The notes beneath the pieces were generated by a model that ran no database searches, was not told where the DNA came from, and worked only from the letters and a program-made list of their open reading frames with translations. Positions 1-64,000 of a DNA stretch of 64,000 nucleotides are shown piece by piece; position 1 is the stretch's first letter, and the number at the start of each line of letters is the position of its first letter. The translations under genes and the position numbers were made by a program. The stretch spans positions 1 through 64,000 of the forward strand of contig JACAER010000026.1 of the NCBI GenBank assembly GCA_013388745.1, read 5' to 3'. The DNA is from Chloroflexota bacterium. Lineage in GTDB: Bacteria; Chloroflexota; Anaerolineae; Aggregatilineales; Phototrophicaceae.

Positions 1-386
1 GCGGGCTGCGGCGCGGCGACGGCGGGCTGGGGGGCGGCGACGGCGGGCGCTGTGCGTGTCAGGCCGAAAGCATAGGCGGCCAGCGACAGCGACGGATAAC
101 CGAAGGGGCGGCCATCACCGATGATTTGCAGCAGATCGTCGCGCACCCAGCCTTCGCGGTTGTCTGGCAGCAGCAGGCGGAACCACTGGAAGACTTTGCC
201 GTTGAGATTCGTGCCCTGCGGGTCGGGCTGCACATCCAGCACGCGGCAGTTTTGCGTGCCGACGGGCGCTTTGAACAGAACGGTCACGTTGGGCGCGGTG
301 CCGGGCGCTGAACGCACATTGGCTTCTTTAATCGTGGGCACATTGGGGTTGCCGGCGATATGCGCGGTAAACGACTGGCTGCTCAT
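1..386 (-). CDS. SH3-like domain protein, 3' end outside window
   Basis: The reverse strand is open from an ATG at 386 to the window edge, giving 128 codons with no stop, so the gene is partial. A purine-rich ribosome site (AGGGGA) sits 7 bases before the ATG. The first ~85 residues resemble a bacterial SH3-like (SH3b) fold, with NVRSAPG near residue 23 and GWVRDDLLQI near residue 79. The tail is a low-complexity Ala/Pro/Val linker that repeats AAPQPAV, so a second domain probably follows outside the window. No signal peptide is visible. The layout resembles the gene at 53022-54044, which has an SH3-like N-terminus, an Ala/Pro/Ser linker and a hydrolase-like domain. SH3b domains usually bind peptidoglycan or peptides; the actual role here is unknown. 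Confidence 0.7.
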   Translation of the reverse strand, partial: MSSQSFTAHIAGNPNVPTIKEANVRSAPGTAPNVTVLFKAPVGTQNCRVLDVQPDPQGTNLNGKVFQWFRLLLPDNREGWVRDDLLQIIGDGRPFGYPSLSLAAYAFGLTRTAPAVAAPQPAVAAPQP

Positions 387-489
387 TGGTCTTTTCCCCT
401 GTTGGTGTCTTCAAGCTATAATCAAGATCATACACGAAGTCCTGTGGTTATAGGACAAGCAAAATCGTCAAGAACGCGAGGTGTAATAC

Positions 490-1989
490 ATGGATTTTGA
501 ACACCTGCTTTCACCGGTTCGTTATTTGCTGGATACCTGCCCGGCGATGTCGGCCAGCGCGCTGCGGACGCTGCGCATGTACGAGGCGTGGTGGGAACAC
601 GACGGGCAGGCGATGTCTTACGCGGTGGATCGCGCGGGCACGCCGCACATCCGCATGTTTGACCGCTTCGGCCAGCGCAGCGACGAGATTTTGTACATCA
701 GCGACTACTGGCGCATGTTGAAGGAAGGCTATAAGGCGGGCATTATCTGGCGCGTCTTCGAAGAAAATTCGCTCATTCCCTTCTTTCTGCTGGATTATGT
801 GACCTGTTTTTACGACATCGGCGTAAGCTGCCCCTATACGGTCTCGCTTTCGACCGCCGTGCCGCTGGAAAAATACGGCGACGCGACGCTGCACGAGCGT
901 TATCTGACGCCGCTGCTGCGCCGGGACGAGAGTGTGTGGCAGGGCGCGACGTGGATGACGGAGGCGCGCGGCGGGTCGGATCTGGGGGCGAATGTCGATA
1001 CGCTGGCGCAGAAAGGCGACGACGGGCGCTGGTATCTGACGGGCGACAAGTATTTTTGCAGCAACGCGGGGGCAGAAGTGGCGGTGGTGGCGGCGCGCGT
1101 GGGCGAAACGGCGGGCGTGCGCGGGCTGGCGCTGTTTCTGGTGCCGCGCTACCGTGACAACGGCCAGTTGAACTATCATTTACGGCGGCTGAAGGACAAA
1201 ATCGCCACACGCTCTGTGCCGACCGGCGAGATCGAACTGCACGCCAGCGAAGCCTATCTGTTGGGCAAAGCCGAACACGGCATTTATCTGATTATGGAAG
1301 TGCTGAATCTGTCGCGCGTGTCGAACGCCATCGGCAGCACGGCGCTGGCGCAGCGGGCGTTTGCCGAAGCGCTGCACTTCGCGCAGAAGCGCATCGTTTT
1401 CGGCCAACCGCTGCTCGAACAGCCGTTAATGCGCCGCCAGTTCGACGACAAACTGGCGGACATCAACCGCGCGTTTGCGCTGGCGTGGGAGGCGGCGGAA
1501 ATGCTGAATGGGGTGTACCGCCAGACCCCGCCGTATTCCGAACAATTCCATGTGTGCCGGCTGATGATTCATCTGGCGAAATACTGGACGGCGGAAGTGG
1601 CGGTGCAGACGGCGAAATGGGCGATGGAAGTCAACGGCGCGATGGGCACGCTGGCGGAGTTCCCGGTGGAACGCTGGCTGCGCGAGGCGATGATCGCCGA
1701 TATTTGGGAAGGGCCGCCGCACCGCCAGATTCTCGACGGTATGGAAGTGATGGAACGCAAGGGCGCGCATCACCGCCTGTTCGAAATGCTGGAGACCTAC
1801 ACGGAGCCGGATTTGCTGCAAGACATGGCGGCGCGCATCGACCGCTGGCTGTATGCGCCGCAGGAAATCCGCGAGGCCGACGCGCAGAAGATGTTCGAGG
1901 CGCTGGCGCTGTTCACGGGCGACGCGCTGCTGGCGAAACAGCGGGCGGTCGCGCTGGAAAAGACGCTGGAAGGCCGGCACAAGGGGTAA
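490..1989 (+). CDS. Acyl-CoA dehydrogenase family protein, AidB-like
   Basis: This 499-residue flavoprotein belongs to the acyl-CoA dehydrogenase superfamily. It would bind FAD and either oxidise an acyl-CoA-type substrate or, like AidB, act in the alkylation response. The signature WMTEARGGSDLG near residue 156 is the form typical of AidB-like members. It is followed by the beta-domain (KYFCSNAGAEV) and the C-terminal helical domain with RIVFGQPLLEQP and a closing EVNGAMGTLAEFPVERWLREA stretch. The length is close to AidB (about 540) and longer than classical fatty-acid dehydrogenases (about 380). The ATG at 490 has GAGGTG a few bases upstream. It heads a + strand run ending near 5188. The substrate cannot be told from sequence. 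Confidence 0.85.
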   Translation: MDFEHLLSPVRYLLDTCPAMSASALRTLRMYEAWWEHDGQAMSYAVDRAGTPHIRMFDRFGQRSDEILYISDYWRMLKEGYKAGIIWRVFEENSLIPFFLLDYVTCFYDIGVSCPYTVSLSTAVPLEKYGDATLHERYLTPLLRRDESVWQGATWMTEARGGSDLGANVDTLAQKGDDGRWYLTGDKYFCSNAGAEVAVVAARVGETAGVRGLALFLVPRYRDNGQLNYHLRRLKDKIATRSVPTGEIELHASEAYLLGKAEHGIYLIMEVLNLSRVSNAIGSTALAQRAFAEALHFAQKRIVFGQPLLEQPLMRRQFDDKLADINRAFALAWEAAEMLNGVYRQTPPYSEQFHVCRLMIHLAKYWTAEVAVQTAKWAMEVNGAMGTLAEFPVERWLREAMIADIWEGPPHRQILDGMEVMERKGAHHRLFEMLETYTEPDLLQDMAARIDRWLYAPQEIREADAQKMFEALALFTGDALLAKQRAVALEKTLEGRHKG

Positions 1990-2039
1990 GCCGTCTTTTA
2001 CAGCAGACAGATACTTTGCCACACAGGGGGAAGATTTTT

Positions 2040-3140
2040 ATGATGAGACGCCTATTGTACGGGATGCTGCTGGCGGCGCCGCTGGCGCTGGGGCTGGACG
2101 TGTTTTTCCATGAAAGCGTGTCGCCGGTCGTCATTTTTATTTTGTCGGCGATTGGGCTGGTGCCGCTGGCCGATTTTATCGGCGAGGCGACAGAAGAACT
2201 GGCGCACTACACCGGGCCGCGTCTGGGCGGGCTGCTCAACGCCACGCTGGGCAACGCCGCCGAATTGATTATCACGATTCTGGCGATCAACGCCGGGCTG
2301 CTGGAGCTGGTGAAAGCGTCGATCACGGGATCGATTCTGGGCAATCTGCTGCTGGTGCTGGGGGCGAGTCTGCTGTTGGGCGGGCTGAAAAACGGGATAC
2401 AAACGTTTGACCGGCGCACCGCCAGCCTGAACGGGACGCTGCTGGTGCTGGCGCTGGTGGCGCTGGCGATTCCGACGCTGTTTGACCGCGCGCTGGCCGA
2501 AACGCCGAGCGGCGAACTGCTGTTCAACGAGGCGGTGGCGTTCATCCTGATTGTGATTTATGGGCTGAATATCTTTTACGGCTTCCAGACGCAAAAAGGC
2601 CCGGCCAGCGAAGAAGCCGGCCCGGCGGTGCTGGCGACCCAGGAAATGGTCAAAGCCGAGCCGCACAAAGCGCGCTGGAGTTTGCGCACGGCGGTGATCG
2701 TGCTGATCGCGGCGACGGTGGGCACGGCGCTGCTGAGCGAAGTCTTGATCGGCGCGGTGGAACCGGTCACGCAGCAGTTGGGGCTGACCGAGTTCTTTCT
2801 GGGTATTGTGCTGATCCCGCTGGTAGGCAATATCGCCGAACATCTGGTGGCGGTCGAAGTGGCGATCAAAAACAAGATGGAACTGAGCCTGGCGGTATCG
2901 CTGGGGTCGAGCATTCAGATCGCGCTGTTCGTGGCGCCGCTGCTGGTGTTCATCAGCCTGCTGTTTAACCAACGCCTGCTGCTGGTGTTTACGGATTTCG
3001 AGTTGATCGCGCTCGGCGGCGCGACCCTGGTCGCCGCGTTGATCGCGCTGGACGGCGAATCCAACTGGCTGGAAGGCGCGATGCTGCTGGTGGTGTATCT
3101 GATTAGCGGGCTGGCGTTTTTCTTCCTGCCGGCGATCTAA
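2040..3140 (+). CDS. Calcium/proton antiporter (CaxA family)
   Basis: A 366-residue membrane protein of the Ca2+:cation antiporter (CAX) family, which exports cytosolic Ca2+ in exchange for protons. Two internally related halves each carry the family's acidic motif: GNAAELIITILAI in the first half and GNIAEHLVAVEVAI in the second, each followed by a Gly/Ser-rich helix (SITGSILGNLLLVLGAS and SLGSSIQIALFVAP). About eleven hydrophobic segments are visible, with a short acidic loop between the halves. The open frame extends upstream into the previous gene, but the ATG at 2040 is chosen because AGGGGGAAG lies 7 bases before it and the MRR start leads directly into the first membrane segment. It is separated by 50 bases from the upstream dehydrogenase gene and is probably co-transcribed. 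Confidence 0.9.
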   Translation: MMRRLLYGMLLAAPLALGLDVFFHESVSPVVIFILSAIGLVPLADFIGEATEELAHYTGPRLGGLLNATLGNAAELIITILAINAGLLELVKASITGSILGNLLLVLGASLLLGGLKNGIQTFDRRTASLNGTLLVLALVALAIPTLFDRALAETPSGELLFNEAVAFILIVIYGLNIFYGFQTQKGPASEEAGPAVLATQEMVKAEPHKARWSLRTAVIVLIAATVGTALLSEVLIGAVEPVTQQLGLTEFFLGIVLIPLVGNIAEHLVAVEVAIKNKMELSLAVSLGSSIQIALFVAPLLVFISLLFNQRLLLVFTDFELIALGGATLVAALIALDGESNWLEGAMLLVVYLISGLAFFFLPAI

Positions 3141-3179
3141 AAACAAAGCTTTCAGCATGAGATAAAGGATGCCTGTGCG

Positions 3180-3725
3180 ATGCAGATAGTTGATGTCGGC
3201 GACAACGCGGCCCAACAGCGCCAGATGGCCGAACTGCTGACCATCGGTTTTCGCCAGCATTGGCCGGAATCGTGGCCGACGCTGGAAGACGCGCTGGAAG
3301 AAGTGGCGATGGTGCTGCGCGCGGGCTGCGCGCGGGCGGCGCTGGATGACGAGGGAAATGTGCTTGGCTGGATCGGCGGGCTGCCGGAATACGACGGCAA
3401 TGTGTGGGAACTGCATCCGCTGGTGGTGCATCCGCAGTGTCAAAAACGCGGCATTGGGCGGGCGCTGGTCGCCGATTTCGAGCAGCAGGTCAAGGCGCGC
3501 GGCGGGCTGACGATCCAACTGGGCACGGACGATGTGAGGGAAATGACGACGCTGGCCAATGTTGATCTGTACGACAATCTGTGGGAGAAAATCGCCCGGA
3601 TTCGCAATCTGAAAGGCCATCCCTACGAGTTTTACCTGAAGTGCGGCTATAAAATCATCGGCGTGATACCCGACGCCAACGGGCGCGGCAAGCCCGATAT
3701 CTATATGGGCAAGCGCGTGGAATAG
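3180..3725 (+). CDS. GNAT acetyltransferase related to aminoglycoside 6'-N-acetyltransferases
   Basis: A 181-residue GNAT-fold acetyltransferase. The acetyl-CoA binding loop is QKRGIGRAL (about residue 81), preceded by the beta strand WELHPLVVHP. The C-terminal half (LGTDDVREMTTLANVDLY, HPYEFYLKCGYKIIGVIPDANG, GKPDIYMGKR) matches the pattern I know from the AAC(6')-type family, including chromosomal relatives with no resistance role. It is 4 bases before the next gene and 39 bases after caxA, in an ordinary chromosomal run with no mobile element nearby. An intrinsic housekeeping or detoxifying acetyltransferase is therefore more likely than an acquired resistance determinant. The acceptor substrate is unknown. 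Confidence 0.8.
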   Translation: MQIVDVGDNAAQQRQMAELLTIGFRQHWPESWPTLEDALEEVAMVLRAGCARAALDDEGNVLGWIGGLPEYDGNVWELHPLVVHPQCQKRGIGRALVADFEQQVKARGGLTIQLGTDDVREMTTLANVDLYDNLWEKIARIRNLKGHPYEFYLKCGYKIIGVIPDANGRGKPDIYMGKRVE

Positions 3726-3729
3726 GCCG

Positions 3730-4635
3730 ATGGCGCAGAAGCCGACGCTGCAATTCGATCTGAAGAAGCTGCCGCCGGGCTTTGGGCGGGCGCTGCTCGT
3801 TTCGCAGGGGATGGCGCTGCTGTGGTGGGCGCTGGCGGCGTGGCTGCACCCGCAAAATATTATCCCCATCTGGTTCGACCAGACTTCGACCTTTATGGTC
3901 GTGGCGCAAAACGTGAGCGCGCCCTACGCGGCTTCGGCGCGCTTTTTGAATCCGCCGTGGACGGCGCTGCTGCTGTGGCCGTTCGGGCTGCTGCCGCTGG
4001 AAGTTTCGACGCTGCTGCAAACCTGCCTGTACTTCGCGATTCTCACGGGTGTGGTGTTTAAGTTCGGCGGCGGGCGGGGGGCGCTGCTCATCACGCTCGT
4101 GTCGTTCGTGGCGATGGACGCCGTGCTGGAACTGAATATCGATTGGCTGCCGAGTATTGGCCTGCTGGTGCCGCCGGCGCTGAGCGGCGTTTTTCTGGCG
4201 ATCAAGCCGCAGCTTTTGCTCGGCTATTGGTTGAGCCTGAAGCGCGATGATCTGCTGCGCGCGCTGACCGTAACGGCGGGCGTGGCCGCGCTGTCGCTGC
4301 TGCTGTGGGGCTGGTGGCTGCCGCTGGCGATCGCCAATAACGCGGGCGTCAGCGAAGGGCGCATGAGCTTCAATATCGCGCCGCCGGTGCTGCTGACGCC
4401 GTATCTGGCTTATCCGCTGGGCCTGCTGCTGGCGTATGTGGCGTGGCGGCGCAAAGACGCCGTGATCGGCATCCTGGCGTGGCTGTTTTTCGTGCCGTAT
4501 GTGACGCTGTACAGCCTGCTGCCGGTGTGGGCGGTGTGCAGCGCGCGCTGGCCGCGTTTTATGCTGCTGGTGAACGTGGTGATGTGGGTGGTGTACGGCG
4601 GCACGATCGCGCTGGGGCTGCTGCGGCGGATATGA
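3730..4635 (+). CDS. Polytopic membrane protein, GT87/DUF2029-like
   Basis: A 301-residue protein with about eight hydrophobic segments. The stretch LNPPWTALLLWPFGLLP near residue 75 resembles the conserved extracytoplasmic loop of DUF2029/GT87 polyprenyl-phosphate-dependent mannosyltransferases, and AIKPQLLL near residue 157 fits the same family. At 301 residues it is shorter than typical GT87 enzymes (about 380-450), so it may be a reduced or divergent member. The start lies 4 bases after the preceding stop, implying translational coupling; no clear ribosome site of its own is visible. A role in envelope glycan or lipoglycan assembly is inferred only from the family resemblance. Confidence 0.55.
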   Translation: MAQKPTLQFDLKKLPPGFGRALLVSQGMALLWWALAAWLHPQNIIPIWFDQTSTFMVVAQNVSAPYAASARFLNPPWTALLLWPFGLLPLEVSTLLQTCLYFAILTGVVFKFGGGRGALLITLVSFVAMDAVLELNIDWLPSIGLLVPPALSGVFLAIKPQLLLGYWLSLKRDDLLRALTVTAGVAALSLLLWGWWLPLAIANNAGVSEGRMSFNIAPPVLLTPYLAYPLGLLLAYVAWRRKDAVIGILAWLFFVPYVTLYSLLPVWAVCSARWPRFMLLVNVVMWVVYGGTIALGLLRRI

Positions 4636-4696
4636 TTGGTTCAACGGCAGAAACACGCTACAATAGATAGAATGTTCTGTATGTGTGGGGGCGGCG

Positions 4697-5188
4697 ATGG
4701 ATACGGTACAGTTTGCAAGCGACATGGGCGAAGCGTGGGGGGTACACTGTCGGGTCAACCGGCTTTTGCTGGACAGCATCACGGCGGCAGGGCTGGCGGG
4801 CGTGCCGGCGGGCATGAAAGGCCGCAGCGTGGGCGAAATCTTCGCGCATTTGCACAACGCGCGTCTGATGTGGCTGGAACTGACGCCGGAACTGCTGAGC
4901 GGGCTGCACAAAATCCCGGCGAAAACGAAGGCCGAAAAAGAAGCGCTGACGCATGAGGCGCTGCGGGCGGCGCTGGCGGCTTCGGCGGCAGCGGTGGCGG
5001 CGCTGCTGCAAAAAAGCGCCGAAAAGGGCAAAGCGAAGGGTTTCAAGCGTTCGCCGCTGACGTTTTTCAGCTACGTAGTGTCGCACGAAGCCTATCATCA
5101 CGGCGAAATCTGCATGACGCTGACGCAGGCCGGGCAGCGCCTGCCAGACGAAGTGCTGTACGGCATGTGGGAGTGGGATAAGCTGTAG
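4697..5188 (+). CDS. DinB-fold protein
   Basis: A 163-residue four-helix-bundle protein of the DinB/YfiT-like superfamily, which includes thiol-dependent metalloenzymes and many uncharacterised members. The metal-binding histidine pattern is recognisable: HLHN near residue 50 (GEIFAHLHNARLMW) and SHEAYHHGEI near residue 135. The middle is Ala/Lys-rich. The ATG at 4697 is chosen over a GTG four codons upstream because the GGGGGCGGCG purine run then serves as its ribosome site. It closes the 490-5188 + strand run and converges on the Sir2 gene, with 18 bases between stops. A second DinB-fold gene occurs at 36910-37431. The reaction is unknown. Confidence 0.75.
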   Translation: MDTVQFASDMGEAWGVHCRVNRLLLDSITAAGLAGVPAGMKGRSVGEIFAHLHNARLMWLELTPELLSGLHKIPAKTKAEKEALTHEALRAALAASAAAVAALLQKSAEKGKAKGFKRSPLTFFSYVVSHEAYHHGEICMTLTQAGQRLPDEVLYGMWEWDKL

Positions 5189-5206
5189 ATCGAAAGGCGG
5201 CGCGCA

Positions 5207-5992
5207 TCACCCCGCGTTCCCGCGCAGCTTCTTGACGGCGGCCACCAGGCGCGGCAGCACTTCGCCCGATGGCCCGTCCAGCCACAGATCAACGCGGTCG
5301 GTCAGTTCGCTTTCGTAGGGGTTGACTTCGATCAGGGCGGCGCCGCTGTCCTGGGCGAGCAGCGGCATACTGGCGGCGGGCTGCACAATGCCCGACGTGC
5401 CGATGACCAGCATGACATCGGTGGTGTGCAGCACAGCGCGCGCGGCGGCCAGCGCGGCGGGGGGCAGCATCTCGCCGAACCATACCACAGCCGGGCGCAC
5501 CATTTTACGCCCGCAGTGGGGACAGGGCGGCGGGCCGTCGTTTTGGTCGTAGGCGATTTTTGACACATCCACCGGCGTCGGGTCGCCCTGACAGTTGTAG
5601 AAGCACTTGTTGACGGCGATTTTGCCGTGCAGGGCGATCACCTGCGCGCTGCCGGCGTCTTCGTGCAGCGCGTCGATATTCTGCGTGATGATGGGCAGGC
5701 CGCCAAAGATGCGCTCCAACTCGGCTAACGCCCGGTGGCCGGGGTTGGGCTTGGCCGGGCGCATGAGCTGGCGGCGGTATTCGTAAAAGTCCCAGACCAG
5801 TTTGGGGTTTTGCAGGAAGGCGAAGGGCGTGGCGAGTTCCTGCGGGTTAAAACGCGCCCACAGCCCATCCAGCGCGTCGCGGAAGGTGGGAATGCCGGAT
5901 TCTTTGCTGACGCCGGCACCGGTGAGGGCTGAGGGGTGTTTGGCCGGGTGCAGCAGGCGCGCCGCCTGGTCGATTTTAGACTGGGAAACCAT
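5207..5992 (-). CDS. NAD-dependent protein deacylase, Sir2 family
   Basis: A 261-residue sirtuin that would remove acyl groups from lysines using NAD+, giving nicotinamide and O-acyl-ADP-ribose. Visible motifs are GAGVSKESGIPTFRD (NAD-binding loop), TQNIDALHEDAG, the catalytic histidine in LHGKI, a zinc module with CFYNC and CPHC pairs, and GTSGIVQPAASMP and IEVNPYES of the Rossmann fold. The frame extends 44 codons upstream, but the ATG at 5992 follows a textbook AGGAGG, so the shorter start is chosen. The first Cys pair is spaced C-x3-C rather than the common C-x2-C. It is convergent with the DinB-fold gene. No substrate gene (such as an acetyl-CoA synthetase) lies next to it. Confidence 0.9.
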   Translation of the reverse strand: MVSQSKIDQAARLLHPAKHPSALTGAGVSKESGIPTFRDALDGLWARFNPQELATPFAFLQNPKLVWDFYEYRRQLMRPAKPNPGHRALAELERIFGGLPIITQNIDALHEDAGSAQVIALHGKIAVNKCFYNCQGDPTPVDVSKIAYDQNDGPPPCPHCGRKMVRPAVVWFGEMLPPAALAAARAVLHTTDVMLVIGTSGIVQPAASMPLLAQDSGAALIEVNPYESELTDRVDLWLDGPSGEVLPRLVAAVKKLRGNAG

Positions 5993-6198
5993 CGCGTATC
6001 CTCCTGATGTGTAGTGTACAGCATTTTGTGGGTGAGCATGGCGTGAAGCGGGCAGCAAGGGCTGGTTAAAAACCCATAAAACCAGCGGCGCCTGCTGACG
6101 CTGCGCGCCATATTCTGCTATCATGAATATGCTGAATTTGGAATAGAGAATTGTGCCGGCGTTCCGATTCGCTCAAGGATAGAAGAGGGGGACTGAAA

Positions 6199-7248
6199 AT
6201 GAATTTCGATCTGAAATCACTGCAACTGGGCGCGGCATTTTCGCTGATGCTGCGCACGCGCACGATCCTGCTGATCAAAATGGGGGCGTATCTGGTGTTC
6301 TGGTTTGTGGCGCTGGTGTATCTGGGCGTCACGTTTCTGATCGCGTCACTGGTCGGGCAGGCTATCCCGATTGTGGGGGTGATTCTGTTCATCGTGGCGC
6401 TGGGGGCGATGATCCCGCTGTATGATCTGGCCTACCGCTATGTGTTCTTTATGATTAAAGCGGCGCATATCGCCGTGCTGAGCGAACTGCTGGCGCGGGG
6501 CGCACTGCCGGCGGGCGTGAGTCAGCTTGATTGGGGGCGGCAGCAGGTGCAGAGGCGCTTTGGCGAAACCAATGCCATGTTCGTTGTCGATGAACTGGTG
6601 TCGAGCGTGATTCGCGCTTTCACACGCACGGTCTATGTGCTGACGGCGTGGCTGCCGGGGGACACGCTCCAGCAGATCGTGCGCATCATTAACCGGGTGG
6701 TGTATTACGCCACGACGTATATTGACGAGGCGATTCTGGCGCGCAGCTTTATCAAAGAAAATGTGCCGGTCTGGGTGAACGCGCGCGATGGCGTGGTGCT
6801 GTACGCGATGGTGTGGAAACCGCTGCTGATGAATGCCATCGCGCTGATGATCCTGAGCTATGTGCCGTTCATCGTCGGTTTTCTGGTGTTTGCGGCGCCC
6901 ATCGGGCTGATCGCGTCAGTGGTTTCGCCGAGTCTGGGGGGGTGGGCGGTCATCGCGACGCTGGTGCTGGCGTTTCTGATTAAGGTCGCGGTGGGCGATG
7001 CTTTTGCCATGACGGCGATGATCGCGGCGTATCACCGCGAGACGAAAGACATGAAGCCGAATCAGGAAGCGGTGGCCAAGCTGGACGCAATCGGGGGCAA
7101 GTTCCAGGAATTGAAGACCAAGGCACAGGCGGAAATCGACCGCTACCTGGCGAACAGAGCCGAAAAAGCGAAGAACAGCGGTGTACAGACTCCGCCGTCG
7201 GAGCTTTCGCCAGCCAGCGGGAGCGGCGACGGTCAGCCGGCGGGGTAA
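6199..7248 (+). CDS. Membrane protein of unknown function
   Basis: A 349-residue protein I do not recognise. It has two hydrophobic segments near residues 30-85 and two or three more near residues 210-275, separated by an amphipathic region. The C-terminal ~70 residues are charged, then Ser/Pro/Gly-rich (PPSELSPASGSGDGQ), and look cytoplasmic and disordered. The ATG at 6199 follows GAGGGGG. It is divergent from the Sir2 gene, with a 206-base shared upstream region. A hairpin that could end its transcript lies at 7304-7326. Confidence 0.5.
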   Translation: MNFDLKSLQLGAAFSLMLRTRTILLIKMGAYLVFWFVALVYLGVTFLIASLVGQAIPIVGVILFIVALGAMIPLYDLAYRYVFFMIKAAHIAVLSELLARGALPAGVSQLDWGRQQVQRRFGETNAMFVVDELVSSVIRAFTRTVYVLTAWLPGDTLQQIVRIINRVVYYATTYIDEAILARSFIKENVPVWVNARDGVVLYAMVWKPLLMNAIALMILSYVPFIVGFLVFAAPIGLIASVVSPSLGGWAVIATLVLAFLIKVAVGDAFAMTAMIAAYHRETKDMKPNQEAVAKLDAIGGKFQELKTKAQAEIDRYLANRAEKAKNSGVQTPPSELSPASGSGDGQPAG

Positions 7249-7303
7249 CCCGCTGCGGCAGCTCGTGCGGATTGGGAAAATCAGCCGTGCCGGCAATGTG
7301 CGT

Positions 7304-7326
7304 GGGGAGCGCGTTTGCTCCCCTTT
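7304..7326 (+). terminator. Hairpin, possible terminator after the membrane-protein gene
   Basis: A perfect 7-bp stem GGGGAGC/GCTCCCC with a GCGTTT loop is followed by only three T residues. It lies 55 bases after the stop of the preceding gene. The short T tract makes intrinsic termination uncertain. The rest of the 216-base gap holds a TATAAT-like box at 7420-7425 without a convincing -35 element. Confidence 0.4.
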
Positions 7327-7464
7327 GGCTGCGCCGCGGCGGGTGGCGCTGCGCGCCTTCTGGCGAGAAGAAGGCGGGGATTAGCCGATGTCGGCACAGG
7401 GGATAAGCCGTTTATGATCTATAATTGGGCGCATGTGTTTGTGGACTTGGGAAATGGCTATTAA

Positions 7465-8685
7465 ATGAACGAGCAGGAAAAAGCGATTCTTTCGAGCAGA
7501 GTGGCGGGGATTTTTACGCCCAGCGCGCCGATTGACCATGCGGCGCTGTTCGCGGGGCGCGCGGCGCAGATCAGGGCAATTTTGAATGCCATCAGCCAGC
7601 GCGGGCAGCATGTGATTATTTTTGGGGAGCGCGGCGTGGGCAAAACGTCACTGGCCAATATCCTGAGCGATAAATTACAGCAGGCGGGTTACCAGGGCGT
7701 CATCACCAACACGGTGAACTGCGACGGCGATGACAATTTTAATTCGCTGTGGCTGAAAATTCTGCGCGAATTTTCGGTGGCGCGGCGGCTGCGCCCGGTG
7801 GGGTTTGTGCAGGGCGCGCCGGCGATTGAGGTCGCGACACTGAACCAGTTCGTGTCCAGCAATGTCACGCCTGACGATGTGCGTTTTATGATGGAGCGCT
7901 TTGTCAGCCGAGCGGTGATTATCATCGACGAACTGGATCGCATCACGGATCGTAAGACGACGCGCCTGATTGCCGATACGATCAAAACGCTGTCGGATCA
8001 TTCGGTGAATACGACGCTGGTGCTGCTAGGGGTGGCGGATTCGGTGGATGAGTTGATCGCGGAACATTCGTCGATCGAGCGTTCGCTGGTACAAATCCAG
8101 ATGCCGCGCATGAGCCAGGCGGAATTGTTCGAAATCGTGGATAAAGGGCTGGCGCAGGTGCAGATGACGATCGTGGAGGAGGCGCGGCGGCATATCGCGC
8201 ATCTTTCGCAGGGGCTGCCGCATTATATGCATTTGCTGGCGCTGTATGCCGCGCAGGAAGCGGTGCAACAAGACCGGAGCGAAATCACGATGGCGGATGT
8301 ACAGGTGGCGATTCATGAGGCGGTGCGGCGCACGCAGCACAGCATCCTCACCGCCTATCATCAGGCCATCAACGGCACCTGGCGCACGATGTACGACGAG
8401 GTGCTGCTGGCCTGCGCGCTGGCAAAGGCCGACGATCTGGGCTATTTCGCGGCGGCGGATGTGCGCGCGCCGATGAAGATTATCATGGGGCAGGAACATA
8501 CGGTGAAAGCCTTCACCCGCCATCTGAACGATTTTTGTGCGGCGCGGCGGGGCTTTGTGCTGCAAAGGAACGAAGCGACACATCGTTTTCGCTTCAAGAA
8601 CCCGCTGATGCAGCCGTTTGTGGTAATTTATGGTGTCGCCAAAGGCTTGATCGACGAAAGCAAGCTGAACGAGATACTGAAATGA
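7465..8685 (+). CDS. AAA+/STAND-type ATPase resembling Orc1/Cdc6
   Basis: A 406-residue soluble ATPase. The P-loop GERGVGKTS lies near residue 54 and Walker B VIIIDELDR near residue 152. Sensor-like segments follow (LVLLGVADSVDELI, SIERSLVQIQMPRM), then a helical lid (HLSQGLPHYMHLLAL) and a C-terminal winged-helix-like region around residues 290-400. This order is that of Orc1/Cdc6-like ATPases, also found in many bacterial proteins of unknown role. It stands alone, with no replication origin or partner gene recognised beside it. Its role could be DNA- or signalling-related; the sequence does not decide. Confidence 0.65.
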   Translation: MNEQEKAILSSRVAGIFTPSAPIDHAALFAGRAAQIRAILNAISQRGQHVIIFGERGVGKTSLANILSDKLQQAGYQGVITNTVNCDGDDNFNSLWLKILREFSVARRLRPVGFVQGAPAIEVATLNQFVSSNVTPDDVRFMMERFVSRAVIIIDELDRITDRKTTRLIADTIKTLSDHSVNTTLVLLGVADSVDELIAEHSSIERSLVQIQMPRMSQAELFEIVDKGLAQVQMTIVEEARRHIAHLSQGLPHYMHLLALYAAQEAVQQDRSEITMADVQVAIHEAVRRTQHSILTAYHQAINGTWRTMYDEVLLACALAKADDLGYFAAADVRAPMKIIMGQEHTVKAFTRHLNDFCAARRGFVLQRNEATHRFRFKNPLMQPFVVIYGVAKGLIDESKLNEILK

Positions 8686-8686
8686 A

Positions 8687-8711
8687 CGAGGACGCGGGGC
8701 GGGCGTCCTCG
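8687..8711. terminator. Hairpin between convergent genes
   Basis: A perfect 9-bp stem CGAGGACGC/GCGTCCTCG with a 7-base loop sits immediately after the ATPase stop and before the convergent receiver gene. It has no T tract on either side, so it may stabilise 3' ends or act as a weak bidirectional terminator. Confidence 0.45.
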
Positions 8712-8749
8712 TGCCGGCGAGAAGCGATAAGGATCAGGATGAGTGCCAA

Positions 8750-9121
8750 TCAGAGCGTGGATAAGATGCGCTCGATTTCGTCTACGAAGGTGACATAGAG
8801 CGGTTTGGAGAAGTAGGCGCGGAAACCGGCTTCCTGCGCTTCCAGGGCGAGTTTGGCGTCGTGAAAGGCGGTGATCGCCACGACAGGGAGCGGCGCCAGT
8901 TTGGGATCGGCGCGGATGGCGCGCAGCAAGCCCCAACCATCCATACCGGGCAGCGCCAGATCGCTAATGACCATCGAGTACGCATTTTCCTGCAACAGCT
9001 TGAGAGCCTGTTCGGCGCTGTTCACAGTGTCCACGTCGATATTGCGGTGGTTGAGCATGCGCATGACCACCTCGCTGCCATAACGATCATCCTCGACGAC
9101 TAGAACACGGTGGTTCGCCAT
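8750..9121 (-). CDS. Single-domain response regulator (CheY-like receiver)
   Basis: A 123-residue stand-alone receiver domain. It has the acidic pair in VVEDD near residue 8, the phospho-acceptor Asp in ISDLALPG near residue 53, the switch Thr in AITAF and the conserved Lys in SKPL. No output domain is present, so it must act through protein contact. The ATG at 9121 follows AAAAGGAGG, which rules out the longer frame starting 11 codons upstream. It lies 120 bases downstream of the PAS/GAF histidine kinase on the same strand and is its likely phosphorylation partner. Confidence 0.9.
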   Translation of the reverse strand: MANHRVLVVEDDRYGSEVVMRMLNHRNIDVDTVNSAEQALKLLQENAYSMVISDLALPGMDGWGLLRAIRADPKLAPLPVVAITAFHDAKLALEAQEAGFRAYFSKPLYVTFVDEIERILSTL

Positions 9122-9241
9122 ATACCTCCTTTTAGGCCTCGTGCGAAGTTTCACTAAATTACATTATAAGGGTGCGTTAACGGTGGATAGCGTGAGATTA
9201 TGAATATTATGTAAAAATTTCCCCAACTTACGGTTAGGATT

Positions 9242-11644
9242 TTACTTTTCATCAACGCATGGTTTGAGCGGCAGGGTGGCGGTGAAACAACTGCCTTCGC
9301 CCACTTTGCTTTGCACGTTGATGCTGCCGCCCATGGCTTCGCACAGGCGGCGCACAATCGACAGGCCGAGACCGGTGCCACCATGTACGCGGCGCGAGGA
9401 GGCGTCTACCTGGCGAAATTCGTCGAAGATGAAAGCCAGAGCGTGGGCGGGAATGCCGATGCCGGTGTCGCACACAACGATGGTAAGCAGCGTGTTGTGC
9501 CAGTGGACGGCCAGCCTGATGCTGCCGGCTTCGGTGAATTTGATGGCGTTGGCGAGCAAATTGGTGGCGATCTGGGTGATGCGGCTTTGATCGCCGCAGA
9601 AGGCCGCGGGCAGGACGGGGTCGATTTCGACGTCGAAGCGCAGGCCTTTTTTTTCGGCGAGAATGCTCATGCGATCTTTCCAGCTTTTGACGGTTTTATG
9701 GAGATCAAAAGGCGCGTCCACCAATTCCAGCCGGCCGGCTTCGATGCGCGAAATGTCGAGGATGTCGCTGATGATGGTGAGCAGATGTTCGCCGCTTTCA
9801 TAGATGGCGGAAATCATATAGCGGGTGGTGTCGTCGAATTCGCCGGCCATGCCTTCGAGCATGATGCCGGTGAAGCCGATAATGGTATTGAGCGGGGTGC
9901 GCAGTTCGTGCGACATGGTGGCGAGAAAAGCGGATTTGAGGCGCGAGGCTTCGGTGGCTTTTTCGTTGGCGGCCTGCAATTCGCTGAGCGCGGTTTCCAT
10001 GCGCGCCAACAGGCGGCGGTTTTCCAGCAGCGTGCTGAACTGGGGGGCGAGTGCTTCGAAATACTGGCGATCTTCCGGGCGCAGGGCACGGGGATGGGGC
10101 CAGGCCAGCAGCAGCAGCCCAACCCAGCGCTGATGAAGTTTGAGGGGAAGAACGGCAAAGGCGCGCACGCCGAACTGACGGACTAAAGCGATGTTTTCTG
10201 GGGTGAGCAAGCCGACGGGCATGTCTATATCGGGGACGGCGATGGCCTGATGGGGCGCGGATTGCAGGAGCTGCTGCGTGGTGGTGTTGTCCAGCGGGAT
10301 GGGAAGGCCGTTTTCCGGCAGGGTAATGGTCGAATTGTGGGGGGCAAGTTGGGCGATGGCTTCAAAGTGATCTGGAGATGCGCCATCGGCGGGGCGCATC
10401 ACCAGCAGCCAGACATGGCAGTGTTCGCTTTCGACCAGATGACCGACAAAAGCAGCGAGCAGGTCAGTCAGTTCGGAAGTGGCGATCATGGCGCGGCTGG
10501 TTTCGTACTGGCGTTGAATGTAGAAGAGGGCATCCTGCAAGGCATGTTCGGCCTGTTGGCGTTCGGTGATGTCGCGCACAAGGCATAACATCTGCTGGTC
10601 GTCGATGGCGACGATACGCGCTTCGAAGTCGCGCAGGCCGCTGCGGGCGATGGGCAGTTGGTATTCGAACACCTCGAGCTGGCGGTGTTGGGCGACGCGC
10701 CGGATGGCGCGCATGACCTGTTCGCCCACCGGAGCCGGCAGCACGTCGGTTACGGATTTGCCAAGAAGATGCTCGACGGAGGTGTGAAGCATGGGATGCG
10801 GTTTGACATCGAGGTAGATACCGTTATGGTCAAAACGGAAAAGAAGATCGGGCAGGGCGTTAATCAGGGCGGTATTTTGGGCTTCGCTCTGGCGCAGCGC
10901 TTGTTCCATGTGCTTCTGGGCGGTGATGTCGCTGACGAAGCCTTCCAGGACGACGACCTTGCCGCCGTCGTCATAGACGGCGCGACCGGTATCCCAGACC
11001 CATTTTTCTGTGCCGTTGGCGGTGATCAGGCGGTAGAGGAGTTCATAGGGGCGCTTTTCGCGCAGGGCGATCTGCGTTTCATGCCAGATTTGTTGGCGGT
11101 CATCGGGGTGGATGAGGTTGATAAAGGGCAGCCGCGCGTTGTGGGTGACTTCTTCGGGGTGGTAGCCGAGCAGTTGGATGATGCCGTCGCTGGCGTAGAG
11201 GGTGGTCCAGGTGTCGTCGTTGAGGCAGCGGTAGACCATGCCGGGCAGATTGTTGAGCAGCGCGCGCTGGCTGGCGCTCAAGTCTTGTTGCGGGCGGCGG
11301 TCACCGTGCAGGGCAATGGCATAGATGACAAAGCCGCGCACCCGTTCGTCGTGCAGCTTATTGACAATTGATCCGTCTACGGCGTACCAACGACCATCGG
11401 CCTGGCGCAGCCGGAAAAACAGCAGCACCTGACTGTTGGCGTCGCGCAGCGTGCGCAGGCGTTCTTCCAGCACAGGCCAATCGTCGGGATGCAGATAATC
11501 GCGCGCGGATTTGTCGCCAGCGGGCGGAGAGCCGATCAAGGCGCGGGCGGCGGCGTTGGCATAGACCAACCGCAGGTAACGATCCAAGACCAGCAGCAGC
11601 GTGGGGGTGTCTTCGATCAGTGCGCGATAAAATGCCTCATCCAT
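9242..11644 (-). CDS. Cytoplasmic PAS/GAF sensor histidine kinase
   Basis: An 800-residue soluble sensor kinase. From the N-terminus it has three PAS-type modules (about residues 5-120, 130-245 and 255-370, the second with the PAC motif following GYHPEEV), a GAF-like domain (about 385-545), a HisKA dimerisation domain with the phospho-acceptor His in ATMSHELRTPLNTI, and a HATPase_c domain with NLLANAIKF (N box), CDTGIGIP (G1) and GGTGLGLSI (G2). No membrane segment is visible, so it should sense an intracellular or freely diffusing signal such as redox state, ligand or light. The partner is probably the single-domain receiver downstream. No clear ribosome site precedes the ATG. Confidence 0.9.
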   Translation of the reverse strand: MDEAFYRALIEDTPTLLLVLDRYLRLVYANAAARALIGSPPAGDKSARDYLHPDDWPVLEERLRTLRDANSQVLLFFRLRQADGRWYAVDGSIVNKLHDERVRGFVIYAIALHGDRRPQQDLSASQRALLNNLPGMVYRCLNDDTWTTLYASDGIIQLLGYHPEEVTHNARLPFINLIHPDDRQQIWHETQIALREKRPYELLYRLITANGTEKWVWDTGRAVYDDGGKVVVLEGFVSDITAQKHMEQALRQSEAQNTALINALPDLLFRFDHNGIYLDVKPHPMLHTSVEHLLGKSVTDVLPAPVGEQVMRAIRRVAQHRQLEVFEYQLPIARSGLRDFEARIVAIDDQQMLCLVRDITERQQAEHALQDALFYIQRQYETSRAMIATSELTDLLAAFVGHLVESEHCHVWLLVMRPADGASPDHFEAIAQLAPHNSTITLPENGLPIPLDNTTTQQLLQSAPHQAIAVPDIDMPVGLLTPENIALVRQFGVRAFAVLPLKLHQRWVGLLLLAWPHPRALRPEDRQYFEALAPQFSTLLENRRLLARMETALSELQAANEKATEASRLKSAFLATMSHELRTPLNTIIGFTGIMLEGMAGEFDDTTRYMISAIYESGEHLLTIISDILDISRIEAGRLELVDAPFDLHKTVKSWKDRMSILAEKKGLRFDVEIDPVLPAAFCGDQSRITQIATNLLANAIKFTEAGSIRLAVHWHNTLLTIVVCDTGIGIPAHALAFIFDEFRQVDASSRRVHGGTGLGLSIVRRLCEAMGGSINVQSKVGEGSCFTATLPLKPCVDEK

Positions 11645-11852
11645 TGGGGGCGACCTTTTGCTGTCATTCGTCTCTTCTCGATTGTAGCGCGCAGCGCCGC
11701 CGCCGAAACAAGCGTTTTTTCGGGATGGCGACGCTCAGCCTACGGTTGACCTATTCTAACAAGACTGGATGCTCCAAAATTTTGGAACTGTATTACACTG
11801 AGAATCGTCTAAAGTTGTGTCAGTGCCTATCTCTAATTTAAAGGAGTAACGA

Positions 11853-13259
11853 ATGCGAAACACACGTTTTGGGCTGCTGCTGCTGGGGCTTGTGCTGCTG
11901 CTTGCGCTGCCGCTGATGGCGATTCAGGCGCAAACGCCAGTGCCAACACCCACGCCGCGCCCGACTTCGACTGCTGTTGCCATCGATCCAGATGCCCGTG
12001 ACGAAGACACCCCCGTGCTGGAATACGGCGACAGCGTAGACGGCGAATTAACGCTCGACGAGCCGACTTTCCTGTACCAGTTCGAAGGCGAAGCGGGCGA
12101 TGCCGTTACCATCACAATGGTTTCAGAGGCTTTTGACACCTATCTTTCGCTGCAAGATGACAGCGGGTTTGAACTGACCTACGACGACGACAGCGCCGGC
12201 AACCTGGACTCGCGCATCTCGGCTTACGAACTGCCCTACAGCGGCACGTACTATATCGAAGCGCTGAGCTTCGGCTATCGTGTCGGCGGTTCGTCCGGCA
12301 CGGGCGACTACACGCTGTCGCTCAACCTGACGGAAGTGCGCAATATCGAATACACGCAGGAAGTGGAAGGCGAACTGAGCGCCTCTGAACCCAACGCCAT
12401 TTTCCGTTTTAACGGCGACAGCGGCGACATGATCGCGGTTACGGTGGAGGCCGATGGTTTTTCGCCCTATGTCTATATTTCGGACGACACGGGCTATAAC
12501 ATTGCCTACAGCGATTACTACAACAGCAGCAGCGTCGCGTCTGTCGGCCCTGTCACTCTGGCATACGACGGCACGTACACGATCATCGTGCAGACCAGCG
12601 GCGGCACTCCCTCCGGCTCGTTCATTCTGGTGGTGGATGAAATCGAACTGACGGCTGTCGAATTTGGCGAGGAGACCGAAGTGGAACTGAGCGGCGGGCT
12701 GCCGGCCTACTTCAGCTTCGAAGCCTCGGCGGGGGAACTGGTGAACGTTTCGGTGGACAGCGACGGCACGATTGACACGCGCCTCGACATTCTTGATCCG
12801 TCGGGCTACAACATTTACTCCGACGATGACAGCGGCACTGGCTTTGACCCCGAAGTCAACCGGCTGGTGATCTCGCAGACCGGCACGTACACGATTGTAC
12901 TGCGCGCGTTTGCGACCAGCGGTGAAGGCACGGTTGTGATGACGGTTGACCTGGCGCCTGTGCCCTCGCTGGACGATGGCCCGCAGGTGCTGGAACTGGG
13001 CGATAAGCAGCAGCGCGGCGTGGTGACCTTCGAAGCCGAAGCGGGCGAGCAGTACACCGTGCGCTTCGACGGTATGAGCGGCGCGCAGCCCTACATCACC
13101 TTCTCGCAGGACGGCTTCACGATCACTACCATCAGCAGCGGCCCGGTGGATGCGCTGGAGGTGACGATCACGGCCACTGGCGATGGCCCGGTGCAGATTC
13201 AGGTCGAAGACTACAGCTATACCAATATCGCCATCGAAATCGCGCTGGTCGAAGATTAA
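11853..13259 (+). CDS. Secreted protein with repeated PPC-type domains
   Basis: A 468-residue exported protein. A signal peptide (MRNTRFGLLLLGLVLLL...IQAQ, about 30 residues) is followed by a Pro/Thr linker (TPVPTPTPRPTST). Three or more pre-peptidase C-terminal (PPC)-like beta-sandwich modules then follow, each with the pattern Y-x-F-x-G-E-x-G-D ... YDDDS or SDDDSG ... SGTYTI(V/I). Copies are seen near residues 70-165, 170-265 and 270-370, with a degenerate last one. No peptidase or other catalytic domain is present, so it is probably an adhesive or Ca2+-binding surface protein. The composition is strongly acidic. The ATG follows AAAGGAG. A 10-bp-stem hairpin lies after its stop. Confidence 0.75.
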   Translation: MRNTRFGLLLLGLVLLLALPLMAIQAQTPVPTPTPRPTSTAVAIDPDARDEDTPVLEYGDSVDGELTLDEPTFLYQFEGEAGDAVTITMVSEAFDTYLSLQDDSGFELTYDDDSAGNLDSRISAYELPYSGTYYIEALSFGYRVGGSSGTGDYTLSLNLTEVRNIEYTQEVEGELSASEPNAIFRFNGDSGDMIAVTVEADGFSPYVYISDDTGYNIAYSDYYNSSSVASVGPVTLAYDGTYTIIVQTSGGTPSGSFILVVDEIELTAVEFGEETEVELSGGLPAYFSFEASAGELVNVSVDSDGTIDTRLDILDPSGYNIYSDDDSGTGFDPEVNRLVISQTGTYTIVLRAFATSGEGTVVMTVDLAPVPSLDDGPQVLELGDKQQRGVVTFEAEAGEQYTVRFDGMSGAQPYITFSQDGFTITTISSGPVDALEVTITATGDGPVQIQVEDYSYTNIAIEIALVED

Positions 13260-13268
13260 TTCCGCAGG

Positions 13269-13290
13269 GGGGCGAGTCCTGACTCGCCCC
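13269..13290 (+). terminator. Hairpin after the PPC-protein gene
   Basis: A perfect inverted repeat GGGGCGAGTC-CT-GACTCGCCCC lies 10 bases after the stop. No T tract follows. It could be a 3'-stabilising element or a copy of a short palindromic repeat family; no second copy was found in this window. Confidence 0.4.
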
Positions 13291-13349
13291 TATCAAGACA
13301 CAAATGATGTCCCGCGCAGGGCGTGCCGCCAACGGCGCGCTCTGTTTGT

Positions 13350-13377
13350 TTGGGCCGCGCCCAAAATCGCGTAGAAT
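13350..13377 (+). promoter_or_regulatory. Candidate promoter for the OmpR-type regulator
   Basis: TTGGGC and TAGAAT are separated by 16 bases and lie 30 bases before the ATG at 13408. The match to the housekeeping consensus is fair and the position is right; the evidence is sequence only. Confidence 0.4.
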
Positions 13378-13407
13378 AGAACTGTTCGGCGAAGGGAGCA
13401 GACGCGC

Positions 13408-14100
13408 ATGAGCGAAACGATTCTGATTGTCGATGACGAACAGCGCATTATCGAGCTGGCGCAGATGTACCTGGAGCAGGAAGGGTACGGTGTTGTCAGC
13501 GCCACCGATGGCAAGCTCGCGCTGCAAAAAATTCTTAACGAAAAACCGTCGCTGGTGGTGCTCGACCTGATGCTGCCGGGCATCGACGGCTGGGAAATCT
13601 GCCGCCGGGTGCGTGCCGAATCGGACGTGCCGATCATTATGCTCACCGCGCGCAGCGACGACATCGACAAAATTGTCGGGCTGGAACTGGGGGCAGACGA
13701 CTACCTGACGAAGCCCTTTAACCCGCGCGAACTGGTGGCGCGCATCCGCGCGATACTGCGCCGCACCGACAGACGCGCGCCCGCCGCCCCCAGCGCGCCC
13801 GCCAGCACGGTATTAAGCCTCGACAACCTGCGCATTTACCCGGAAAAGCGCGTGGTTACGGTGGACGGCCAGGCGATTGATCTGCGTATGAAAGAGTTCG
13901 ACCTGCTGCTGACACTGGCCGAAAATCGCGGCGTGGTCTTCACGCGCGAAAAGCTGCTGGATGTTGTCTGGGGTTACGATTTCGCGGGCGAAACGCGCAC
14001 GGTGGATGTGCATGTCGCGCATCTGCGCCACAAACTGCGCGCTATGCGCCCGGTGATCGAAACTGTCTGGGGCGTTGGCTATAAACTGGAGAGCAATTAA
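13408..14100 (+). CDS. OmpR/PhoB-family response regulator
   Basis: A 230-residue two-domain transcription regulator. The receiver (residues 1-120) carries VDDE near residue 9, the phospho-acceptor Asp in VLDLMLPG near residue 53, MLTAR, and the Lys in LTKPF. The C-terminal winged helix (about 135-228) has the usual MKEFDLLLTLAENRG, TREKLLDVVWGYDF and RTVDVHVAHLRHKL elements. Genes of this class usually sit directly upstream of their histidine kinase, but here only an 18-codon frame follows before a gene on the other strand begins. It is therefore an orphan at this locus. Confidence 0.9.
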   Translation: MSETILIVDDEQRIIELAQMYLEQEGYGVVSATDGKLALQKILNEKPSLVVLDLMLPGIDGWEICRRVRAESDVPIIMLTARSDDIDKIVGLELGADDYLTKPFNPRELVARIRAILRRTDRRAPAAPSAPASTVLSLDNLRIYPEKRVVTVDGQAIDLRMKEFDLLLTLAENRGVVFTREKLLDVVWGYDFAGETRTVDVHVAHLRHKLRAMRPVIETVWGVGYKLESN

Positions 14101-14102
14101 TC

Positions 14103-14159
14103 ATGGACAAGCCGCACACCCTGCGCCCGCCCACCGATCCGATCGAGCGCATGCCCTGA
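14103..14159 (+). pseudogene. 18-codon frame in the position of the missing kinase gene
   Basis: An ATG two bases after the regulator's stop opens MDKPHTLRPPTDPIERMP, which ends at a TGA abutting the stop codon of the convergent MBL gene. The spacing is what one expects for a translationally coupled histidine kinase start. The frame may be the 5' remnant of a deleted kinase gene, or it may be meaningless; no homology can be judged from 18 residues. Confidence 0.3.
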
Positions 14160-15167
14160 TTACGCCACGCGGTAGAGCAGCGCCGGGTTGTCTTCGCGCT
14201 CGACTTCGTCCAGATTGGCGATTTCCAGCCGCCCATGCTGGTAGAGATATTCGACATGCGCGCCGGTCTCTTCGATCGCCAGCAGCACGTCGTAGCCGTG
14301 CCGTTCCGGGTACATGGCCTTCGAGATGTCGCTGACGGTCAGCGGATGATCGGCACTGCGCACGATGTCGAAGACGCGCTCCAGTTTGCGCTGGTGGCTG
14401 GCGCGGATGGCCGTTACGCGCCCGTAAAAGTCGTGGATGGCTTCTTCGTGGCCGCCGAGCGCCACACGCACATGGGCGAGCTGTTCGATTTTGTGCAGCG
14501 CTTCAAAATAATGCCCCAAGCCGGTGTAATGCGTGATCTGTTCGGGCGCCTGGTGCGGCGTGGTGCGCGCCAGCACATGATCGGCGCTGATGAGTACGTC
14601 GCCGATACGCACGCACACCTGCCCCGGACAGTGCCCCGGCGTGTGAATAAACGTCATGCCGTCCAGCGGATGTTCTTCGTCGAGGCTGAAATCCACCTGC
14701 ACCGAGCGCACATGTTTTTTGGCGAAGCCGTACATCTGCATCAGGTTGGTGCGGAGTTCGGGCTTGATGCCGGCGCGCTCTAAATAGACACGCAGGTCTT
14801 TGGTCGCCACGACGACGCGCTCCTCGTAGTTAATCAGCACGCGCCGGTCCAGTTCGTGGATGCCGATTTGCGCGCCGCTTTTTTCCTGGGCGAAGGCCGC
14901 GCCGCCGAAGTGGTCGATATGGCCATGGGTGATGAGGATGCGGCGGATGTCGCTCCACTGCACACTTTCGCCGAACTCCGTGCGCAGCGCGTCGAAGCCT
15001 TTGAGCAGGTCTTCGTTGCTGGGCGGGTAGCCAGAGCCGCTGTCGATGAGGGTCGGCGGTCCGGCTTCCAGCACGACATAGGCATAACCGACAAAGCCGT
15101 TGGGAAACAGCATCATGGGCAGGCGGTAAATACGTGCGCCGTTGTTGGCTTCAAATCGTTCGAGCAT
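14160..15167 (-). CDS. MBL-fold metallo-hydrolase
   Basis: A 335-residue metallo-beta-lactamase-fold hydrolase. The metal-binding motif is THGHIDHFGG near residue 93. Later ligands are in FIHTPGHCPGQVC (His) and SADHVL (Asp/His). The region after about residue 235 is helical and resembles the winged-helix C-terminal domain seen in several thioesterase- or lactonase-like MBL proteins (TVSDISKAMYPERHGYDVLLAIEETGAHVEYL). Such proteins usually cleave thioesters, glyoxalase adducts or lactones; the substrate is not evident. The ATG at 15167 has GAGAGGCG upstream. The gene's stop directly abuts the small frame after the OmpR regulator. Confidence 0.85.
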   Translation of the reverse strand: MLERFEANNGARIYRLPMMLFPNGFVGYAYVVLEAGPPTLIDSGSGYPPSNEDLLKGFDALRTEFGESVQWSDIRRILITHGHIDHFGGAAFAQEKSGAQIGIHELDRRVLINYEERVVVATKDLRVYLERAGIKPELRTNLMQMYGFAKKHVRSVQVDFSLDEEHPLDGMTFIHTPGHCPGQVCVRIGDVLISADHVLARTTPHQAPEQITHYTGLGHYFEALHKIEQLAHVRVALGGHEEAIHDFYGRVTAIRASHQRKLERVFDIVRSADHPLTVSDISKAMYPERHGYDVLLAIEETGAHVEYLYQHGRLEIANLDEVEREDNPALLYRVA

Positions 15168-15263
15168 AAAAAAGCGCCTCTCCAGAGACGGCGATAACAG
15201 CGTCTGGCATTAGAACACACGCGCGCGAACTTGCCCAGTACAAGTTGGCTGCAAGACAGGGAA

Positions 15264-15296
15264 TAAAAACGGGGACGCTCCTGGGAGCATCCCCGT
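15264..15296 (-). terminator. Intrinsic terminator of the cold-shock gene
   Basis: On the reverse strand a 13-bp stem (ACGGGGATGCTCC paired with GGAGCGTCCCCGT, one mismatch) is followed by TTTTTATT. It lies about 20 bases past the stop of the cold-shock gene at 15318, the classical arrangement for intrinsic termination. Confidence 0.8.
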
Positions 15297-15317
15297 GCAC
15301 CTGCCACGCTGATGGTC

Positions 15318-15533
15318 TTAGAGGCGCTCGACCTCGCGCGCTTCCTGGCCTTTTTGCCCCTGAGCGATCACGAACTGAACGCGCTGACCCTCTTCCAGAG
15401 ACTTATAGCCGTTGCCCGCGATGCCGCTGTAGTGGACAAAAATGTCCTTTTCCGAACCATCAATGGTGATGAACCCGAAGCCTTTGGTGTTGTTAAACCA
15501 CTTGACAACACCCGTTGATGTTTGAGAAGACAT
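15318..15533 (-). CDS. Cold-shock protein, CspA family
   Basis: A 71-residue single cold-shock domain that binds single-stranded RNA and DNA. Both RNP motifs are intact: KGFGFITI (RNP1) and DIFVHYSGI (RNP2), after the [11 protein letters not shown] start. The length is the family norm. The longer open frame is ignored because MSSQ at 15533 follows ACAGGAT and begins at the usual distance from the domain. Proteins of this type act as RNA chaperones in cold or stationary phase. It is divergent from the lipoprotein operon; the 150-base intergenic region must carry both promoters. Confidence 0.93.
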
Positions 15534-15629
15534 ATCCTGTTGCTGTTCTTTCTGCTTGCAAATTACGTGTACATATCCCAATGGGACAGCGATAGGGTAG
15601 CAGAATCGGCGGCCAGATGCAACGGTCAT

Positions 15630-15658
15630 TTGGCAAGTATCGGCGCGCTTGCTATGAT
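15630..15658 (+). promoter_or_regulatory. Promoter of the lipoprotein operon
   Basis: TTGGCA and TATGAT with exactly 17 bases between them lie 25 bases before the ATG at 15684. This is one of the best matches in the window to a housekeeping sigma promoter. The expected leader is only about 20 bases. Confidence 0.65.
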
Positions 15659-15683
15659 TCCAGATATTTCTGAGAGAGGGACT

Positions 15684-16292
15684 ATGCGCCACATCTACCG
15701 CAGTATTCTGGTCGTTGTGCTAATGATAAGCGCCGGCTGCGGCGCGCCCGCCGGCACACCCGCGCCGACCGATACGCCCGCCCCCACACCGAGCGTCACG
15801 CCGCTGATCGGCGATACCACGCCTGTTTTCCCGGTATCGACGCCCAGCGCCCCGTTTGATGCGCTGTTTATGGACAGTATGGCGAGCCTGCTGCAGACCA
15901 CTCTCCTGCTGGCCGAAAGCGCGCTCGAGCAGGCCGAGCGCGAAGAACTCCGCGCCCACGCGCAAACGCTGACCGAGGCGTTCAGCGCTCAACGCCAGCA
16001 AATCATCGACTGGCGCGCTGCCTGGTATGCCGACATCCCGGCCAGCGCCGGGCTGCCCACCAATATGGCGGCGGCCACGCTGGAAGAAAACGCCGATGTA
16101 CCCTTTGATCTGCGCTTCCTGAACGCCATGATTAGCCAGCAGCGCGTCAATTACGAAATCGCTCGTCTGGGACAGGCGCAGGCGCAGCGCGAAGAACTGC
16201 GCACGCTGGCCGAAACGCTGGCCGCCGCCAGCGATGCCTCCGCCACGCAGTTAGAGGCGTGGCGCCAGCAGTGGTTCAGTATCAGCGGGTGA
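15684..16292 (+). CDS. Lipoprotein with two degenerate DUF305-like repeats
   Basis: A 202-residue lipoprotein. A short signal peptide ends in a lipobox (MISAGC, Cys near residue 18), followed by a Thr/Pro linker. Two repeats of DUF305 type follow, each with the outline F-x-x-x-F-x-x-x-M ... A-x-x-E-L-R-x-x-A-x-x-(x)-x-x-A-Q ... I/L-x-x-W (repeat 1 about residues 55-120, repeat 2 about 140-200). In DUF305 proteins the Met is normally followed by a His-His metal pair; here the positions read SLLQ and SQQR, so both metal pairs are lost. GAGAGGG precedes the ATG. It is 5 bases upstream of the next gene, with which it should be co-transcribed. Confidence 0.65.
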
Positions 16293-16297
16293 ACATC

Positions 16298-16936
16298 ATG
16301 AAATCGCCAACCAGCAAACCCATACGCTTGCCCGCCCCATTGCGGCGTAATCGCTGGCAACGCAACCTCGTTATCGCGACTTTTTTCGTCATTTTGATGC
16401 TGCTGGGTTTCGTGGGCGCCGTGATCGGCGCGCTGCTGAACCAGAGCGATCTGGGGCTGAGTTTTCTGATCGAAATGTTGGGCGCCGCCGTTACCTTCCT
16501 GCTGATCGAAGTTGCTTTTCGCAGTTCGGAACAGGCGATCGAAACCACACGGCGGCGCATCGAAGTCAATCAGCAGCGTTTCAAAGAATATCTCACCTAT
16601 CAGGCCAAACTGAACGCCGAAGTTCACCAGCGTATCGAAAAACTGCTCTGGTTACACGAGAGCGAATCGAATCGCAATAAAAGCCTGTCGGGGCTGTACA
16701 CAGAACTCAAAGCCGTCACAAAGACCCTCAGCGATTATGAAAACAGCGCCCCCGGAAGCCCGCAGCCCTATCAGGAGATGCGCAAAAAAGTCACCGGCCT
16801 GTTGAAATACATGGATACTGCCCTGCCGACTCCCGCTGCTGATGAGAATGAGCTGCGCGGCGCAGAAATCGACCCCTTAGCCTGGCTCAAGCAGATCAAA
16901 CTCGACACCCCTGATGAAACGTCCACAACCAAGTAA
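16298..16936 (+). CDS. Two-helix membrane protein with coiled coil, unknown function
   Basis: A 212-residue protein with a basic N-terminus (RLPAPLRRNRWQR), two membrane segments (about 24-46 and 54-72) and a long charged helical C-terminal part (about 75-170) with coiled-coil character, including SSEQAIETTRRRIEVNQQRF. The C-terminus should be cytoplasmic. I do not recognise a family. The ATG at 16298 is 5 bases after the lipoprotein stop, with GGGTGA as a weak ribosome site. Its 3' end overlaps the next gene by 23 bases, indicating translational coupling. Confidence 0.55.
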   Translation: MKSPTSKPIRLPAPLRRNRWQRNLVIATFFVILMLLGFVGAVIGALLNQSDLGLSFLIEMLGAAVTFLLIEVAFRSSEQAIETTRRRIEVNQQRFKEYLTYQAKLNAEVHQRIEKLLWLHESESNRNKSLSGLYTELKAVTKTLSDYENSAPGSPQPYQEMRKKVTGLLKYMDTALPTPAADENELRGAEIDPLAWLKQIKLDTPDETSTTK

Positions 16937-18461
16937 ATCGCTCGCTCTGTGTATTGTGCTGCTTGTTGTGCATTTTCTCAGTTCGGCGCAGGCCAGCGCC
17001 CCTGCCGATACCTATATTCGCTCGCAGCGCTTAGGCATTACGTTTATTGGTTCGCCGGAACACCCCGCAGATGACGCCCGCTACCAACGGGCGCTGGAAC
17101 TCGGCGCGGGCTGGAATCGCTGGCCGCTGTACTGGAATCATGTGGAAACGCAGCCCGGCGTGTTCGACTGGACAGCCGCAGACCGGGCGGTGCGCGATGA
17201 CATCGCGCACGGGTTGCGCACGGACGCGATTCTGTTGGGAATGCCGGAATTCCGGCGTGATGAAGGGCGTATCGCCGGGCTGAACGCGCCCATCTACAGC
17301 GACGGCACAGATACCTACCGCGAAGACAAAACGCTCAACCCCGAAAACTACTGGGCGGATTTTGTGCGGCGCGCGCTGGAACGCTACCGTCCCGGCGGCG
17401 CGCTGGCGCAGGAAATGGGCTGGACAGCGGGCGAAGGTATCCGTGTGTGGGAAATCTGGAATGAGCCGGATTTTGCGCTCTTCTGGTCGGGCAGTATCAG
17501 CGATTACGCGCGCTTGTTGAAGGTCGCCTACATCGTCGCCCACAGCATCGACCCGCAGGCGCAGATTATGTTTGGCGGATTGATTTTTAACAGCGAAGAC
17601 GGCACGAATTATCTGGCGCGCGTGCTGGCTGTGCTGGAAAACGATCCGCTGCGCGCCGAAAACAACTGGTATATGGACATCGTCGCCGTGCATAACTACA
17701 ACTATGCCTGGCGCAGCGGTTGGCTGGTGCGCTGGGTGCGGGAAACGCTGGAGGCTTACGGGCTGACGCGCCCCATCTGGCTAAACGAAACCGGCGCGCC
17801 TGTCTGGGACGATTATCCCGGCCCGACATGGGCGCAAACCCCCGAAGAACGAGTCTTGCGTGTAACACAGCAGCAGCAGGCCTGGTTTCTCGTCCAGAGC
17901 GCGGCCTATGCCTGGTCAGAGGGCGCGGATGTGATTTTTTATCATCAGCTTTACGACGACTGCGGCAACCAAGCGCCCGGCACCGATTTCGCCCCGTATG
18001 ATGGCGAAAACGCCGGCGATGCCTTCGGCTTGTTCCGCAACGAAGCCCATGCGCTGTGCTTCAGCCAGCATCCACAGCCCGGCAGCGCCCGCCCCGCCGC
18101 CCACGCCTTCCGGCTGCTGGCGCAGGTCTTCGCCAATCTGCCTTTCCGCAGCGTGGCAATGCTCGACATGCCCGACGGCAGTACAGGTGTCCTTTTTGAT
18201 CTGGGTACGCGCACGGTGCGCGTGCTGTGGAATCAGACGCTGACAGATATCAAAGTCATGCTGCCCGCGCAGACCGCCCAGGCCGTACTGCTCGTGTCTG
18301 ACGGGCGCTTTGTGCTGGGGGCGGCGCGCCAGGAGACGAGACTGGTCTATGAGGTCAATTTGCCTGCCGCTGTTGTAGACGATTTCCCGTTTCTGAACAT
18401 CGGCGATGTCGTTGGTATCGGCGGCGCGCCCTCTATCCTGATCGAAGGCACGCCGCCCTGA
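16914..18461 (+). CDS. Secreted TIM-barrel glycoside hydrolase-like protein
   Basis: A 515-residue exported protein with a signal peptide (SLALCIVLLVVHFLSSAQASA). The catalytic region (about 35-330) has the clan GH-A pattern: WNRWPLYWNHVETQPGVFDW near the first strands, the acid/base motif EIWNEPDF near residue 182, and a candidate nucleophile Glu in IWLNETGAPVW near residue 290. This layout is closest to GH39/GH5-like beta-glycosidases. A beta-rich C-terminal segment follows (about 385-515; GSTGVLFDLGTRTVRVLWNQ). It ends the lipoprotein operon, so the three products may work together at the cell surface. The glycan substrate is unknown. Confidence 0.7.
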   Translation: MKRPQPSKSLALCIVLLVVHFLSSAQASAPADTYIRSQRLGITFIGSPEHPADDARYQRALELGAGWNRWPLYWNHVETQPGVFDWTAADRAVRDDIAHGLRTDAILLGMPEFRRDEGRIAGLNAPIYSDGTDTYREDKTLNPENYWADFVRRALERYRPGGALAQEMGWTAGEGIRVWEIWNEPDFALFWSGSISDYARLLKVAYIVAHSIDPQAQIMFGGLIFNSEDGTNYLARVLAVLENDPLRAENNWYMDIVAVHNYNYAWRSGWLVRWVRETLEAYGLTRPIWLNETGAPVWDDYPGPTWAQTPEERVLRVTQQQQAWFLVQSAAYAWSEGADVIFYHQLYDDCGNQAPGTDFAPYDGENAGDAFGLFRNEAHALCFSQHPQPGSARPAAHAFRLLAQVFANLPFRSVAMLDMPDGSTGVLFDLGTRTVRVLWNQTLTDIKVMLPAQTAQAVLLVSDGRFVLGAARQETRLVYEVNLPAAVVDDFPFLNIGDVVGIGGAPSILIEGTPP

Positions 18462-18536
18462 CCGCGTAGACCAAACTATGACAGGCGGGGCGTCTTGGGT
18501 TAAGATTAGAGGCTAGAGGGGGCGCGAAAACTAACC

Positions 18537-20591
18537 ATGATGACCCAGGACCGGCCCACGTCTGCGCTGCTTAGATTGTGGCAGTGGTTAATCGAACCCA
18601 CGGCGAAAGTCATTGACCCGGAACGACGGCGGCAGTCGCGTCTGTTGGCTGCGCTGCTGGCGGTTTTTGTGCCGATTGCGCTGCTGGTGGTCATCCTGCC
18701 GACGCTGCTGATCGCCCCTTTTCGCCTGGTGGAAGACCCGGATTTTCTGATTACCTTTATCAGCGCGGCGCTGCTCACGGTCAGCTATGTGCTGGCGCGG
18801 CGCGGCCATTATTATGCCGGCGCGCTGTTGATGGTCAGCGTGCTGACGGTGACCTTCCTGGTGGTGGCGCTGCCGGATGCGCCCTACGAACCGGACATGG
18901 GTATTCTCTACGCCGCCGTGTTTATCGTGCTGTTCGGCAGCCTGTTTTTGCCCAATTGGGTGACGACAGCGCTGGCGCTGATTAACGGCGCGGGTATGCT
19001 GCTGCTTTCGGGCTTGAACCCTGCTATTCCTGCTGTGTTGATCGTCAACGGGCCGCTGCCGTTTCTGGGGCTTTCGACGGTGCTCATTCTGGTCGCTGCG
19101 CGCCAGCGCAACCGAGTGGAAGAGGAACGGCATCAGCAGATCGAGGAGAGCGAAAAACGCTACCGGCTGCTGGCTCAAAACGCCACCGATATGATCTGCA
19201 CGACTACACCGAACGGGACATTCGTGTATGTATCGCCGGCCTGTATCCGCCAGATTGGCTACCAGCCCGCGGAACTGGTGGGCAAAAACCTGCTCGATTT
19301 TATCCATCCCGACGATAAAAATATCCTCAACAGCCTGTTTAGCACGGTGCTAAACGTGGACGATACACTGACATCCAGTTACTACCGGATGCAGCATCGC
19401 GATGGACGCTATGTGTGGTTCGAGGCGACCTGCCGCACGATGAACGACAAAAACGGGGCGCGCGTGCTGGCGGTGGCGCGCGACATCACCGCCCGCAAAA
19501 AAGCCGAGGACGCGCTGCGCGCCAGCGAAAATCGTTATCGGATGCTGATCGAGCAGGCGGCGGACGGCATTTTTATCACCGATGCCGAGGGACAGTTGAT
19601 CGAGGTTAACCCCAAGGGCTGCCGTATGCTGGCCTACAGCCGCGAAGAACTGCTGGGACTCAAGCTGACGGATCTGCTGGTGATCGAAGACAACCCGCTG
19701 GAGCGGCCTTTTAGGGCCACGCAGTTGAGCGAGCAGCGCATGAAGCGCAAGGACGGGGCGGCGCTGCCTGTCGAAATGAACACCAAGCGGCTGGAAGACG
19801 GGCGCACGCAGGCTATCGTGCGCGAGATCACCGAACGCAAACAGGCCGAAGCGCAGCGCCTCGAACTGGCTGTGGAACGCGAACGGGTGGACATACTGCG
19901 GCGCTTCATCAACGACGCCTCGCACGATTTACGCACGCCGCTTTCGGTCATGCGCACCAGCCTTTATCTGCTGAAGCGCACCCTGCCGGAAGTGCAGTTC
20001 GAAAAAGGACAGAGTCATGTGCAGCTTCTCGAAGAGCAGATCAAACGCATCGAGATGCTGCTCAACGATCTGCTCACTATGTCGAATCTTGACCGCGCCG
20101 ACGCCGACACCTTCGAATTTCGCCCGTGCGATGTCAACGGCTTGCTCAAACAGATTCTCGACGATTTTGAGGACGATATCGCCGAAAAGCGCCATGAAGT
20201 CACGTTTAACAGCGGCGAAGTCCCGCGCATCCAGGCCGATCTGCAAAAACTGCGGCGCGCGCTGGAAGCGGTGATCGACAACGCCATTCAATATACGCCG
20301 GAAGGCGGTCAGATCACGCTCACCACCAGCAAAAACGATGTGGATGTGATTATCGAAGTGAAGGACAACGGCATCGGCATTAACGCGGTGGATTTGCCGC
20401 ATATTTTTGATCGTTTTTATCGGGTCGATAAAGCGCGGCGGCTGGAGAAAGGCGGTATGGGGCTGGGGCTGGCGATCGCCCGGCGTGTCGTACAGGTTCA
20501 CAGCGGCAAGATCATGGTGGAAAGCACACCGGGCGCCGGCAGCACGTTTCGCGTTCTGCTCCCGCAAAAACTGCTGATCAGCCGCTTATAA
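18537..20591 (+). CDS. Membrane PAS sensor histidine kinase
   Basis: A 684-residue sensor kinase. Six hydrophobic segments lie between about residues 36 and 195, in the style of an MASE-type membrane sensor. Two PAS domains with PAC motifs follow (about 205-325 and 335-435; YYRMQHRDGRYVWFEA and QRMKRKDGAALPVEM). The HisKA domain has the phospho-acceptor His in NDASHDLRTPLSVM, and the HATPase_c domain has AVIDNAIQYTPEG (N box), KDNGIGI (G1) and GGMGLGLAIA (G2). The gene is 18 bases upstream of an ABC exporter ATPase on the same strand, so kinase and transporter are probably one transcript, but no response regulator accompanies them. Confidence 0.9.
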   Translation: MMTQDRPTSALLRLWQWLIEPTAKVIDPERRRQSRLLAALLAVFVPIALLVVILPTLLIAPFRLVEDPDFLITFISAALLTVSYVLARRGHYYAGALLMVSVLTVTFLVVALPDAPYEPDMGILYAAVFIVLFGSLFLPNWVTTALALINGAGMLLLSGLNPAIPAVLIVNGPLPFLGLSTVLILVAARQRNRVEEERHQQIEESEKRYRLLAQNATDMICTTTPNGTFVYVSPACIRQIGYQPAELVGKNLLDFIHPDDKNILNSLFSTVLNVDDTLTSSYYRMQHRDGRYVWFEATCRTMNDKNGARVLAVARDITARKKAEDALRASENRYRMLIEQAADGIFITDAEGQLIEVNPKGCRMLAYSREELLGLKLTDLLVIEDNPLERPFRATQLSEQRMKRKDGAALPVEMNTKRLEDGRTQAIVREITERKQAEAQRLELAVERERVDILRRFINDASHDLRTPLSVMRTSLYLLKRTLPEVQFEKGQSHVQLLEEQIKRIEMLLNDLLTMSNLDRADADTFEFRPCDVNGLLKQILDDFEDDIAEKRHEVTFNSGEVPRIQADLQKLRRALEAVIDNAIQYTPEGGQITLTTSKNDVDVIIEVKDNGIGINAVDLPHIFDRFYRVDKARRLEKGGMGLGLAIARRVVQVHSGKIMVESTPGAGSTFRVLLPQKLLISRL

Positions 20592-20609
20592 AACGAGGCA
20601 GGAACAGAT

Positions 20610-21566
20610 ATGAGCGCAGTGATTGAATGTGACAGCGTGGTCAAGCAGTTCGGCGCGCTAAAGGCCATTGATGGGTTGACGTTTTCTGTAGAAGCAGGCG
20701 AAGTCTTCGGGATGCTGGGCCCGAACGGCGCCGGCAAAACGACGATGGTGCGCCTGATTAACGGCCTGCTGGCGGCCAGCGGCGGGCGGCTGCGCACATT
20801 AGGTTTTGACCCGATCACGCAGGGAGACCGTGTGCGCGCGCACACCGGCGTGCTCACCGAAACGCCCTCGCTCTACGAACGCTTCAGCGCGCGCGATAAT
20901 CTGCTGCTCTTCGGCAGACTTTATCATGTGGCGCCGGAAAAGCTGACTGGCCGCGTGGATGCCGTCCTGCGCGATCTGGGACTGGCCGAGCGCGCCAGGG
21001 ACAAGGTCGGGGGTTACAGCAAAGGCATGAAGCAGCGGCTGGCGATCGCGCGCGCGCTGCTGCACGAGCCGCAAATTCTGTTCCTGGACGAACCCACCGC
21101 CGGACTCGACCCGGAAGCGGCGCGCCATGTGACCGATTTGATCGAAAAATTGAGCCGCGAAGGCGGGCGCACGGTGCTGCTGGCGACCCACAATCTGACC
21201 GAAGCGCAGCGCTTGTGTGATCGTGTCGCGGTGTTGAATCAGGGGCGGGCGCTGGCGGTGGGCACGCCCGCGCAGCTTTCGCGCGACCTGTGGCGCAGCA
21301 CATGGCTGGATGTCGAACTGCGCGGCGTTAACGGCGGGGCGCCGACAGACAGGCTGCTGGCCCAGGTGCGCGCTGTGCCTATGGTCAAAGCGGCCGCAAT
21401 GGAAGGGCACAGCCTGTCGCTTCAGGTCGAAAGCGAAGAAGCCATCCCGCAGATGGTAGCACATCTGGTTAGGCTGGGCGCGCAGATCGTGCGTGTCAAC
21501 CCGCGCGAACATACGCTGGAAGAGATTTACTTCGCGCTGCAAGAGCAAGCCGAGAAAGCCGTATGA
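20610..21566 (+). CDS. ABC transporter ATP-binding protein
   Basis: A 318-residue ATPase subunit of an ABC-2-type exporter. It contains Walker A GPNGAGKTT near residue 38, the signature YSKGMKQRLAIA, Walker B ILFLDEPTAGLDPEA and the switch His in LATHNLTEA. The ~90 residues after the ATPase core (LLAQVRAVPMVKAA...REHTLEEIYFAL) match the C-terminal extension of NatA/CcmA-like export ATPases. AGGAAC precedes the ATG. The stop overlaps the permease start by four bases (ATGA), so the two subunits are translated together. The exported substrate is not evident. Confidence 0.93.
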   Translation: MSAVIECDSVVKQFGALKAIDGLTFSVEAGEVFGMLGPNGAGKTTMVRLINGLLAASGGRLRTLGFDPITQGDRVRAHTGVLTETPSLYERFSARDNLLLFGRLYHVAPEKLTGRVDAVLRDLGLAERARDKVGGYSKGMKQRLAIARALLHEPQILFLDEPTAGLDPEAARHVTDLIEKLSREGGRTVLLATHNLTEAQRLCDRVAVLNQGRALAVGTPAQLSRDLWRSTWLDVELRGVNGGAPTDRLLAQVRAVPMVKAAAMEGHSLSLQVESEEAIPQMVAHLVRLGAQIVRVNPREHTLEEIYFALQEQAEKAV

Positions 21567-22393
21567 ACTGGAACATCATTCTGACGATTGCGATGAAAGA
21601 CCTGCGCGAAGTGCGCGCTAACAAAATGGCGTGGATGCCGGCGCTGATTGTGCCGCTGATTTTCGTCGTGGTTATGCCGCTGCTGCTGATTGTCGGGCCG
21701 CAGTTGCTGCCGATTCCGGCGGAGGAATTGAACCGGGAAATGGGCGATCTGGACGCGATGATGAACGCGCTGCCGCCCGACCTGCTGGCGCAAATCAGGG
21801 GGCTGCAAGGGCTGCAAATCTGGATTGTGCTGCTGGCGGGATTCATGTTCGCGCCGATGTTTTTGATTATCCCGCTGATGCTGGCGAGCGTGGTGGGGTC
21901 TGAAAGCTTCGTGGGCGAGCGCGAGCGCAAAACGCTGGAAGCGCTGCTGTATACGCCGGCCACAGACCGCGAACTGTTTCTTGGCAAAGTCGTGGCGGCG
22001 GTTGTCCCGGCGGTGCTCATTACGCTCTTCAGTTTCGCCGCCTACACGCTGGTGGTCAATGTCTCGGCCTATCCGGTGATGGGGCGCGTGTGGTTTCCGC
22101 TGGTGACGTGGTGGCCGCTGGTGCTGTGGGTCGCGCCGGCTATCGCGACGCTGGGTATGGCGGCGTCGGTGCTGATTTCGTCGCGCGTCAGCAGCTTCAT
22201 GGAGGCCTACCAATCGACGGGAATGCTGGTGCTGCCCCTGCTGTTTTTAATGATTGGGCAGATCACCGGTTTGATCTCCCTGAGTGTCGTGTTCATGCTG
22301 GGATTGGGGGGCATTATCTGGGGTATCGACGCCGTGCTGCTCTATCTGGGCGTAGCACAGTTCAAGCGGGCAGAGCTGATCGCGCGGCTGTAG
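21563..22393 (+). CDS. ABC-2 type transporter permease
   Basis: A 276-residue membrane subunit with six predicted helices. The first is preceded by MKDLREVRANKMAWMP. A long external loop follows (LLPIPAEELNREMGDLDAMMNAL), and then the ABC-2 family signature GERERKTLEALLYTPATDRELFLGK before helix 3. This signature is typical of NatB- or YhaP-like permeases. It overlaps the ATPase gene by 4 bases, and the pair forms a complete exporter of two plus two subunits. Na+, drug or lipid export are all possible. Confidence 0.88.
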   Translation: MNWNIILTIAMKDLREVRANKMAWMPALIVPLIFVVVMPLLLIVGPQLLPIPAEELNREMGDLDAMMNALPPDLLAQIRGLQGLQIWIVLLAGFMFAPMFLIIPLMLASVVGSESFVGERERKTLEALLYTPATDRELFLGKVVAAVVPAVLITLFSFAAYTLVVNVSAYPVMGRVWFPLVTWWPLVLWVAPAIATLGMAASVLISSRVSSFMEAYQSTGMLVLPLLFLMIGQITGLISLSVVFMLGLGGIIWGIDAVLLYLGVAQFKRAELIARL

Positions 22394-22476
22394 GCAGGAC
22401 AAGCGGCGCAGATGCGCTATCTGTGTTAAGATAACGTGACATGTAGATGATCTAAAAGTTGGTCGGTTGAGTTCAC

Positions 22477-22518
22477 GGACAAGGGGCTGAAGCCCTTTGT
22501 CCGGGCATAAATTGCCCG
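22477..22518. repeat. Back-to-back double hairpin, REP-like
   Basis: Two adjoining inverted repeats share one base. The first has a 12-bp stem, GGACAAGGGGCT/AGCCCTTTGTCC (one G-T pair), closed around GA. The second has a 6-bp stem, CGGGCA/TGCCCG, around TAAAT. There is no T tract. The element sits between the ABC permease and the oxidoreductase gene, 54 bases before the next start, and could be a dispersed palindromic repeat or a transcript-end structure. Confidence 0.5.
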
Positions 22519-22571
22519 TCAACGGCTTAAAACTTCAGGTTTATTGGAAAATAGGCTTCGGGAGCAGTTTT

Positions 22572-23579
22572 ATGGCGCTGCGTTCATGTATTATCGTCGG
22601 GGCAGGCTTATCGGGACTGGTGGCAGCGCAGCAGTTGCAGGCGCAGGATGTGCAGGTGACGGTGCTGGACAAAGCGCGCGGTGTGGGCGGGCGCATGGCG
22701 ACGCGGCGTATCGACGGCGGCGTGTTCGATCATGGCGCGCAGTATTTTACGGTGCGCGAGGCGCGTTTTGCCAAACTGGTTGAAGACTGGATCGCAGCGG
22801 GCGTGGCGACCGAATGGGGCAAAACGCTTTCGGGCGAATCCACCAGCATCGATTCGTTGGAAAGCGCGCAGGCGACGCGCAACCCGCGCTATCGTGGTAC
22901 GGGCGGCATGACCGACATCCCCAAGTATCTGGCGCGCAATCTGGATGTGCGTCTGGAACAAACGGTGAGCCGGGTGGCGCTGGAGTCCGATGGTTGGACG
23001 GTCGAGACCAAAGAAGGGCTGAAAATGTGCGCCGAAGCGCTGCTGCTGACACCGCCGATTCCGCAAACGCTGGCGCTGCTGGATGCCAGCCAGTACACGC
23101 TGCCCGCCGCCGTGCGCGCAGAACTGGATGCCGTGGGCGGCAGCTATCTGCCGTGTTTCGCGGTGATGGTGCTGCTGGACGGGCCGAGCAATATCCCGGA
23201 GCCGGGGCGGCTGTGGCTTTCGGGCGATCCGGTGTCGTGGATGGCCGACAACTATCTGAAGGGCATTTCGCCGGGCGCGCACGCCGTCACGATTCACGCG
23301 GGGACAGATTTCAGCCGCAAGCATTTTGACGACGATCTGAAAGCCGTGGCCGAAATGCTGCTGGAAGCCAGCGACGAATGGCTGGGATCGCCGGTGCGGA
23401 CGTATCAGACGCACCGCTGGCGTTACAGCATCCCGGAACAAACCTATCACGAGCCGTACCTGTGGCTGCCAGAAAAGTACCCGCTGCTGCTGGCGGGCGA
23501 AGCGTTTTTTGGGCCGCGCGTCGAGGGCGCGGTTGTGTCGGGCTTGAGCGCGGCGCAGCGGCTGCTGTCGGAAAAATGA
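22572..23579 (+). CDS. FAD-dependent oxidoreductase, renalase-like
   Basis: A 335-residue flavoprotein of the amine-oxidase/renalase type. The dinucleotide-binding motif VGAGLSGLVAA is at residue 8. It is followed by the FAD-contact motif ARGVGGRMATRR and FDHGAQYFT, which is diagnostic for renalase-like proteins that oxidise isomeric dihydronicotinamides or related substrates. The C-terminal FAD loop (LAGEAFFGPRVEGAVVSGLSAAQ) is present. The frame is open 25 codons upstream, but the ATG at 22572 is chosen because the fold begins directly after it and the upstream part consists of the hairpin element. Substrate unproven. Confidence 0.82.
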   Translation: MALRSCIIVGAGLSGLVAAQQLQAQDVQVTVLDKARGVGGRMATRRIDGGVFDHGAQYFTVREARFAKLVEDWIAAGVATEWGKTLSGESTSIDSLESAQATRNPRYRGTGGMTDIPKYLARNLDVRLEQTVSRVALESDGWTVETKEGLKMCAEALLLTPPIPQTLALLDASQYTLPAAVRAELDAVGGSYLPCFAVMVLLDGPSNIPEPGRLWLSGDPVSWMADNYLKGISPGAHAVTIHAGTDFSRKHFDDDLKAVAEMLLEASDEWLGSPVRTYQTHRWRYSIPEQTYHEPYLWLPEKYPLLLAGEAFFGPRVEGAVVSGLSAAQRLLSEK

Positions 23580-23657
23580 AACTTTGTTCCGGCGACAAGA
23601 AAAAGCGGTTACAATCTGTAGATGCGTGGTCTAGCAGTGAGCGGAGCAATGCTGCTT

Positions 23658-24398
23658 ATGGCAAAACAAACCAACTTTTTGGCGCGTACCTGGCGCGATG
23701 TGAATGAGCTCTTTTTCGTGCGCCGCCGCCCGCGCTGGTTGGGTATTCCCAAGGAATGGGAACAACCCGACGAAGAGGCTTTTGAGGCCATGCTTCAGCG
23801 CGACGATTTTGTGTCGCTGGCAGATTTTCCCGCAGAAGAACGGGATAAACACCCGATTATTATGCAGGATCTGGCGGATTTGAAGCAGTATCTGGTGCCA
23901 ACATTTTACCGGCTCAGCCAGCGTTCACGCCACTATCAGAATCTGTTCTATATGTACCAGTGGATTTTTGTGCTGGGTGCGTTTTTGACCACCCTGTTTG
24001 GCACGCTGGCGACCTACAATATCGCCGGGCCGCAGGAGGTGGTGCCCACCGCTGCACCGGTGGTCGAAGCGACGGCGGAAGGAACGGCGGCGGCAGAGGG
24101 TACGGCAGACACCAGCGCCGATCAGAATATTCCCGGCAGCACGCGGGGTAATTCAACCTTCTGGGCGCAGACCTTCAGCATTTTTACAGCGGTCATCGGC
24201 GCCTTCACGGCGTTTTTCCGCACGTTGAGCAACCGCAGCGATCCACAGAAACGCTGGGGCAATACGCGCCGCCTGGCGGAAGAACTGCGCATGCATTATT
24301 ACAAGTACTTATCGCACCAGCAGCCGTATAACAGCCCCGACCGCCTGACTAAGTTACGTGATACCGTGTTGAAAGTGAAGGAGCAGGAATATGTCTGA
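23658..24398 (+). CDS. DUF4231/SLATT-like two-helix membrane protein A
   Basis: A 246-residue protein of the DUF4231/SLATT type. It has a soluble N-terminus (about 1-90; RPRWLGIPKEWEQPDEE, then FYRLSQRSRHYQNLFY), membrane helix 1 (about 96-118) and helix 2 (about 163-186). A charged cytoplasmic tail carries the family's W-x-x-x-R-x-x-A-E-x-L-R element (RWGNTRRLAEELRMHYYKY). The loop between the helices is unusually long (about 45 residues) and rich in Thr, Ala and Glu. Alternative starts at 23622 and 23649 cannot be excluded; a TACAAT box just before 23622 could be a -10 element. It overlaps the next gene by 8 bases. SLATT proteins are predicted pore-forming effectors in some defence systems; no nucleotide-sensor gene is adjacent here. 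Confidence 0.6.
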   Translation: MAKQTNFLARTWRDVNELFFVRRRPRWLGIPKEWEQPDEEAFEAMLQRDDFVSLADFPAEERDKHPIIMQDLADLKQYLVPTFYRLSQRSRHYQNLFYMYQWIFVLGAFLTTLFGTLATYNIAGPQEVVPTAAPVVEATAEGTAAAEGTADTSADQNIPGSTRGNSTFWAQTFSIFTAVIGAFTAFFRTLSNRSDPQKRWGNTRRLAEELRMHYYKYLSHQQPYNSPDRLTKLRDTVLKVKEQEYV

Positions 24399-25110
24399 TG
24401 CGCCGCCACCCGCTTCGACTTCGATCCACACCAAAGGCGATCTGGAATTTTTGTTCAAGCTGTATTTGAACAAACGTGTCGAATCGCAAATGAATTTTTA
24501 TACCACGCGCATCCGCGAGAACGAACTGAACTCTGATTTCACTTTCACCGCTTCGACGTTCGTCATGACGCTGTCTTCGCTGCTGGCGACCATCAGCGCG
24601 TCGGATCCGGCGGGGTCACTGCGCGCGCTGGTCATCTGGTCGGCGATTTTGTCGGCGCTGGCCGCCATGCTCGAAGGCTTCCGCCAGCTTTATAACTGGG
24701 ATCGTCAGTTGGCGATATATCGCGATGCCAAACTGGGGTTGGAACGCGCCGCGTTGATAATCCCCGATAATGATCTTCTCGATCAGAGCGATATTGGCGC
24801 GGTCTACCCGCGCATGATCGCCAGTACAGAACTGGTGCTGACTAACGAGGTCAACCAGTGGGGGCAGTTCCTGCTGGATAAAGAGAAGCAGAACGAGCAG
24901 CCGGTCGAGCGCATCCAGACTATCGGCACGGAGGAGCAGCGCGAGCGCATTATGACCGACAGTTATGGCCCACAAGCCGAACAGTCGGTGACACAGGAGA
25001 CGGCAGCGGTCAACGCCGCCAGCGCGCCGCCAACCGATGCCAGCAGCAATGGCACAGTGCCGAGCGAGGCCAGCACCGAAAAAGACGAGACCCCGCCCGC
25101 CGCCGGGTAG
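24391..25110 (+). CDS. DUF4231/SLATT-like two-helix membrane protein B
   Basis: A 239-residue partner of the preceding gene. An N-terminal amphipathic region (KLYLNKRVESQMNFYTTRIRENE) leads into two close membrane helices (about 53-72 and 78-95) with a short loop. The SLATT-type helix after them reads WDRQLAIYRDAKLGLERAALI. The last ~60 residues are disordered and rich in Ala, Thr, Ser and Glu. AAGGAGCAGG precedes the ATG, and the start lies inside the upstream gene. Two adjoining SLATT-like proteins with different loop lengths suggest a hetero-oligomer. The assignment rests on pattern recognition only. Confidence 0.6.
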   Translation: MSDAPPPASTSIHTKGDLEFLFKLYLNKRVESQMNFYTTRIRENELNSDFTFTASTFVMTLSSLLATISASDPAGSLRALVIWSAILSALAAMLEGFRQLYNWDRQLAIYRDAKLGLERAALIIPDNDLLDQSDIGAVYPRMIASTELVLTNEVNQWGQFLLDKEKQNEQPVERIQTIGTEEQRERIMTDSYGPQAEQSVTQETAAVNAASAPPTDASSNGTVPSEASTEKDETPPAAG

Positions 25111-25128
25111 CAATCGATCACCAATGAA

Positions 25129-25151
25129 CAAGGGGCTGATAGGGCCCCTTG
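25129..25151. terminator. Hairpin between convergent SLATT and clpC genes
   Basis: A perfect 8-bp stem CAAGGGGC/GCCCCTTG with a 7-base loop sits 18 bases after the stop of the + strand gene. It has no T tract and could act from both sides. Confidence 0.45.
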
Positions 25152-25178
25152 CTGCATGCGCTTTAACTTCTGGTGGCA

Positions 25179-25209
25179 GGTCAGAGCCGCCTGCAGGCGG
25201 CTTCTGGCC
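25179..25209. repeat. Long palindrome near the clpC 3' end
   Basis: An 18-base perfect palindrome AGCCGCCTGCAGGCGGCT (25185-25202) extends with mismatches to 31 bases. It lies 25 bases beyond the clpC stop codon and may fold into a cruciform or a transcript hairpin that ends the - strand message. Confidence 0.5.
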
Positions 25210-25233
25210 GGAACATTCGAGCATGCGCTTGGG

Positions 25234-27744
25234 CTAATCCTGCGCCTCATGCCTGTCGTTAAGTTCGACTTCCGAACGCTGCGTGCGCCGCACTTCTATA
25301 TAGTCGGTCTCGGCATCTTCGTGGCGCTCGAAAACCAATTGATTGTTGCGCTCGTCGATCAGCACCATATCCCCTGCGCGGAAATCGCCTTTCAGCAGTT
25401 GAATGCTCAGCGCGTTTTCCACATAGCGCTGCAAGGCGCGGCGCAGCGGACGGGCGCCAAACTGCGGGTCATAGCCTTTGCGCGCCAGCCAATTGCGCGC
25501 CGGCTCGGTGAGATGCACCGAAATGCCGGCTTCGCGCAGTCGTTGGGCGATGCTGTGCATTTGCAGATCGACGATTTTTTCCACATCCTGCATCGAAAGC
25601 GGTTCGAAGATAATCACTTCGTCGATGCGGTTCAAAAATTCGGGGCGGAAGGTGTCGCGCATCGCTTTTTCGATCTTCTGATGATCGGCCACGGCCTGCT
25701 CATCGTCGGCGCGGATGAAACCGAGTGCGCCGCCGCGCCGCGCGAATTCTGTGCCCAGATTGCTGGTCATGATGATGACCGTGTTGCGGAAATCCACCGT
25801 GCGCCCCTGCCCATCGGTCAGGCGGCCATCTTCGAGGATTTGCAGCAGCGCGTTCCAGACATCGGAGTGCGCTTTTTCGATCTCATCAAACAGGATAACG
25901 CGGTAAGGCCGGCGGCGTACCTGTTCGGTAAGCTGGCCGCCTTCTTCGTAGCCGATATAGCCCGGCGGCGCGCCGAACAAGCGGCTGACCGTGTGCTGTT
26001 CGCGGTATTCGCTCATATCAACGCGAATCAGGGCGTCTTCGTCATCAAACAGGTATTCGGCCAGGGCTTTCGCCAGTTCGGTTTTGCCGACGCCGGAACT
26101 GCCGAGAAAGATAAACGAGCCGATAGGGCGCTTGGGGTCTTTCAGGCCGCTGCGGGCGCGCCGGATGGCATCGGCCAGCGCAGACACGGCCTTGCCCTGC
26201 CCGATCACTCGTTCATGCAGCGCGTCTTCCATGCGCAGCAGTTTTTCGCTCTCGCTTTCGAGCATCTGGTTGACGGGGATGCCTGTCCACTGGGCGACGA
26301 TCTGGGCGATGTCGTCGGCATCGACGACTTCATCGATGGCGGCGGCGTCCTGCCAGGCCATGCGCTCGCGTTCGAATTCTTCTTCCAGGCGCAGCCGTTC
26401 GACCTTGTATTCAGCGGCGCGTTCATATTCGCGCGCCATACCGGCGGCTTCTTCTTCGGCCAGCAGGCGGCTGACAGCGTCTTTCATCTCCTTGAGACGC
26501 GGCGGCAGCGAATAGAGGGCGACGCGCAGCTTGGCGGCGGCTTCGTCCAACAGGTCAATGGCCTTGTCCGGCAGCCGCCGTCCGGTGACATAACGCGCAG
26601 ACAGGCGCGCCGCGGCTTCGATAGCGTCGTCCGAAATAGTCACTTTGTGGTGCGCTTCATAGCGGTCGCGCAGGCCGTAGAGCATCTCGATGGTGGTTTC
26701 GATGTCCGGCTCATCGACGAAAACGGGAGCGAACCGGCGGTCCAGCGCGCTATCTTTTTCGATGTGCTGGCGGTATTCGTCGAGTGTGGTCGCGCCGATG
26801 CACTGCAATTCGCCGCGCGCCAGCGCCGGCTTCATCATGTTGCCCGCGTCGAGCGCGCCCTGCGCCGCGCCCGCGCCGACGACCTGATGCACTTCGTCGA
26901 TGAACAGGATGATTTCGCCGTGCGAGCGCTGCACTTCTTCCATCGTGGCTTTCAGCCGTTCTTCGAATTCGCCGCGAAAGCGGCTGCCCCCCAGCATCCC
27001 GCTCAGATCGAGGCTGATGACGCGCTTGCCGATCAATATTTCCGGCACATCGCCCGAAGAAATGCGCTGCGCCAGCCCTTCGACAATCGCCGTTTTGCCG
27101 ACGCCGGCCTCGCCGATCAGCACCGGGTTGTTTTTGGTGCGACGGCTGAGCACCTGGATCACGCGCAGAATCTCGGCGTCGCGCCCGATCACGGGATCGA
27201 GTTTGCCTTCCAGCGCCATGCGTGTCAGGTCGCGGCTGTATTTTTCCAGCGTGCGGTAGCGGCTTTCGGCCTGCGGGTCGGTAACGCGCTGGCCGCCACG
27301 AATATCCTTGATGACATCGGCGACACGATCGCGCTGCACGCCGTTGTCGGCCAGCAGTTTAATCACGGCCGTATTGCGTTCAGAGAGGATCGCCAGCAGG
27401 ATATGTTCGGTAGAAATATACTCGTCGCGCAGACGGTTGGCTTCTTCGTTGGCGAGATCGATGACGCGCTTGACACGCGGCGTGATGAACACCTGGCCTG
27501 TGCCGCCGCCATAAATTGCGGCTTTGGGGCTGGCGCGCAGAATTTCGTCCAGTCGCGCGCGCATCACACTCACATCGACGCTCAGTCGTTCGAGAATCTG
27601 GGGCACAACACCATCCGTCTGCTCCAGCAAAGCGAGCATGATATGTTCGGTGTCTACCTGGTTGTGGCCGTAGCGCTGCAAAATTTCATAGGCTCTGGCG
27701 GCAGCATCTTGCGCACGTTCGGTGAAACGTTCAAATCTGATCAC
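25234..27744 (-). CDS. clpC: ATP-dependent Clp protease ATP-binding subunit ClpC
   Basis: An 836-residue AAA+ unfoldase. It has an N-terminal double Clp_N repeat (1-150), AAA1 with Walker [10 protein letters not shown] near residue 207 and Walker [10 protein letters not shown], a UVR-type middle region (about 419-455), and AAA2 with Walker [11 protein letters not shown] near residue 547, Walker [12 protein letters not shown] and the sensor stretch TMTSNLG-like [11 protein letters not shown]. The short middle region identifies ClpC rather than ClpB, which has a much longer coiled-coil arm. ClpC feeds substrates to ClpP; no clpP is in this window. The frame runs further upstream without a family match, so the GTG at 27744 is chosen because TGAGGA lies 8 bases before it and FERFTERA begins immediately after. 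Confidence 0.93.
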
Positions 27745-27979
27745 GGATTTTTCCTCAATAGCACCCGACGGTGTTGTTGATTTCATTGTAGCGCAGAATG
27801 GGTTTTCCGGCGCACGCAGCCACGCATCGCCATTCCACGCCATCCTGTATGCTGTACTATACGGGGCGCGCATAAAAAATGTGTTGGCAGCGCCTTAGCG
27901 TTGCACAAGCGTCGCCCCGCAACGCAGCGCGGCCAGCAAGCGTATAATGAATAGTGTTGAAGGAGCTGAGGAGCGGCCT

Positions 27980-28681
27980 GTGTTTCCAATTAACGCGATT
28001 CGACGGATGCAAAGCACCCCTTATGTGACCTATCTGCTGCTGCTGGTCAACACGCTGGTGTTTATCTGGGAACTGACGCTGCCGCCGCAGGCGCTCTACC
28101 GCGCGTTTTATACGCTCTCGGTCGTGCCCTGTGAAGTCGGTATGATTCCCATCACCGAACTGGCACAGGATGGGCTGCGCAGCATGTTTCTGCACGGCGG
28201 TTGGCTGCATCTGGGCGGGAATATGGCGTTTCTGATCATTTTTGGCGGCCATGTCGAAGAATATTATGGCAGCAAACGCTTTCTGCTGTTTTACCTGGCC
28301 GCGGGACTGGGTTCGGCGGCCCTGCATGCGCTGTTCAACGCCGGCCAATGCGTGCCCGTCGTGGGGGCCAGCGGGGCGATCTTCGGCGTGATGGCCGCGT
28401 TTATGCTGTTGTATCCCGGCACGCGCATTCGGATGCTGACGCTGTTTCGGGGTATCCCGCTGGGCTTCATGAAGCTGCCCGCGCTCACGCTGGTGGGTTA
28501 CTATTTTGTCGTTAACGTGCTGGACGGCATTGCCGCGCTGAATGGCGCAGAAACGGCGCTCAGCGGTGTCGCCGTCTGGGGGCATGTCGGCGGGTTTTTG
28601 ACCGGACTGCTGCTGACTTTCGTGGCGACGGCTTTCAAAGCGCCGCCCAAAGTCGATCCGCTGGCGCATCTGGACGATTGA
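27980..28681 (+). CDS. Rhomboid-family intramembrane serine protease
   Basis: A 233-residue polytopic protease that cleaves membrane-spanning substrates. The catalytic Ser lies in GASGAIFG (Ser131) and the His in WGHVGG (His202). The oxyanion motif HGGWLHLGGN precedes helix 2. Six to seven membrane helices are visible. The GTG at 27980 is preferred over the ATG at 27947, because GAGGAG lies 7 bases before the GTG and no ribosome site precedes the ATG. It is divergent from clpC, with about 235 bases between the two starts. The cellular target is unknown. Confidence 0.9.
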   Translation: MFPINAIRRMQSTPYVTYLLLLVNTLVFIWELTLPPQALYRAFYTLSVVPCEVGMIPITELAQDGLRSMFLHGGWLHLGGNMAFLIIFGGHVEEYYGSKRFLLFYLAAGLGSAALHALFNAGQCVPVVGASGAIFGVMAAFMLLYPGTRIRMLTLFRGIPLGFMKLPALTLVGYYFVVNVLDGIAALNGAETALSGVAVWGHVGGFLTGLLLTFVATAFKAPPKVDPLAHLDD

Positions 28682-28802
28682 GCGGGCGGCAGCAAGCGCT
28701 TTTTGGCGCTGTGCGGCTGGTGCTGACCAACTGAGCGCGCACACGAAATAGCAATCCATGCTACGATAAACGCAGCGCCTTGTATGTTGAGGAGTGGCGG
28801 AA

Positions 28803-29981
28803 ATGATAAAAAGACGCCTGTCACTGGGGGCTGCCTGTTTTCTGGTGCTGTGTCTGACGATTCATGTGGCTTATGCCCAGGCCGACTGCCCGCAGTTTGT
28901 CGAACAAACGCTGGAATCGGTCACGGCGGTCTGCGATGCTGTGCGCCGTGACGAAGCCTGTTATGGCAATTTCAGCGTCGAAGCCAGCGGCAGCAGCGAC
29001 AACTTTACGTTCAGCGAGCCGGGGGATGTCGCCGCTATCGCCGACATTGACACCCTGCGCCTTGCCGGACTCGACGTGGAAGATGAACTGTGGGGTATTG
29101 CACTGCTGGCCGTGCAGGCCAATATCCCCGACGACGCGCCAGAGAACGTCACGATTGCCCTGTTTGGTGACGTGACGCTTTCCAGCCGCGCTAACAACGG
29201 CGTGCAGGTCTTTTATGTGCAAACCGGCGCCAATGACCGCCCCTGTGCCGAAGCACCGGACAGCGGCCTGCTGATTCAGACACCCGAAGGGCTGGGCGAA
29301 ATCCGCCTGTTGATCAATGAAGTCGCTATTGAACTGGGTTCGACGGCTTTTATTCAGCAGGCCGAGGGCGTGATGATCTTCTGCATCATCGAGGGCGAAG
29401 GCACGGTGACTGTCGGCGATGTGACCCGTACAGTTCCCGAAGGCGGTTATACTACCGTGGAGATCGGCGCGGATTTGCGCCCGACGGGAAGGCCCACGCC
29501 CTTAGCCGGCTACGATGAAAGTGGGCTGGAAGCGCTGCCGATCAGCCTGCTCCCGCGCGAAATCGAAATCGCTGAAGGGCTGACACAGGAAGACCTGCGC
29601 GACATCGCGGCAGACGCCGAAGTCATCCCCCAGGCGGGCACCTGGCAGGTGACGGGCACACGCGGCGTCTGCCACAATCTGGCGGTGGGCTATGTCTCTG
29701 GCACGGGCGCGCTGATTTTCGGCACGGGCACATTGACTGTGGACGATGAGGGCGCGTCTTTCACCTTCACGGGCGAAAACGGCGACTCGACGCATGAACG
29801 CGGCGCGCCGGGACAGTATGTGCTGGCGATGGATTCGCCGGAAACGCCGGGCGCGACCGACACCTACGACACCACCGTGAATTCACCGACTGCAATGACG
29901 ACGACCATCACGCATGTTTCGACGACGACGGAATGCGAGACGATCAGCGGCACAGCGACGTGGACGTGGGTCGGGCCGTAG
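28803..29981 (+). CDS. Secreted protein of unknown function
   Basis: A 392-residue exported protein with a clear signal peptide (RRLSLGAACFLVLCLTIHVAYAQA). The mature part is acidic with several Cys residues (DCPQF, CDAVRRDEACYGNF), typical of disulphide-stabilised secreted proteins. The middle section (about 165-235; GSTAFIQQAEGVMIFCIIEGEGTVTVG, VPEGGYTTVEI) resembles a FecR- or cupin-like beta-helix turn pattern, but the match is weak. The C-terminus is Thr-rich. Homologues with this architecture are common in Anaerolineae; the role is unknown. GAGGAG precedes the ATG. A hairpin follows the stop. Confidence 0.55.
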   Translation: MIKRRLSLGAACFLVLCLTIHVAYAQADCPQFVEQTLESVTAVCDAVRRDEACYGNFSVEASGSSDNFTFSEPGDVAAIADIDTLRLAGLDVEDELWGIALLAVQANIPDDAPENVTIALFGDVTLSSRANNGVQVFYVQTGANDRPCAEAPDSGLLIQTPEGLGEIRLLINEVAIELGSTAFIQQAEGVMIFCIIEGEGTVTVGDVTRTVPEGGYTTVEIGADLRPTGRPTPLAGYDESGLEALPISLLPREIEIAEGLTQEDLRDIAADAEVIPQAGTWQVTGTRGVCHNLAVGYVSGTGALIFGTGTLTVDDEGASFTFTGENGDSTHERGAPGQYVLAMDSPETPGATDTYDTTVNSPTAMTTTITHVSTTTECETISGTATWTWVGP

Positions 29982-29998
29982 CCTGTCATACGGAGCAA

Positions 29999-30024
29999 AG
30001 AGGCACAGCGTTTGCCGTGCCTCT
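29999..30024. terminator. Hairpin between convergent genes
   Basis: A perfect 8-bp stem AGAGGCAC/GTGCCTCT with a 10-base loop lies between the secreted-protein gene and the LCP gene. The nearest T run (TTTT) is about 8 bases later, so termination strength is uncertain. Confidence 0.45.
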
Positions 30025-30061
30025 CCGTCGATTTTCCGCGTAATAACTGTGTGGGCGACTT

Positions 30062-31525
30062 TCACCCGCCCGACAACAGCGGCTGGATATCCGGCCCGAC
30101 GACGATCATGACGTCGGCGGAAGTCAGGCCGTCGCCGCCGCCCGACGTAATACGATCTTCACCCAACCCCAGCAGCGCCGCCAGATAGCGCGCCGTCCAT
30201 GGGCGTCCGGTATAGTCGCGAATCGTCGTGTTGGCGTTGTCGGCGGCGGGCATATTGCCCACCTCTGTGATCGACAGGCCGCGGCTGATGAGCCATTCGC
30301 GCATCTGCCCGGCCAAACCCGTAATGTCGGTGTTGTTGTAGACGACGATGCTGGCGTTTTCGGCTTCGGCGCGGATGCGCAGATCGTCCAGCGTCAGGTC
30401 TTCCTGCGGGCTGAATACCTGCTGGATCACGAAGCGCATCTGGCTTTGCAGCGGGATGAGAATTTCCTGCGTGCCGTCTGCTGAGGTGCCGGGAATTGTG
30501 GCGCGTTCGTCAATCGTGCCGAAGCGGATGCTTTCGCGCGGGATGTCCTGCACCAGCAGCGCCAACTGAATCAACTCTTCCATCGACAGATTGGTGCTGA
30601 AGCTGCCGGAAAGCTGCTGCCAGAGCGTCGGTATCTGCGTGATGAAATTAGCGATGCCGCCCGCGCTCAAAAATTCGTCGCGCGCGGCCTGCAAGACCTG
30701 CTGCTGGCGGCGGGCGCGGTCAAAGTCGCCGCCGTAAGTGGCGCGGGTGCGCGCATATTGCAGCAGCCGTTCGGCGTTCAAGGGCTGGCAGCCGGGTTCA
30801 AAACGCACGGGGATCGTGCCAAAACCGGCGTCGGGATAATCCGGGTCGTCGATCACTTCGCTGACGCAGATTTCAATGCCCTGCGGCGCGAGCGTATCGA
30901 CCACCGCCGTGAAGACGTTGAAATTGATCAGAATGTAATTTTCGACGCGGATGCCGAGATTCTGCGCGACAGTGGCCGCGGCCAGCGCCGCGCCGCCGCC
31001 GGGATAGTCGCTGCCTTCGCCCAATGTATAGGCGGTGTTGATGCGCGCGGTGGTGTAGCCGGGAATATCGACCCACAGATCGCGCGGAATCGACAGCACG
31101 CCAATCGAACGGCGCGCCGGATCAAGATGCACGACCATGATTGTGTCGGTGTTGTTGCTTTCTGCACTGACGGCAGTGCGCTGGTCAACGCCCAGCAGCA
31201 GAATATTGATACTGCGCGGGTCATCCCACACGCCGTAGCTGCTGAGTGGGTCGAGGGTGGGCGTGGGGCCGCTGGGGGTGAGCTGCGTGGTTTGGTCGGA
31301 TGCGAGGGTAGGCGTGGGTGTGGGCAGCGGCGGCGTGGGGGTCGGCGGCACCTGCGCCACGCTGGTGCCGATCAACTGGGGAATCGTGAGCACATCGCCG
31401 CCCGTCGCGGCGCCGGTTTGCAGCGCGACTTCGTGCGCCAGCGAAAACGACACCACCGCGCACAAACCCGTCAGCCCTACGAACAAAACGACGCCAACGG
31501 TAAATAACCATCCGGGAATACGCAT
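30062..31525 (-). CDS. LytR-CpsA-Psr (LCP) family cell-wall protein
   Basis: A 487-residue membrane-anchored protein. An N-terminal membrane helix (WLFTVGVVLFVGLTGLCAVV) is followed by a Pro/Thr linker. The LCP domain (about 115-290) has the family's INILLLGVDQR, NTDTIMVVHLDP, SIPRDLWVDIPG and RINTAYTLG elements. A C-terminal LytR_C domain follows (about 395-485; VVYNNTDITGLAGQMREWL). LCP proteins transfer glycopolymers from lipid carriers to peptidoglycan or other acceptors. The frame is open 24 codons further upstream, but the ATG at 31525 follows TTGAGG at the right distance and starts directly before the membrane helix. Confidence 0.88.
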   Translation of the reverse strand: MRIPGWLFTVGVVLFVGLTGLCAVVSFSLAHEVALQTGAATGGDVLTIPQLIGTSVAQVPPTPTPPLPTPTPTLASDQTTQLTPSGPTPTLDPLSSYGVWDDPRSINILLLGVDQRTAVSAESNNTDTIMVVHLDPARRSIGVLSIPRDLWVDIPGYTTARINTAYTLGEGSDYPGGGAALAAATVAQNLGIRVENYILINFNVFTAVVDTLAPQGIEICVSEVIDDPDYPDAGFGTIPVRFEPGCQPLNAERLLQYARTRATYGGDFDRARRQQQVLQAARDEFLSAGGIANFITQIPTLWQQLSGSFSTNLSMEELIQLALLVQDIPRESIRFGTIDERATIPGTSADGTQEILIPLQSQMRFVIQQVFSPQEDLTLDDLRIRAEAENASIVVYNNTDITGLAGQMREWLISRGLSITEVGNMPAADNANTTIRDYTGRPWTARYLAALLGLGEDRITSGGGDGLTSADVMIVVGPDIQPLLSGG

Positions 31526-31636
31526 AAATAACCTCAAGGACAGCCGGCGGTAGGCAGCATTTAGAAGCTGTCGCGCCATCATCAGTTGGCGCGTCATTAT
31601 AGTGCAAGCGCAGCGGATGTGAAGTCTACGACTGCC

Positions 31637-32353
31637 CTACGCTGGCGGGCGGCGGCGCAGCGGATGCACGATGCTGTACCAGGCCGCCGCCGCCAGCATC
31701 AAGACCGCCAGCAGCGCCCATAAGCCCGCCCACAGCCAGGCCGGCGTAAACGGTATGACATCACGCGCGAAGGCCGCTGCATCGTTATGCAGCTCGCCCA
31801 GCCGCACATCGGAAAATTGTGTCAGCAGCCACAAATCCAGCACGGCGTTGAGTCCTGTGAGCAGCGCCAGAATGTTGAGGACGATCAGATTGATGTCGCG
31901 GCTGGCAAAACGCGCCAGCGCCAGCAGCGCCGCGCCGAACGCCAGCCCCACCAGCACCGCCACGATGCTCGACAGGCCAAATAACAGCGTGAAGCCGATC
32001 AGCAGCACGCCGATCACCGCCGACAGCGTGCGGCTGAACGGAAAGCGGTTGGCGACGAAAAACAGCAGCGCCCCGAACAGCGCGGCCCCCAGATACCCCG
32101 CTGGCAGAATCACCGCCCGCAGCCCGCCCGCCGTCGTGGCCACGCCGGAGCCATCGGGGAACACATGAAATTCCAGCAGGCGGCCACCGGTGAGAATCGC
32201 GGCCAACCCGTGCCCTGCTTCGTGAACATAGGTTACGAACAGGCGAAACGGATACAGCACAAAACTGAGCTGCGGCGTGTTCCACAGGATAAAAACGATC
32301 AGCGCGGCCAGCGGCAGCAGCGCGCGCCGGCGGAAATGTGGGTCATGGAGCAT
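31637..32353 (-). CDS. M50-type membrane metalloprotease (M50B-like)
   Basis: A 238-residue polytopic protein. The zinc-binding HEAGH motif is at residues 44-48 in the first membrane region (VTYVHEAGHGLAAILTG), followed by GGLRAVILPAGYLGAALFGALL, the usual M50B pattern. Five to six membrane segments are visible. Such proteins are site-2-protease relatives, but the short M50B group is largely uncharacterised, and the second Asp ligand is not obvious. The ATG at 32353 is preferred to a GTG at 32365 that leaves no room for a ribosome site; GAGGTG lies upstream. Confidence 0.75.
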   Translation of the reverse strand: MLHDPHFRRRALLPLAALIVFILWNTPQLSFVLYPFRLFVTYVHEAGHGLAAILTGGRLLEFHVFPDGSGVATTAGGLRAVILPAGYLGAALFGALLFFVANRFPFSRTLSAVIGVLLIGFTLLFGLSSIVAVLVGLAFGAALLALARFASRDINLIVLNILALLTGLNAVLDLWLLTQFSDVRLGELHNDAAAFARDVIPFTPAWLWAGLWALLAVLMLAAAAWYSIVHPLRRRPPA

Positions 32354-32409
32354 GTTTTTAGGCACCTCAATGTATATCTAAGCTCTATACGCGGCGGGCA
32401 CATCAAAGG

Positions 32410-33084
32410 TTACACTGTAAACACGCGCCAGCCGCCCAAGACATACAGCCAGATCAGCACGATATACGAGAGCGTCAGCAGTCCCAGACTCAAGCGGCTG
32501 ACCAGCGACGCCCGCTGCGCGCGCACGTTGGCTTCCATCACGGCGGCGATGCCGAAGGCCAGCAGCACGGCCAGCACGACCGTCGCTATACCCAACGCGC
32601 CAAAGGCGATGCCAAAGCCGATAAAGGCCGAAATCGCGCAGGTTGTGCCGTAGGCAAAGCCGAAGCGCAGCCCGAATGCCAGACACACCGCCACGCCGCA
32701 CACTGCCGTATAGGTGATGAGCACGGCGGCGAACAGCGGCATCTCGGACACGACGGCAAAAATGCTCAGATAGCCAACAAATGAGGAGGCGGTGATCGCC
32801 AGCACATTGTCGTTGCCGCCCAGCAGCCCGGTGATCAGCCACGCCAGCGGCAGCGCGATAAACGCCGTCACTTTTTCGGCGTCGTGGCGCGTCGATTCGC
32901 CCAGATAGCCGATCACGGCGAAAAACAGCGGCGACCACGCCAGAGTGCTCGCCAGCCAGGCGCCCGCGCTGCGCAGTTGTTCCGGGTCGCAGCGCGCGCT
33001 GTAGGCCAGGAAGCGCTGTGGGGCGGCCAGCAGCCACCATAACATACGGCATTGATGCAGCGGATTCCAGGGATGTGACAGCAT
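32410..33084 (-). CDS. Polytopic membrane protein of unknown function
   Basis: A 224-residue protein with six hydrophobic segments and short connecting loops (MLSHPWNPLHQCRMLWWLLAA at the start). The topology resembles Yip1-like five- to six-helix proteins but no signature can be named. The ATG at 33084 is preceded by AGAGGCG. The gene lies 57 bases upstream of the M50 protease gene on the same strand and may be co-transcribed. Confidence 0.5.
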   Translation of the reverse strand: MLSHPWNPLHQCRMLWWLLAAPQRFLAYSARCDPEQLRSAGAWLASTLAWSPLFFAVIGYLGESTRHDAEKVTAFIALPLAWLITGLLGGNDNVLAITASSFVGYLSIFAVVSEMPLFAAVLITYTAVCGVAVCLAFGLRFGFAYGTTCAISAFIGFGIAFGALGIATVVLAVLLAFGIAAVMEANVRAQRASLVSRLSLGLLTLSYIVLIWLYVLGGWRVFTV

Positions 33085-33271
33085 ACGCCTCTGTGTTGCT
33101 CCGGCATTATGCGCTATTGTAGCGCAGCAGGCGGACACAACAAATGAACCACAAGCAGCGCGAGTCACCGGCGAAGATATAGAGGCGCAGGATAGATAGT
33201 CTTGATGAGCGCAAAAGGGTATGGCCGCGCCCCGGCTGGACTTATCAGGACAAGGCGCTCGTGTGCAGTGT

Positions 33272-34570
33272 TTATACCGCGTTTTTGTGCAGGGGCATAC
33301 GCCAGATGACCAGCGCGCTCAGGGCATAAACCAGCGCGGTCAGCACATAGGCCACCTGATAGCCTGTCACCAGCGAGTTTGTCCAGTTGTTGACCAGATC
33401 AATCGACACCCCCACCAGCGCGCCGATGCCGATGCCCATGGCGGTGGCGATGTTGGCGATACCCAGATAGCGCGCGGCTTCTTCGCGCGGGATGATCTCG
33501 GTCGCCAGCGCCCAGTTCGTGCTCAAAAATCCGCCTGTGGCGAAGCCCACCAGCGCCCCGCCCGCCAGCAAAATACTGCGGTCAACGCTGAAGATAAACG
33601 GCAGCGTGCCCAGCGCCGCCAGAAAGCCGGCCGCCATGATAAACGGTTTGCGCCCCAGCCGATCCGAGAGCCAGCCGGCCGGCAGCGCCGCCGCCAGCAG
33701 CGAAATGCCCAGATAGATATTGATTTCGCGGTAATAATTCTGCGCGCCCTCTGGCGTCATGCCCAGCACATCAATGGCATAGTTGATAAGGAAATTTGCC
33801 AGGCTGACAACGCCCACCCAGAACAGGAAGCGGTTCAGCAGCCACCAGCGGAAGGCGGGGTAACTGCGCAAATCAACATCGAACGCGCGGTGCAGTACCG
33901 CCAGCGGCGACTGCGGCGTTCCTTGCGCCGGCGCCGGTTCTGTGTTTTCCCGCGCCAGAAAAGCGGTCAGCAGCAGCGCCAGCAGCAGCCCCAGCGCCGG
34001 CGCGCTCACCGCATACACGCCGGCCATCATGCCCAGCGTATCCGCGCGCGCCAGAAAATATGGCGCGATCTGTCCGCCCGCCACCACCGCCAGAATATCG
34101 AACATCGCGCGCACGCCCGCCGCCTGCCCGCGCTGCGTTTCTGGCACCTGATCGGGGATAAGCGCCTGCCACGGGCCTTGAATGATGTTAAACGCCACCT
34201 GCGCGATCAGGACCATCACCACAAACAGCGTCAGTTCCGGCGCGAGTGCGATCCCGTACAGGCACACGATGCCCATGCCGCTGCCGGCGATAAAATACGG
34301 CAGCCGTTTGCCCAGCGGCGTGCGTGTGCGGTCGGAAAGCACGCCCACAATCGGCTGTGTTACTGCCGCGACGATCAGCGAGGCGAAGCGCAGCAGCCCC
34401 AGCGCGGCATTCGGGTCATCCGGCACAAACAAGCGCAGTTTATAGGTGTACAGACTGGGATTCAGCGTGTTGGAAATCAGTGTCAGGGCGAAGGCGAAGC
34501 TGGCGATCGCCAGCAGCCGCACAAACGAGACATGCCGCAGCAGAGAGACGGAACGTTCGACGACAGCCAT
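33272..34570 (-). CDS. Major facilitator superfamily transporter
   Basis: A 432-residue carrier with twelve predicted membrane helices. The MFS loop 2-3 motif is recognisable as GVLSDRTRTPLGKRLPY, and its repeat in the second half as GWLSDRLGRKPFI. This D-R-T-x-x-x-x-G-x-R-x-P form is seen in glycoside-pentoside-hexuronide/SLC45-like carriers, so a sugar substrate is plausible but unproven. The ATG at 34570 is taken because the open frame further upstream is hydrophilic and GGTGAT precedes the ATG. No sugar-catabolic genes adjoin it. Confidence 0.82.
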   Translation of the reverse strand: MAVVERSVSLLRHVSFVRLLAIASFAFALTLISNTLNPSLYTYKLRLFVPDDPNAALGLLRFASLIVAAVTQPIVGVLSDRTRTPLGKRLPYFIAGSGMGIVCLYGIALAPELTLFVVMVLIAQVAFNIIQGPWQALIPDQVPETQRGQAAGVRAMFDILAVVAGGQIAPYFLARADTLGMMAGVYAVSAPALGLLLALLLTAFLARENTEPAPAQGTPQSPLAVLHRAFDVDLRSYPAFRWWLLNRFLFWVGVVSLANFLINYAIDVLGMTPEGAQNYYREINIYLGISLLAAALPAGWLSDRLGRKPFIMAAGFLAALGTLPFIFSVDRSILLAGGALVGFATGGFLSTNWALATEIIPREEAARYLGIANIATAMGIGIGALVGVSIDLVNNWTNSLVTGYQVAYVLTALVYALSALVIWRMPLHKNAV

Positions 34571-34688
34571 AATCACCGCCCGTAATTTACCATAATGAAC
34601 GAAGGGGACATTATAGCCTGCCCGCTGTAAATCCAGAAACACCCTGCCAATTAAACTTGAGTTAAGCGCTGGCCGGCGGCGCGCTTGT

Positions 34689-35633
34689 TCATCCCCCAAA
34701 CCGCGCCGGCACAAAATACCCCTCATAACGCGCGATCTCGTCGGCCAGCAGCCGCAGCGCCTCCAGCACGGTGCTTTCGCTCTCCCCCGCTGACATCAGG
34801 CTCAGGACGTACCAGCCGTCCTCCACCCGGATCAAGCCCGCGTCGTTCACCACGCGCCCGGTCGCCAGTTGGTCAGACGGCAGAATCCCGTCTTTGCCGA
34901 TATACCCCTGAGCAAAAGCGCGTTCAATCGGCGATTGATAATTGCGCGCCGGGATGGCCAGCAGATCGCGCGCCGCCGTCAGCACCTGCTGAAAATAGGG
35001 ATGCGCGTAGACATCGTTATCGCGCCGCGCCAGAAAAACGTAGCCGTTGGCTAAATCCGCCGCCGCGCACACATTGTCCACCCGATGCTCGCCCGATGGG
35101 ATGCGCACCGCCCGCGCCGCTGTCGCCGCGTAGCGCGTATCGAACAGCCCTGCGGTGGCGCTCCCCGGCCAGTTCCAACTGTATAAACCAATCGGTAAAA
35201 ACAGGGTAAACGTCAAAAAATCGTTGAATTTTTCCAGCGCATGGCCGCGCCCCGGCACCCGTTGCGCCACCTCGGCCAGCAGCGCGCCCGTTGCCAGATT
35301 ATCGCTCAGCACCGCCACACGATACAGCGGCGACCCTTCGCCGTTTTCCCAGCGTTCGCGCGCCGTGTACCACAAATAATAGAGCGCCAAAAACGCCTTG
35401 AAGCAGCTTGCCAGGGGATAATAATTAAAAGCGTTATATTGGATGCGGAACAGTTCGGTTCCGCCGCTGTTCAGCCGCCGCACATCCAGCCCTATAGCGC
35501 GTGTGCCGATGCTGGCCTCGACAGCGCCCCGCAGACGGTTAAAGGGGGCGGAAGGCGAGCGTGGATCGAGCAGAGGGAAGGCCGCGGCGGCAGCCAGCAG
35601 CCGCAAGAACGTCCGACGGCTTATGCAAGCCAT
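34689..35633 (-). CDS. Tat-exported serine hydrolase, class A beta-lactamase fold
   Basis: A 314-residue exported protein. The N-terminus is a twin-arginine signal (ISRRTFLRLLAAAAAFPLL). The penicillin-recognising fold is shown by S-x-x-K (SCFK, Ser76 and Lys79) and an SDN-like motif (Ser110-Asn112). The third KTG-type motif is not clearly visible; the nearest candidate is ATGRVVND. Family members include beta-lactamases and peptidoglycan-active serine hydrolases, and the unusual first motif and missing KTG make a non-lactamase role more likely. Its start overlaps the HAD gene by 13 bases, at the end of a dtd-HAD-hydrolase run. Confidence 0.7.
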   Translation of the reverse strand: MACISRRTFLRLLAAAAAFPLLDPRSPSAPFNRLRGAVEASIGTRAIGLDVRRLNSGGTELFRIQYNAFNYYPLASCFKAFLALYYLWYTARERWENGEGSPLYRVAVLSDNLATGALLAEVAQRVPGRGHALEKFNDFLTFTLFLPIGLYSWNWPGSATAGLFDTRYAATAARAVRIPSGEHRVDNVCAAADLANGYVFLARRDNDVYAHPYFQQVLTAARDLLAIPARNYQSPIERAFAQGYIGKDGILPSDQLATGRVVNDAGLIRVEDGWYVLSLMSAGESESTVLEALRLLADEIARYEGYFVPARFGG

Positions 35634-36409
35634 AAGGCGGTGATATTCTGTAAATCTTCAAAAACGGCATCCGGCACAATGTCGAGTCTTTCCACATCGG
35701 CGCGCTCGGAAACGCCTGTCAGCACCAGCGCCGTCCGCAGGCCGGCGCGCTGCCCGCCCAAAATATCGGTATCCAGCCGGTCGCCGATCATCAGCGTCGT
35801 GCTGGCCTGCGTGCCCATCTGCGCCAGCGCCGCCTCGAACATCGGCGTGCCTGGCTTGCCGATCACCAGCGGTTCGCGCTCGGTGGCCGCCACCAGCGCC
35901 GCCAGAATGCTGCCGGCGCCCGGCGTTAACCCCTCCGGCGTCGGGAAGGTTTTGTCCGGGTTTGTGCCGATAAAGTCTGCCCCCGCCCGGATTTGCAGCG
36001 CGGCCCGCTTCAGCTTCTCATAGGTCAGCAGCGGATCAATACCCGAAGCCACCACCTGGGCGTCCTCGTCCACCAGCGCAAAGCCTGCCGCCGTCAGCGC
36101 TTCGCGCAGCCCTTGCCCGCCCAGCACATAGACTTTCGTGCCCGGCGCATAATGCTGCCGCATATAAGCCGCCGTCGCGCTGGCGGATGTCACCACATTG
36201 GCTTCGACCACCCCGGCTACGCCCATCAGCTCCAGCTTGCGCACATAATCCGCCGGTGTCTTGAAGCTGTTGTTGGTGGCCAGCATAAAGGGCAGCTTTT
36301 TGGTGCGCAGCAGGTCAAAAAACGCGCGCAGACCGGGCAGCGCTTCGTCGCCGCGCCACAGCACGCCATCCATGTCCATGACTACACCGCGAATTGTGGC
36401 AAAATCCAT
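35621..36409 (-). CDS. HAD-superfamily IIA phosphatase, NagD-like
   Basis: A 262-residue phosphatase. Motif I is VMDMDGVLWRG, motif II is MLATNNSFKTP, the Lys motif is in LVIGKPGTPMF, and motif IV is IGDRLDTDILGGQRAG. The large C2A-type cap between motifs II and III (about 75-180) defines the IIA/NagD group. Members dephosphorylate sugar phosphates, nucleotides or 2-phosphoglycolate. It lies 7 bases downstream of dtd and overlaps the serine-hydrolase gene, so all three should share one message. Confidence 0.9.
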   Translation of the reverse strand: MDFATIRGVVMDMDGVLWRGDEALPGLRAFFDLLRTKKLPFMLATNNSFKTPADYVRKLELMGVAGVVEANVVTSASATAAYMRQHYAPGTKVYVLGGQGLREALTAAGFALVDEDAQVVASGIDPLLTYEKLKRAALQIRAGADFIGTNPDKTFPTPEGLTPGAGSILAALVAATEREPLVIGKPGTPMFEAALAQMGTQASTTLMIGDRLDTDILGGQRAGLRTALVLTGVSERADVERLDIVPDAVFEDLQNITALWLA

Positions 36410-36416
36410 AAACTGT

Positions 36417-36887
36417 CTACTTCAAATCTTCAGAATCGAGGATAATCGTGACCGGGCCGTCGTTGTGGATTTCGACCAGCATCATCGCGCCGAAGACGCC
36501 TTTTTCGACGCGCGTGAGGCCCTCGCTGCGCAGGCGTTCCGCGTAATAATCCACCAGCGGCGCGGCCACATCGGGCGCGGCGGCATCAGTAAAGGACGGG
36601 CGGCGGCCTTTGCGCGCGTCGGCATACAGCGTGAACTGCGAGATCACCAGTACGCCGCCGCCGACTTGCAGCGCGGAACGGTTCATCTTGCCGGCGTCGT
36701 CTTCGAACACGCGCAGATGCGCCGTTTTTTTGGCGAGCAGTTCGGCCTCATAGCGGGTATCGCCGTGAGTTACGCCCACCAGCGCCACAAAGCCGGTCTC
36801 AACCGCGCCGGTGGTGTGGCTGTAGCGGCCATCCGCGCCGTCTACGCGCACGCGCCCGTGCTGCACTCGTTGTAAGATAATGCGCAT
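36417..36887 (-). CDS. dtd: D-aminoacyl-tRNA deacylase
   Basis: A 156-residue DTD protein that removes D-amino acids (and glycine mischarged on tRNA-Ala) from tRNA, acting as a proofreader in the cytoplasm. The family's two catalytic motifs are intact: SQFTLYAD near residue 79 and the Gly-cisPro-containing NDGPVTIILDS at the C-terminus. The N-terminal MRIILQRV and the length are the family norm. The ATG at 36887 fits the family start, although no good ribosome site precedes it and the frame runs 39 codons further upstream. It lies 22 bases after the DinB-fold gene and 7 bases before the HAD phosphatase. Confidence 0.95.
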   Translation of the reverse strand: MRIILQRVQHGRVRVDGADGRYSHTTGAVETGFVALVGVTHGDTRYEAELLAKKTAHLRVFEDDAGKMNRSALQVGGGVLVISQFTLYADARKGRRPSFTDAAAPDVAAPLVDYYAERLRSEGLTRVEKGVFGAMMLVEIHNDGPVTIILDSEDLK

Positions 36888-36909
36888 AGGGGTTATCTGG
36901 GGGCAGGCT

Positions 36910-37431
36910 TCACTCGTTGCTCTTCTGGATGCCTTCGACCTGACGCATGGTTTGCAAGTGCCCCTGCCAGTGATAGAGGAACAAGGCTTGTACCGCGCGT
37001 TCAATCGTCAGGTTCACTTCCATATCGGGATGAAAGATTTCGCGTGTGAACTTGTTGATGGGCAGGCGCATCACAAAATCGCTGATGCGCTTTTCGTTGC
37101 GCTGAATATCCTTGATGGTGGTTTCGATCACGCGCTGGCGAAAAATACGCGAGGCTATGTTGTTGACACTGTCATTCATACGCCGAGAGATCGGCAGGCG
37201 AATGCCCAGAATGCCCAACTGAATGAGCAGCAGCGAAGCGTTGTCGCTGTTGTGCAGGTGCGCCAGCATGGCCGCCAGTGACCAGCCGTGGTAGCGCGGC
37301 TCGTAACGCATTGCGACCGGCACAATATCCACGATTTGCAGCACGGCGCGCCGCGTGCGGCTGATCTCGTCCACCAGTTGTCTGCGTTCGGCCTCGCTGT
37401 CGAGATACAGATAGGTGTTGCTGTCGGCCAT
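36910..37431 (-). CDS. DinB-fold protein
   Basis: A 173-residue four-helix-bundle protein of the DinB superfamily. The first metal-ligand region reads WSLAAMLAHLHNSDN and the last FLYHWQGHLQTMR, the spacing expected for the fold. The middle is basic and Ile/Arg-rich (SRIFRQRVIETTIKDIQR). It is the first gene of a - strand run with dtd, HAD phosphatase and serine hydrolase. It shares the fold but little sequence with the DinB-like gene at 4697. Enzymatic role unknown. Confidence 0.7.
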   Translation of the reverse strand: MADSNTYLYLDSEAERRQLVDEISRTRRAVLQIVDIVPVAMRYEPRYHGWSLAAMLAHLHNSDNASLLLIQLGILGIRLPISRRMNDSVNNIASRIFRQRVIETTIKDIQRNEKRISDFVMRLPINKFTREIFHPDMEVNLTIERAVQALFLYHWQGHLQTMRQVEGIQKSNE

Positions 37432-37519
37432 CGTGGCTCTTCTCCCACTGTTCGTTGTTTATACGCCAAATATACGCGCTTAGCCGCCGCGCGTCAACGT
37501 GCGTTCACCGGTCAATCGC

Positions 37520-37549
37520 TTGCGGTAGGCCGCAGCCCATGCGTAGAAT
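37520..37549 (+). promoter_or_regulatory. Candidate promoter for the large kinase gene
   Basis: TTGCGG and TAGAAT with an 18-base spacer lie 47 bases before the ATG at 37596, in the divergent region shared with the DinB-fold gene. The match is fair. Confidence 0.4.
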
Positions 37550-37595
37550 AGGGGACAATTCTTCGACTGCTCAGGTCTGACTGTAGGTTTAGGCG

Positions 37596-40500
37596 ATGGC
37601 TGACAGCCTGTTCGACAACCGCTACCGCTACGATTATATCTACCCGCGCGGACGCTCTGGCGAAACGCTGCGCGCCGTCGATACACACGACAACGACCGC
37701 CCGGTGGTCATCAAGCGCCCGGCGCCCAACGACGCGCCGCCGATTCGCGCCGGGCAGGAGGTAAGCATCCTCAACGAGCGCAAAGCCCTGATACGTCTGG
37801 CCGGCCATCCGGTGCTGACGGCGCTGCTGGGCAGCGGGCAGTTTTTCGTCGGCGCTATGGCGCACCAATACATCGTGGTCGAACGCGGGACAGGAGAAAT
37901 CGTCGCCAGCATGGTCAGCGAGAAGGCCGCGCGCGATGAACGCCTGCCCGAACTGGAAACGCTGGTGCTGGTAGACGCGCTGCTCGATCTGCTGCAAACC
38001 GCCCACGCCCACGACATTGTGTACAACGATGTAGACGCCAAGCATTTGTTCTGGGATCGCGAACTCTACCGCCTGAAGGCCATCGATTGGGGCAACGCGG
38101 TTTTTCTGGAAGGCGATGAAGTTACGCAGCAGGGCATCAGCCGCCAGAGCGACATTTATCAGGTGGGCGAACTGCTGTATTTTATCCTCACGGGCGGCGC
38201 GCGCCCGGAAGTGCCGCGCAGCGCGGGGGAAGACTTCGTGGTGGATTTCCGCCGCGACAGTGAACGAGTGTCCGCGCGTTTGCAGAGCATCATCAGCCGC
38301 GCGCTGCACCCCAACAACCGTCTGCGCTACCGCACGCTGGCGGATCTGCGCCAGGACTTGAGCGAGTATCGCCAGCCGCTGGAACGCGAGCGCGATGGCC
38401 TTCTGGCGCGCATCAATGAACGCCTGCGCCGCAGCCTGAGCAAAGAAGACCTGCGCGCGCTGCTCAGCGCCCTGGAGCCGGCGCTGGCCGCTGACCCCGG
38501 CCATCCCAGGGCACGCCAGACGCGCGAACAGATTCTCGATCGGCTGAACGAACTGGAAGTCGCCGCCGATCTCGACGCCGTGCGCATTTATATGGAGAGC
38601 GCCAACTGGCAGCGTGCCGTGTCACTGCTGGCGGAACTGCGTCCCCGTTCGCGCGGGGAAATGACAAACCTCATCAAACTGCTGACCGACTGCGCGCTGC
38701 TGCTGCACGACGAAACCAGCGTGACGGCCACCCCCAGCACGCATAATGCGCTCAGCCTGCTGTTTGAGCGCGATTTTGCCCGCGCTGCGCTGCTTTTGCT
38801 GACCAAAACTGACGCCAGCACCCGCCCGCTGCACGATCTGCTCGCCGAACGCATCAGCGCTTATGTGCCGGATGTGGTGCTGCTGCGCCCCAACCTCTAC
38901 CGCCTGCAAACGGCGCTCAAAGGCCTGGCGCGTTTGCCCGGTATTGTCGAGATTCGCGCGCTGTTTGGCGAAATTCAGGGCGCGTTGGACAAACTGGCGG
39001 GCAGCGCGGCGGTGCTGGTCGAACTGCGCGATGGCTACCGTGCGGTGGTGGATCAGCTTATGGGGCTGAACTCGCTGCTGCAAAGTTTCAACGCGCGCCA
39101 CAATCTCTCTGAAGAGCAGCTGCCGCTGGCGGCGCTGGAACGCGCGTCGGGGGCGGCGATGGCGCTGGCCGACAACATGCACGTGATCGGCAAACAGGCG
39201 ACTTCCAGCCCGCGCGACGCCCTGCAAGCGCTGGACAGCAGCCGCGCCATCGACCCGCTTAACCCGGCGTGGGAGGCCATTGGACGCCTGCTGGACAGCC
39301 TGTACGAACTGCTGCAATCTTACCAGACCTATATCCCCGCCGCCGATGGCTCTGATCTGGAAGCCTGGCTCAAAGACGCGCGGCAAGACCTGGTGCCATT
39401 CAGCGAGCGCCTGTTTGACGAAATGCTCAATGGCATGGCCGAAGGGCTGGAGATCGCGGCGCGCGGCTGGCTGACGTATACCGAAACGGCGATACAGGGC
39501 AATCGCCTTGCCACAGTCACCGCGCTGACCGAAGCGATCGACGCCGTAGCGACAATCACTCCCACGCTCTCCGGTTGGCTGAATCAGGTGCGCACGATCG
39601 TCAACAACGCCACCTATATCGAACGCCATGCGCTGAACGGCGGATTAGGGCGCGCGCTGGCTGATGGTTGGGAAGCCTTTGATCGCGGACGCTTGCAGGA
39701 CGCCGAACGCCTGGGGCAGCAGGCCTACGAAATTGCGCGCACAGAAAACGAACGCTTCGCCGCCAAACGCCTGCGCGATCTGGCGACGACGGCTTACGGC
39801 TGGGCGGATCGCGGCAGCGTCAACAGCACCAAAGCCACGCAGATCGCGCTCGTCAACATCGAAGAATTGTATACGCCCGAAGAAAATAGCACGCGCCAGA
39901 ACTTCGCCGCGCAGATGCCCAGCAAAGACACCTATTTGCGCGCCATGCAAAAAGGCATTGTCGAACTCTACAGCCGCAGCAGCAGCGCCGCCCCGCGCAT
40001 CTTTTTCGTCAATGGCCTGCTGTTAGGCACGCTCGACGCCCACGATGGCGCGCTGGATGACGCCGCTTTCTGGCGAGAAGTCGCTGTGCGCGCGCTGGGA
40101 GACATCGGCCCGCGCCACACGCTGACACGCATTCTGGACGAATTTATCGCCCGCCGCCGCGACATTCTGGCGGCCACAGCGCTGCTGAACACCATTCGCT
40201 CGCCGCAGCAGTTAGGATTGTTGGAGCCGATTCGCCGCCAGCTTGAGGATGGCGCGCAGACGCGCCCCCTGGCCGGCGCGATTCAAAGCCTGCGCGAGAT
40301 GGAAGGGATGCTGCGCGATTGGGCGGACGGCGAATTCCGCGCCGCGGGCATCAAGCTCGAAAACGCGATTAACGCCATCAACGAAGTCGAGCAAACGGCT
40401 TCCACGACGCTGACTGCCTACCGCGCGTATCTGATGGAGCTGCAAAGCCACGCCGCCGAGCTGTACACGATCAACCGCCAGATGCGCCAGGTGATCGAAC

Positions 40501-41990
40501 GCCGTCCCAGTGAACCCGCTGACATCGTGCGCGAGGCGCACCGCCGCCAGGCAGAAGTGACCACGCAGGTGTTGGGCGAAAAATACGCGGCCACGCTGCG
40601 CCAGTGGCACGAAACTTACGAGTCGTTTTTGGGGGTGTACGCCGATGCCAGCGTGCGCCGCACACAGAAGCTCACGCGCTTCAATGAACTGTTTAAGGCC
40701 ATGTTCATTGATCGTCATCCCGCGTATCCGCTCTACCGCCTGTGGTACGAAACCACAGAGCGCGCGCCGGAATTCCCCGCGCCGCCCACCAGCGAACCGA
40801 CGCCGCGCATCAACGAAGAAGAAATGCTCGATCCGCAGGAGTATCGCGGCCAGTACCCGCAGTCGGCAAAAGAAGCGGTCTTGCTGCGCGAACGGCTGGC
40901 GCGTGTGCCGGCGCGTGCCTGGCTGCTGCTGCCGCTGCTGCTGCTGGGCCTGGTGGCCGTTAGTGTGCTGGCCTACAGCGCGTTTACAGCCGCGCAGGCT
41001 GCTGGACAGATGCAGGCCGATACAGAAAACACGTTGATCGCCGCCGCTGCGCAGATGACCGCTTCGGCCTCAGCCGTCGCGCGCACCAATCCCGCTGCTG
41101 GTGCATTATTGACCAGCGAAACGCGCGCCGCCACACGCGCTGCCACAGAAGAAAGCCGCCTATCGTCGCCCACGCTGCGCGCTTTTATCACGCCGACGCC
41201 GCGCATCGCCACAGTCACGGCGCTGCCGCCCGCCGCCACAACGCCCGCGCCCACCGTCACCCCGGCGCCGCCGACAGCGACGCTCACACCGACGCTGACC
41301 TACACACCGTCTATCACGCCGACACCCACTAATACGCCGACGCCGACGCTGCCGCCGCAGGGTCTACAGGGCGAACAGGATGTGCTGGCGCTGCTCAACA
41401 CCCTGCCCGCTGCTGCGCTGCCCTGGGATGCCGCATTGTTTTCGCTGGCGCTGGATAACGACGGCAGCCGCTACTGGCGTCTGGGGCGCGGCGAACTGGC
41501 CGACGGCGTGATTTTGCTGGCGCTGCCCGCCGCTCTGCTGGAAACCTATTACGGCAACAACGCTGCTACGCGCATTCGCCGTATGGAAATCGAGCTTTCG
41601 CTGGCGACCTATAACCCGGCGCTGACCATTGATAACGAGGTGTTTTTCGGCGCGCTGCTGCAAAACGCCGCCGATTCTACACAGGTCGCCGGACTAGAAG
41701 TGCAGTTGGTGCAAGATGGCGTCGTCAATCTCGGCCTGCGCAGCGCCCTGTTCGACGCGCCCGACAGCCTGCGCATCGTCAGCCAGCGCGCCGTGGGCTC
41801 GGTGATTCTGCGCGTGCGCCTGGAACGCGATCCGATCAGCGGCGCGGTGCTGGTGATTGTCAACGGCGACCAGTTGAGCGCCGAACCCATCGCGTTGAGC
41901 AGCGCGCAGGACGCTATTTTGCCCGCAATCTTTGTCAACGACGGCGGCGTCATCATCTACATTACGCGCTGGACGATCACGCTGTCATAA
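37596..41990 (+). CDS. Membrane-anchored atypical Ser/Thr kinase with external C-terminal domain
   Basis: A 1464-residue protein. Residues 1-265 form a protein-kinase-like domain. The ATP-anchoring Lys is in PVVIKRP, and the catalytic loop reads YNDVDAKHLFW instead of HRDxKxxN: the Asp is kept but the His-Arg, Lys and Asn positions differ. The DFG motif is IDWG. A very long helical cytoplasmic region (about 270-1090) is followed by one membrane helix near 1105-1130 (WLLLPLLLLGLVAVSVLAY), a Thr/Pro-rich linker (about 1195-1255) and a beta-rich external domain (about 1265-1464) that could bind a ligand. The topology is that of PknB-type sensor kinases. Catalytic activity is uncertain. I know no named family for the middle region. 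Confidence 0.7.
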   Translation: MADSLFDNRYRYDYIYPRGRSGETLRAVDTHDNDRPVVIKRPAPNDAPPIRAGQEVSILNERKALIRLAGHPVLTALLGSGQFFVGAMAHQYIVVERGTGEIVASMVSEKAARDERLPELETLVLVDALLDLLQTAHAHDIVYNDVDAKHLFWDRELYRLKAIDWGNAVFLEGDEVTQQGISRQSDIYQVGELLYFILTGGARPEVPRSAGEDFVVDFRRDSERVSARLQSIISRALHPNNRLRYRTLADLRQDLSEYRQPLERERDGLLARINERLRRSLSKEDLRALLSALEPALAADPGHPRARQTREQILDRLNELEVAADLDAVRIYMESANWQRAVSLLAELRPRSRGEMTNLIKLLTDCALLLHDETSVTATPSTHNALSLLFERDFARAALLLLTKTDASTRPLHDLLAERISAYVPDVVLLRPNLYRLQTALKGLARLPGIVEIRALFGEIQGALDKLAGSAAVLVELRDGYRAVVDQLMGLNSLLQSFNARHNLSEEQLPLAALERASGAAMALADNMHVIGKQATSSPRDALQALDSSRAIDPLNPAWEAIGRLLDSLYELLQSYQTYIPAADGSDLEAWLKDARQDLVPFSERLFDEMLNGMAEGLEIAARGWLTYTETAIQGNRLATVTALTEAIDAVATITPTLSGWLNQVRTIVNNATYIERHALNGGLGRALADGWEAFDRGRLQDAERLGQQAYEIARTENERFAAKRLRDLATTAYGWADRGSVNSTKATQIALVNIEELYTPEENSTRQNFAAQMPSKDTYLRAMQKGIVELYSRSSSAAPRIFFVNGLLLGTLDAHDGALDDAAFWREVAVRALGDIGPRHTLTRILDEFIARRRDILAATALLNTIRSPQQLGLLEPIRRQLEDGAQTRPLAGAIQSLREMEGMLRDWADGEFRAAGIKLENAINAINEVEQTASTTLTAYRAYLMELQSHAAELYTINRQMRQVIERRPSEPADIVREAHRRQAEVTTQVLGEKYAATLRQWHETYESFLGVYADASVRRTQKLTRFNELFKAMFIDRHPAYPLYRLWYETTERAPEFPAPPTSEPTPRINEEEMLDPQEYRGQYPQSAKEAVLLRERLARVPARAWLLLPLLLLGLVAVSVLAYSAFTAAQAAGQMQADTENTLIAAAAQMTASASAVARTNPAAGALLTSETRAATRAATEESRLSSPTLRAFITPTPRIATVTALPPAATTPAPTVTPAPPTATLTPTLTYTPSITPTPTNTPTPTLPPQGLQGEQDVLALLNTLPAAALPWDAALFSLALDNDGSRYWRLGRGELADGVILLALPAALLETYYGNNAATRIRRMEIELSLATYNPALTIDNEVFFGALLQNAADSTQVAGLEVQLVQDGVVNLGLRSALFDAPDSLRIVSQRAVGSVILRVRLERDPISGAVLVIVNGDQLSAEPIALSSAQDAILPAIFVNDGGVIIYITRWTITLS

Positions 41991-42153
41991 TTTAACTGGC
42001 GCTAAATGAGAAATCCGCTGGCGTAAATTTTTTCGCGCAGCGGTTAAATTTCCTTTTCCAAATCCAACAAAAGTTCCAGAAATAGGCCTTAAAAGCGGGT
42101 ATAGTACACGTATCGTTGTAAAAATAATTGCTCTATAAGGAGAGCTTTACACC

Positions 42154-42507
42154 ATGACTCATATCATCACCAGTCTGTGTCTGCGCGACGGGGCGTGCGT
42201 CGAAGTGTGCCCGGTGGAATGCATCGTGCCCGGCCAGCCGAGCAGCGAATGGCCGTGGTACTTCATCGACCCCGATACCTGCATCGACTGCGGCGCCTGC
42301 ATCCCCGAATGCCCCTACGAGGCGATCTTTATCGAAGAAGAAGTGCCCGCCAGCTACAGCATGGCCGAAGGACAAAAGCGCATTCCTTTCGAAACCAAGG
42401 TCGAACAGACACACGCCGCCGGTGATGTGGTCGATCTCACGGCGGACATCCAATACAACTACGAATTTTTCGCCGCCGGACCGGGCTACGACGCGCTCAA
42501 CGCCTAG
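42154..42507 (+). CDS. 7Fe ferredoxin, [3Fe-4S][4Fe-4S]-type
   Basis: A 117-residue soluble electron carrier. The first cluster ligands are Cys9, Cys15 and Cys19 (CLRDGACVEVCP) with Cys23 following. The second cluster set is Cys43, Cys46, Cys49 and Cys53 (CIDCGACIPECP). The arrangement, WPWYFIDPD linker and acidic C-terminal tail are those of bacterial 7Fe ferredoxins. The gap between the first two Cys (x5) is shorter than the classical x7. AAGGAGAG lies upstream and a strong terminator follows, so it is a single-gene unit. The redox partner is not identifiable here. Confidence 0.92.
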   Translation: MTHIITSLCLRDGACVEVCPVECIVPGQPSSEWPWYFIDPDTCIDCGACIPECPYEAIFIEEEVPASYSMAEGQKRIPFETKVEQTHAAGDVVDLTADIQYNYEFFAAGPGYDALNA

Positions 42508-42532
42508 TCCCGCTTTCAGCACAGAAATCAGT

Positions 42533-42564
42533 ATCCCCCGCCCTGCCGCGGGGGATTTTTGTTT
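42533..42564 (+). terminator. Intrinsic terminator of the ferredoxin gene
   Basis: A 9-bp GC-rich stem (ATCCCCCGC pairing with GCGGGGGAT) with a 5- to 6-base loop is followed by TTTTTGTTT, about 25 bases after the ferredoxin stop. Confidence 0.85.
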
Positions 42565-42633
42565 AAACTTATGCTTGCCGCCGCCAGAATCCCGCTACAA
42601 TGAACATAATCATTGATCTCCGGGAGTTGCGTT

Positions 42634-44097
42634 ATGAGCAAAAAGCCGGCGTTGATCTGCCCGCAATGCGGCCAGGCGATGACGCTCGATGTCGCCAGCA
42701 CGACGGTGAAATGCGGTCACTGTGGTTATGTGCCGCTGTACCACGACAGCGCCGCGCGCCCAAGCAAAGAAGCTCCGAAAGCCCCGCCGCCGCCCACGGC
42801 CATCACCTACCGCGGCAAGCTGGAATCGCGTGTCGAAGGCATGTACCTCAGCGCTCACGCCGCGCTCAAGCAGGGCAAAAAAGATGAAGCGCTGCGCTAT
42901 TTCCGCAGTGCCATCGACTATCAGCCGGATTTTGTCGATGCGCATATCTGGATTGCCCGGCTGGTGGACGACGAAAAACTGAAGCATGACCATTTGACGA
43001 CGGCGCTGGCCTATGAACCGAATCATGTCGATGCGCTGCGCGAGTGGATGGTGTTCAACAAGCGGCTGACGCCGGAAGAAGCCGCGCGCACGCATCATGC
43101 CGACGACGCCGAAACACGGCTCGTCAAAGGGCCGGTGGCCTTCAAAACACAGGCGCTGCTGTGCCCGATCTGCAACGGCCAGATGACATTAAACGAACGC
43201 ACGGGCAGCCATGAATGCCGCTTCTGCGGCCATAAAGTGCAGACCAAACAGGCCGAAAGCATCGACAATCTGGCGTCTGGCCTGCTCGAACGCAAAGCGC
43301 GGCCCAAACATTGGGTGATCGGCGACCGCTTGCTGCGCTGCGATCAGTGCGGCGCGGAACGCACCATCCCCGCGCGCAAGCTGGCGCAAACCTGCCCTTT
43401 CTGCGGCTCGACACAGGTCATTCTTTGCGATGCGCTCGGTTCGTTCCAGCAGCCCGACGGCCTGCTTCCGTTTAAAGTGACGCGCGATGCGGCCAGCATG
43501 GCTGTGCAGACCAAACTCAAAAGCGCGGCCGAACGCTTGAAGGGTTTTTTCAACGCCAACCAGCTTTCCGGCGCGCAGCTTGACGGCCTCTACATTCCTT
43601 TTTGGCTGTTCGAAGGCACGGTCGAAGTCACGCGCTCGACGATTGACCGGCGCACGCTGCATCGCAACACGCAGGGCTACCAGCGCGAAATCTTTAACGA
43701 TGCCGTATACAACATCGCCGTCTGTGCCGTGTCTTCGCCGCCGCCGCTGCTGACGCAGCAGTTAGGCGCGTTTGATTGGGACGCGATGGTGGCCTATGAC
43801 CCGCGCCTGCTGGCGAAGTATCCCGCCGAAATCTACAGCGTCGATTTTGACCGCGCTTCGCTGCAAGCCCACGCGCCGGTCGCACAGATGATGAAAGCGC
43901 GCTATGATCTGCCCGACGGCGACGAGATCGAAAGCAACATCTTTACATCCGTTAAGCATATGCTGTTCCAACTGGTTTTGGTGCCTGTGTGGGTGGGCAC
44001 CTTGTTCGAGCGCGACGGTGATGTGCGTCCGGCGCTGGTCAACGGGCGCAGCGGCGAAACCGTGCTCGGCAAAGCGCAAAAACCCGGTAAGCAGTAA
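42634..44097 (+). CDS. Zinc-ribbon/TPR protein, paralogue 1
   Basis: A 487-residue protein built from an N-terminal zinc ribbon (CPQC...CGHCGYV, about 10-35), a TPR-like helical segment (about 70-145; AHAALKQGKKDEALRYFRSAI), a second zinc ribbon (CPIC...CRFCGHK, about 175-205) and a third (RCDQC...CPFCGS, about 240-275). A C-terminal region follows (about 290-487; LDGLYIPFWLFEGTVEV, LVLVPVWVGTLFE). The last part resembles TFIIB-type zinc-ribbon proteins often mis-annotated as PriA-like; no helicase motif is present. GGGAG precedes the ATG at 42634. It is followed after 16 bases by a homologue of the same plan. Nucleic-acid or protein binding is inferred only from the ribbons. Confidence 0.6.
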   Translation: MSKKPALICPQCGQAMTLDVASTTVKCGHCGYVPLYHDSAARPSKEAPKAPPPPTAITYRGKLESRVEGMYLSAHAALKQGKKDEALRYFRSAIDYQPDFVDAHIWIARLVDDEKLKHDHLTTALAYEPNHVDALREWMVFNKRLTPEEAARTHHADDAETRLVKGPVAFKTQALLCPICNGQMTLNERTGSHECRFCGHKVQTKQAESIDNLASGLLERKARPKHWVIGDRLLRCDQCGAERTIPARKLAQTCPFCGSTQVILCDALGSFQQPDGLLPFKVTRDAASMAVQTKLKSAAERLKGFFNANQLSGAQLDGLYIPFWLFEGTVEVTRSTIDRRTLHRNTQGYQREIFNDAVYNIAVCAVSSPPPLLTQQLGAFDWDAMVAYDPRLLAKYPAEIYSVDFDRASLQAHAPVAQMMKARYDLPDGDEIESNIFTSVKHMLFQLVLVPVWVGTLFERDGDVRPALVNGRSGETVLGKAQKPGKQ

Positions 44098-44113
44098 AGA
44101 GCGAGCCTAACCG

Positions 44114-45616
44114 ATGTCTACTCCGAATATTCCCTGCCCGCGCTGCAAAAAACCGCTGGCGCTGCATCAGGTCAGCGGCAAAATCCTGTGCAAAAACTGC
44201 GACTACATCCCTATCGACCGCACAGCCTATAAGATCGCGTTGATCAGCGGCGTCGATATGACCAGTGAGATGCACCCCGACAAGCTGCGCGGCGTGCGTA
44301 TTCATCGTCCCGGCACAGTACACAGCCGGGCGCTGGCGGCTTATAATACCGGCGAGGACTGTCTCAAAAAAGGGGAGAACGCGAAGGCACTGGAAGCCTT
44401 TACGCGCGCGCTCGACGCGCAGCCCGATCTGATCGACGCGCATTTGCAGGTTGCCCGCCTGAGCGATGATCCGCTGACCAAGGTACAGCATATCAACAGT
44501 GTACTGGAATACATCCCCAAGCAGGAAGACGCCTTTCGTATGGCGCTGGTGCTGATGGGCGCGCTCAGCGAGCAGGAAGCCGCGCGCACGCTGCACTATA
44601 ACGATCCGGCGCTGCAACACGTAGAGTACACCAACACACAGACGCAGGCCAATCTGTGCCCTATCTGCGGTGGCCGCATGTCTGTCGCAGAGCGCAGCGC
44701 CAAAATCAAATGTCCCTTCTGCGGCCATGAACAAACTATGCCCAAAGCGGTTGTATCCTCTGATGGGGCGGGACTGTCGATGGCGCTTATCAAACGTAAG
44801 GCACAGCCCGTGAAGTGGGTCATCGGCAGCCGCATTCTGCACTGCAAACAGTGCGGCGCGCAGCGCACTATCCCCGCGCGCAAGCTGACGGAACGCTGTC
44901 CTTTTTGCAACACGCCGCAGGTGGTCGTTAAGGACGCGCTGAATTCATTTCAACAGCCAGAGGGCGTTGTGCCCTTCGCCATCACGCGCGAACAGGCCGG
45001 CGCGGCTATCAAAGAGGCGCTGCAAAAAACAATGGAGCGCATCAAAGGCTTCTTTGATAATCGCAAAATCGCCCGCGCCACACTGGAAGGTGTGTATCTG
45101 CCGTTCTGGGTCTTCGATGCCAGCGTAGCAGTGCATGGCAATCGTTCTGATGGACGTGGGCGCGCCTCGTTCCCCGATTGGGTCGAAGACACGCTGTACT
45201 GCGCAGTCAACACGCCGGCGCGCGAACTCACGCAGAAGCTCGATACTTACGACCTGAGCGCGCTGCTGCCCTATGAGCCGCGCCTGCTGGCCGATTATCC
45301 CGCCGAACTGTACACCATCGACTACGATCAAGCTTCTATCGAGGCGCGCCCGCTCATCGCGCAGGTTTCCAAAGACCGCTATGACTTGATTGAGTTCAAC
45401 ACGGTGCGCGACCAACGCGGCGAGGAGCAGATGGTCGAAGTCTATCTGCGCGACAAAACGGTGCTGTTTCAGGAGATGACTTTTCAGTTGGTTCTGCTGC
45501 CCGTGTGGATCGCCGCACTGGTCGAAGTCGATGGCGACGTGCGTCCGGCGCTGGTCAACGGCCAGAACGCGCAGGTCGTGCTGGGCAGGGCGCAGAAGCC
45601 CAACGCCAACCCATAA
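44114..45616 (+). CDS. Zinc-ribbon/TPR protein, paralogue 2
   Basis: A 500-residue tandem duplicate of the preceding gene with the same order: N-terminal ribbon (CPRC...CKNCDYI), TPR-like segment (AYNTGEDCLKKGENAKALEAFTRAL), ribbons CPICGG...CPFCGHE and CKQC...CPFCNT, and the C-terminal domain (LEGVYLPFWVFDASVAV, LVLLPVWIAALVEVDGDVRPALVNG). The C-terminal halves are clearly more alike than the linkers, so the duplication is old. A bidirectional terminator lies 28 bases after the stop. Function unknown; co-transcription with paralogue 1 suggests a heteromeric complex or subfunctionalised pair. Confidence 0.6.
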   Translation: MSTPNIPCPRCKKPLALHQVSGKILCKNCDYIPIDRTAYKIALISGVDMTSEMHPDKLRGVRIHRPGTVHSRALAAYNTGEDCLKKGENAKALEAFTRALDAQPDLIDAHLQVARLSDDPLTKVQHINSVLEYIPKQEDAFRMALVLMGALSEQEAARTLHYNDPALQHVEYTNTQTQANLCPICGGRMSVAERSAKIKCPFCGHEQTMPKAVVSSDGAGLSMALIKRKAQPVKWVIGSRILHCKQCGAQRTIPARKLTERCPFCNTPQVVVKDALNSFQQPEGVVPFAITREQAGAAIKEALQKTMERIKGFFDNRKIARATLEGVYLPFWVFDASVAVHGNRSDGRGRASFPDWVEDTLYCAVNTPARELTQKLDTYDLSALLPYEPRLLADYPAELYTIDYDQASIEARPLIAQVSKDRYDLIEFNTVRDQRGEEQMVEVYLRDKTVLFQEMTFQLVLLPVWIAALVEVDGDVRPALVNGQNAQVVLGRAQKPNANP

Positions 45617-45643
45617 ACGGCCCGCGCAAACCTTTTCCACAAG

Positions 45644-45677
45644 AAAAAGCGGGTCTCAGCACGAGACCCGCTTTTTT
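45644..45677. terminator. Bidirectional intrinsic terminator
   Basis: An 11-bp perfect stem (AAGCGGGTCTC/GAGACCCGCTT) is flanked by A and T runs on both sides. It ends the zinc-ribbon operon on the + strand and the tRNA transcript on the - strand. Confidence 0.9.
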
Positions 45678-45678
45678 G

Positions 45679-45751
45679 CGCCCCTGGAGGGGATCGAACC
45701 CCCGACTCACTGCTTAGAAGGCAGTCACTCTATCCACTGAGTTACAGGGGC
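45679..45751 (-). tRNA. tRNA-Arg (anticodon TCT)
   Basis: The reverse strand folds as a cloverleaf of 73 bases. The acceptor stem is GCCCCTG paired with CAGGGGC, the D arm is TAACTCAGTGGATAGAGT, the anticodon arm CTGCC-TTCTAAG-CAG reads TCT (Arg, codons AGA/AGG), and the T arm GGGGG-TTCGATC-CCCTC holds the invariant TTCGA. The discriminator base is G and the 3' CCA is not encoded. Confidence 0.95.
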
Positions 45752-45776
45752 GTTTTTATGCCGATTGGGCAATTTT

Positions 45777-45805
45777 ATTAGATCATAGAAGCGCACGATT
45801 TTCAA
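45777..45805 (-). promoter_or_regulatory. Promoter of the tRNA-Arg gene
   Basis: On the reverse strand TTGAAA and TCTAAT are separated by 17 bases and end 26 bases before the tRNA 5' end, the usual distance for a short tRNA leader. Confidence 0.55.
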
Positions 45806-45856
45806 GCGCAGGGCTGTGCGGGGAAAATCACATCATGCTCTAATGCAGCTTTCATG

Positions 45857-45870
45857 TCAATTTAAATTGA
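45857..45870. promoter_or_regulatory. Perfect 14-bp palindrome upstream of the PhoX-like gene
   Basis: TCAATTTAAATTGA is its own reverse complement and lies 93 bases before the ATG at 45963, in the only intergenic region longer than 300 bases (45617-45962, which also holds the terminator and tRNA). It has the size and symmetry of an operator for a dimeric repressor; no regulator can be named. Confidence 0.35.
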
Positions 45871-45962
45871 AGTGCGAACGCATTTAACCCCCCAGAGTAA
45901 AAGTCAATGCTGGCGCTCAATTAACGCGCCATATCGTAAACCTCGATAGAAGGAATAAAACC

Positions 45963-47456
45963 ATGAAGCAGCACCGTACCGCTTTCCTTGTCCTGATGAT
46001 TTGTATTTTTGCACTTGTTTCGCTCACGCCGGTTGTGGCGCAGGACGCCACCGGCAATATGATCGGCCTCGATCATCCTTTTGCGGCCTTCCTCGAAAGC
46101 CGTGCCTATGGCGCCTCTGTAGGAGCGACCGCCGAATTTAACAAGATGGAATGGGTCGTGATTGATAACGCCAACATGCGCCTGTACTTGGCGATGAGCG
46201 ACATCACGGGCGCGATGAGCGACGGCGAAGGCGAAATCTCAGTGGACGAAAACCGCTGCGGTATCGTCTACTACGCTGACCTGGCGGCTGATTACACCAT
46301 AAGCGAACTGCGTCCGCTGGTTATCGGCGGCCCGTATAACCCCGATGGCGCGCCGAACCGCTGCGCTGTGGAAAACATTTCCAACCCCGATGGCCTGGCG
46401 CTGGATGCGCGTGGCCGTCTGTGGATTGCAGAAGATACGGGCAACCACCGCAACAACATGCTGTGGGTCTATGACCCGGCGGACAGCTCGCTGAAGCGCT
46501 TCGGCTATGTGCCGCGCGGCGCGGAAGTGACCGGCGCGTATATCGCCAGCAACGGCACGCTGTTCTTTAGCAACCAGCACCCCCGCGCGACCAACGTGTA
46601 TCCGTTCAATGCGGGTACTGTGGTGGCGATCAATGGCTTCAACGCCAATACCGATGATTTTGAGCCGATTGCTGTGCCGGAAGGCGATGCGCAGCTCACG
46701 CTGGGCGTGGCGGCGGGCAGCGTGCAGGTGATCGCGCGCTCCGGCGACCCGATCCCGGCCAGCTTTAGCGGCGAAGTCTTCGGCGGCATTTATCGTCCTG
46801 ATGGCTCGCTTCAGGGAGTTAGCAACGACCCCGATGGTTTGATGTGGCTGCCCGTGGGTGATGGCAGCGAGGGTTGGCTGTACATTAATTACGAAAGCAT
46901 TGCTGGTGCTGTTGGCCGTATTTACCTGCGCCAGACCGACGGCGCCTATGAAGTTCTGGATGGCCAGATGGTCGATTTCTCCAGTGTGAACGGCACCTGG
47001 ACTAACTGCGGTTCGAGCGTCACACCCTGGAACACCGGCATTACCTCCGAAGAATACGAACCGATCGCTAGCGATTTCAACAATGTGGTGGGCATGAGCG
47101 ATTATCTGGGCTGGGATGCTAACCCGTATGATTATGGTTGGCTGGTTGAACTGGCGCCAGATGGGGTTGGTGACCGTGTGACCAAGCGCTATGCGCTGGG
47201 CCGCTTCAGCCACGAAAACGCCTGGGTTGCTGGTGACGAGGTCACGGTCTATCACGGCGATGATGGCGGTAACGTTATGCTGTTCCGCTCGGTCGCTGCC
47301 GAAGCGGGCGATCTTTCGACCGCGACGCTGTACGCGGGCCGCGTGACACAGATGGGCGGCACGGGCGCGGAACATTACTTCCAGATCGAATGGATTGAAC
47401 TCGGCACCGCGACGGATGCCGACATTGAAGCGGCTATCCGTGAACTGGATCGCTAA
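45963..47456 (+). CDS. Secreted PhoX-like (DUF839) protein
   Basis: A 497-residue exported protein with a Sec-type signal peptide (FLVLMICIFALVSLTPVVAQ). It matches the PhoX/DUF839 beta-propeller family, whose founder is a Ca2+/Fe3+ alkaline phosphatase. The signature GTWTNCGSSVTPWNTGITSEEY near residue 340 corresponds to the family's active-site segment, and VTKRYALGRFSHENA near residue 400 is also characteristic. Other blade-like repeats are SNPDGLALDARGRLWIAED and GSLQGVSNDPDGLMWLPV. PhoX proteins are usually Tat-exported because the metal is loaded inside; this one lacks a twin-Arg motif. AGAAGGAAT precedes the ATG. A cytochrome c gene follows after 86 bases. Confidence 0.8.
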   Translation: MKQHRTAFLVLMICIFALVSLTPVVAQDATGNMIGLDHPFAAFLESRAYGASVGATAEFNKMEWVVIDNANMRLYLAMSDITGAMSDGEGEISVDENRCGIVYYADLAADYTISELRPLVIGGPYNPDGAPNRCAVENISNPDGLALDARGRLWIAEDTGNHRNNMLWVYDPADSSLKRFGYVPRGAEVTGAYIASNGTLFFSNQHPRATNVYPFNAGTVVAINGFNANTDDFEPIAVPEGDAQLTLGVAAGSVQVIARSGDPIPASFSGEVFGGIYRPDGSLQGVSNDPDGLMWLPVGDGSEGWLYINYESIAGAVGRIYLRQTDGAYEVLDGQMVDFSSVNGTWTNCGSSVTPWNTGITSEEYEPIASDFNNVVGMSDYLGWDANPYDYGWLVELAPDGVGDRVTKRYALGRFSHENAWVAGDEVTVYHGDDGGNVMLFRSVAAEAGDLSTATLYAGRVTQMGGTGAEHYFQIEWIELGTATDADIEAAIRELDR

Positions 47457-47474
47457 ACTGTACTGACTTTTCGG

Positions 47475-47503
47475 CTGCCCGCTGGTCTTTGGCCGGTGGG
47501 CAG
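47475..47503 (+). other. Hairpin between the PhoX-like and cytochrome genes
   Basis: CTGCCCGCTGG can pair with CCGGTGGGCAG through G-U pairs around a TCTTTGG-type loop, 18 bases after the PhoX stop. No T tract follows, so it may modulate expression of the downstream gene or merely protect the 3' end. Confidence 0.35.
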
Positions 47504-47542
47504 TCCCCCGCCTCATCCCCTGAGTAAGCGAGGTCTGCGGCT

Positions 47543-48319
47543 ATGCATGACAAACGCTCCAACGGCTGGTTACAAGCGAGTCTGCTGATGCTTGGCGTGA
47601 GCCTGCTTGTTGCGCTCATGGTGAGCGCGCAGCTTGAGCGGCGTTTGGTGCTGCCAGCGGTTTTTGCGACCTATACCCCCTACAGTGGGCGCTGGCTTCA
47701 CACTGAGATTGAAACCCTGGCGACCATCCCGCTGCCGCCTATGCAGCTCATCTTAGACGTGGCTGCCGATGGCGCGATCAGCGGCCAGCTTTCGCTTTTT
47801 CCGCTCGATGTCCCGCCGAACGCGGTGGATCTGATCGCGCGCAACGGCTGCACTGTAGTGTTTGATACGCTGATACCCGGCACTGAAGCGATCCAGGGGG
47901 TATTTGTCAGCGACAGCAGAGCTATCATTCAAATTCAGGTCAGCGAATGCCAGGTCAAGTACTTTGGCCCGATTGCCTTGAGCGCGCCCGTAAGCGCGCG
48001 CTTCACGGTCGAATACAGCGAAGCTGCTACCCGCGCCCTGGAACGCGCCGCCAATGCCACTCTAACGCCGCTTGACGCCGGGTTGCAAGTCTTTGCCACC
48101 TACTGCGCGGTTTGCCATGGAGCTTACGGTGAAGGCGCGCCTGGAGTGCCTGACCTGGACACAGCAGACATCAGCACGCGCCCAGAGGAGCAGTTGTTGA
48201 CTATCATCAATCTGGGCATTGCCAACACCGGGATGCCCGCCTGGGGGCAGATTCTGACCGATGCCGAAAAGACCGGCGTTCTGCTGGTGCTGCGTAACAT
48301 TCAGGTGCTGCGCCCATAA
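47543..48319 (+). CDS. Membrane-anchored monohaem cytochrome c
   Basis: A 258-residue protein with an uncleaved N-terminal membrane helix (ASLLMLGVSLLVALMVSA), an uncharacterised beta-rich domain (about 45-170) containing two Cys, and a C-terminal class I cytochrome c domain (about 175-258). The haem motif is CAVCHG (Cys188, Cys191, His192), and the distal ligand is probably Met231 in NTGMPAWG. It carries electrons outside the membrane. It follows the PhoX-like gene on the same strand and may be co-transcribed with it, although a hairpin separates the two. Confidence 0.85.
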   Translation: MHDKRSNGWLQASLLMLGVSLLVALMVSAQLERRLVLPAVFATYTPYSGRWLHTEIETLATIPLPPMQLILDVAADGAISGQLSLFPLDVPPNAVDLIARNGCTVVFDTLIPGTEAIQGVFVSDSRAIIQIQVSECQVKYFGPIALSAPVSARFTVEYSEAATRALERAANATLTPLDAGLQVFATYCAVCHGAYGEGAPGVPDLDTADISTRPEEQLLTIINLGIANTGMPAWGQILTDAEKTGVLLVLRNIQVLRP

Positions 48320-48364
48320 CCCCACGCGCCTTGCCTTTTCTCTCCGCGTCGCTTCGATTCCACG

Positions 48365-48393
48365 TTGCCCCGCTTCCAGCGATATGGTATACT
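48365..48393 (+). promoter_or_regulatory. Promoter of gyrB
   Basis: TTGCCC and TATACT with a 17-base spacer lie 158 bases before the gyrB start, directly after the cytochrome gene. This predicts a leader of about 150 bases that includes the hairpin at 48473-48496. Confidence 0.55.
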
Positions 48394-48472
48394 AATGAAG
48401 AGCAAATGACTAAATTGAACGTCATTTTTGCACATCAGCCCTGAAACCTTAACTGCACACATAGCCCCCCCC

Positions 48473-48496
48473 GCCAGCGCACATCGCTGCGCTGGC
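48473..48496 (+). promoter_or_regulatory. Leader hairpin of gyrB
   Basis: A perfect 9-bp stem GCCAGCGCA/TGCGCTGGC with a 6-base loop lies between the predicted promoter and the start codon. No T tract follows, so it is more likely a leader structure than a terminator of the upstream gene. Confidence 0.4.
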
Positions 48497-48551
48497 CTTG
48501 TGTTGAGTTGGGCAGCGGGCCTACCCACAATGACAGTCTAAGGAGCGTAAA

Positions 48552-51500
48552 TTGGTAAACAGAAACGGCTCTCCCGCCTATACAGAAGAAAGCATTCAGC
48601 GCCTTAAGCCGATGGAACATGTCCGCCTGCGCCCCGGCATGTATGTCGGCGGCACAGACGCGCGCGCGCTGCATCATCTGATTTACGAAATTGTCGATAA
48701 CTCCGTAGACGAAGCGCTGGCAGGCCGCTGCGATCACATCTGGGTCACGCTGTACGATGGCAATCGTGTCTCGGTGATGGACAACGGCAGCGGCATCCCT
48801 GTTGGCGTTCACAAGGAGGAGGGCGTTTCTACCCTGCAACTGGTGCTCACCGAAATCGGCGCGGGCGGCAAGTTCAACAACAGCGCCTACAAGGTCAGCG
48901 GCGGTTTGCACGGTGTCGGCGCGTCGGCGGTCAACGCGCTTTCGGCGGAATTGCACGCCGAAGTCTGGCGCGATGGCTACCTGTGGTCGCAGACCTATCA
49001 AGCAGGCACGCCTGTGACTGAAGTGCTGCGCGTGCGGGAAATGAACGCGAACGAATCTACCGGCACGCGCATCTCGTTCGTGCCCGATTTCACGGTGCTG
49101 GAATACAACGAGTTCAGCTATTCCACGCTGGCGCAGCGCTTCCGCGAAATGGCCTTTGTGACGCGCAAGGTCGCTATCACGCTGCGCGACGAACGCGGCG
49201 ACGACTTCCCGCGTGAAATCACCTTCTATTTTGAAGGCGGGCTGCATTCTTTCGTGCGTTATTTGAACCGCAACCGCCAGCCGCTGCACACGCCGATCTA
49301 CATTGAACGTGATGTGCAGGCCGCGCCAGCCGAAGGCAAAGACCCCTATTCTATCGGCGTCGAAATCGCCTTCCAGTACACCGACACGGCTACCGTCACC
49401 GAGCTGGCCTTCGCCAACACCATCAATACCCCCGACGGCGGGATGCACCTCACCGGGCTGCGTTCGGCCATCACCAGCGTCATCAACCGCTACGCACGCA
49501 AAGCGGGGATACTGAAGGAAAAAGACCAGAATTTTTCCGGCAGCGATACGCTGGAAGGCATCACCGCCATCGTCAGCATCAAGCATCCGCACCCATCGTT
49601 CGAGAGCCAGACCAAAGTCAAGCTGATTAATCCCGAAGTGCAGGGCGCGGTCTCGCAAGTCGTTTCCGAAGCGCTCAACGAGTTTATGGAACTGAACCCG
49701 CGCGAAGCGCGGCGCATTGTCGAAAAATGCATGACGAGCATGCGCGCGCGTGAAGCGGCGCGTAAAGCGCGCGATCTCGTGCGCAGCGGCCCCAGCCTGC
49801 TGGAGAGCAGCACGCTGCCCGGCAAACTGGCCGACTGCTCGCAGCACGGCGAAAACGCGGAAATTTATATTGTTGAGGGCGATTCGGCGGGGGGAAGCGC
49901 AAAACAGGCACGTGATCGCCATTTCCAGGCGATTCTGCCGCTGCGTGGCAAGATTCTCAACACTGAACGCGCGCGCCTCGATAAAATTCTCGACAACAAC
50001 GAAATCAAAGCGCTCATTTCGGCGCTCGGCACCGGCATCGCCGAGGATTTCGACCTGAGCCGGCTGCGCTATGGGCGTGTGATTTGCATGAGTGTCGCCG
50101 GTGATGAGCCGACGCTCGTCATGGACAATCACGGCCAGATCGAACTCGTTCACATTGGCACATTTATCGATGACTGTCTCGAAGGCCGCCGCGACAGCGC
50201 GCAGTATCAGGTGGTGTCCTTCGATCTGCGACGGCACAATACACGCTTCCGCTCCCTTAAGGCCGTGATTCGTCACCGCCACGAAGAAGCGATGTACAAG
50301 GTGACCACGCGCTATAATCGCGCGGTCAAAGTCACTTCGTCGCATAGTGTTTTCGTGTATGATGACGGCAAACTGGTGCTGAAAAAAGGGAACGAAATTC
50401 GTCCCGGCGATCTGCTGGTTGCCAGCCGCCGGCTGCCACGCCCCGAAGCCAGTCCGACACACGTTGATCTGCTGCAAACCTTCGCACAGGCCAAACTGAT
50501 GGATGCCCTGTATTTGCGTGGAGCTGCGGTCGAAAAGATTGCCCGCCAGCGTGTCCTGGACAAAGTTAGCCGCCTTGATTTGTGGAGTGAAGCGCATGTC
50601 CGCGTGATGCCCGAAACGTGGTCGGCGCTTGCAGCTCACCGTCAGGCACGCGGCTTATCGCAAAAGCAGGTCGCGGAGGCCATCGGCGTCAAACAGCCGA
50701 TCACCATCAGCCACTATGAGCGCGGCGTGCATCGCCCCATTCTGCCGACGTTCGAGCGTTACCTGAAGGCTATCGGCTGGGATGAACAGGTAGATTACAC
50801 GCTTGCGCTCTCCAAAATGGAAGACCTGCTGACTCCGTATGAGGACAGCCGCAACGCTCGCTGGCGCGAGATCGGCGCGTATAAGCCTTTCACGCACTTC
50901 AGTGAGAACGAATTAGCCCAACTTGATGCGCAGGTGGAAATCGTGCCGCGCGCGCATGGCGACAAAGCGTTCGGACGCTATCTGCCCATCAGCCGCGATC
51001 TGTTATGGTTTCTCGGCTGGTTCGTGGCCGAAGGCACACTGAGCGCCCATCAGGTCAGCCTGGATCTCGGTCAAAAGGACGAACGCTTTATCGAGGAACT
51101 GAGCCGCGCGATTGAAGCCGTTTTCGGCGAAACGCCGCGCTGCTATCATGACCCGGACAGCCTGGGCATCAAGCTGTATTTCCACAGTGTGCTGGCGGCG
51201 CGTTTGCTGCGTGCATGGGGGCTGGACGGCAAAGCGCACGAAAAGCGCCTGCCGGACATCGTGCTCAGTCTGCCCGAAACGCTTCAATACGCATTTCTGG
51301 AGGGCTATTTTCTGGGGGATGGCACTAGCGCTGGCGCGCATCTCGCCATGACAACCAATTCGCCTGCGCTGAAAGACGGACTGCTTTATCTGCTCGGCCA
51401 GCTTGGTCTGTTGGCTTCGCATGGTGAACGTCAGCCCGGCAGAGCTTCTGATCCCGCGATCCAGACACGGCATCCCTATTACGTCATCACCATTGGCGGC

Positions 51501-52181
51501 AAGCAGCAGCTGGATCTGTGCCGCCCGATCTGGCAGCGCCACGCCCACGCCCCGCATATCGATGCCTACGTGCGTTCCGAAAAGCGCAAGGCACTGGATT
51601 GTGTGACGATCAGCGATGATCTGGTCGGGCTGGAAGTGCTGACAGCGCGGGAGATCGCGCCCGTGGGCGAGTATGTTTACGATTTTTCGGTGGAAGAGGA
51701 CGAAAATTTCATCTGCGGCGTGGGCGGCCTGTGCGCGCACAACACCGACGCGGACGTTGATGGCGCCCATATCCGCACACTGCTGCTCACCTTCTTCTAT
51801 CGTCACATGACGCCGCTTATCCAGGAAGGGCATCTTTATATCGCGCAGCCGCCGATTTTCCTGCTCAAGAGCGGCAAGAACCTGCAATATGTTTATGCCG
51901 AAGCTGGCTTGACCGAGCAGGATTTGCTGGCCAAAGCGCTCAAACGCTTCGACCATCCCGATAAGGTCGGCGTGCAGCGCTATAAGGGTCTGGGCGAAAT
52001 GAACCCCGAACAACTGTGGGTCACGACCATGGATCCGGCGCACCGCACGCTGCTGCAAGTCACGATTGACGATGCCGCCGAGGCCGATCGCGTCTTCGAT
52101 ATGCTGATGGGCAGCAGTGTCCCGCCGCGCCGCCGCTTTATCCAGACGCACGCGCGCACGGTGCGCAATCTGGATATTTAG
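48552..52181 (+). CDS. gyrB: DNA gyrase subunit B, interrupted by an intein
   Basis: The 1209-residue precursor gives a 658-residue GyrB after removal of the 551-residue insert at residues 514-1064. The GHKL ATPase is shown by EIVDNSVDEALAG, MDNGSGIPV and GGLHGVGASAVNALS. The Toprim domain has EGDSAGG near residue 441 and, after the insert, TDADVDGAHIRTLLL. The C-terminus QRYKGLGEMN ... TVRNLDI is classical. With GyrA it introduces negative supercoils using ATP. The start is a TTG with AAGGAGCG 6 bases upstream; no ATG in frame is possible before the ATPase domain. It is most likely GyrB rather than ParE, but both are similar and no gyrA or parC lies here. A bidirectional terminator follows. 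Confidence 0.93.
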   Translation: MVNRNGSPAYTEESIQRLKPMEHVRLRPGMYVGGTDARALHHLIYEIVDNSVDEALAGRCDHIWVTLYDGNRVSVMDNGSGIPVGVHKEEGVSTLQLVLTEIGAGGKFNNSAYKVSGGLHGVGASAVNALSAELHAEVWRDGYLWSQTYQAGTPVTEVLRVREMNANESTGTRISFVPDFTVLEYNEFSYSTLAQRFREMAFVTRKVAITLRDERGDDFPREITFYFEGGLHSFVRYLNRNRQPLHTPIYIERDVQAAPAEGKDPYSIGVEIAFQYTDTATVTELAFANTINTPDGGMHLTGLRSAITSVINRYARKAGILKEKDQNFSGSDTLEGITAIVSIKHPHPSFESQTKVKLINPEVQGAVSQVVSEALNEFMELNPREARRIVEKCMTSMRAREAARKARDLVRSGPSLLESSTLPGKLADCSQHGENAEIYIVEGDSAGGSAKQARDRHFQAILPLRGKILNTERARLDKILDNNEIKALISALGTGIAEDFDLSRLRYGRVICMSVAGDEPTLVMDNHGQIELVHIGTFIDDCLEGRRDSAQYQVVSFDLRRHNTRFRSLKAVIRHRHEEAMYKVTTRYNRAVKVTSSHSVFVYDDGKLVLKKGNEIRPGDLLVASRRLPRPEASPTHVDLLQTFAQAKLMDALYLRGAAVEKIARQRVLDKVSRLDLWSEAHVRVMPETWSALAAHRQARGLSQKQVAEAIGVKQPITISHYERGVHRPILPTFERYLKAIGWDEQVDYTLALSKMEDLLTPYEDSRNARWREIGAYKPFTHFSENELAQLDAQVEIVPRAHGDKAFGRYLPISRDLLWFLGWFVAEGTLSAHQVSLDLGQKDERFIEELSRAIEAVFGETPRCYHDPDSLGIKLYFHSVLAARLLRAWGLDGKAHEKRLPDIVLSLPETLQYAFLEGYFLGDGTSAGAHLAMTTNSPALKDGLLYLLGQLGLLASHGERQPGRASDPAIQTRHPYYVITIGGKQQLDLCRPIWQRHAHAPHIDAYVRSEKRKALDCVTISDDLVGLEVLTAREIAPVGEYVYDFSVEEDENFICGVGGLCAHNTDADVDGAHIRTLLLTFFYRHMTPLIQEGHLYIAQPPIFLLKSGKNLQYVYAEAGLTEQDLLAKALKRFDHPDKVGVQRYKGLGEMNPEQLWVTTMDPAHRTLLQVTIDDAAEADRVFDMLMGSSVPPRRRFIQTHARTVRNLDI
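50091..51743 (+). mobile_element. Intein in gyrB with LAGLIDADG endonuclease and XRE-type HTH
   Basis: The insert lies exactly before TDADVDG of the Toprim domain, a known intein site class. It begins with Ser (SVAGDEPTLV, block A), has block B TSSH (Thr595, His598), and ends in block F VYDFSV...NFICGVGG and block G CAHN, followed by Thr as the +1 extein nucleophile. Two LAGLIDADG-type helices are present with their acidic residues: LGWFVAEGT (Glu827) and LEGYFLGDGT (Asp923), so the homing endonuclease looks intact. Between block B and the endonuclease lies a helix-turn-helix (about residues 690-745; RGLSQKQVAEAIGVKQPITISHYERG). All splicing residues are present, so autocatalytic splicing is expected. 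Confidence 0.92.
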
Positions 52182-52187
52182 CGCCAG

Positions 52188-52229
52188 AAAAAAGAGGTCG
52201 GGGGATCGCTCCCGGCCTCTTTTTGTTTT
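52188..52229. terminator. Bidirectional terminator between gyrB and the SRPBCC gene
   Basis: A stem of 14 bp (AAAAAGAGGTCGGG pairing with CCCGGCCTCTTTTT, one mismatch) with an 8-base loop and flanking A/T runs serves the convergent genes on both strands. Confidence 0.88.
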
Positions 52230-52243
52230 CACGAGACCAGCGC

Positions 52244-52696
52244 TCAGTTTTTCTGCGCGTAGGCCGCCAGATTGCGCAGCTCCTCGTTGTACATGCGCGT
52301 CGTCAGCAGGCGCGTGAGGAACTTCTGAATCGCCCCGCCGATACCGTCGCCGCCTTTGAATTCCGTGCTGATCGTCACGCGCGACTGTGTGCCGTCGCCG
52401 AGCGGTTCAACCGTAAAAGTGGTCGAAAGCCCGGTGTCGATGTCGGTTTCCTTCAGCACGCGCCCCGGCTGCGGCTCGCTGACGCGCTGGTGGTACTTAA
52501 ACGTCTGGCCCATGACCAGCAGTTCCAGCCGGAACACCGTGCCGGCGCCTGTGCCGCCATCTTCGATTTTGAGATCGCGGAAATACTGTTTGGGCACAAT
52601 CGCCGGATGGCCGACGCGGTAATCCGCCAGAATCGCGTAGAGCTGTTCGGCACGCCCGGCCATGTCTTGCGACACAGAAATCACAAAAATGGACAT
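52244..52696 (-). CDS. SRPBCC-family (START/polyketide cyclase-like) protein
   Basis: A 150-residue protein with the helix-grip layout of the SRPBCC superfamily: an N-terminal strand MSIFVISVSQDMAGRAEQLYAILADY, a beta sheet (about 50-115), and a long C-terminal helix (GGAIQKFLTRLLTTRMYNEELRNLAAYA). Such proteins bind hydrophobic ligands in an internal cavity; the ligand cannot be predicted. The frame is open 35 codons upstream, but the ATG at 52696 follows GGGGGAG and starts at the usual family position. Confidence 0.8.
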   Translation of the reverse strand: MSIFVISVSQDMAGRAEQLYAILADYRVGHPAIVPKQYFRDLKIEDGGTGAGTVFRLELLVMGQTFKYHQRVSEPQPGRVLKETDIDTGLSTTFTVEPLGDGTQSRVTISTEFKGGDGIGGAIQKFLTRLLTTRMYNEELRNLAAYAQKN

Positions 52697-52784
52697 GTTC
52701 TCTCCCCCAGTGATGGTAAGCTGCGACAATCGCGCAATCCATCTGCGCGATGATTCTAGTCTAACACAACCAATCTTCAAGCGG

Positions 52785-52928
52785 ATGCATTCGCTGCGCA
52801 CGCTCCCGGATGCGATGATGGCGCTGCCCGCGCTGGAAAAACTTGATCTGCGCTGGCTGCATGACCTGGAAAAGCCGCCCGCGTGGATTCCTGACCTTGA
52901 AGCGCGCGGCGGCGTGGTCTATATCTGA
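52785..52928 (+). pseudogene. 3' remnant of a leucine-rich-repeat gene
   Basis: A 47-codon stretch reads one LRR unit (LRTLPDAMMALPALEKLDLRW) followed by the closing cap seen in LRR proteins (PAWIPDLEARGGVVYI) and a stop. The repeats that should precede it are absent, and the upstream sequence is the promoter side of the SRPBCC gene. It is best read as the tail of a deleted gene, with no ribosome site before the ATG at 52785. Confidence 0.45.
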
Positions 52929-53021
52929 GACGGCGGTAGCTGTTTTCGCAGTTCTCAATGTCGCCCAGAGATTCACATGCGCTATACTGAAGCCATCTTA
53001 TATCAATCATCAGGAGCAGGT

Positions 53022-54044
53022 ATGGCTCATTTGCGTCTCAAACCCACGCGCGATGGCTTGCGCGTGCGTCAGACACCGGTGAACGGCGTACCGCTGGCAC
53101 AGGTCAACAGCGCCGATGTTCTCGAAGCGCTCGACAGCGAAGCCGAAGCGCGCGCCAAACTCGCACAACCCGACGCCTGGATTAAGGTGCGCACAGCGGC
53201 GGGCGTGGAAGGCTTTGTCTCGGCGCAGTTCGTACAGGCTGAAAGCAGCGCCGACGCGCCATCTGCCGCCCCTGCTGTGATGGCTGCGACCATCCCCAGC
53301 AGTCCGTCCGCCAGCGTCGCCATGCCCGCGGTGAACGATGAAACGCGCGTGCGCCGCGCCGCTTTTGCCATCACCGCCGCCTTTGAAGGCCATGGCTACG
53401 CCGCCTATCAGAATTATGACAGCGGCATCATCAGCTATGGCCGCTTTCAGTTCACGCTGGCGGGCGGCAGTCTGGCGAACGTCGTTAATATGTATCTCAA
53501 CGCCTCGGTCTCAAAAGTTGCCGAAGACCTGCGCGCCAGCTATCAGCAGCGCCTGATCGCCAAAGATGCCAGCCTGCAAAATGACAGCCGTCTTAAAGAA
53601 CTGCTGCTGCTGGCAGCGGCGGAACAAGCCATGCAGGACGCGCAGGATGAAGCGGCGCGCGTCGGCTACTGGCAGCAGATGCTCGACCTGAGCGCTAACC
53701 CGCGCGGCCTTCAACTGCCGCTCAGCCTGGCGCTGCTGTTCGATATGGCGATCAATCATGGTCTGCGTCATCCGCATCTGGGCAATGCCGAAACGGCGCT
53801 CAACGTGCAGCCGCGCAGTCGCATCGGCGAAAATGGCCTGACCGAACAACAGCTTATCAGCGAAACGGCCAAACAGCGCCGCGATTTTATGTATCGCTTT
53901 GCCGATAAGAACAATCTGCCGGGGCTGAAAGTGCGCGGGGATTTCTGGATGAATCTGGTGACGCAAAACGATTGGACTCTCTCTGGCGGCGTCAACGGCA
54001 CAGTGAACGTCAACGGGCGCATCATTCAGGTGCGCAACCCGTAA
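53022..54044 (+). CDS. SH3-like plus chitosanase-like (GH46-type) protein
   Basis: A 340-residue protein. Residues 1-75 form an SH3-like domain (LKPTRDGLRVRQTP, DAWIKVRTAAGVEGFVSAQFVQ), followed by an Ala/Pro/Ser linker (about 75-110). A helical domain (about 112-315) opens with AITAAFEGHGYAAYQNYDSGIISYGRFQFTLAGGSL, which resembles the catalytic entry of GH46/GH80-like chitosanases (Glu in the first helix, then Asp-x-G). The C-terminus is Asn/Gly-rich. No signal peptide is visible, so cell-wall action would require a non-classical export route. CAGGAGCAGG precedes the ATG at 53022. It converges on nfi with only one base between stops. The N-terminal layout resembles the partial gene at 1-386. 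Confidence 0.6.
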   Translation: MAHLRLKPTRDGLRVRQTPVNGVPLAQVNSADVLEALDSEAEARAKLAQPDAWIKVRTAAGVEGFVSAQFVQAESSADAPSAAPAVMAATIPSSPSASVAMPAVNDETRVRRAAFAITAAFEGHGYAAYQNYDSGIISYGRFQFTLAGGSLANVVNMYLNASVSKVAEDLRASYQQRLIAKDASLQNDSRLKELLLLAAAEQAMQDAQDEAARVGYWQQMLDLSANPRGLQLPLSLALLFDMAINHGLRHPHLGNAETALNVQPRSRIGENGLTEQQLISETAKQRRDFMYRFADKNNLPGLKVRGDFWMNLVTQNDWTLSGGVNGTVNVNGRIIQVRNP

Positions 54045-54045
54045 T

Positions 54046-54720
54046 TCAGGCGCTGCTCGCTGCGTTATGGGCGTGGCGAATCGGTTCCGGCAGGCGGTAG
54101 CGCGTGGTGCAGCGCAGCACCAGTTCCACCGCGCTTTGTAAGTCGATCAGATGGCCGGGCGAAATGTAAACGGGTTTGACGCCTGCCCGCGTGCGCACAA
54201 TCTTGCCGATCACTTCACCGCGATCTACCAGATCGGCGGCGCTGCCTTTATCATGTGCTGGCTCGCTGTAAGCGCCGACCAAGAGCGTTTTGCCGCAGCC
54301 AATCGTCGGTTTTTGCAGCCACAGCCCCATATGGGTGGCGATTCCGATACGGCGCGGATGCGCGCGTCCCATGCCGTCGAAAATGAACACATCCGGCTCA
54401 TGCCGCAACTGCGCGAAGGCCTGCTCCAGAACGGGGCCTTCGCGGAAGCTCAGCAGGCCAGGAATGTAGGGAAATGGCGTCGGCATCCGCGCGCGCGCCA
54501 CTTCCACAAGCTGTAGATCGGGGAAATTCAACACCACCACCGCGCCCTGAGACATGGCCTGTCCGTCGTCCGATTGGACGCTGACATCAACGCCCGCGAC
54601 CAGTTTGACACGCTTCATGTCCAGCGGTAGATCGTAGACCGCCGCACTGGCCATTTGTTTTTGCAGCGCGATGGCCTCCTCTGGCCGGATATTCCAGGCA
54701 TGCTGAGGCTGGATATGCAT
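54046..54720 (-). CDS. nfi: Endonuclease V (deoxyinosine 3'-endonuclease)
   Basis: A 224-residue endonuclease V, which nicks DNA one base 3' of deoxyinosine formed by adenine deamination. The catalytic residues are in place: Asp in VAGVDVSV (Asp45), the Glu of PYIPGLLSFREGP and the Asp of FDGMGRAHPRRIGIATHMG. The substrate-binding GCGKTLLVG and SPGHLIDL segments are also present. The length is the family norm. The ATG lies only two bases after the ftsK stop, so the repair enzyme is co-transcribed with the chromosome translocase. Confidence 0.93.
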   Translation of the reverse strand: MHIQPQHAWNIRPEEAIALQKQMASAAVYDLPLDMKRVKLVAGVDVSVQSDDGQAMSQGAVVVLNFPDLQLVEVARARMPTPFPYIPGLLSFREGPVLEQAFAQLRHEPDVFIFDGMGRAHPRRIGIATHMGLWLQKPTIGCGKTLLVGAYSEPAHDKGSAADLVDRGEVIGKIVRTRAGVKPVYISPGHLIDLQSAVELVLRCTTRYRLPEPIRHAHNAASSA

Positions 54721-54722
54721 GA

Positions 54723-57700
54723 TTAATCTTTGGAGGGCAGCACGTCGCGCGGCTTGCTGCCGCTTTCCGCCGGGCCGACCACGCCGCGTTCCTCCATCAG
54801 GTCGATCAAGCGGGCAGCGCGCGTATAACCGATGCGCAGCCGCCGCTGCAAGAGCGATACCGATGCCTTGTTCAGCTTGCGCACGAGATCGACAGCTTCT
54901 TCGTACATGTCGTCCTCGCCGTCGCCGTCGGCGTCTTCGATCTCGTCGTCATAGCCATCTTCATCTTCGTCTTCTCTGGCCGCGCCGCGATCACGATCCC
55001 AGAAGGCCTGCTGCATCGGGGGGGCGACACGCGGCGGCTGTGCGGGCGCGCTGGCCGAACGCGGCGGTGATGCCGGGTCGCTGGCGAGCGTCTTATCCAG
55101 CACCAACTGCGGCACAGACATCGGCCCGGCCTCGTCGGTCTGCTGTTTCCAGTAGCGCACGATGTTGCCGATTTCGATGTCGGAGACGTACACGCCCTGC
55201 AAGCGCACGGGCGCGGGCGAATCGCCGCTCATATAGAGCATATCGCCGCGTCCCAGCAGGCGTTCAGCGCCCGGCTGGTCGAGGATCACGCGGCTGTCTA
55301 CGCTGCTGGCGACAGCGAAGGCGATACGCGCCGGGAAGTTGGCTTTAATCAAACCGGTCACGACATCCACCGATGGGCGCTGCGTAGCGATCACCAGATG
55401 GATACCGGTGGCGCGTGCCAGCGCCGCGATACGGGTGATGACGCGCTCGGTTTCGTCCGGCGCCAGCATCATCAGGTCGGCCAATTCGTCGATGATGACG
55501 ATGATGTAGGGCATGAACTCGGCGTCGGGGGCCAGATGCTGGTTGAAGTCTTCGATATTGCGCGCGCCGGCCTGGCTGAAGCGTTTGTAGCGCTCGTCCA
55601 TTTCGCGCGTGACCCACTTGAGCACACCGACGATGCGTTCCAGTTCCACCACCACTGGCGCGATCAGATGCGGGATGCCGTTGTAACCCGTGAGTTCGAC
55701 GCGCTTGGGGTCTACCATGATGAACTTCAGGTGTTCCGGGCTGTTGCGCAGCACCAGACTGCTGATGATGGCGTTGACGCACACCGATTTACCGGAACCC
55801 GTCGTGCCGGCGATCAACAGATGCGGCATTGAGTCGAGATTCGCCGCCACAGGGGTGCCGTCCACACTCTGGCCCAGCGCGATCGTCAGCGGCGAGTCGA
55901 TTTTCTTAAACTCGTCCGAGTCCATCACATCGCGCAGGCTGACCAGCGCCGCTTCTTCGTTCGGCACTTCCACACCGACGAAGCCTTTGCCCGGCACCGG
56001 GGCTTCGATGCGGATCGATTTCGCGCCCAGCGCCAGTTGCAGGTCTTTGTCCAGCGCAGCGATCGCACTTACTTTGATGCGGTTCTTTTTGCCAGAACGC
56101 GACATCAGATAATCCGGCTCGACGCCGAACTGCGTAATCACCGGGCCGGTGTTGATCTCCACCACTTTACCGGGCGCGCCGAAGCTTTGCAGTGTTTCTT
56201 CGATGATGCGCGCGCGCTGCGACAAAAATTCACGGTCGAAATCCTGGTCAGAACCGCTGGCGAGCAGGGTTTGGAAATTCGGCAGTTTCCACTCGCGTTT
56301 GGGCTTGCGCACCGTTTGCGCCCCAAAAATCGAAGTGGGCGCGGCGGGCGCAGGCGCGGGCGGGGTATCCGGGTGCCCGGTGGGAATGCTGATTTTAGGG
56401 GCGGCGGCGACCGCCGGGCCGGCAGGCGCGAAAGCGCCTGGTTTTTTGTCCTCAGCTTCTTTTGCCCCGCCGCCGACCACGCTGGCGCTGACAGTCGCCG
56501 CCGGCTTATCGCTGTGTTCGCCAAAGCTGAAAGGCCGCACACGCGCCCCCATCCCTGCGGCGGGTGTTTCGCCCGGTTTGGCGGGAGTTTGGGCAGACTT
56601 CTCGCTTTCGCCTGGTTTTGTGCCGGCCAGCGGGGTAGTCGTGGCCGCAGGCGGCGTGGCCGTGCCAGAGCGCAGCGCGTTCAGGCGTTCCATGCGTTCC
56701 GATAGACTGCTGCCCGCGGGCGGCGCGACGGGCGGCGCGGCTTTTTGCGCCTCGTTTTCGCCGGCAGGCGTTGTGGCTGACGGCGAAAGCGGGCTGGCGG
56801 GGCGCGGCGCGGGGCCAAGCCCCTTGGGGCGCGCCGGCGATAAATCCAGGGCCGGCTCTTCTTCGTCTGTTTCGTCATCTTCGTCAAACGGACGCGGCAG
56901 CGGCGAAAGCGGCGCGGCAGCAGGCCGGCTGAACGGGCTGGGCGCGGCTGCCGCTGCCGAGCGTTCCGGCGCGCCGGGACGCAGCAGCTCACCCCGCCGC
57001 GCAGAGGGTTCTTCGCCGGGTTTGGCTGCCGCCGGCGGTGTCGTCGGCAGTGGGGGCGCAGCGGGACGCGGGGCTGTCACGGATGACGTGGGCGATGCAG
57101 GCGCGGCGCCGCCCGACGCTGGTTTTTCCGCGCCGGGACGGTTGAACAGACGGCTGGCGAGACTGCCGGCGGCCTGCTGGGTGCTGGCGGCAGGCGTGCT
57201 GGCTTCAGCGGGCTTGGATTCTGAGCGGCCAAACAAACGGCTGCTCAAGCTGGTCGCAGCGGCGGCAGCTTTTTCGCCCGGCGCGGATGTGACAGGCGGC
57301 GCGGCGGGCGTTTCTGTGCTGCTCTTGCCGCCCAACATGCCGCGCAAACGCGCGCCCACACCGCCACTGGGCGCTTCTTCTTCTTTTTTCTCTGGCGTGA
57401 TGCTGGCTGTCGCGGCAGGGATCGCCGGGCTGGGCGTCCCCGCCACACCGGGCGGACGCGGGGGCTGTGCGCCTTCGACCTTCAACATTTCGCTGCGGCC
57501 ACCCAAACGCATCGGAATACTGCGTTCTTCGGCGGGCGTCGTCGGCACGTTCATAGCGACAGACGTCGCAGCAGGCGCGGGCAGTGCCCCTGCGGGCGCT
57601 GCCGCTGGCAGCTCAGAAGGCGCGGGCCGGGACACGGCGATTTGTGGCGCGGCGGCCTGCTGTGCGGCGAGCGCCGCTTGCTGCGCAGCCCGCTGTGTCT

Positions 57701-59849
57701 GTAATTCCGCGATGCGTGCGCTGCGGCGCTGGCGCTGCCGTTTCAGCGAGTCGTTGAAGCTGCGCCACAGGCTGATAATCACGATGGCGACTTCTGATGC
57801 GCTCAGATCGGCGAACAGCATGAAGCCAATGAACATCCAGCCTAACACAGTGAAAAACGCGCCGACTTCGGTGATATTGCTGACGAGGAAATAATAAAGC
57901 TGCCCGCCAAGCCACCCACCGCCGGCACGATAGGCCTCATACGACACCTGCACCTGCATGCGCAGATCGTTCAGCGTTTGCACCGCGCGATCACCGGTGT
58001 AGTTCAGCGATTCGATAAACTGAAAAGCAACCAGCAGGCCGACGTAAATCATCACCACGCCGATCACACGCAGCGGTTCGATGACCGGCGCTTGATCGCC
58101 GAAATGTCGCATAATCAACCACAGGCCAACCACCAACAGGCCGACAGGCACGGCCAGCGCGCCCCAGCCCAACATACGCCCCAGCCACAGGTTAAGCTGC
58201 CCGGTGATCGCACCCTGATTGGTCGAAAGGGCGCTGAAGAACACGATCAGCGAAGCAAACACACACACCACACCCAGAATATCGAGCTTGGTGTCGAGGC
58301 TCATCCCCTCGCTTTTTCTGACTTCCGGCACTTTAGCGGCGCGCGGTTTTTTGCTGGCTTTGGCGTCTTTTCTGCCGAACAGTGGGAGACTTTGCGTCAA
58401 GGCGGCGAAACGCGCCCCCAGCCCGCCAGGAGCCGGTTTAGCGGCGGGTTTTGCGCTGCTGGCCGCGCCGCTTGTAGTCTGTGTGCCTGTCGCGCGCTGG
58501 CCGAACGGCGACTGCCTGGAAGCGCCCGCCGAGGGCAAGGGATTGCTGGGTGACGAGGGACGCACACCGCTGGGCGATGATGAGGTTGTCCCGCCGGGGC
58601 CGCCGGATGCGCCGTAGCGCGATGCGCCGCCGTAGCCGCTGCTCCCCGCGCCGGGGGACATCGGCGATGAGCCGGGACGCGCGCCGCTGTCGCCGGGTCT
58701 TTTCGGATCGTCTTTTTTTTCTTCGGTCTTGCCGCCGCCAAAGCGTGAGGCGATGCCGCTGGTCAGCCCGCTCAAACGCGCGCCGATGCCGCCACCGCCG
58801 TCGTCCTTTTTCGCGCCGGGTCTTTTCGGATCGTCTTTTTTTTCTTCGGTCTTGCCGCCGCCAAAGCGCGAGGCAAGGCCGCTGGTCAGCCCGCCCAAAC
58901 GCGCGCCGATGCCGCCACCGCCTTCGTCCTTTTTCGCGTCGGGTTTTTTGGTGTCTTTGTCTTTTTTATCGTCTTTTTTTTCTTCGCCGCCGCGCAGACC
59001 ACCGGCGACACCGCTCAAGCGCGCGCCAAAACCGCTCTGCGCCGGAGCATCTTTTTTCTCGTCGGTGGGCTTTTTAGGGTCAGCGCCGGGTTTGCGTTCT
59101 TCAGGCCTGCCGGATGTTTCCGCCGGGCTGCGCAGCGAACCGCTCAGTCCGCCGCTGCCGGGATAGCGCGCGCTGAGGTCGCCGCGGCTAATGGACGAGC
59201 CGGAAGACGAACCGGGCGCATCTGGGCTGCGTATCGGGCTGCCGGGCGCAGACGGACGCGCGCCGGGCGCGCCGCCGCCGCTGGAAGGATTGTAGCGTGG
59301 CACGGCGGGCTGTTCGCCTGTATCGCGGTTTGGGCCGACACTGCCGGGTAAACGCGATGACAAACCGCCGCCCGATGACGATCCGCTGCCGCTGGAAGGA
59401 TTGTAGCGCGGCGCGGCGGGCTGTTCGCCTGTATCGCGGTTTGGGCCGACACTGCCGGGTAAACGCGATGACAAACCGCCGCCCGACGATGACCCACTGC
59501 CGCCAGAGGGGCTAAAACGCGAACCGGGACTGCTGGGACTCTGGGGGCCGCCGGGCGATGACGGGCGCAGGCCGCTGCCAGAGCCGCTTCCCCCAGAACC
59601 TGCTTCGCTGCCACTGCCAAAACGGCTGCCATAAGCGCTGGAAGCGGCGCTCGAACCGGGCAGACCGGAACGCAAGCCACCCGACCCACTGCCAGAGCCG
59701 CTGCTGGTGTAGGGGCTGAAGCGTGAACGGTCTAGACGTGACCCTGCATCGTCATCGTCGTCTTCGTCCGCTTCTTCGTCGTCATCGACATCGCGATAAC
59801 GGTCGTCATCATCGTCGCGCGGATATTCGTCCTCACCAAAGCGACCCAT
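54723..59849 (-). CDS. ftsK: DNA translocase FtsK/SpoIIIE with very long low-complexity extension
   Basis: A 1708-residue chromosome translocase. Residues 1-515 are a charged, Ser/Gly/Pro-rich extension with internal repeats. Four to five membrane helices follow (about 525-690; LDILGVVCVFASLIVFFSAL first), then a second low-complexity linker (about 720-1190). The motor has Walker A GTTGSGKSV near 1352, followed by MVDPKRVEL and Walker B IIVIIDELADLMM. The C-terminal gamma domain (about 1630-1708; ARLIDLMEERGVVGPAESGS) reads polar DNA motifs. FtsK normally starts with its membrane helices and is about 750-1330 residues long, so a 515-residue cytoplasmic leader is unusual. The frame is consistently open and the repeats keep it. 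Confidence 0.9.
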   Translation of the reverse strand: MGRFGEDEYPRDDDDDRYRDVDDDEEADEDDDDDAGSRLDRSRFSPYTSSGSGSGSGGLRSGLPGSSAASSAYGSRFGSGSEAGSGGSGSGSGLRPSSPGGPQSPSSPGSRFSPSGGSGSSSGGGLSSRLPGSVGPNRDTGEQPAAPRYNPSSGSGSSSGGGLSSRLPGSVGPNRDTGEQPAVPRYNPSSGGGAPGARPSAPGSPIRSPDAPGSSSGSSISRGDLSARYPGSGGLSGSLRSPAETSGRPEERKPGADPKKPTDEKKDAPAQSGFGARLSGVAGGLRGGEEKKDDKKDKDTKKPDAKKDEGGGGIGARLGGLTSGLASRFGGGKTEEKKDDPKRPGAKKDDGGGGIGARLSGLTSGIASRFGGGKTEEKKDDPKRPGDSGARPGSSPMSPGAGSSGYGGASRYGASGGPGGTTSSSPSGVRPSSPSNPLPSAGASRQSPFGQRATGTQTTSGAASSAKPAAKPAPGGLGARFAALTQSLPLFGRKDAKASKKPRAAKVPEVRKSEGMSLDTKLDILGVVCVFASLIVFFSALSTNQGAITGQLNLWLGRMLGWGALAVPVGLLVVGLWLIMRHFGDQAPVIEPLRVIGVVMIYVGLLVAFQFIESLNYTGDRAVQTLNDLRMQVQVSYEAYRAGGGWLGGQLYYFLVSNITEVGAFFTVLGWMFIGFMLFADLSASEVAIVIISLWRSFNDSLKRQRQRRSARIAELQTQRAAQQAALAAQQAAAPQIAVSRPAPSELPAAAPAGALPAPAATSVAMNVPTTPAEERSIPMRLGGRSEMLKVEGAQPPRPPGVAGTPSPAIPAATASITPEKKEEEAPSGGVGARLRGMLGGKSSTETPAAPPVTSAPGEKAAAAATSLSSRLFGRSESKPAEASTPAASTQQAAGSLASRLFNRPGAEKPASGGAAPASPTSSVTAPRPAAPPLPTTPPAAAKPGEEPSARRGELLRPGAPERSAAAAAPSPFSRPAAAPLSPLPRPFDEDDETDEEEPALDLSPARPKGLGPAPRPASPLSPSATTPAGENEAQKAAPPVAPPAGSSLSERMERLNALRSGTATPPAATTTPLAGTKPGESEKSAQTPAKPGETPAAGMGARVRPFSFGEHSDKPAATVSASVVGGGAKEAEDKKPGAFAPAGPAVAAAPKISIPTGHPDTPPAPAPAAPTSIFGAQTVRKPKREWKLPNFQTLLASGSDQDFDREFLSQRARIIEETLQSFGAPGKVVEINTGPVITQFGVEPDYLMSRSGKKNRIKVSAIAALDKDLQLALGAKSIRIEAPVPGKGFVGVEVPNEEAALVSLRDVMDSDEFKKIDSPLTIALGQSVDGTPVAANLDSMPHLLIAGTTGSGKSVCVNAIISSLVLRNSPEHLKFIMVDPKRVELTGYNGIPHLIAPVVVELERIVGVLKWVTREMDERYKRFSQAGARNIEDFNQHLAPDAEFMPYIIVIIDELADLMMLAPDETERVITRIAALARATGIHLVIATQRPSVDVVTGLIKANFPARIAFAVASSVDSRVILDQPGAERLLGRGDMLYMSGDSPAPVRLQGVYVSDIEIGNIVRYWKQQTDEAGPMSVPQLVLDKTLASDPASPPRSASAPAQPPRVAPPMQQAFWDRDRGAAREDEDEDGYDDEIEDADGDGEDDMYEEAVDLVRKLNKASVSLLQRRLRIGYTRAARLIDLMEERGVVGPAESGSKPRDVLPSKD
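58690..59040 (-). repeat. Three tandem 123-bp repeats within ftsK
   Basis: A 41-codon unit encoding RLxGLTSGxASRFGGGKTEEKKDDPKRPG and a KKDxGGGGIGA linker occurs twice almost identically (period 123 bases, copies beginning near 58698 and 58821 on the + coordinate) and a third time in diverged form up to about 59040. The near identity at DNA level indicates recent duplication or gene conversion. Confidence 0.8.
59281..59502 (-). repeat. Two tandem 111-bp repeats within ftsK
   Basis: A 37-codon unit (SGSSSGGGLSSRLPGS, VGPNRDTGEQPA, PRYNPS) occurs twice with a 111-base period. The two copies differ at only a few positions. The period is a multiple of three, so copy-number change would keep the frame. 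Confidence 0.85.
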
Positions 59850-60038
59850 AGCTTAGAATCCTGTTACTCAACCGACAGAACAGGGGGTTTTTGACAACTT
59901 ACATCCCCCCTAAAGCATAGCATAGTTTTCGCTTTTTAGCGATAAGAATAGCACAAAAATTCTATTTGCAACGAAAAAGAAACGAGTCAGAAAAATTTGC
60001 GTTATAATACTTGAAAGCGATCAACTGGGAAGCAAGCT

Positions 60039-60497
60039 ATGGCGAACGCTGCTGGAATGCTGTGGTATGTCAATAACGAGTATCGCAAACGACTGGCGCA
60101 AGCGCAGACAAGCTGCGGGCTGCTGCGCGAACTGCTGCGCCAGTGGTGGGCAGAATCCGATTCGGCGCGGGCGACACACTATGCGCTCGACGAGATCACC
60201 GCGCTTACTGACGAGCATCGCCACTGGCGCAGCCAGCACTATTATGACCCCGCGCAGAACGGACGTATGGTGCAAGGCGAACGTGACATCACCCGCGCGC
60301 TCTCTCATTTTCACCGTATGCGGCTGGCGCACATCCCCCGCCTGCAAAATCTGCGCGCAATCTTCGACCAGATCGAGCGCCCCAACCCGCAAATCACCCA
60401 GCTTTCCAGCGGGGACGATCTCTGGGAGCGGGCGCTGCTGGCACTCGACGATCTGACGCAATTTCAGGATTATCTGGAAGCGCTGCGCGCGAGCTGA
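60039..60497 (+). CDS. Small helical protein of unknown function
   Basis: A 152-residue soluble, mainly helical protein rich in Arg, Gln and Trp (MLWYVNNEYRKRLAQAQTSCGLLRELLRQWW). No signal peptide, membrane segment or motif I recognise. A TATAAT box lies at 60003-60008 without a good -35. It is divergent from ftsK and convergent with the kinase-receiver gene. The even residue composition and codon use support a real gene. Confidence 0.55.
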   Translation: MANAAGMLWYVNNEYRKRLAQAQTSCGLLRELLRQWWAESDSARATHYALDEITALTDEHRHWRSQHYYDPAQNGRMVQGERDITRALSHFHRMRLAHIPRLQNLRAIFDQIERPNPQITQLSSGDDLWERALLALDDLTQFQDYLEALRAS

Positions 60498-60514
60498 ACA
60501 CCTGAAGCCCGGCG

Positions 60515-60545
60515 AAAAAAGCGAACAGGGGAGCGAAGTCCCCTG
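60515..60545 (-). terminator. Terminator of the kinase-receiver gene
   Basis: On the reverse strand the perfect stem CAGGGGA/TCCCCTG with a 6-base loop is followed within a few bases by TTTTTT, about 20 bases after the stop at 60564. It also lies just past the convergent gene at 60497. Confidence 0.6.
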
Positions 60546-60563
60546 CTGCGCCTGGCGGCGCTG

Positions 60564-62132
60564 CTAAATTGCCTCGGCGGGCGGCAGCGATTGCATTTCT
60601 TCCAGCAGAATGTGCCCGGCGCGCAGCGCCAGCAGCGCCGCCGCGTGCCGGTCTTTGGCGCCCAGTTTGTCCATCGCCCGCGCCAGTGTTTCAATCGCCA
60701 CAGGCGTCGAAAGCCGCATATAACGCGCGATCGCTTCAGTTTCGTAGCCTGCCGCCACACACAGCAGCACTTTGCGCTCGTTGTCGTCCAGTTTGTCGCG
60801 CGTGCCATCGGTCAGCAGTCCGCTGACAATGCGTTCGGCCACGCCGCGCCCCAGCACAAGCTGCCCCTGCGTGACTTTGAGGATACCGTCTACGAATTCG
60901 CTTTCGTCGGCGGATTTGAGCATGTAACCGTGGGCGCCGGCACGCAGCGCCCGCACGATGTAGGCGTCTTCGTCGCGCCCGGTGAGGATCAGCACTTTGA
61001 CGCTGGGGGCTTTGGCGCGCACTACCGGAACGACTTCCAGCCCGGTTTTAAGCGGCATATTCAAATCGAGCACCAGCACATCCGGCAGGATCGAGAGCGT
61101 TTGTTGCAGCGCCGCCTCGCCGTCGGCGGCTTCGGCCACGACGACAAAATCGTCGCGCGTTTCCAGAAAACTCGCCAGCGTTTTGCGCAGAATCGTATGG
61201 TCGTCCGCCAGAATGATGCGCAGCGCCGGACGCGCGGCGCGCACCGGCGGTGGTGTGCGGTCAGATTGTAGTGTCAGCGAGTCGAGGGCGGCGCTGGGTG
61301 GTTCGAGCTTGACTTTATCGTCGTCGTCTTTGGCCGGCGCGATCACCACTGAAAGCGCGGTTGCCAGTGCCTTGCAGCTCTGGAAACGGCGTACAGGGTT
61401 TTTCTCCAGCGCCCTCAGGATCGCGCTTTCCAGCACTATCGGCAGTTCGGGCACAATCAAACGCGGCGGCGGCGGCGGCTGTTTGACCTGTTGCAGCAGC
61501 AGCGCCGAAATATCGTCGGCGTTAAACGGCAGTTGGCCGGTCGCCAGTTCGTACAGCACGATACCCAGCGAATAAATATCCGTGCGGTGATCGAGCGGCA
61601 AACCCTGTGCCTGTTCGGGCGACAAATACGCCGGCGTGCCGATCACCATGCCGTGCGCCGTCACGCGCTTGGCTTCGCGCGGCAGCGCCAGCCCCAGATC
61701 CATGATCTTCACCCGGCCTTCGGACGTGACTTTGATATTGGCCGGCTTGATATCGCGGTGAATGATCTGCCGATCATGGGCGTATTGCAGCGCCAGGGCG
61801 ATCTGTTGGCCGAGATCGACAATTACTTCCGGCGTGGAGCGCAAGTAATATGACAGGGGCACGCCATCCACATATTCGACCACCAAATACGGCTGTTCGT
61901 CGTCTTCGCCGATGTCGTAGATGGCCATGATGTTGGGGTGGTTCAACTGCGCCGCGGCCTGCGCTTCCTGAAAAAAGCGTTTGCGCGTTGTATCGCGCAC
62001 GTGTGGCAGCAGCACCTTCAAGGCCACCTCGCGGCTCAGGCGGGTATCGAGCGCCTTATAGACGGTAGCGGTAGACCCGTCCCCCAGATGCTCGGTGATC
62101 TCATAACGATTGTGGATTTTGCGTCCGATCAT
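60564..62132 (-). CDS. Ser/Thr protein kinase fused to receiver and LuxR-type HTH
   Basis: A 522-residue fusion. Residues 8-270 are a complete eukaryotic-type kinase: glycine loop LGDGSTATVYKA, Lys in VALKVL, catalytic loop HRDIKPANIKV near residue 125, MDLGLA in place of DFG, and APE-like SPEQAQG. After a linker, residues 305-430 are a receiver domain with ADDH, the phospho-acceptor Asp in VLDLNMP near residue 357, ILTGR and the conserved Lys in MLKSA. Residues 445-510 are a NarL/LuxR-type HTH (DDNERKVLLCVAAGYETEAIARYMRLS). No membrane segment is present. It could join phosphorylation on Ser/Thr and Asp to direct DNA binding. The start at 62132 is the family start but lacks a clear ribosome site. 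Confidence 0.92.
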   Translation of the reverse strand: MIGRKIHNRYEITEHLGDGSTATVYKALDTRLSREVALKVLLPHVRDTTRKRFFQEAQAAAQLNHPNIMAIYDIGEDDEQPYLVVEYVDGVPLSYYLRSTPEVIVDLGQQIALALQYAHDRQIIHRDIKPANIKVTSEGRVKIMDLGLALPREAKRVTAHGMVIGTPAYLSPEQAQGLPLDHRTDIYSLGIVLYELATGQLPFNADDISALLLQQVKQPPPPPRLIVPELPIVLESAILRALEKNPVRRFQSCKALATALSVVIAPAKDDDDKVKLEPPSAALDSLTLQSDRTPPPVRAARPALRIILADDHTILRKTLASFLETRDDFVVVAEAADGEAALQQTLSILPDVLVLDLNMPLKTGLEVVPVVRAKAPSVKVLILTGRDEDAYIVRALRAGAHGYMLKSADESEFVDGILKVTQGQLVLGRGVAERIVSGLLTDGTRDKLDDNERKVLLCVAAGYETEAIARYMRLSTPVAIETLARAMDKLGAKDRHAAALLALRAGHILLEEMQSLPPAEAI

Positions 62133-62211
62133 AGAGTTTTGTTGAGATTGTCGATCTATAACGGATAGCATACCACACGCAGCGCAAGCCTGCATCCCCA
62201 GAGCTGGTGAT

Positions 62212-62250
62212 TCATAACAAAACGCCGACAGGAAGCCTGCCGGCGTCGGG
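62212..62250 (-). terminator. Terminator of the ABM-fold gene
   Basis: On the reverse strand ACGCCGGCAGG pairs with CCTGTCGGCGT (one mismatch, 3-base loop) and is followed by TTTTGTTAT, about 20 bases past the stop at 62269. Confidence 0.75.
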
Positions 62251-62268
62251 GGAAGCGAACGCTGAGGA

Positions 62269-62604
62269 TTACGAGACGCGCGCGACAGCCGCGGCTTCTT
62301 GCGGCTGCGTTGTCACCCGCACGATATATCCCTGCCGTTCGATGCGCAGTCCGGGGAGGCGGGCCGCGATCGACTGCTCCGAGCCTTGCAGACTCAGGGT
62401 GTGGCGCGCATTTTCCAGCGCCTGTTGGCTGTCCCAGAAGATCACAAGCTGGGCACGGTCAAGATCGTCAATTTGTTCCAGCAGATGGGCAGCGATGAAA
62501 CCCGGACGCAGACTCACGTTGGGCAGATACTCTTTTTCGATGAACAGGCGGAGTTGGCCGATTTGTCCCTCTGGGACTCGCAGGTGCGTGACTTGCGCAT
62601 ACAT
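62269..62604 (-). CDS. ABM-domain (ferredoxin-like barrel) protein
   Basis: A 111-residue protein with the layout of antibiotic-biosynthesis-monooxygenase-fold dimeric barrels: strand MYAQVTHLRVPEGQ, helix QLRLFIEKEYLP, strand PGFIAAHLLEQ, strand AQLVIFWDSQQALENA and a final helix/strand pair. The fold is found in haem-degrading enzymes, quinol monooxygenases and stress proteins; the ligand is not evident. A textbook AGGAGG lies 8 bases before the ATG. It sits just upstream (same strand) of the kinase-receiver gene but has its own terminator. Confidence 0.7.
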   Translation of the reverse strand: MYAQVTHLRVPEGQIGQLRLFIEKEYLPNVSLRPGFIAAHLLEQIDDLDRAQLVIFWDSQQALENARHTLSLQGSEQSIAARLPGLRIERQGYIVRVTTQPQEAAAVARVS

Positions 62605-62741
62605 AATCCATCCTCCTCAAAAAATGGAATTAATCACAGCCTCCCTCTACGATTCATCGTATCACACTTTGGACAGACCAACGCAGTCTATTGATGCAAC
62701 CTTTACGTTAAATTTATTGTAATCGTTTACAGTGTTTTTTC

Positions 62742-62972
62742 TTAATCCTTTTTCCATAGCTCGACAGCAGCCAGCGCTTCCGGCGTGGCGATGCGCGTCA
62801 GGGCGTCGGCAGCGGCCTCCTGCGCTTCTGGGTTTTTGTGCTGGAGCGTTTCGATCAGCGCGGGGACAGCCGGGGCGCCGATCTGTACCAGCGCGTCGGC
62901 GGCTTTTTTGCGCGGCACGGCGTAGCGCCCGCGCAGATCGGCGAGCAGAGCGGCCAATTGTGGTGTAGACAT
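62742..62972 (-). CDS. Small HEAT-repeat protein
   Basis: A 76-residue protein made of two HEAT/PBS-lyase-type repeats (YAVPRKKAADALVQIGAPAVPALIETL and EAQEAAADALTRIATPEALAAVELW). It is a small helical scaffold for protein contact. The frame also has a TTG at 62990, but the ATG at 62972 follows GAGGGAG, which decides the start. It lies 138 bases downstream of the TPR gene on the same strand. Confidence 0.8.
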   Translation of the reverse strand: MSTPQLAALLADLRGRYAVPRKKAADALVQIGAPAVPALIETLQHKNPEAQEAAADALTRIATPEALAAVELWKKD

Positions 62973-63110
62973 CGGCGTAATCTCCCTCAAAACTATGATT
63001 TGTGTGTATTTTCACGAATCATAACACAAAGCAGGCGACAACGGACAGGGCATTAGGGGCTGTGCTGCTGTCCGCGCCGAAGCGCGGGCATAGTATGACG
63101 TCTAGGGCTG

Positions 63111-64000
63111 CTAATTCGCCGCCGCCTGCGCTTCGGTCTGTAGGCGGCGTTCGGCGGCGACCTCGCGAATATGGGTGATGACGCGCTTCACCGGCGCCTG
63201 TTCCTCGGCGGTGAGCACGGCGGACAGACGGCCTAACGTGTCGATCAGACTGTCCAGCGTATAGGGCGAATCCATGGGCGCGGTGCCGATTGCTGTGTCG
63301 AGAATATCATCCACGCTGCGCCCCAGGGCCAGGCGCGCCACGATCAAATCGGCGTAAGCCCAGTAATTGTCCACTTCGGCCTGCACCTCGCCCGCCGCCA
63401 GCCGTTCGACCCGCTTGTACGTGCGCAGCATCGACTCGCGATCGTTCTTTTGCACATAGAGCAGCGCCAGATTGCTGAAAGGATAGGAGGAATGCGGCGT
63501 GACTTCGGCGGCGTTGTTATAGGCGTTAATCGCTTCTTCAAGCTGGCCGCGGCGGCGGTACAGCCCGCCGAGCGAACCCCACCATGATTCGCCGTCGTCG
63601 TCGATCAGTTTCGGCGACAGCTTAAGCGCTTGCAGCAGCTTTTGTTCTGCCTTATTCAGCATTTCGTCGCGGTCAATGCCTTTGGCCATTTTTTCCCCGA
63701 TGCGGCGGTAGACATAACCCAACGCTGCCAGCGCGGGGGCGAAATCCGGCGCGATCTCCAGCGCGCGCGTCAAATGCTGTACAGCCTCTTCCAATTGGCC
63801 GCTCTGGGTATAGACGTAGCCCATGCGGTAATGCGTGACCGGATTGTCGCTGTCCAGATCAAGCGCGCGCTGGTAGGTATCGAGCGCGCCTTTGTAGTCC
63901 TGTGCGCGATACTGGCGTTCCCCCAGCGGCAGCAGCGCCAGCGCCAGCGTGGCCCGCGCCGAGCTTTCGCGCTGAAGCTGGACATTGCCCTGAAGTTCTT
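63111..64000 (-). CDS. TPR-repeat protein, 5' end outside window
   Basis: The reverse strand is open from the window edge to a stop at 63111, giving at least 296 residues. Several tetratricopeptide repeats are visible: YRAQDYKGALDTYQRALDLDSDNPVTHYRMGYVY, then QSGQLEEAVQHLTRALEIAPDFAPALAALGYVY, and RRGQLEEAINAYNNAAEVTPHSSYPFSNLALLYV. The C-terminal part (about the last 85 residues) is helical without repeats. It is probably a scaffold protein. Because the beginning is missing, any catalytic or membrane N-terminal domain cannot be excluded. Confidence 0.82.
   Translation of the reverse strand, partial: ELQGNVQLQRESSARATLALALLPLGERQYRAQDYKGALDTYQRALDLDSDNPVTHYRMGYVYTQSGQLEEAVQHLTRALEIAPDFAPALAALGYVYRRIGEKMAKGIDRDEMLNKAEQKLLQALKLSPKLIDDDGESWWGSLGGLYRRRGQLEEAINAYNNAAEVTPHSSYPFSNLALLYVQKNDRESMLRTYKRVERLAAGEVQAEVDNYWAYADLIVARLALGRSVDDILDTAIGTAPMDSPYTLDSLIDTLGRLSAVLTAEEQAPVKRVITHIREVAAERRLQTEAQAAAN

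Follow-up and report, generated by a model that had tools for sequence, protein, structure and literature searches.

A Ser/Thr kinase fused to a response regulator with a diverged HTH: a possible single-protein converter of His-Asp into Ser/Thr signals

Links between two-component and Ser/Thr-kinase signaling usually involve separate proteins, with a single substrate at a time. Single proteins that mix modules of both systems are already known (HstK and Rim15), as are Ser/Thr kinases that act on separate NarL-family regulators. HstK-type cyanobacterial proteins (cited in PMC2176072) consist of a Ser/Thr kinase fused to a histidine kinase, and GAF domains are often present as well. Fungal Rim15 is a protein kinase with a C-terminal receiver of unsettled role that is without the Asp in Ascomycota (PMC8510515). 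For PknB-type kinases, dimerization of the N-lobe is the reported route to activation (PMC6213207). Among open-licence papers we found no description of a kinase-receiver-GerE architecture or of a disarmed-HTH family of this kind, although it may figure in some published census of response-regulator outputs.

Domains of the fusion protein

The gene considered here lies on the minus strand of the window (the whole 64,000-nucleotide stretch of DNA that was analysed). The first-pass annotation had described a single 522-residue frame with a kinase, a receiver and an HTH-like end, and this frame is confirmed. In the Pfam search that it had suggested, Pkinase and Response_reg lie far above their cut-offs and GerE falls just under its own. 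The features are as follows.

60564-62132, minus strand: complete fusion gene, 522 amino acids; ATG at 62132, stop codon at 60566-60564; start backed by orthologs
61341-62105, minus strand: PknB-type Ser/Thr kinase domain, residues 10-264 (Pfam Pkinase, 162 bits; about 40% identity to PknB; modelled helices and strands to residue 264)
61752-61760, minus strand: catalytic HRD motif, residues 125-127, invariant in 36 orthologs
61635-61661, minus strand: activation loop from T158 to GT166, with two threonines (T158 and T166) that do not vary among 36 orthologs and may be autophosphorylated; T158 aligned with the T of PknB's SVT
61224-61340, minus strand: variable and disordered linker, residues 265-303 (pLDDT below 50 for 267-300; mean identity 0.30; length 24-55 in orthologs)
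60873-61223, minus strand: receiver domain, residues 304-420 (Pfam Response_reg, 84.7 bits; fold matches NarL, VraR and DesR receivers)
61179-61181, minus strand: T318, in helix alpha1 of the receiver, a candidate acceptor for the kinase
61065-61067, minus strand: Asp356, predicted phospho-acceptor, invariant in 36 orthologs
60615-60794, minus strand: C-terminal domain derived from GerE, residues 447-506, which probably does not bind DNA in the conventional way (four-helix fold predicted)
60663-60707, minus strand: residues 476-490, once the recognition helix and now without its basic contacts (alignment to controls and PDB alignment)
62221-62247, minus strand: terminator-like hairpin separating the fusion gene from the gene upstream of it, 12-pair stem followed by a T-rich tail
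60524-60547, minus strand: terminator-like hairpin 16 bases past the stop codon, 9-pair stem followed by CGCTTTTTT

The start at 62132 is common to the orthologs; an alternative in-frame ATG lies 21 codons upstream, at 62195. Hairpins on both sides, on the same strand as the fusion gene, are consistent with its being transcribed alone, although terminator-like sites are in only slight excess over shuffled sequence (four found against 2.9 expected) and constitute weak evidence. Just upstream (62269-62604, minus strand, beyond the first hairpin) is a small protein that by eye resembles antibiotic-biosynthesis-monooxygenase-type proteins. Elsewhere in the window, positions 54723-59849 (minus strand) encode a 1708-residue FtsK/SpoIIIE-like translocase whose translation, read by eye, begins with a very long low-complexity region rich in Gly, Ser, Pro and Ala.

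Among solved structures, those of PknB, Stk1 and PknA are nearest to the kinase. K39, E56, the HRD motif (125-127), N132 and D145 are invariant across the 36 aligned orthologs, and DLG stands where DFG is usual, with DxG and the activation-segment residues present. The earlier description of an apparently active eukaryotic-type kinase therefore holds as a prediction, all catalytic residues being kept in the 36 orthologs, as does that of a kinase without a membrane anchor, since the highest 19-residue hydropathy is 1.34 and there is no transmembrane segment. A Pfam scan of the fusion protein returned neither PASTA repeats nor a histidine kinase domain, and the protein scores 324 bits against NCBIfam NF033483, below the cut-off of 450. 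The PknB dimer residues, identified with the help of PDB mutant names as R10, L33 and D76, align with R9, L32 and D73 of the fusion kinase, of which R9 and L32 are invariant and D73 at least 90% conserved in the orthologs. Nine other kinases of the same genome keep R9 in one case and L32 in three, a contrast that is only suggestive as these kinases belong to other subfamilies.

Conservation is uneven along the chain. Mean column identity over the 36 orthologs is highest in the kinase (0.757), followed by the receiver (0.705) and the C-terminal domain (0.58); the alpha10 region (residues 489 to 515) stands at 0.66 and the recognition helix, the least conserved structured part of the protein, at 0.45. 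How the structure model places the domains relative to one another is unreliable, given the disordered linker and a pTM of 0.70.

Distribution, inheritance and independent fusions

The first-pass annotation had presented the fusion as genuine and had named its absence from close relatives as a possible refutation. Among 61 genomes (the window's own and relatives), 45 have a match at E<=1e-70 and 39 carry the full-length fusion in one frame, one of them (G058) read from two adjacent pieces; the other six matches are partial, mostly at contig ends. The gene is present, usually as a single copy, in five of the eight families of the order (f1, f3, f4, f7 and f8), and the named records that carry it are Anaerolineae, Aggregatilineales and Phototrophicales MAGs. 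The architecture is thus present in relatives and the claim of a genuine fusion is upheld. An assembly or frameshift artefact joining two genes is ruled out by the recurrence of the same single frame in 39 genomes and is hardly credible on a second count, in that a receiver-half search (E<=1e-38) found no standalone ortholog of that half, its sole other match being a 41%-identical paralog, a regulator of canonical type encoded beside a histidine kinase.

Kinase half and regulator half each form a clade (100/99), and both trees split f1 from f3, f4, f7 and f8. These matching splits in the sequence trees are as expected from vertical inheritance. In the window's family, genomes of genera without the fusion (G002, G011, G017, G019, G033 and G035) hold 10-21 kinase candidates, compared with about 65-190 otherwise; loss of the fusion goes with a shrunken kinome.

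Outside the order, kinase-receiver-GerE fusions with canonical HTHs were found in G062 and G297, of the same class, and in G680, of another class. Each falls outside the window protein's family in the trees, G297 and G680 with weak support or long branches. The G062 fusion clearly appears independent, since its regulator half shares 68-74% identity with standalone regulators from other families; its kinase groups with another kinase of the G062 genome (100/98). A single origin for all such fusions is unsupported by the trees and the G062 identities, and the architecture has by this evidence arisen independently at least once more, probably three more times. The earlier remark that these domains normally belong to separate proteins is broadly right and needs to be qualified by this recurrence.

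In G680, 45 bases lie between the fusion and a large NarX-type histidine-kinase gene upstream of it, an arrangement that hints directly at histidine kinases as the source of input to such receivers. The upstream gene (L136:1121-6916) is a 1373-residue open reading frame with a beta-propeller-like region and a C-terminal NarX-type histidine kinase. As the G680 fusion keeps a canonical HTH, the architecture alone does not imply kinase output, and the transcription-factor model of the first-pass annotation may hold for the G062, G297 and G680 proteins. A different combination occurs in the window's own genome (L134:579-2261; G000:C32:138078-139760), where a Ser/Thr kinase, a degenerate NarX-type histidine-kinase-like middle region, with the phospho-His replaced by Glu as read by eye, and a canonical GerE domain (82 bits) are fused; this type is present in only two of 41 genomes searched.

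Receiver and C-terminal domain

The receiver does have all its conserved residues, as had been claimed: D310, D311, D356 and K406 are invariant in the 36 orthologs and position 384 holds T in 35 of them, with S in the remaining one, completing the DD, D, T, K set. Retention of all the Asp-phosphorylation residues implies a His-Asp input.

The C-terminal half as a whole matches the folds of full-length VraR, ChrA, LiaR and NarL, the first three best, and a C-terminal domain of four helices, with a short fifth one, appears in both structure predictions. GerE is matched at E<=0.01 in 35 of 36 orthologs (best 1e-9), marking the domain as a diverged relative. The window protein itself scores 21.6 bits, below the curated cut-off of 23.5, where nine sampled receiver-bearing controls score 52-79 and the kinase-GerE protein L134 scores 82; its sequence resembles solved HTH domains only marginally (best E 0.019), against 7e-16 for the same region of the G062 fusion. 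The recognition-helix register is gap-free in the PDB alignment to VraR and GerE, and NarL numbering is the residue number minus 292 (NCBIfam NarL alignment and control alignment). Lys or Arg occupies the NarL-K188 position in none of the 36 orthologs and in 14 of 17 control regulators; in our alignment this position coincides with RcsB K180, reported as a base contact (PMC5829831). The position directly after it is Glu in 26 of 36 orthologs, His190 is kept in one of 36 as opposed to 14 of 17 controls, and the mean charge of residues 473-486 is -1.2 in orthologs and +0.6 in controls. FixJ-like relatives such as L111 are also without K188, with other basic residues kept.

Taken together, the sub-threshold GerE score, the lost basic residues and a helix that is acidic on average make DNA binding by this domain doubtful. 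Of the NarL/LuxR-type HTH that had been proposed, the origin and predicted fold stand and the DNA-contact residues do not; DNA binding as the output, which that proposal implied, is not supported, since every one of the 36 orthologs has lost the basic contacts. DNA might still be bound in an unusual way without them, and a NarL-type regulator of unusual specificity, or one binding with a partner, would be consistent with the intact scaffold, a recognition helix free of indels and conserved hydrophobic core positions. We consider this quite unlikely, as the new consensus, V-I-E-x-x-A, is found mainly in the window's own family and the order's other families differ at these positions, leaving no shared new set of contacts.

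Within the receiver and C-terminal domain, only T318, the switch residue T384 and S407 are Ser or Thr in at least 75% of orthologs. S407 directly follows the catalytic Lys, at a position that varies among many regulators, and T318 (Ser or Thr in 30 of 36 orthologs, Gly in 13 of 14 standalone response regulators) is the sole lineage-specific candidate acceptor. The first-pass annotation had supposed that the kinase phosphorylates its own receiver or HTH. For the receiver, these three residues are candidates, although T318 is not invariant; for the HTH the proposal is without a conserved acceptor, no position of the C-terminal domain holding a conserved Ser or Thr in the 36 orthologs, which weakens the case for kinase control of DNA binding through the HTH. 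This bears on the model of a transcription factor with its own kinase, in which Ser/Thr phosphorylation of receiver or HTH would tune DNA binding. That model draws on the NarL-family regulators VraR and DosR, phosphorylated by separate Ser/Thr kinases with a change in DNA binding (PMC4601284), on the retained four-helix scaffold predicted here, on the preference for Ser or Thr at 318 and on the canonical HTHs of the three fusions outside the order. For the present family we judge it unlikely, given an acidic recognition helix without basic residues, a GerE score below cut-off and a C-terminal domain without a conserved Ser or Thr.

Position 318 also lends itself to another reading, that of a convergence protein whose kinase and receiver work jointly. 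Here T318 phosphorylation in alpha1 would modulate Asp phosphorylation and dimerization of the receiver, and the C-terminal domain would deliver the output by contacting other proteins instead of DNA. The lineage-specific Ser/Thr and the conservation of alpha10 and the C-terminal extension within the family speak for it; however, six of 36 orthologs are without Ser or Thr at 318, and the conserved catalytic residues of the kinase suggest external substrates too. We likewise regard it as improbable.

A proposed converter and its relation to known systems

Our preferred reading is that the protein is a cytoplasmic converter in which the Asp-phosphorylated receiver controls dimerization, and so kinase activity, to which we would give a little under an even chance. 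Its basis lies in what the sequence shows: the gene is a fusion that has been vertically inherited, the catalytic residues are intact, the DNA-contact residues are lost and the PknB dimer residues are retained. The direction of the signal, the dimer switch and the substrates are what we infer from these. Intact chemistry and the highest conservation in the chain imply kinase activity as the output, and the divergence of the HTH argues against transcription as the main one. NarL-type regulators dimerize through the receiver and alpha10. Activation of PknB-type kinases by N-lobe dimerization, the kept dimer residues and this NarL-type dimerization together favour a phosphorylation-gated dimer switch. 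In RcsB, helix alpha10 contributes to the contact that the HTHs make in the dimer (PMC5829831).

In this proposal, a NarL-type response regulator would have joined a PknB-type kinase in an ancestor of much of the order, with conventional DNA binding being lost. An unlinked histidine kinase, or a small phosphodonor, would phosphorylate Asp356, and the receiver and GerE-derived four-helix domain would then change dimer state, bringing two kinase domains together for mutual phosphorylation of their activation loops (T158/T166). The active kinase would phosphorylate other proteins and possibly also, as feedback, T318 of its own receiver. The full claim, that a NarL-type module with a disarmed HTH switches its fused PknB-type kinase on or off upon Asp phosphorylation, as a one-protein His-Asp to Ser/Thr converter vertically inherited in much of the order, is tentative, and we think the balance leans somewhat against it. 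Gene context speaks against the converter: a simple regular-expression motif screen of 28 scored loci found no histidine kinase close beside the family's genes (one lay 4.6 kb off), and clustering of 29 neighbourhoods gave no operon partner, no gene besides the fusion being common to more than four loci, so that synteny indicates no pathway.

With the active sites of both systems intact in one conserved chain, direct coupling in either direction becomes testable on a single purified protein. From the diverged HTH one would also learn how the output domain of a response regulator can be reused once DNA binding is given up and, if the converter model is true, a bacterial lineage has turned a transcription factor into a kinase regulatory subunit.

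With the Hanks-type kinases PknB and StkP the protein shares about 40% kinase-domain identity, catalytic motifs, activation-loop threonines and dimer residues, but in contrast to the PASTA kinases (PknB/StkP, Stk1) it is a fusion without a transmembrane segment or PASTA sensor, and a response regulator takes the sensor's place. The NarL/FixJ regulators VraR, DesR, NarL and RcsB have the same full set of receiver phosphorylation residues and the same order of receiver and four-helix C-terminal domain, whereas here this unit is fused behind a kinase, has lost the basic residues of its recognition helix and scores below the GerE cut-off. HstK also unites Ser/Thr and two-component modules in a single protein, its partner being a histidine kinase where ours is a response regulator. 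Rim15 matches the domain order of kinase and then C-terminal receiver, by analogy only, and differs in being eukaryotic and without an HTH-derived domain. Finally, Stk1-VraR and PknH-DosR exemplify the same cross-talk of Ser/Thr kinases with NarL-family regulators (PMC4601284), in their case between two separate proteins with functional DNA-binding domains.
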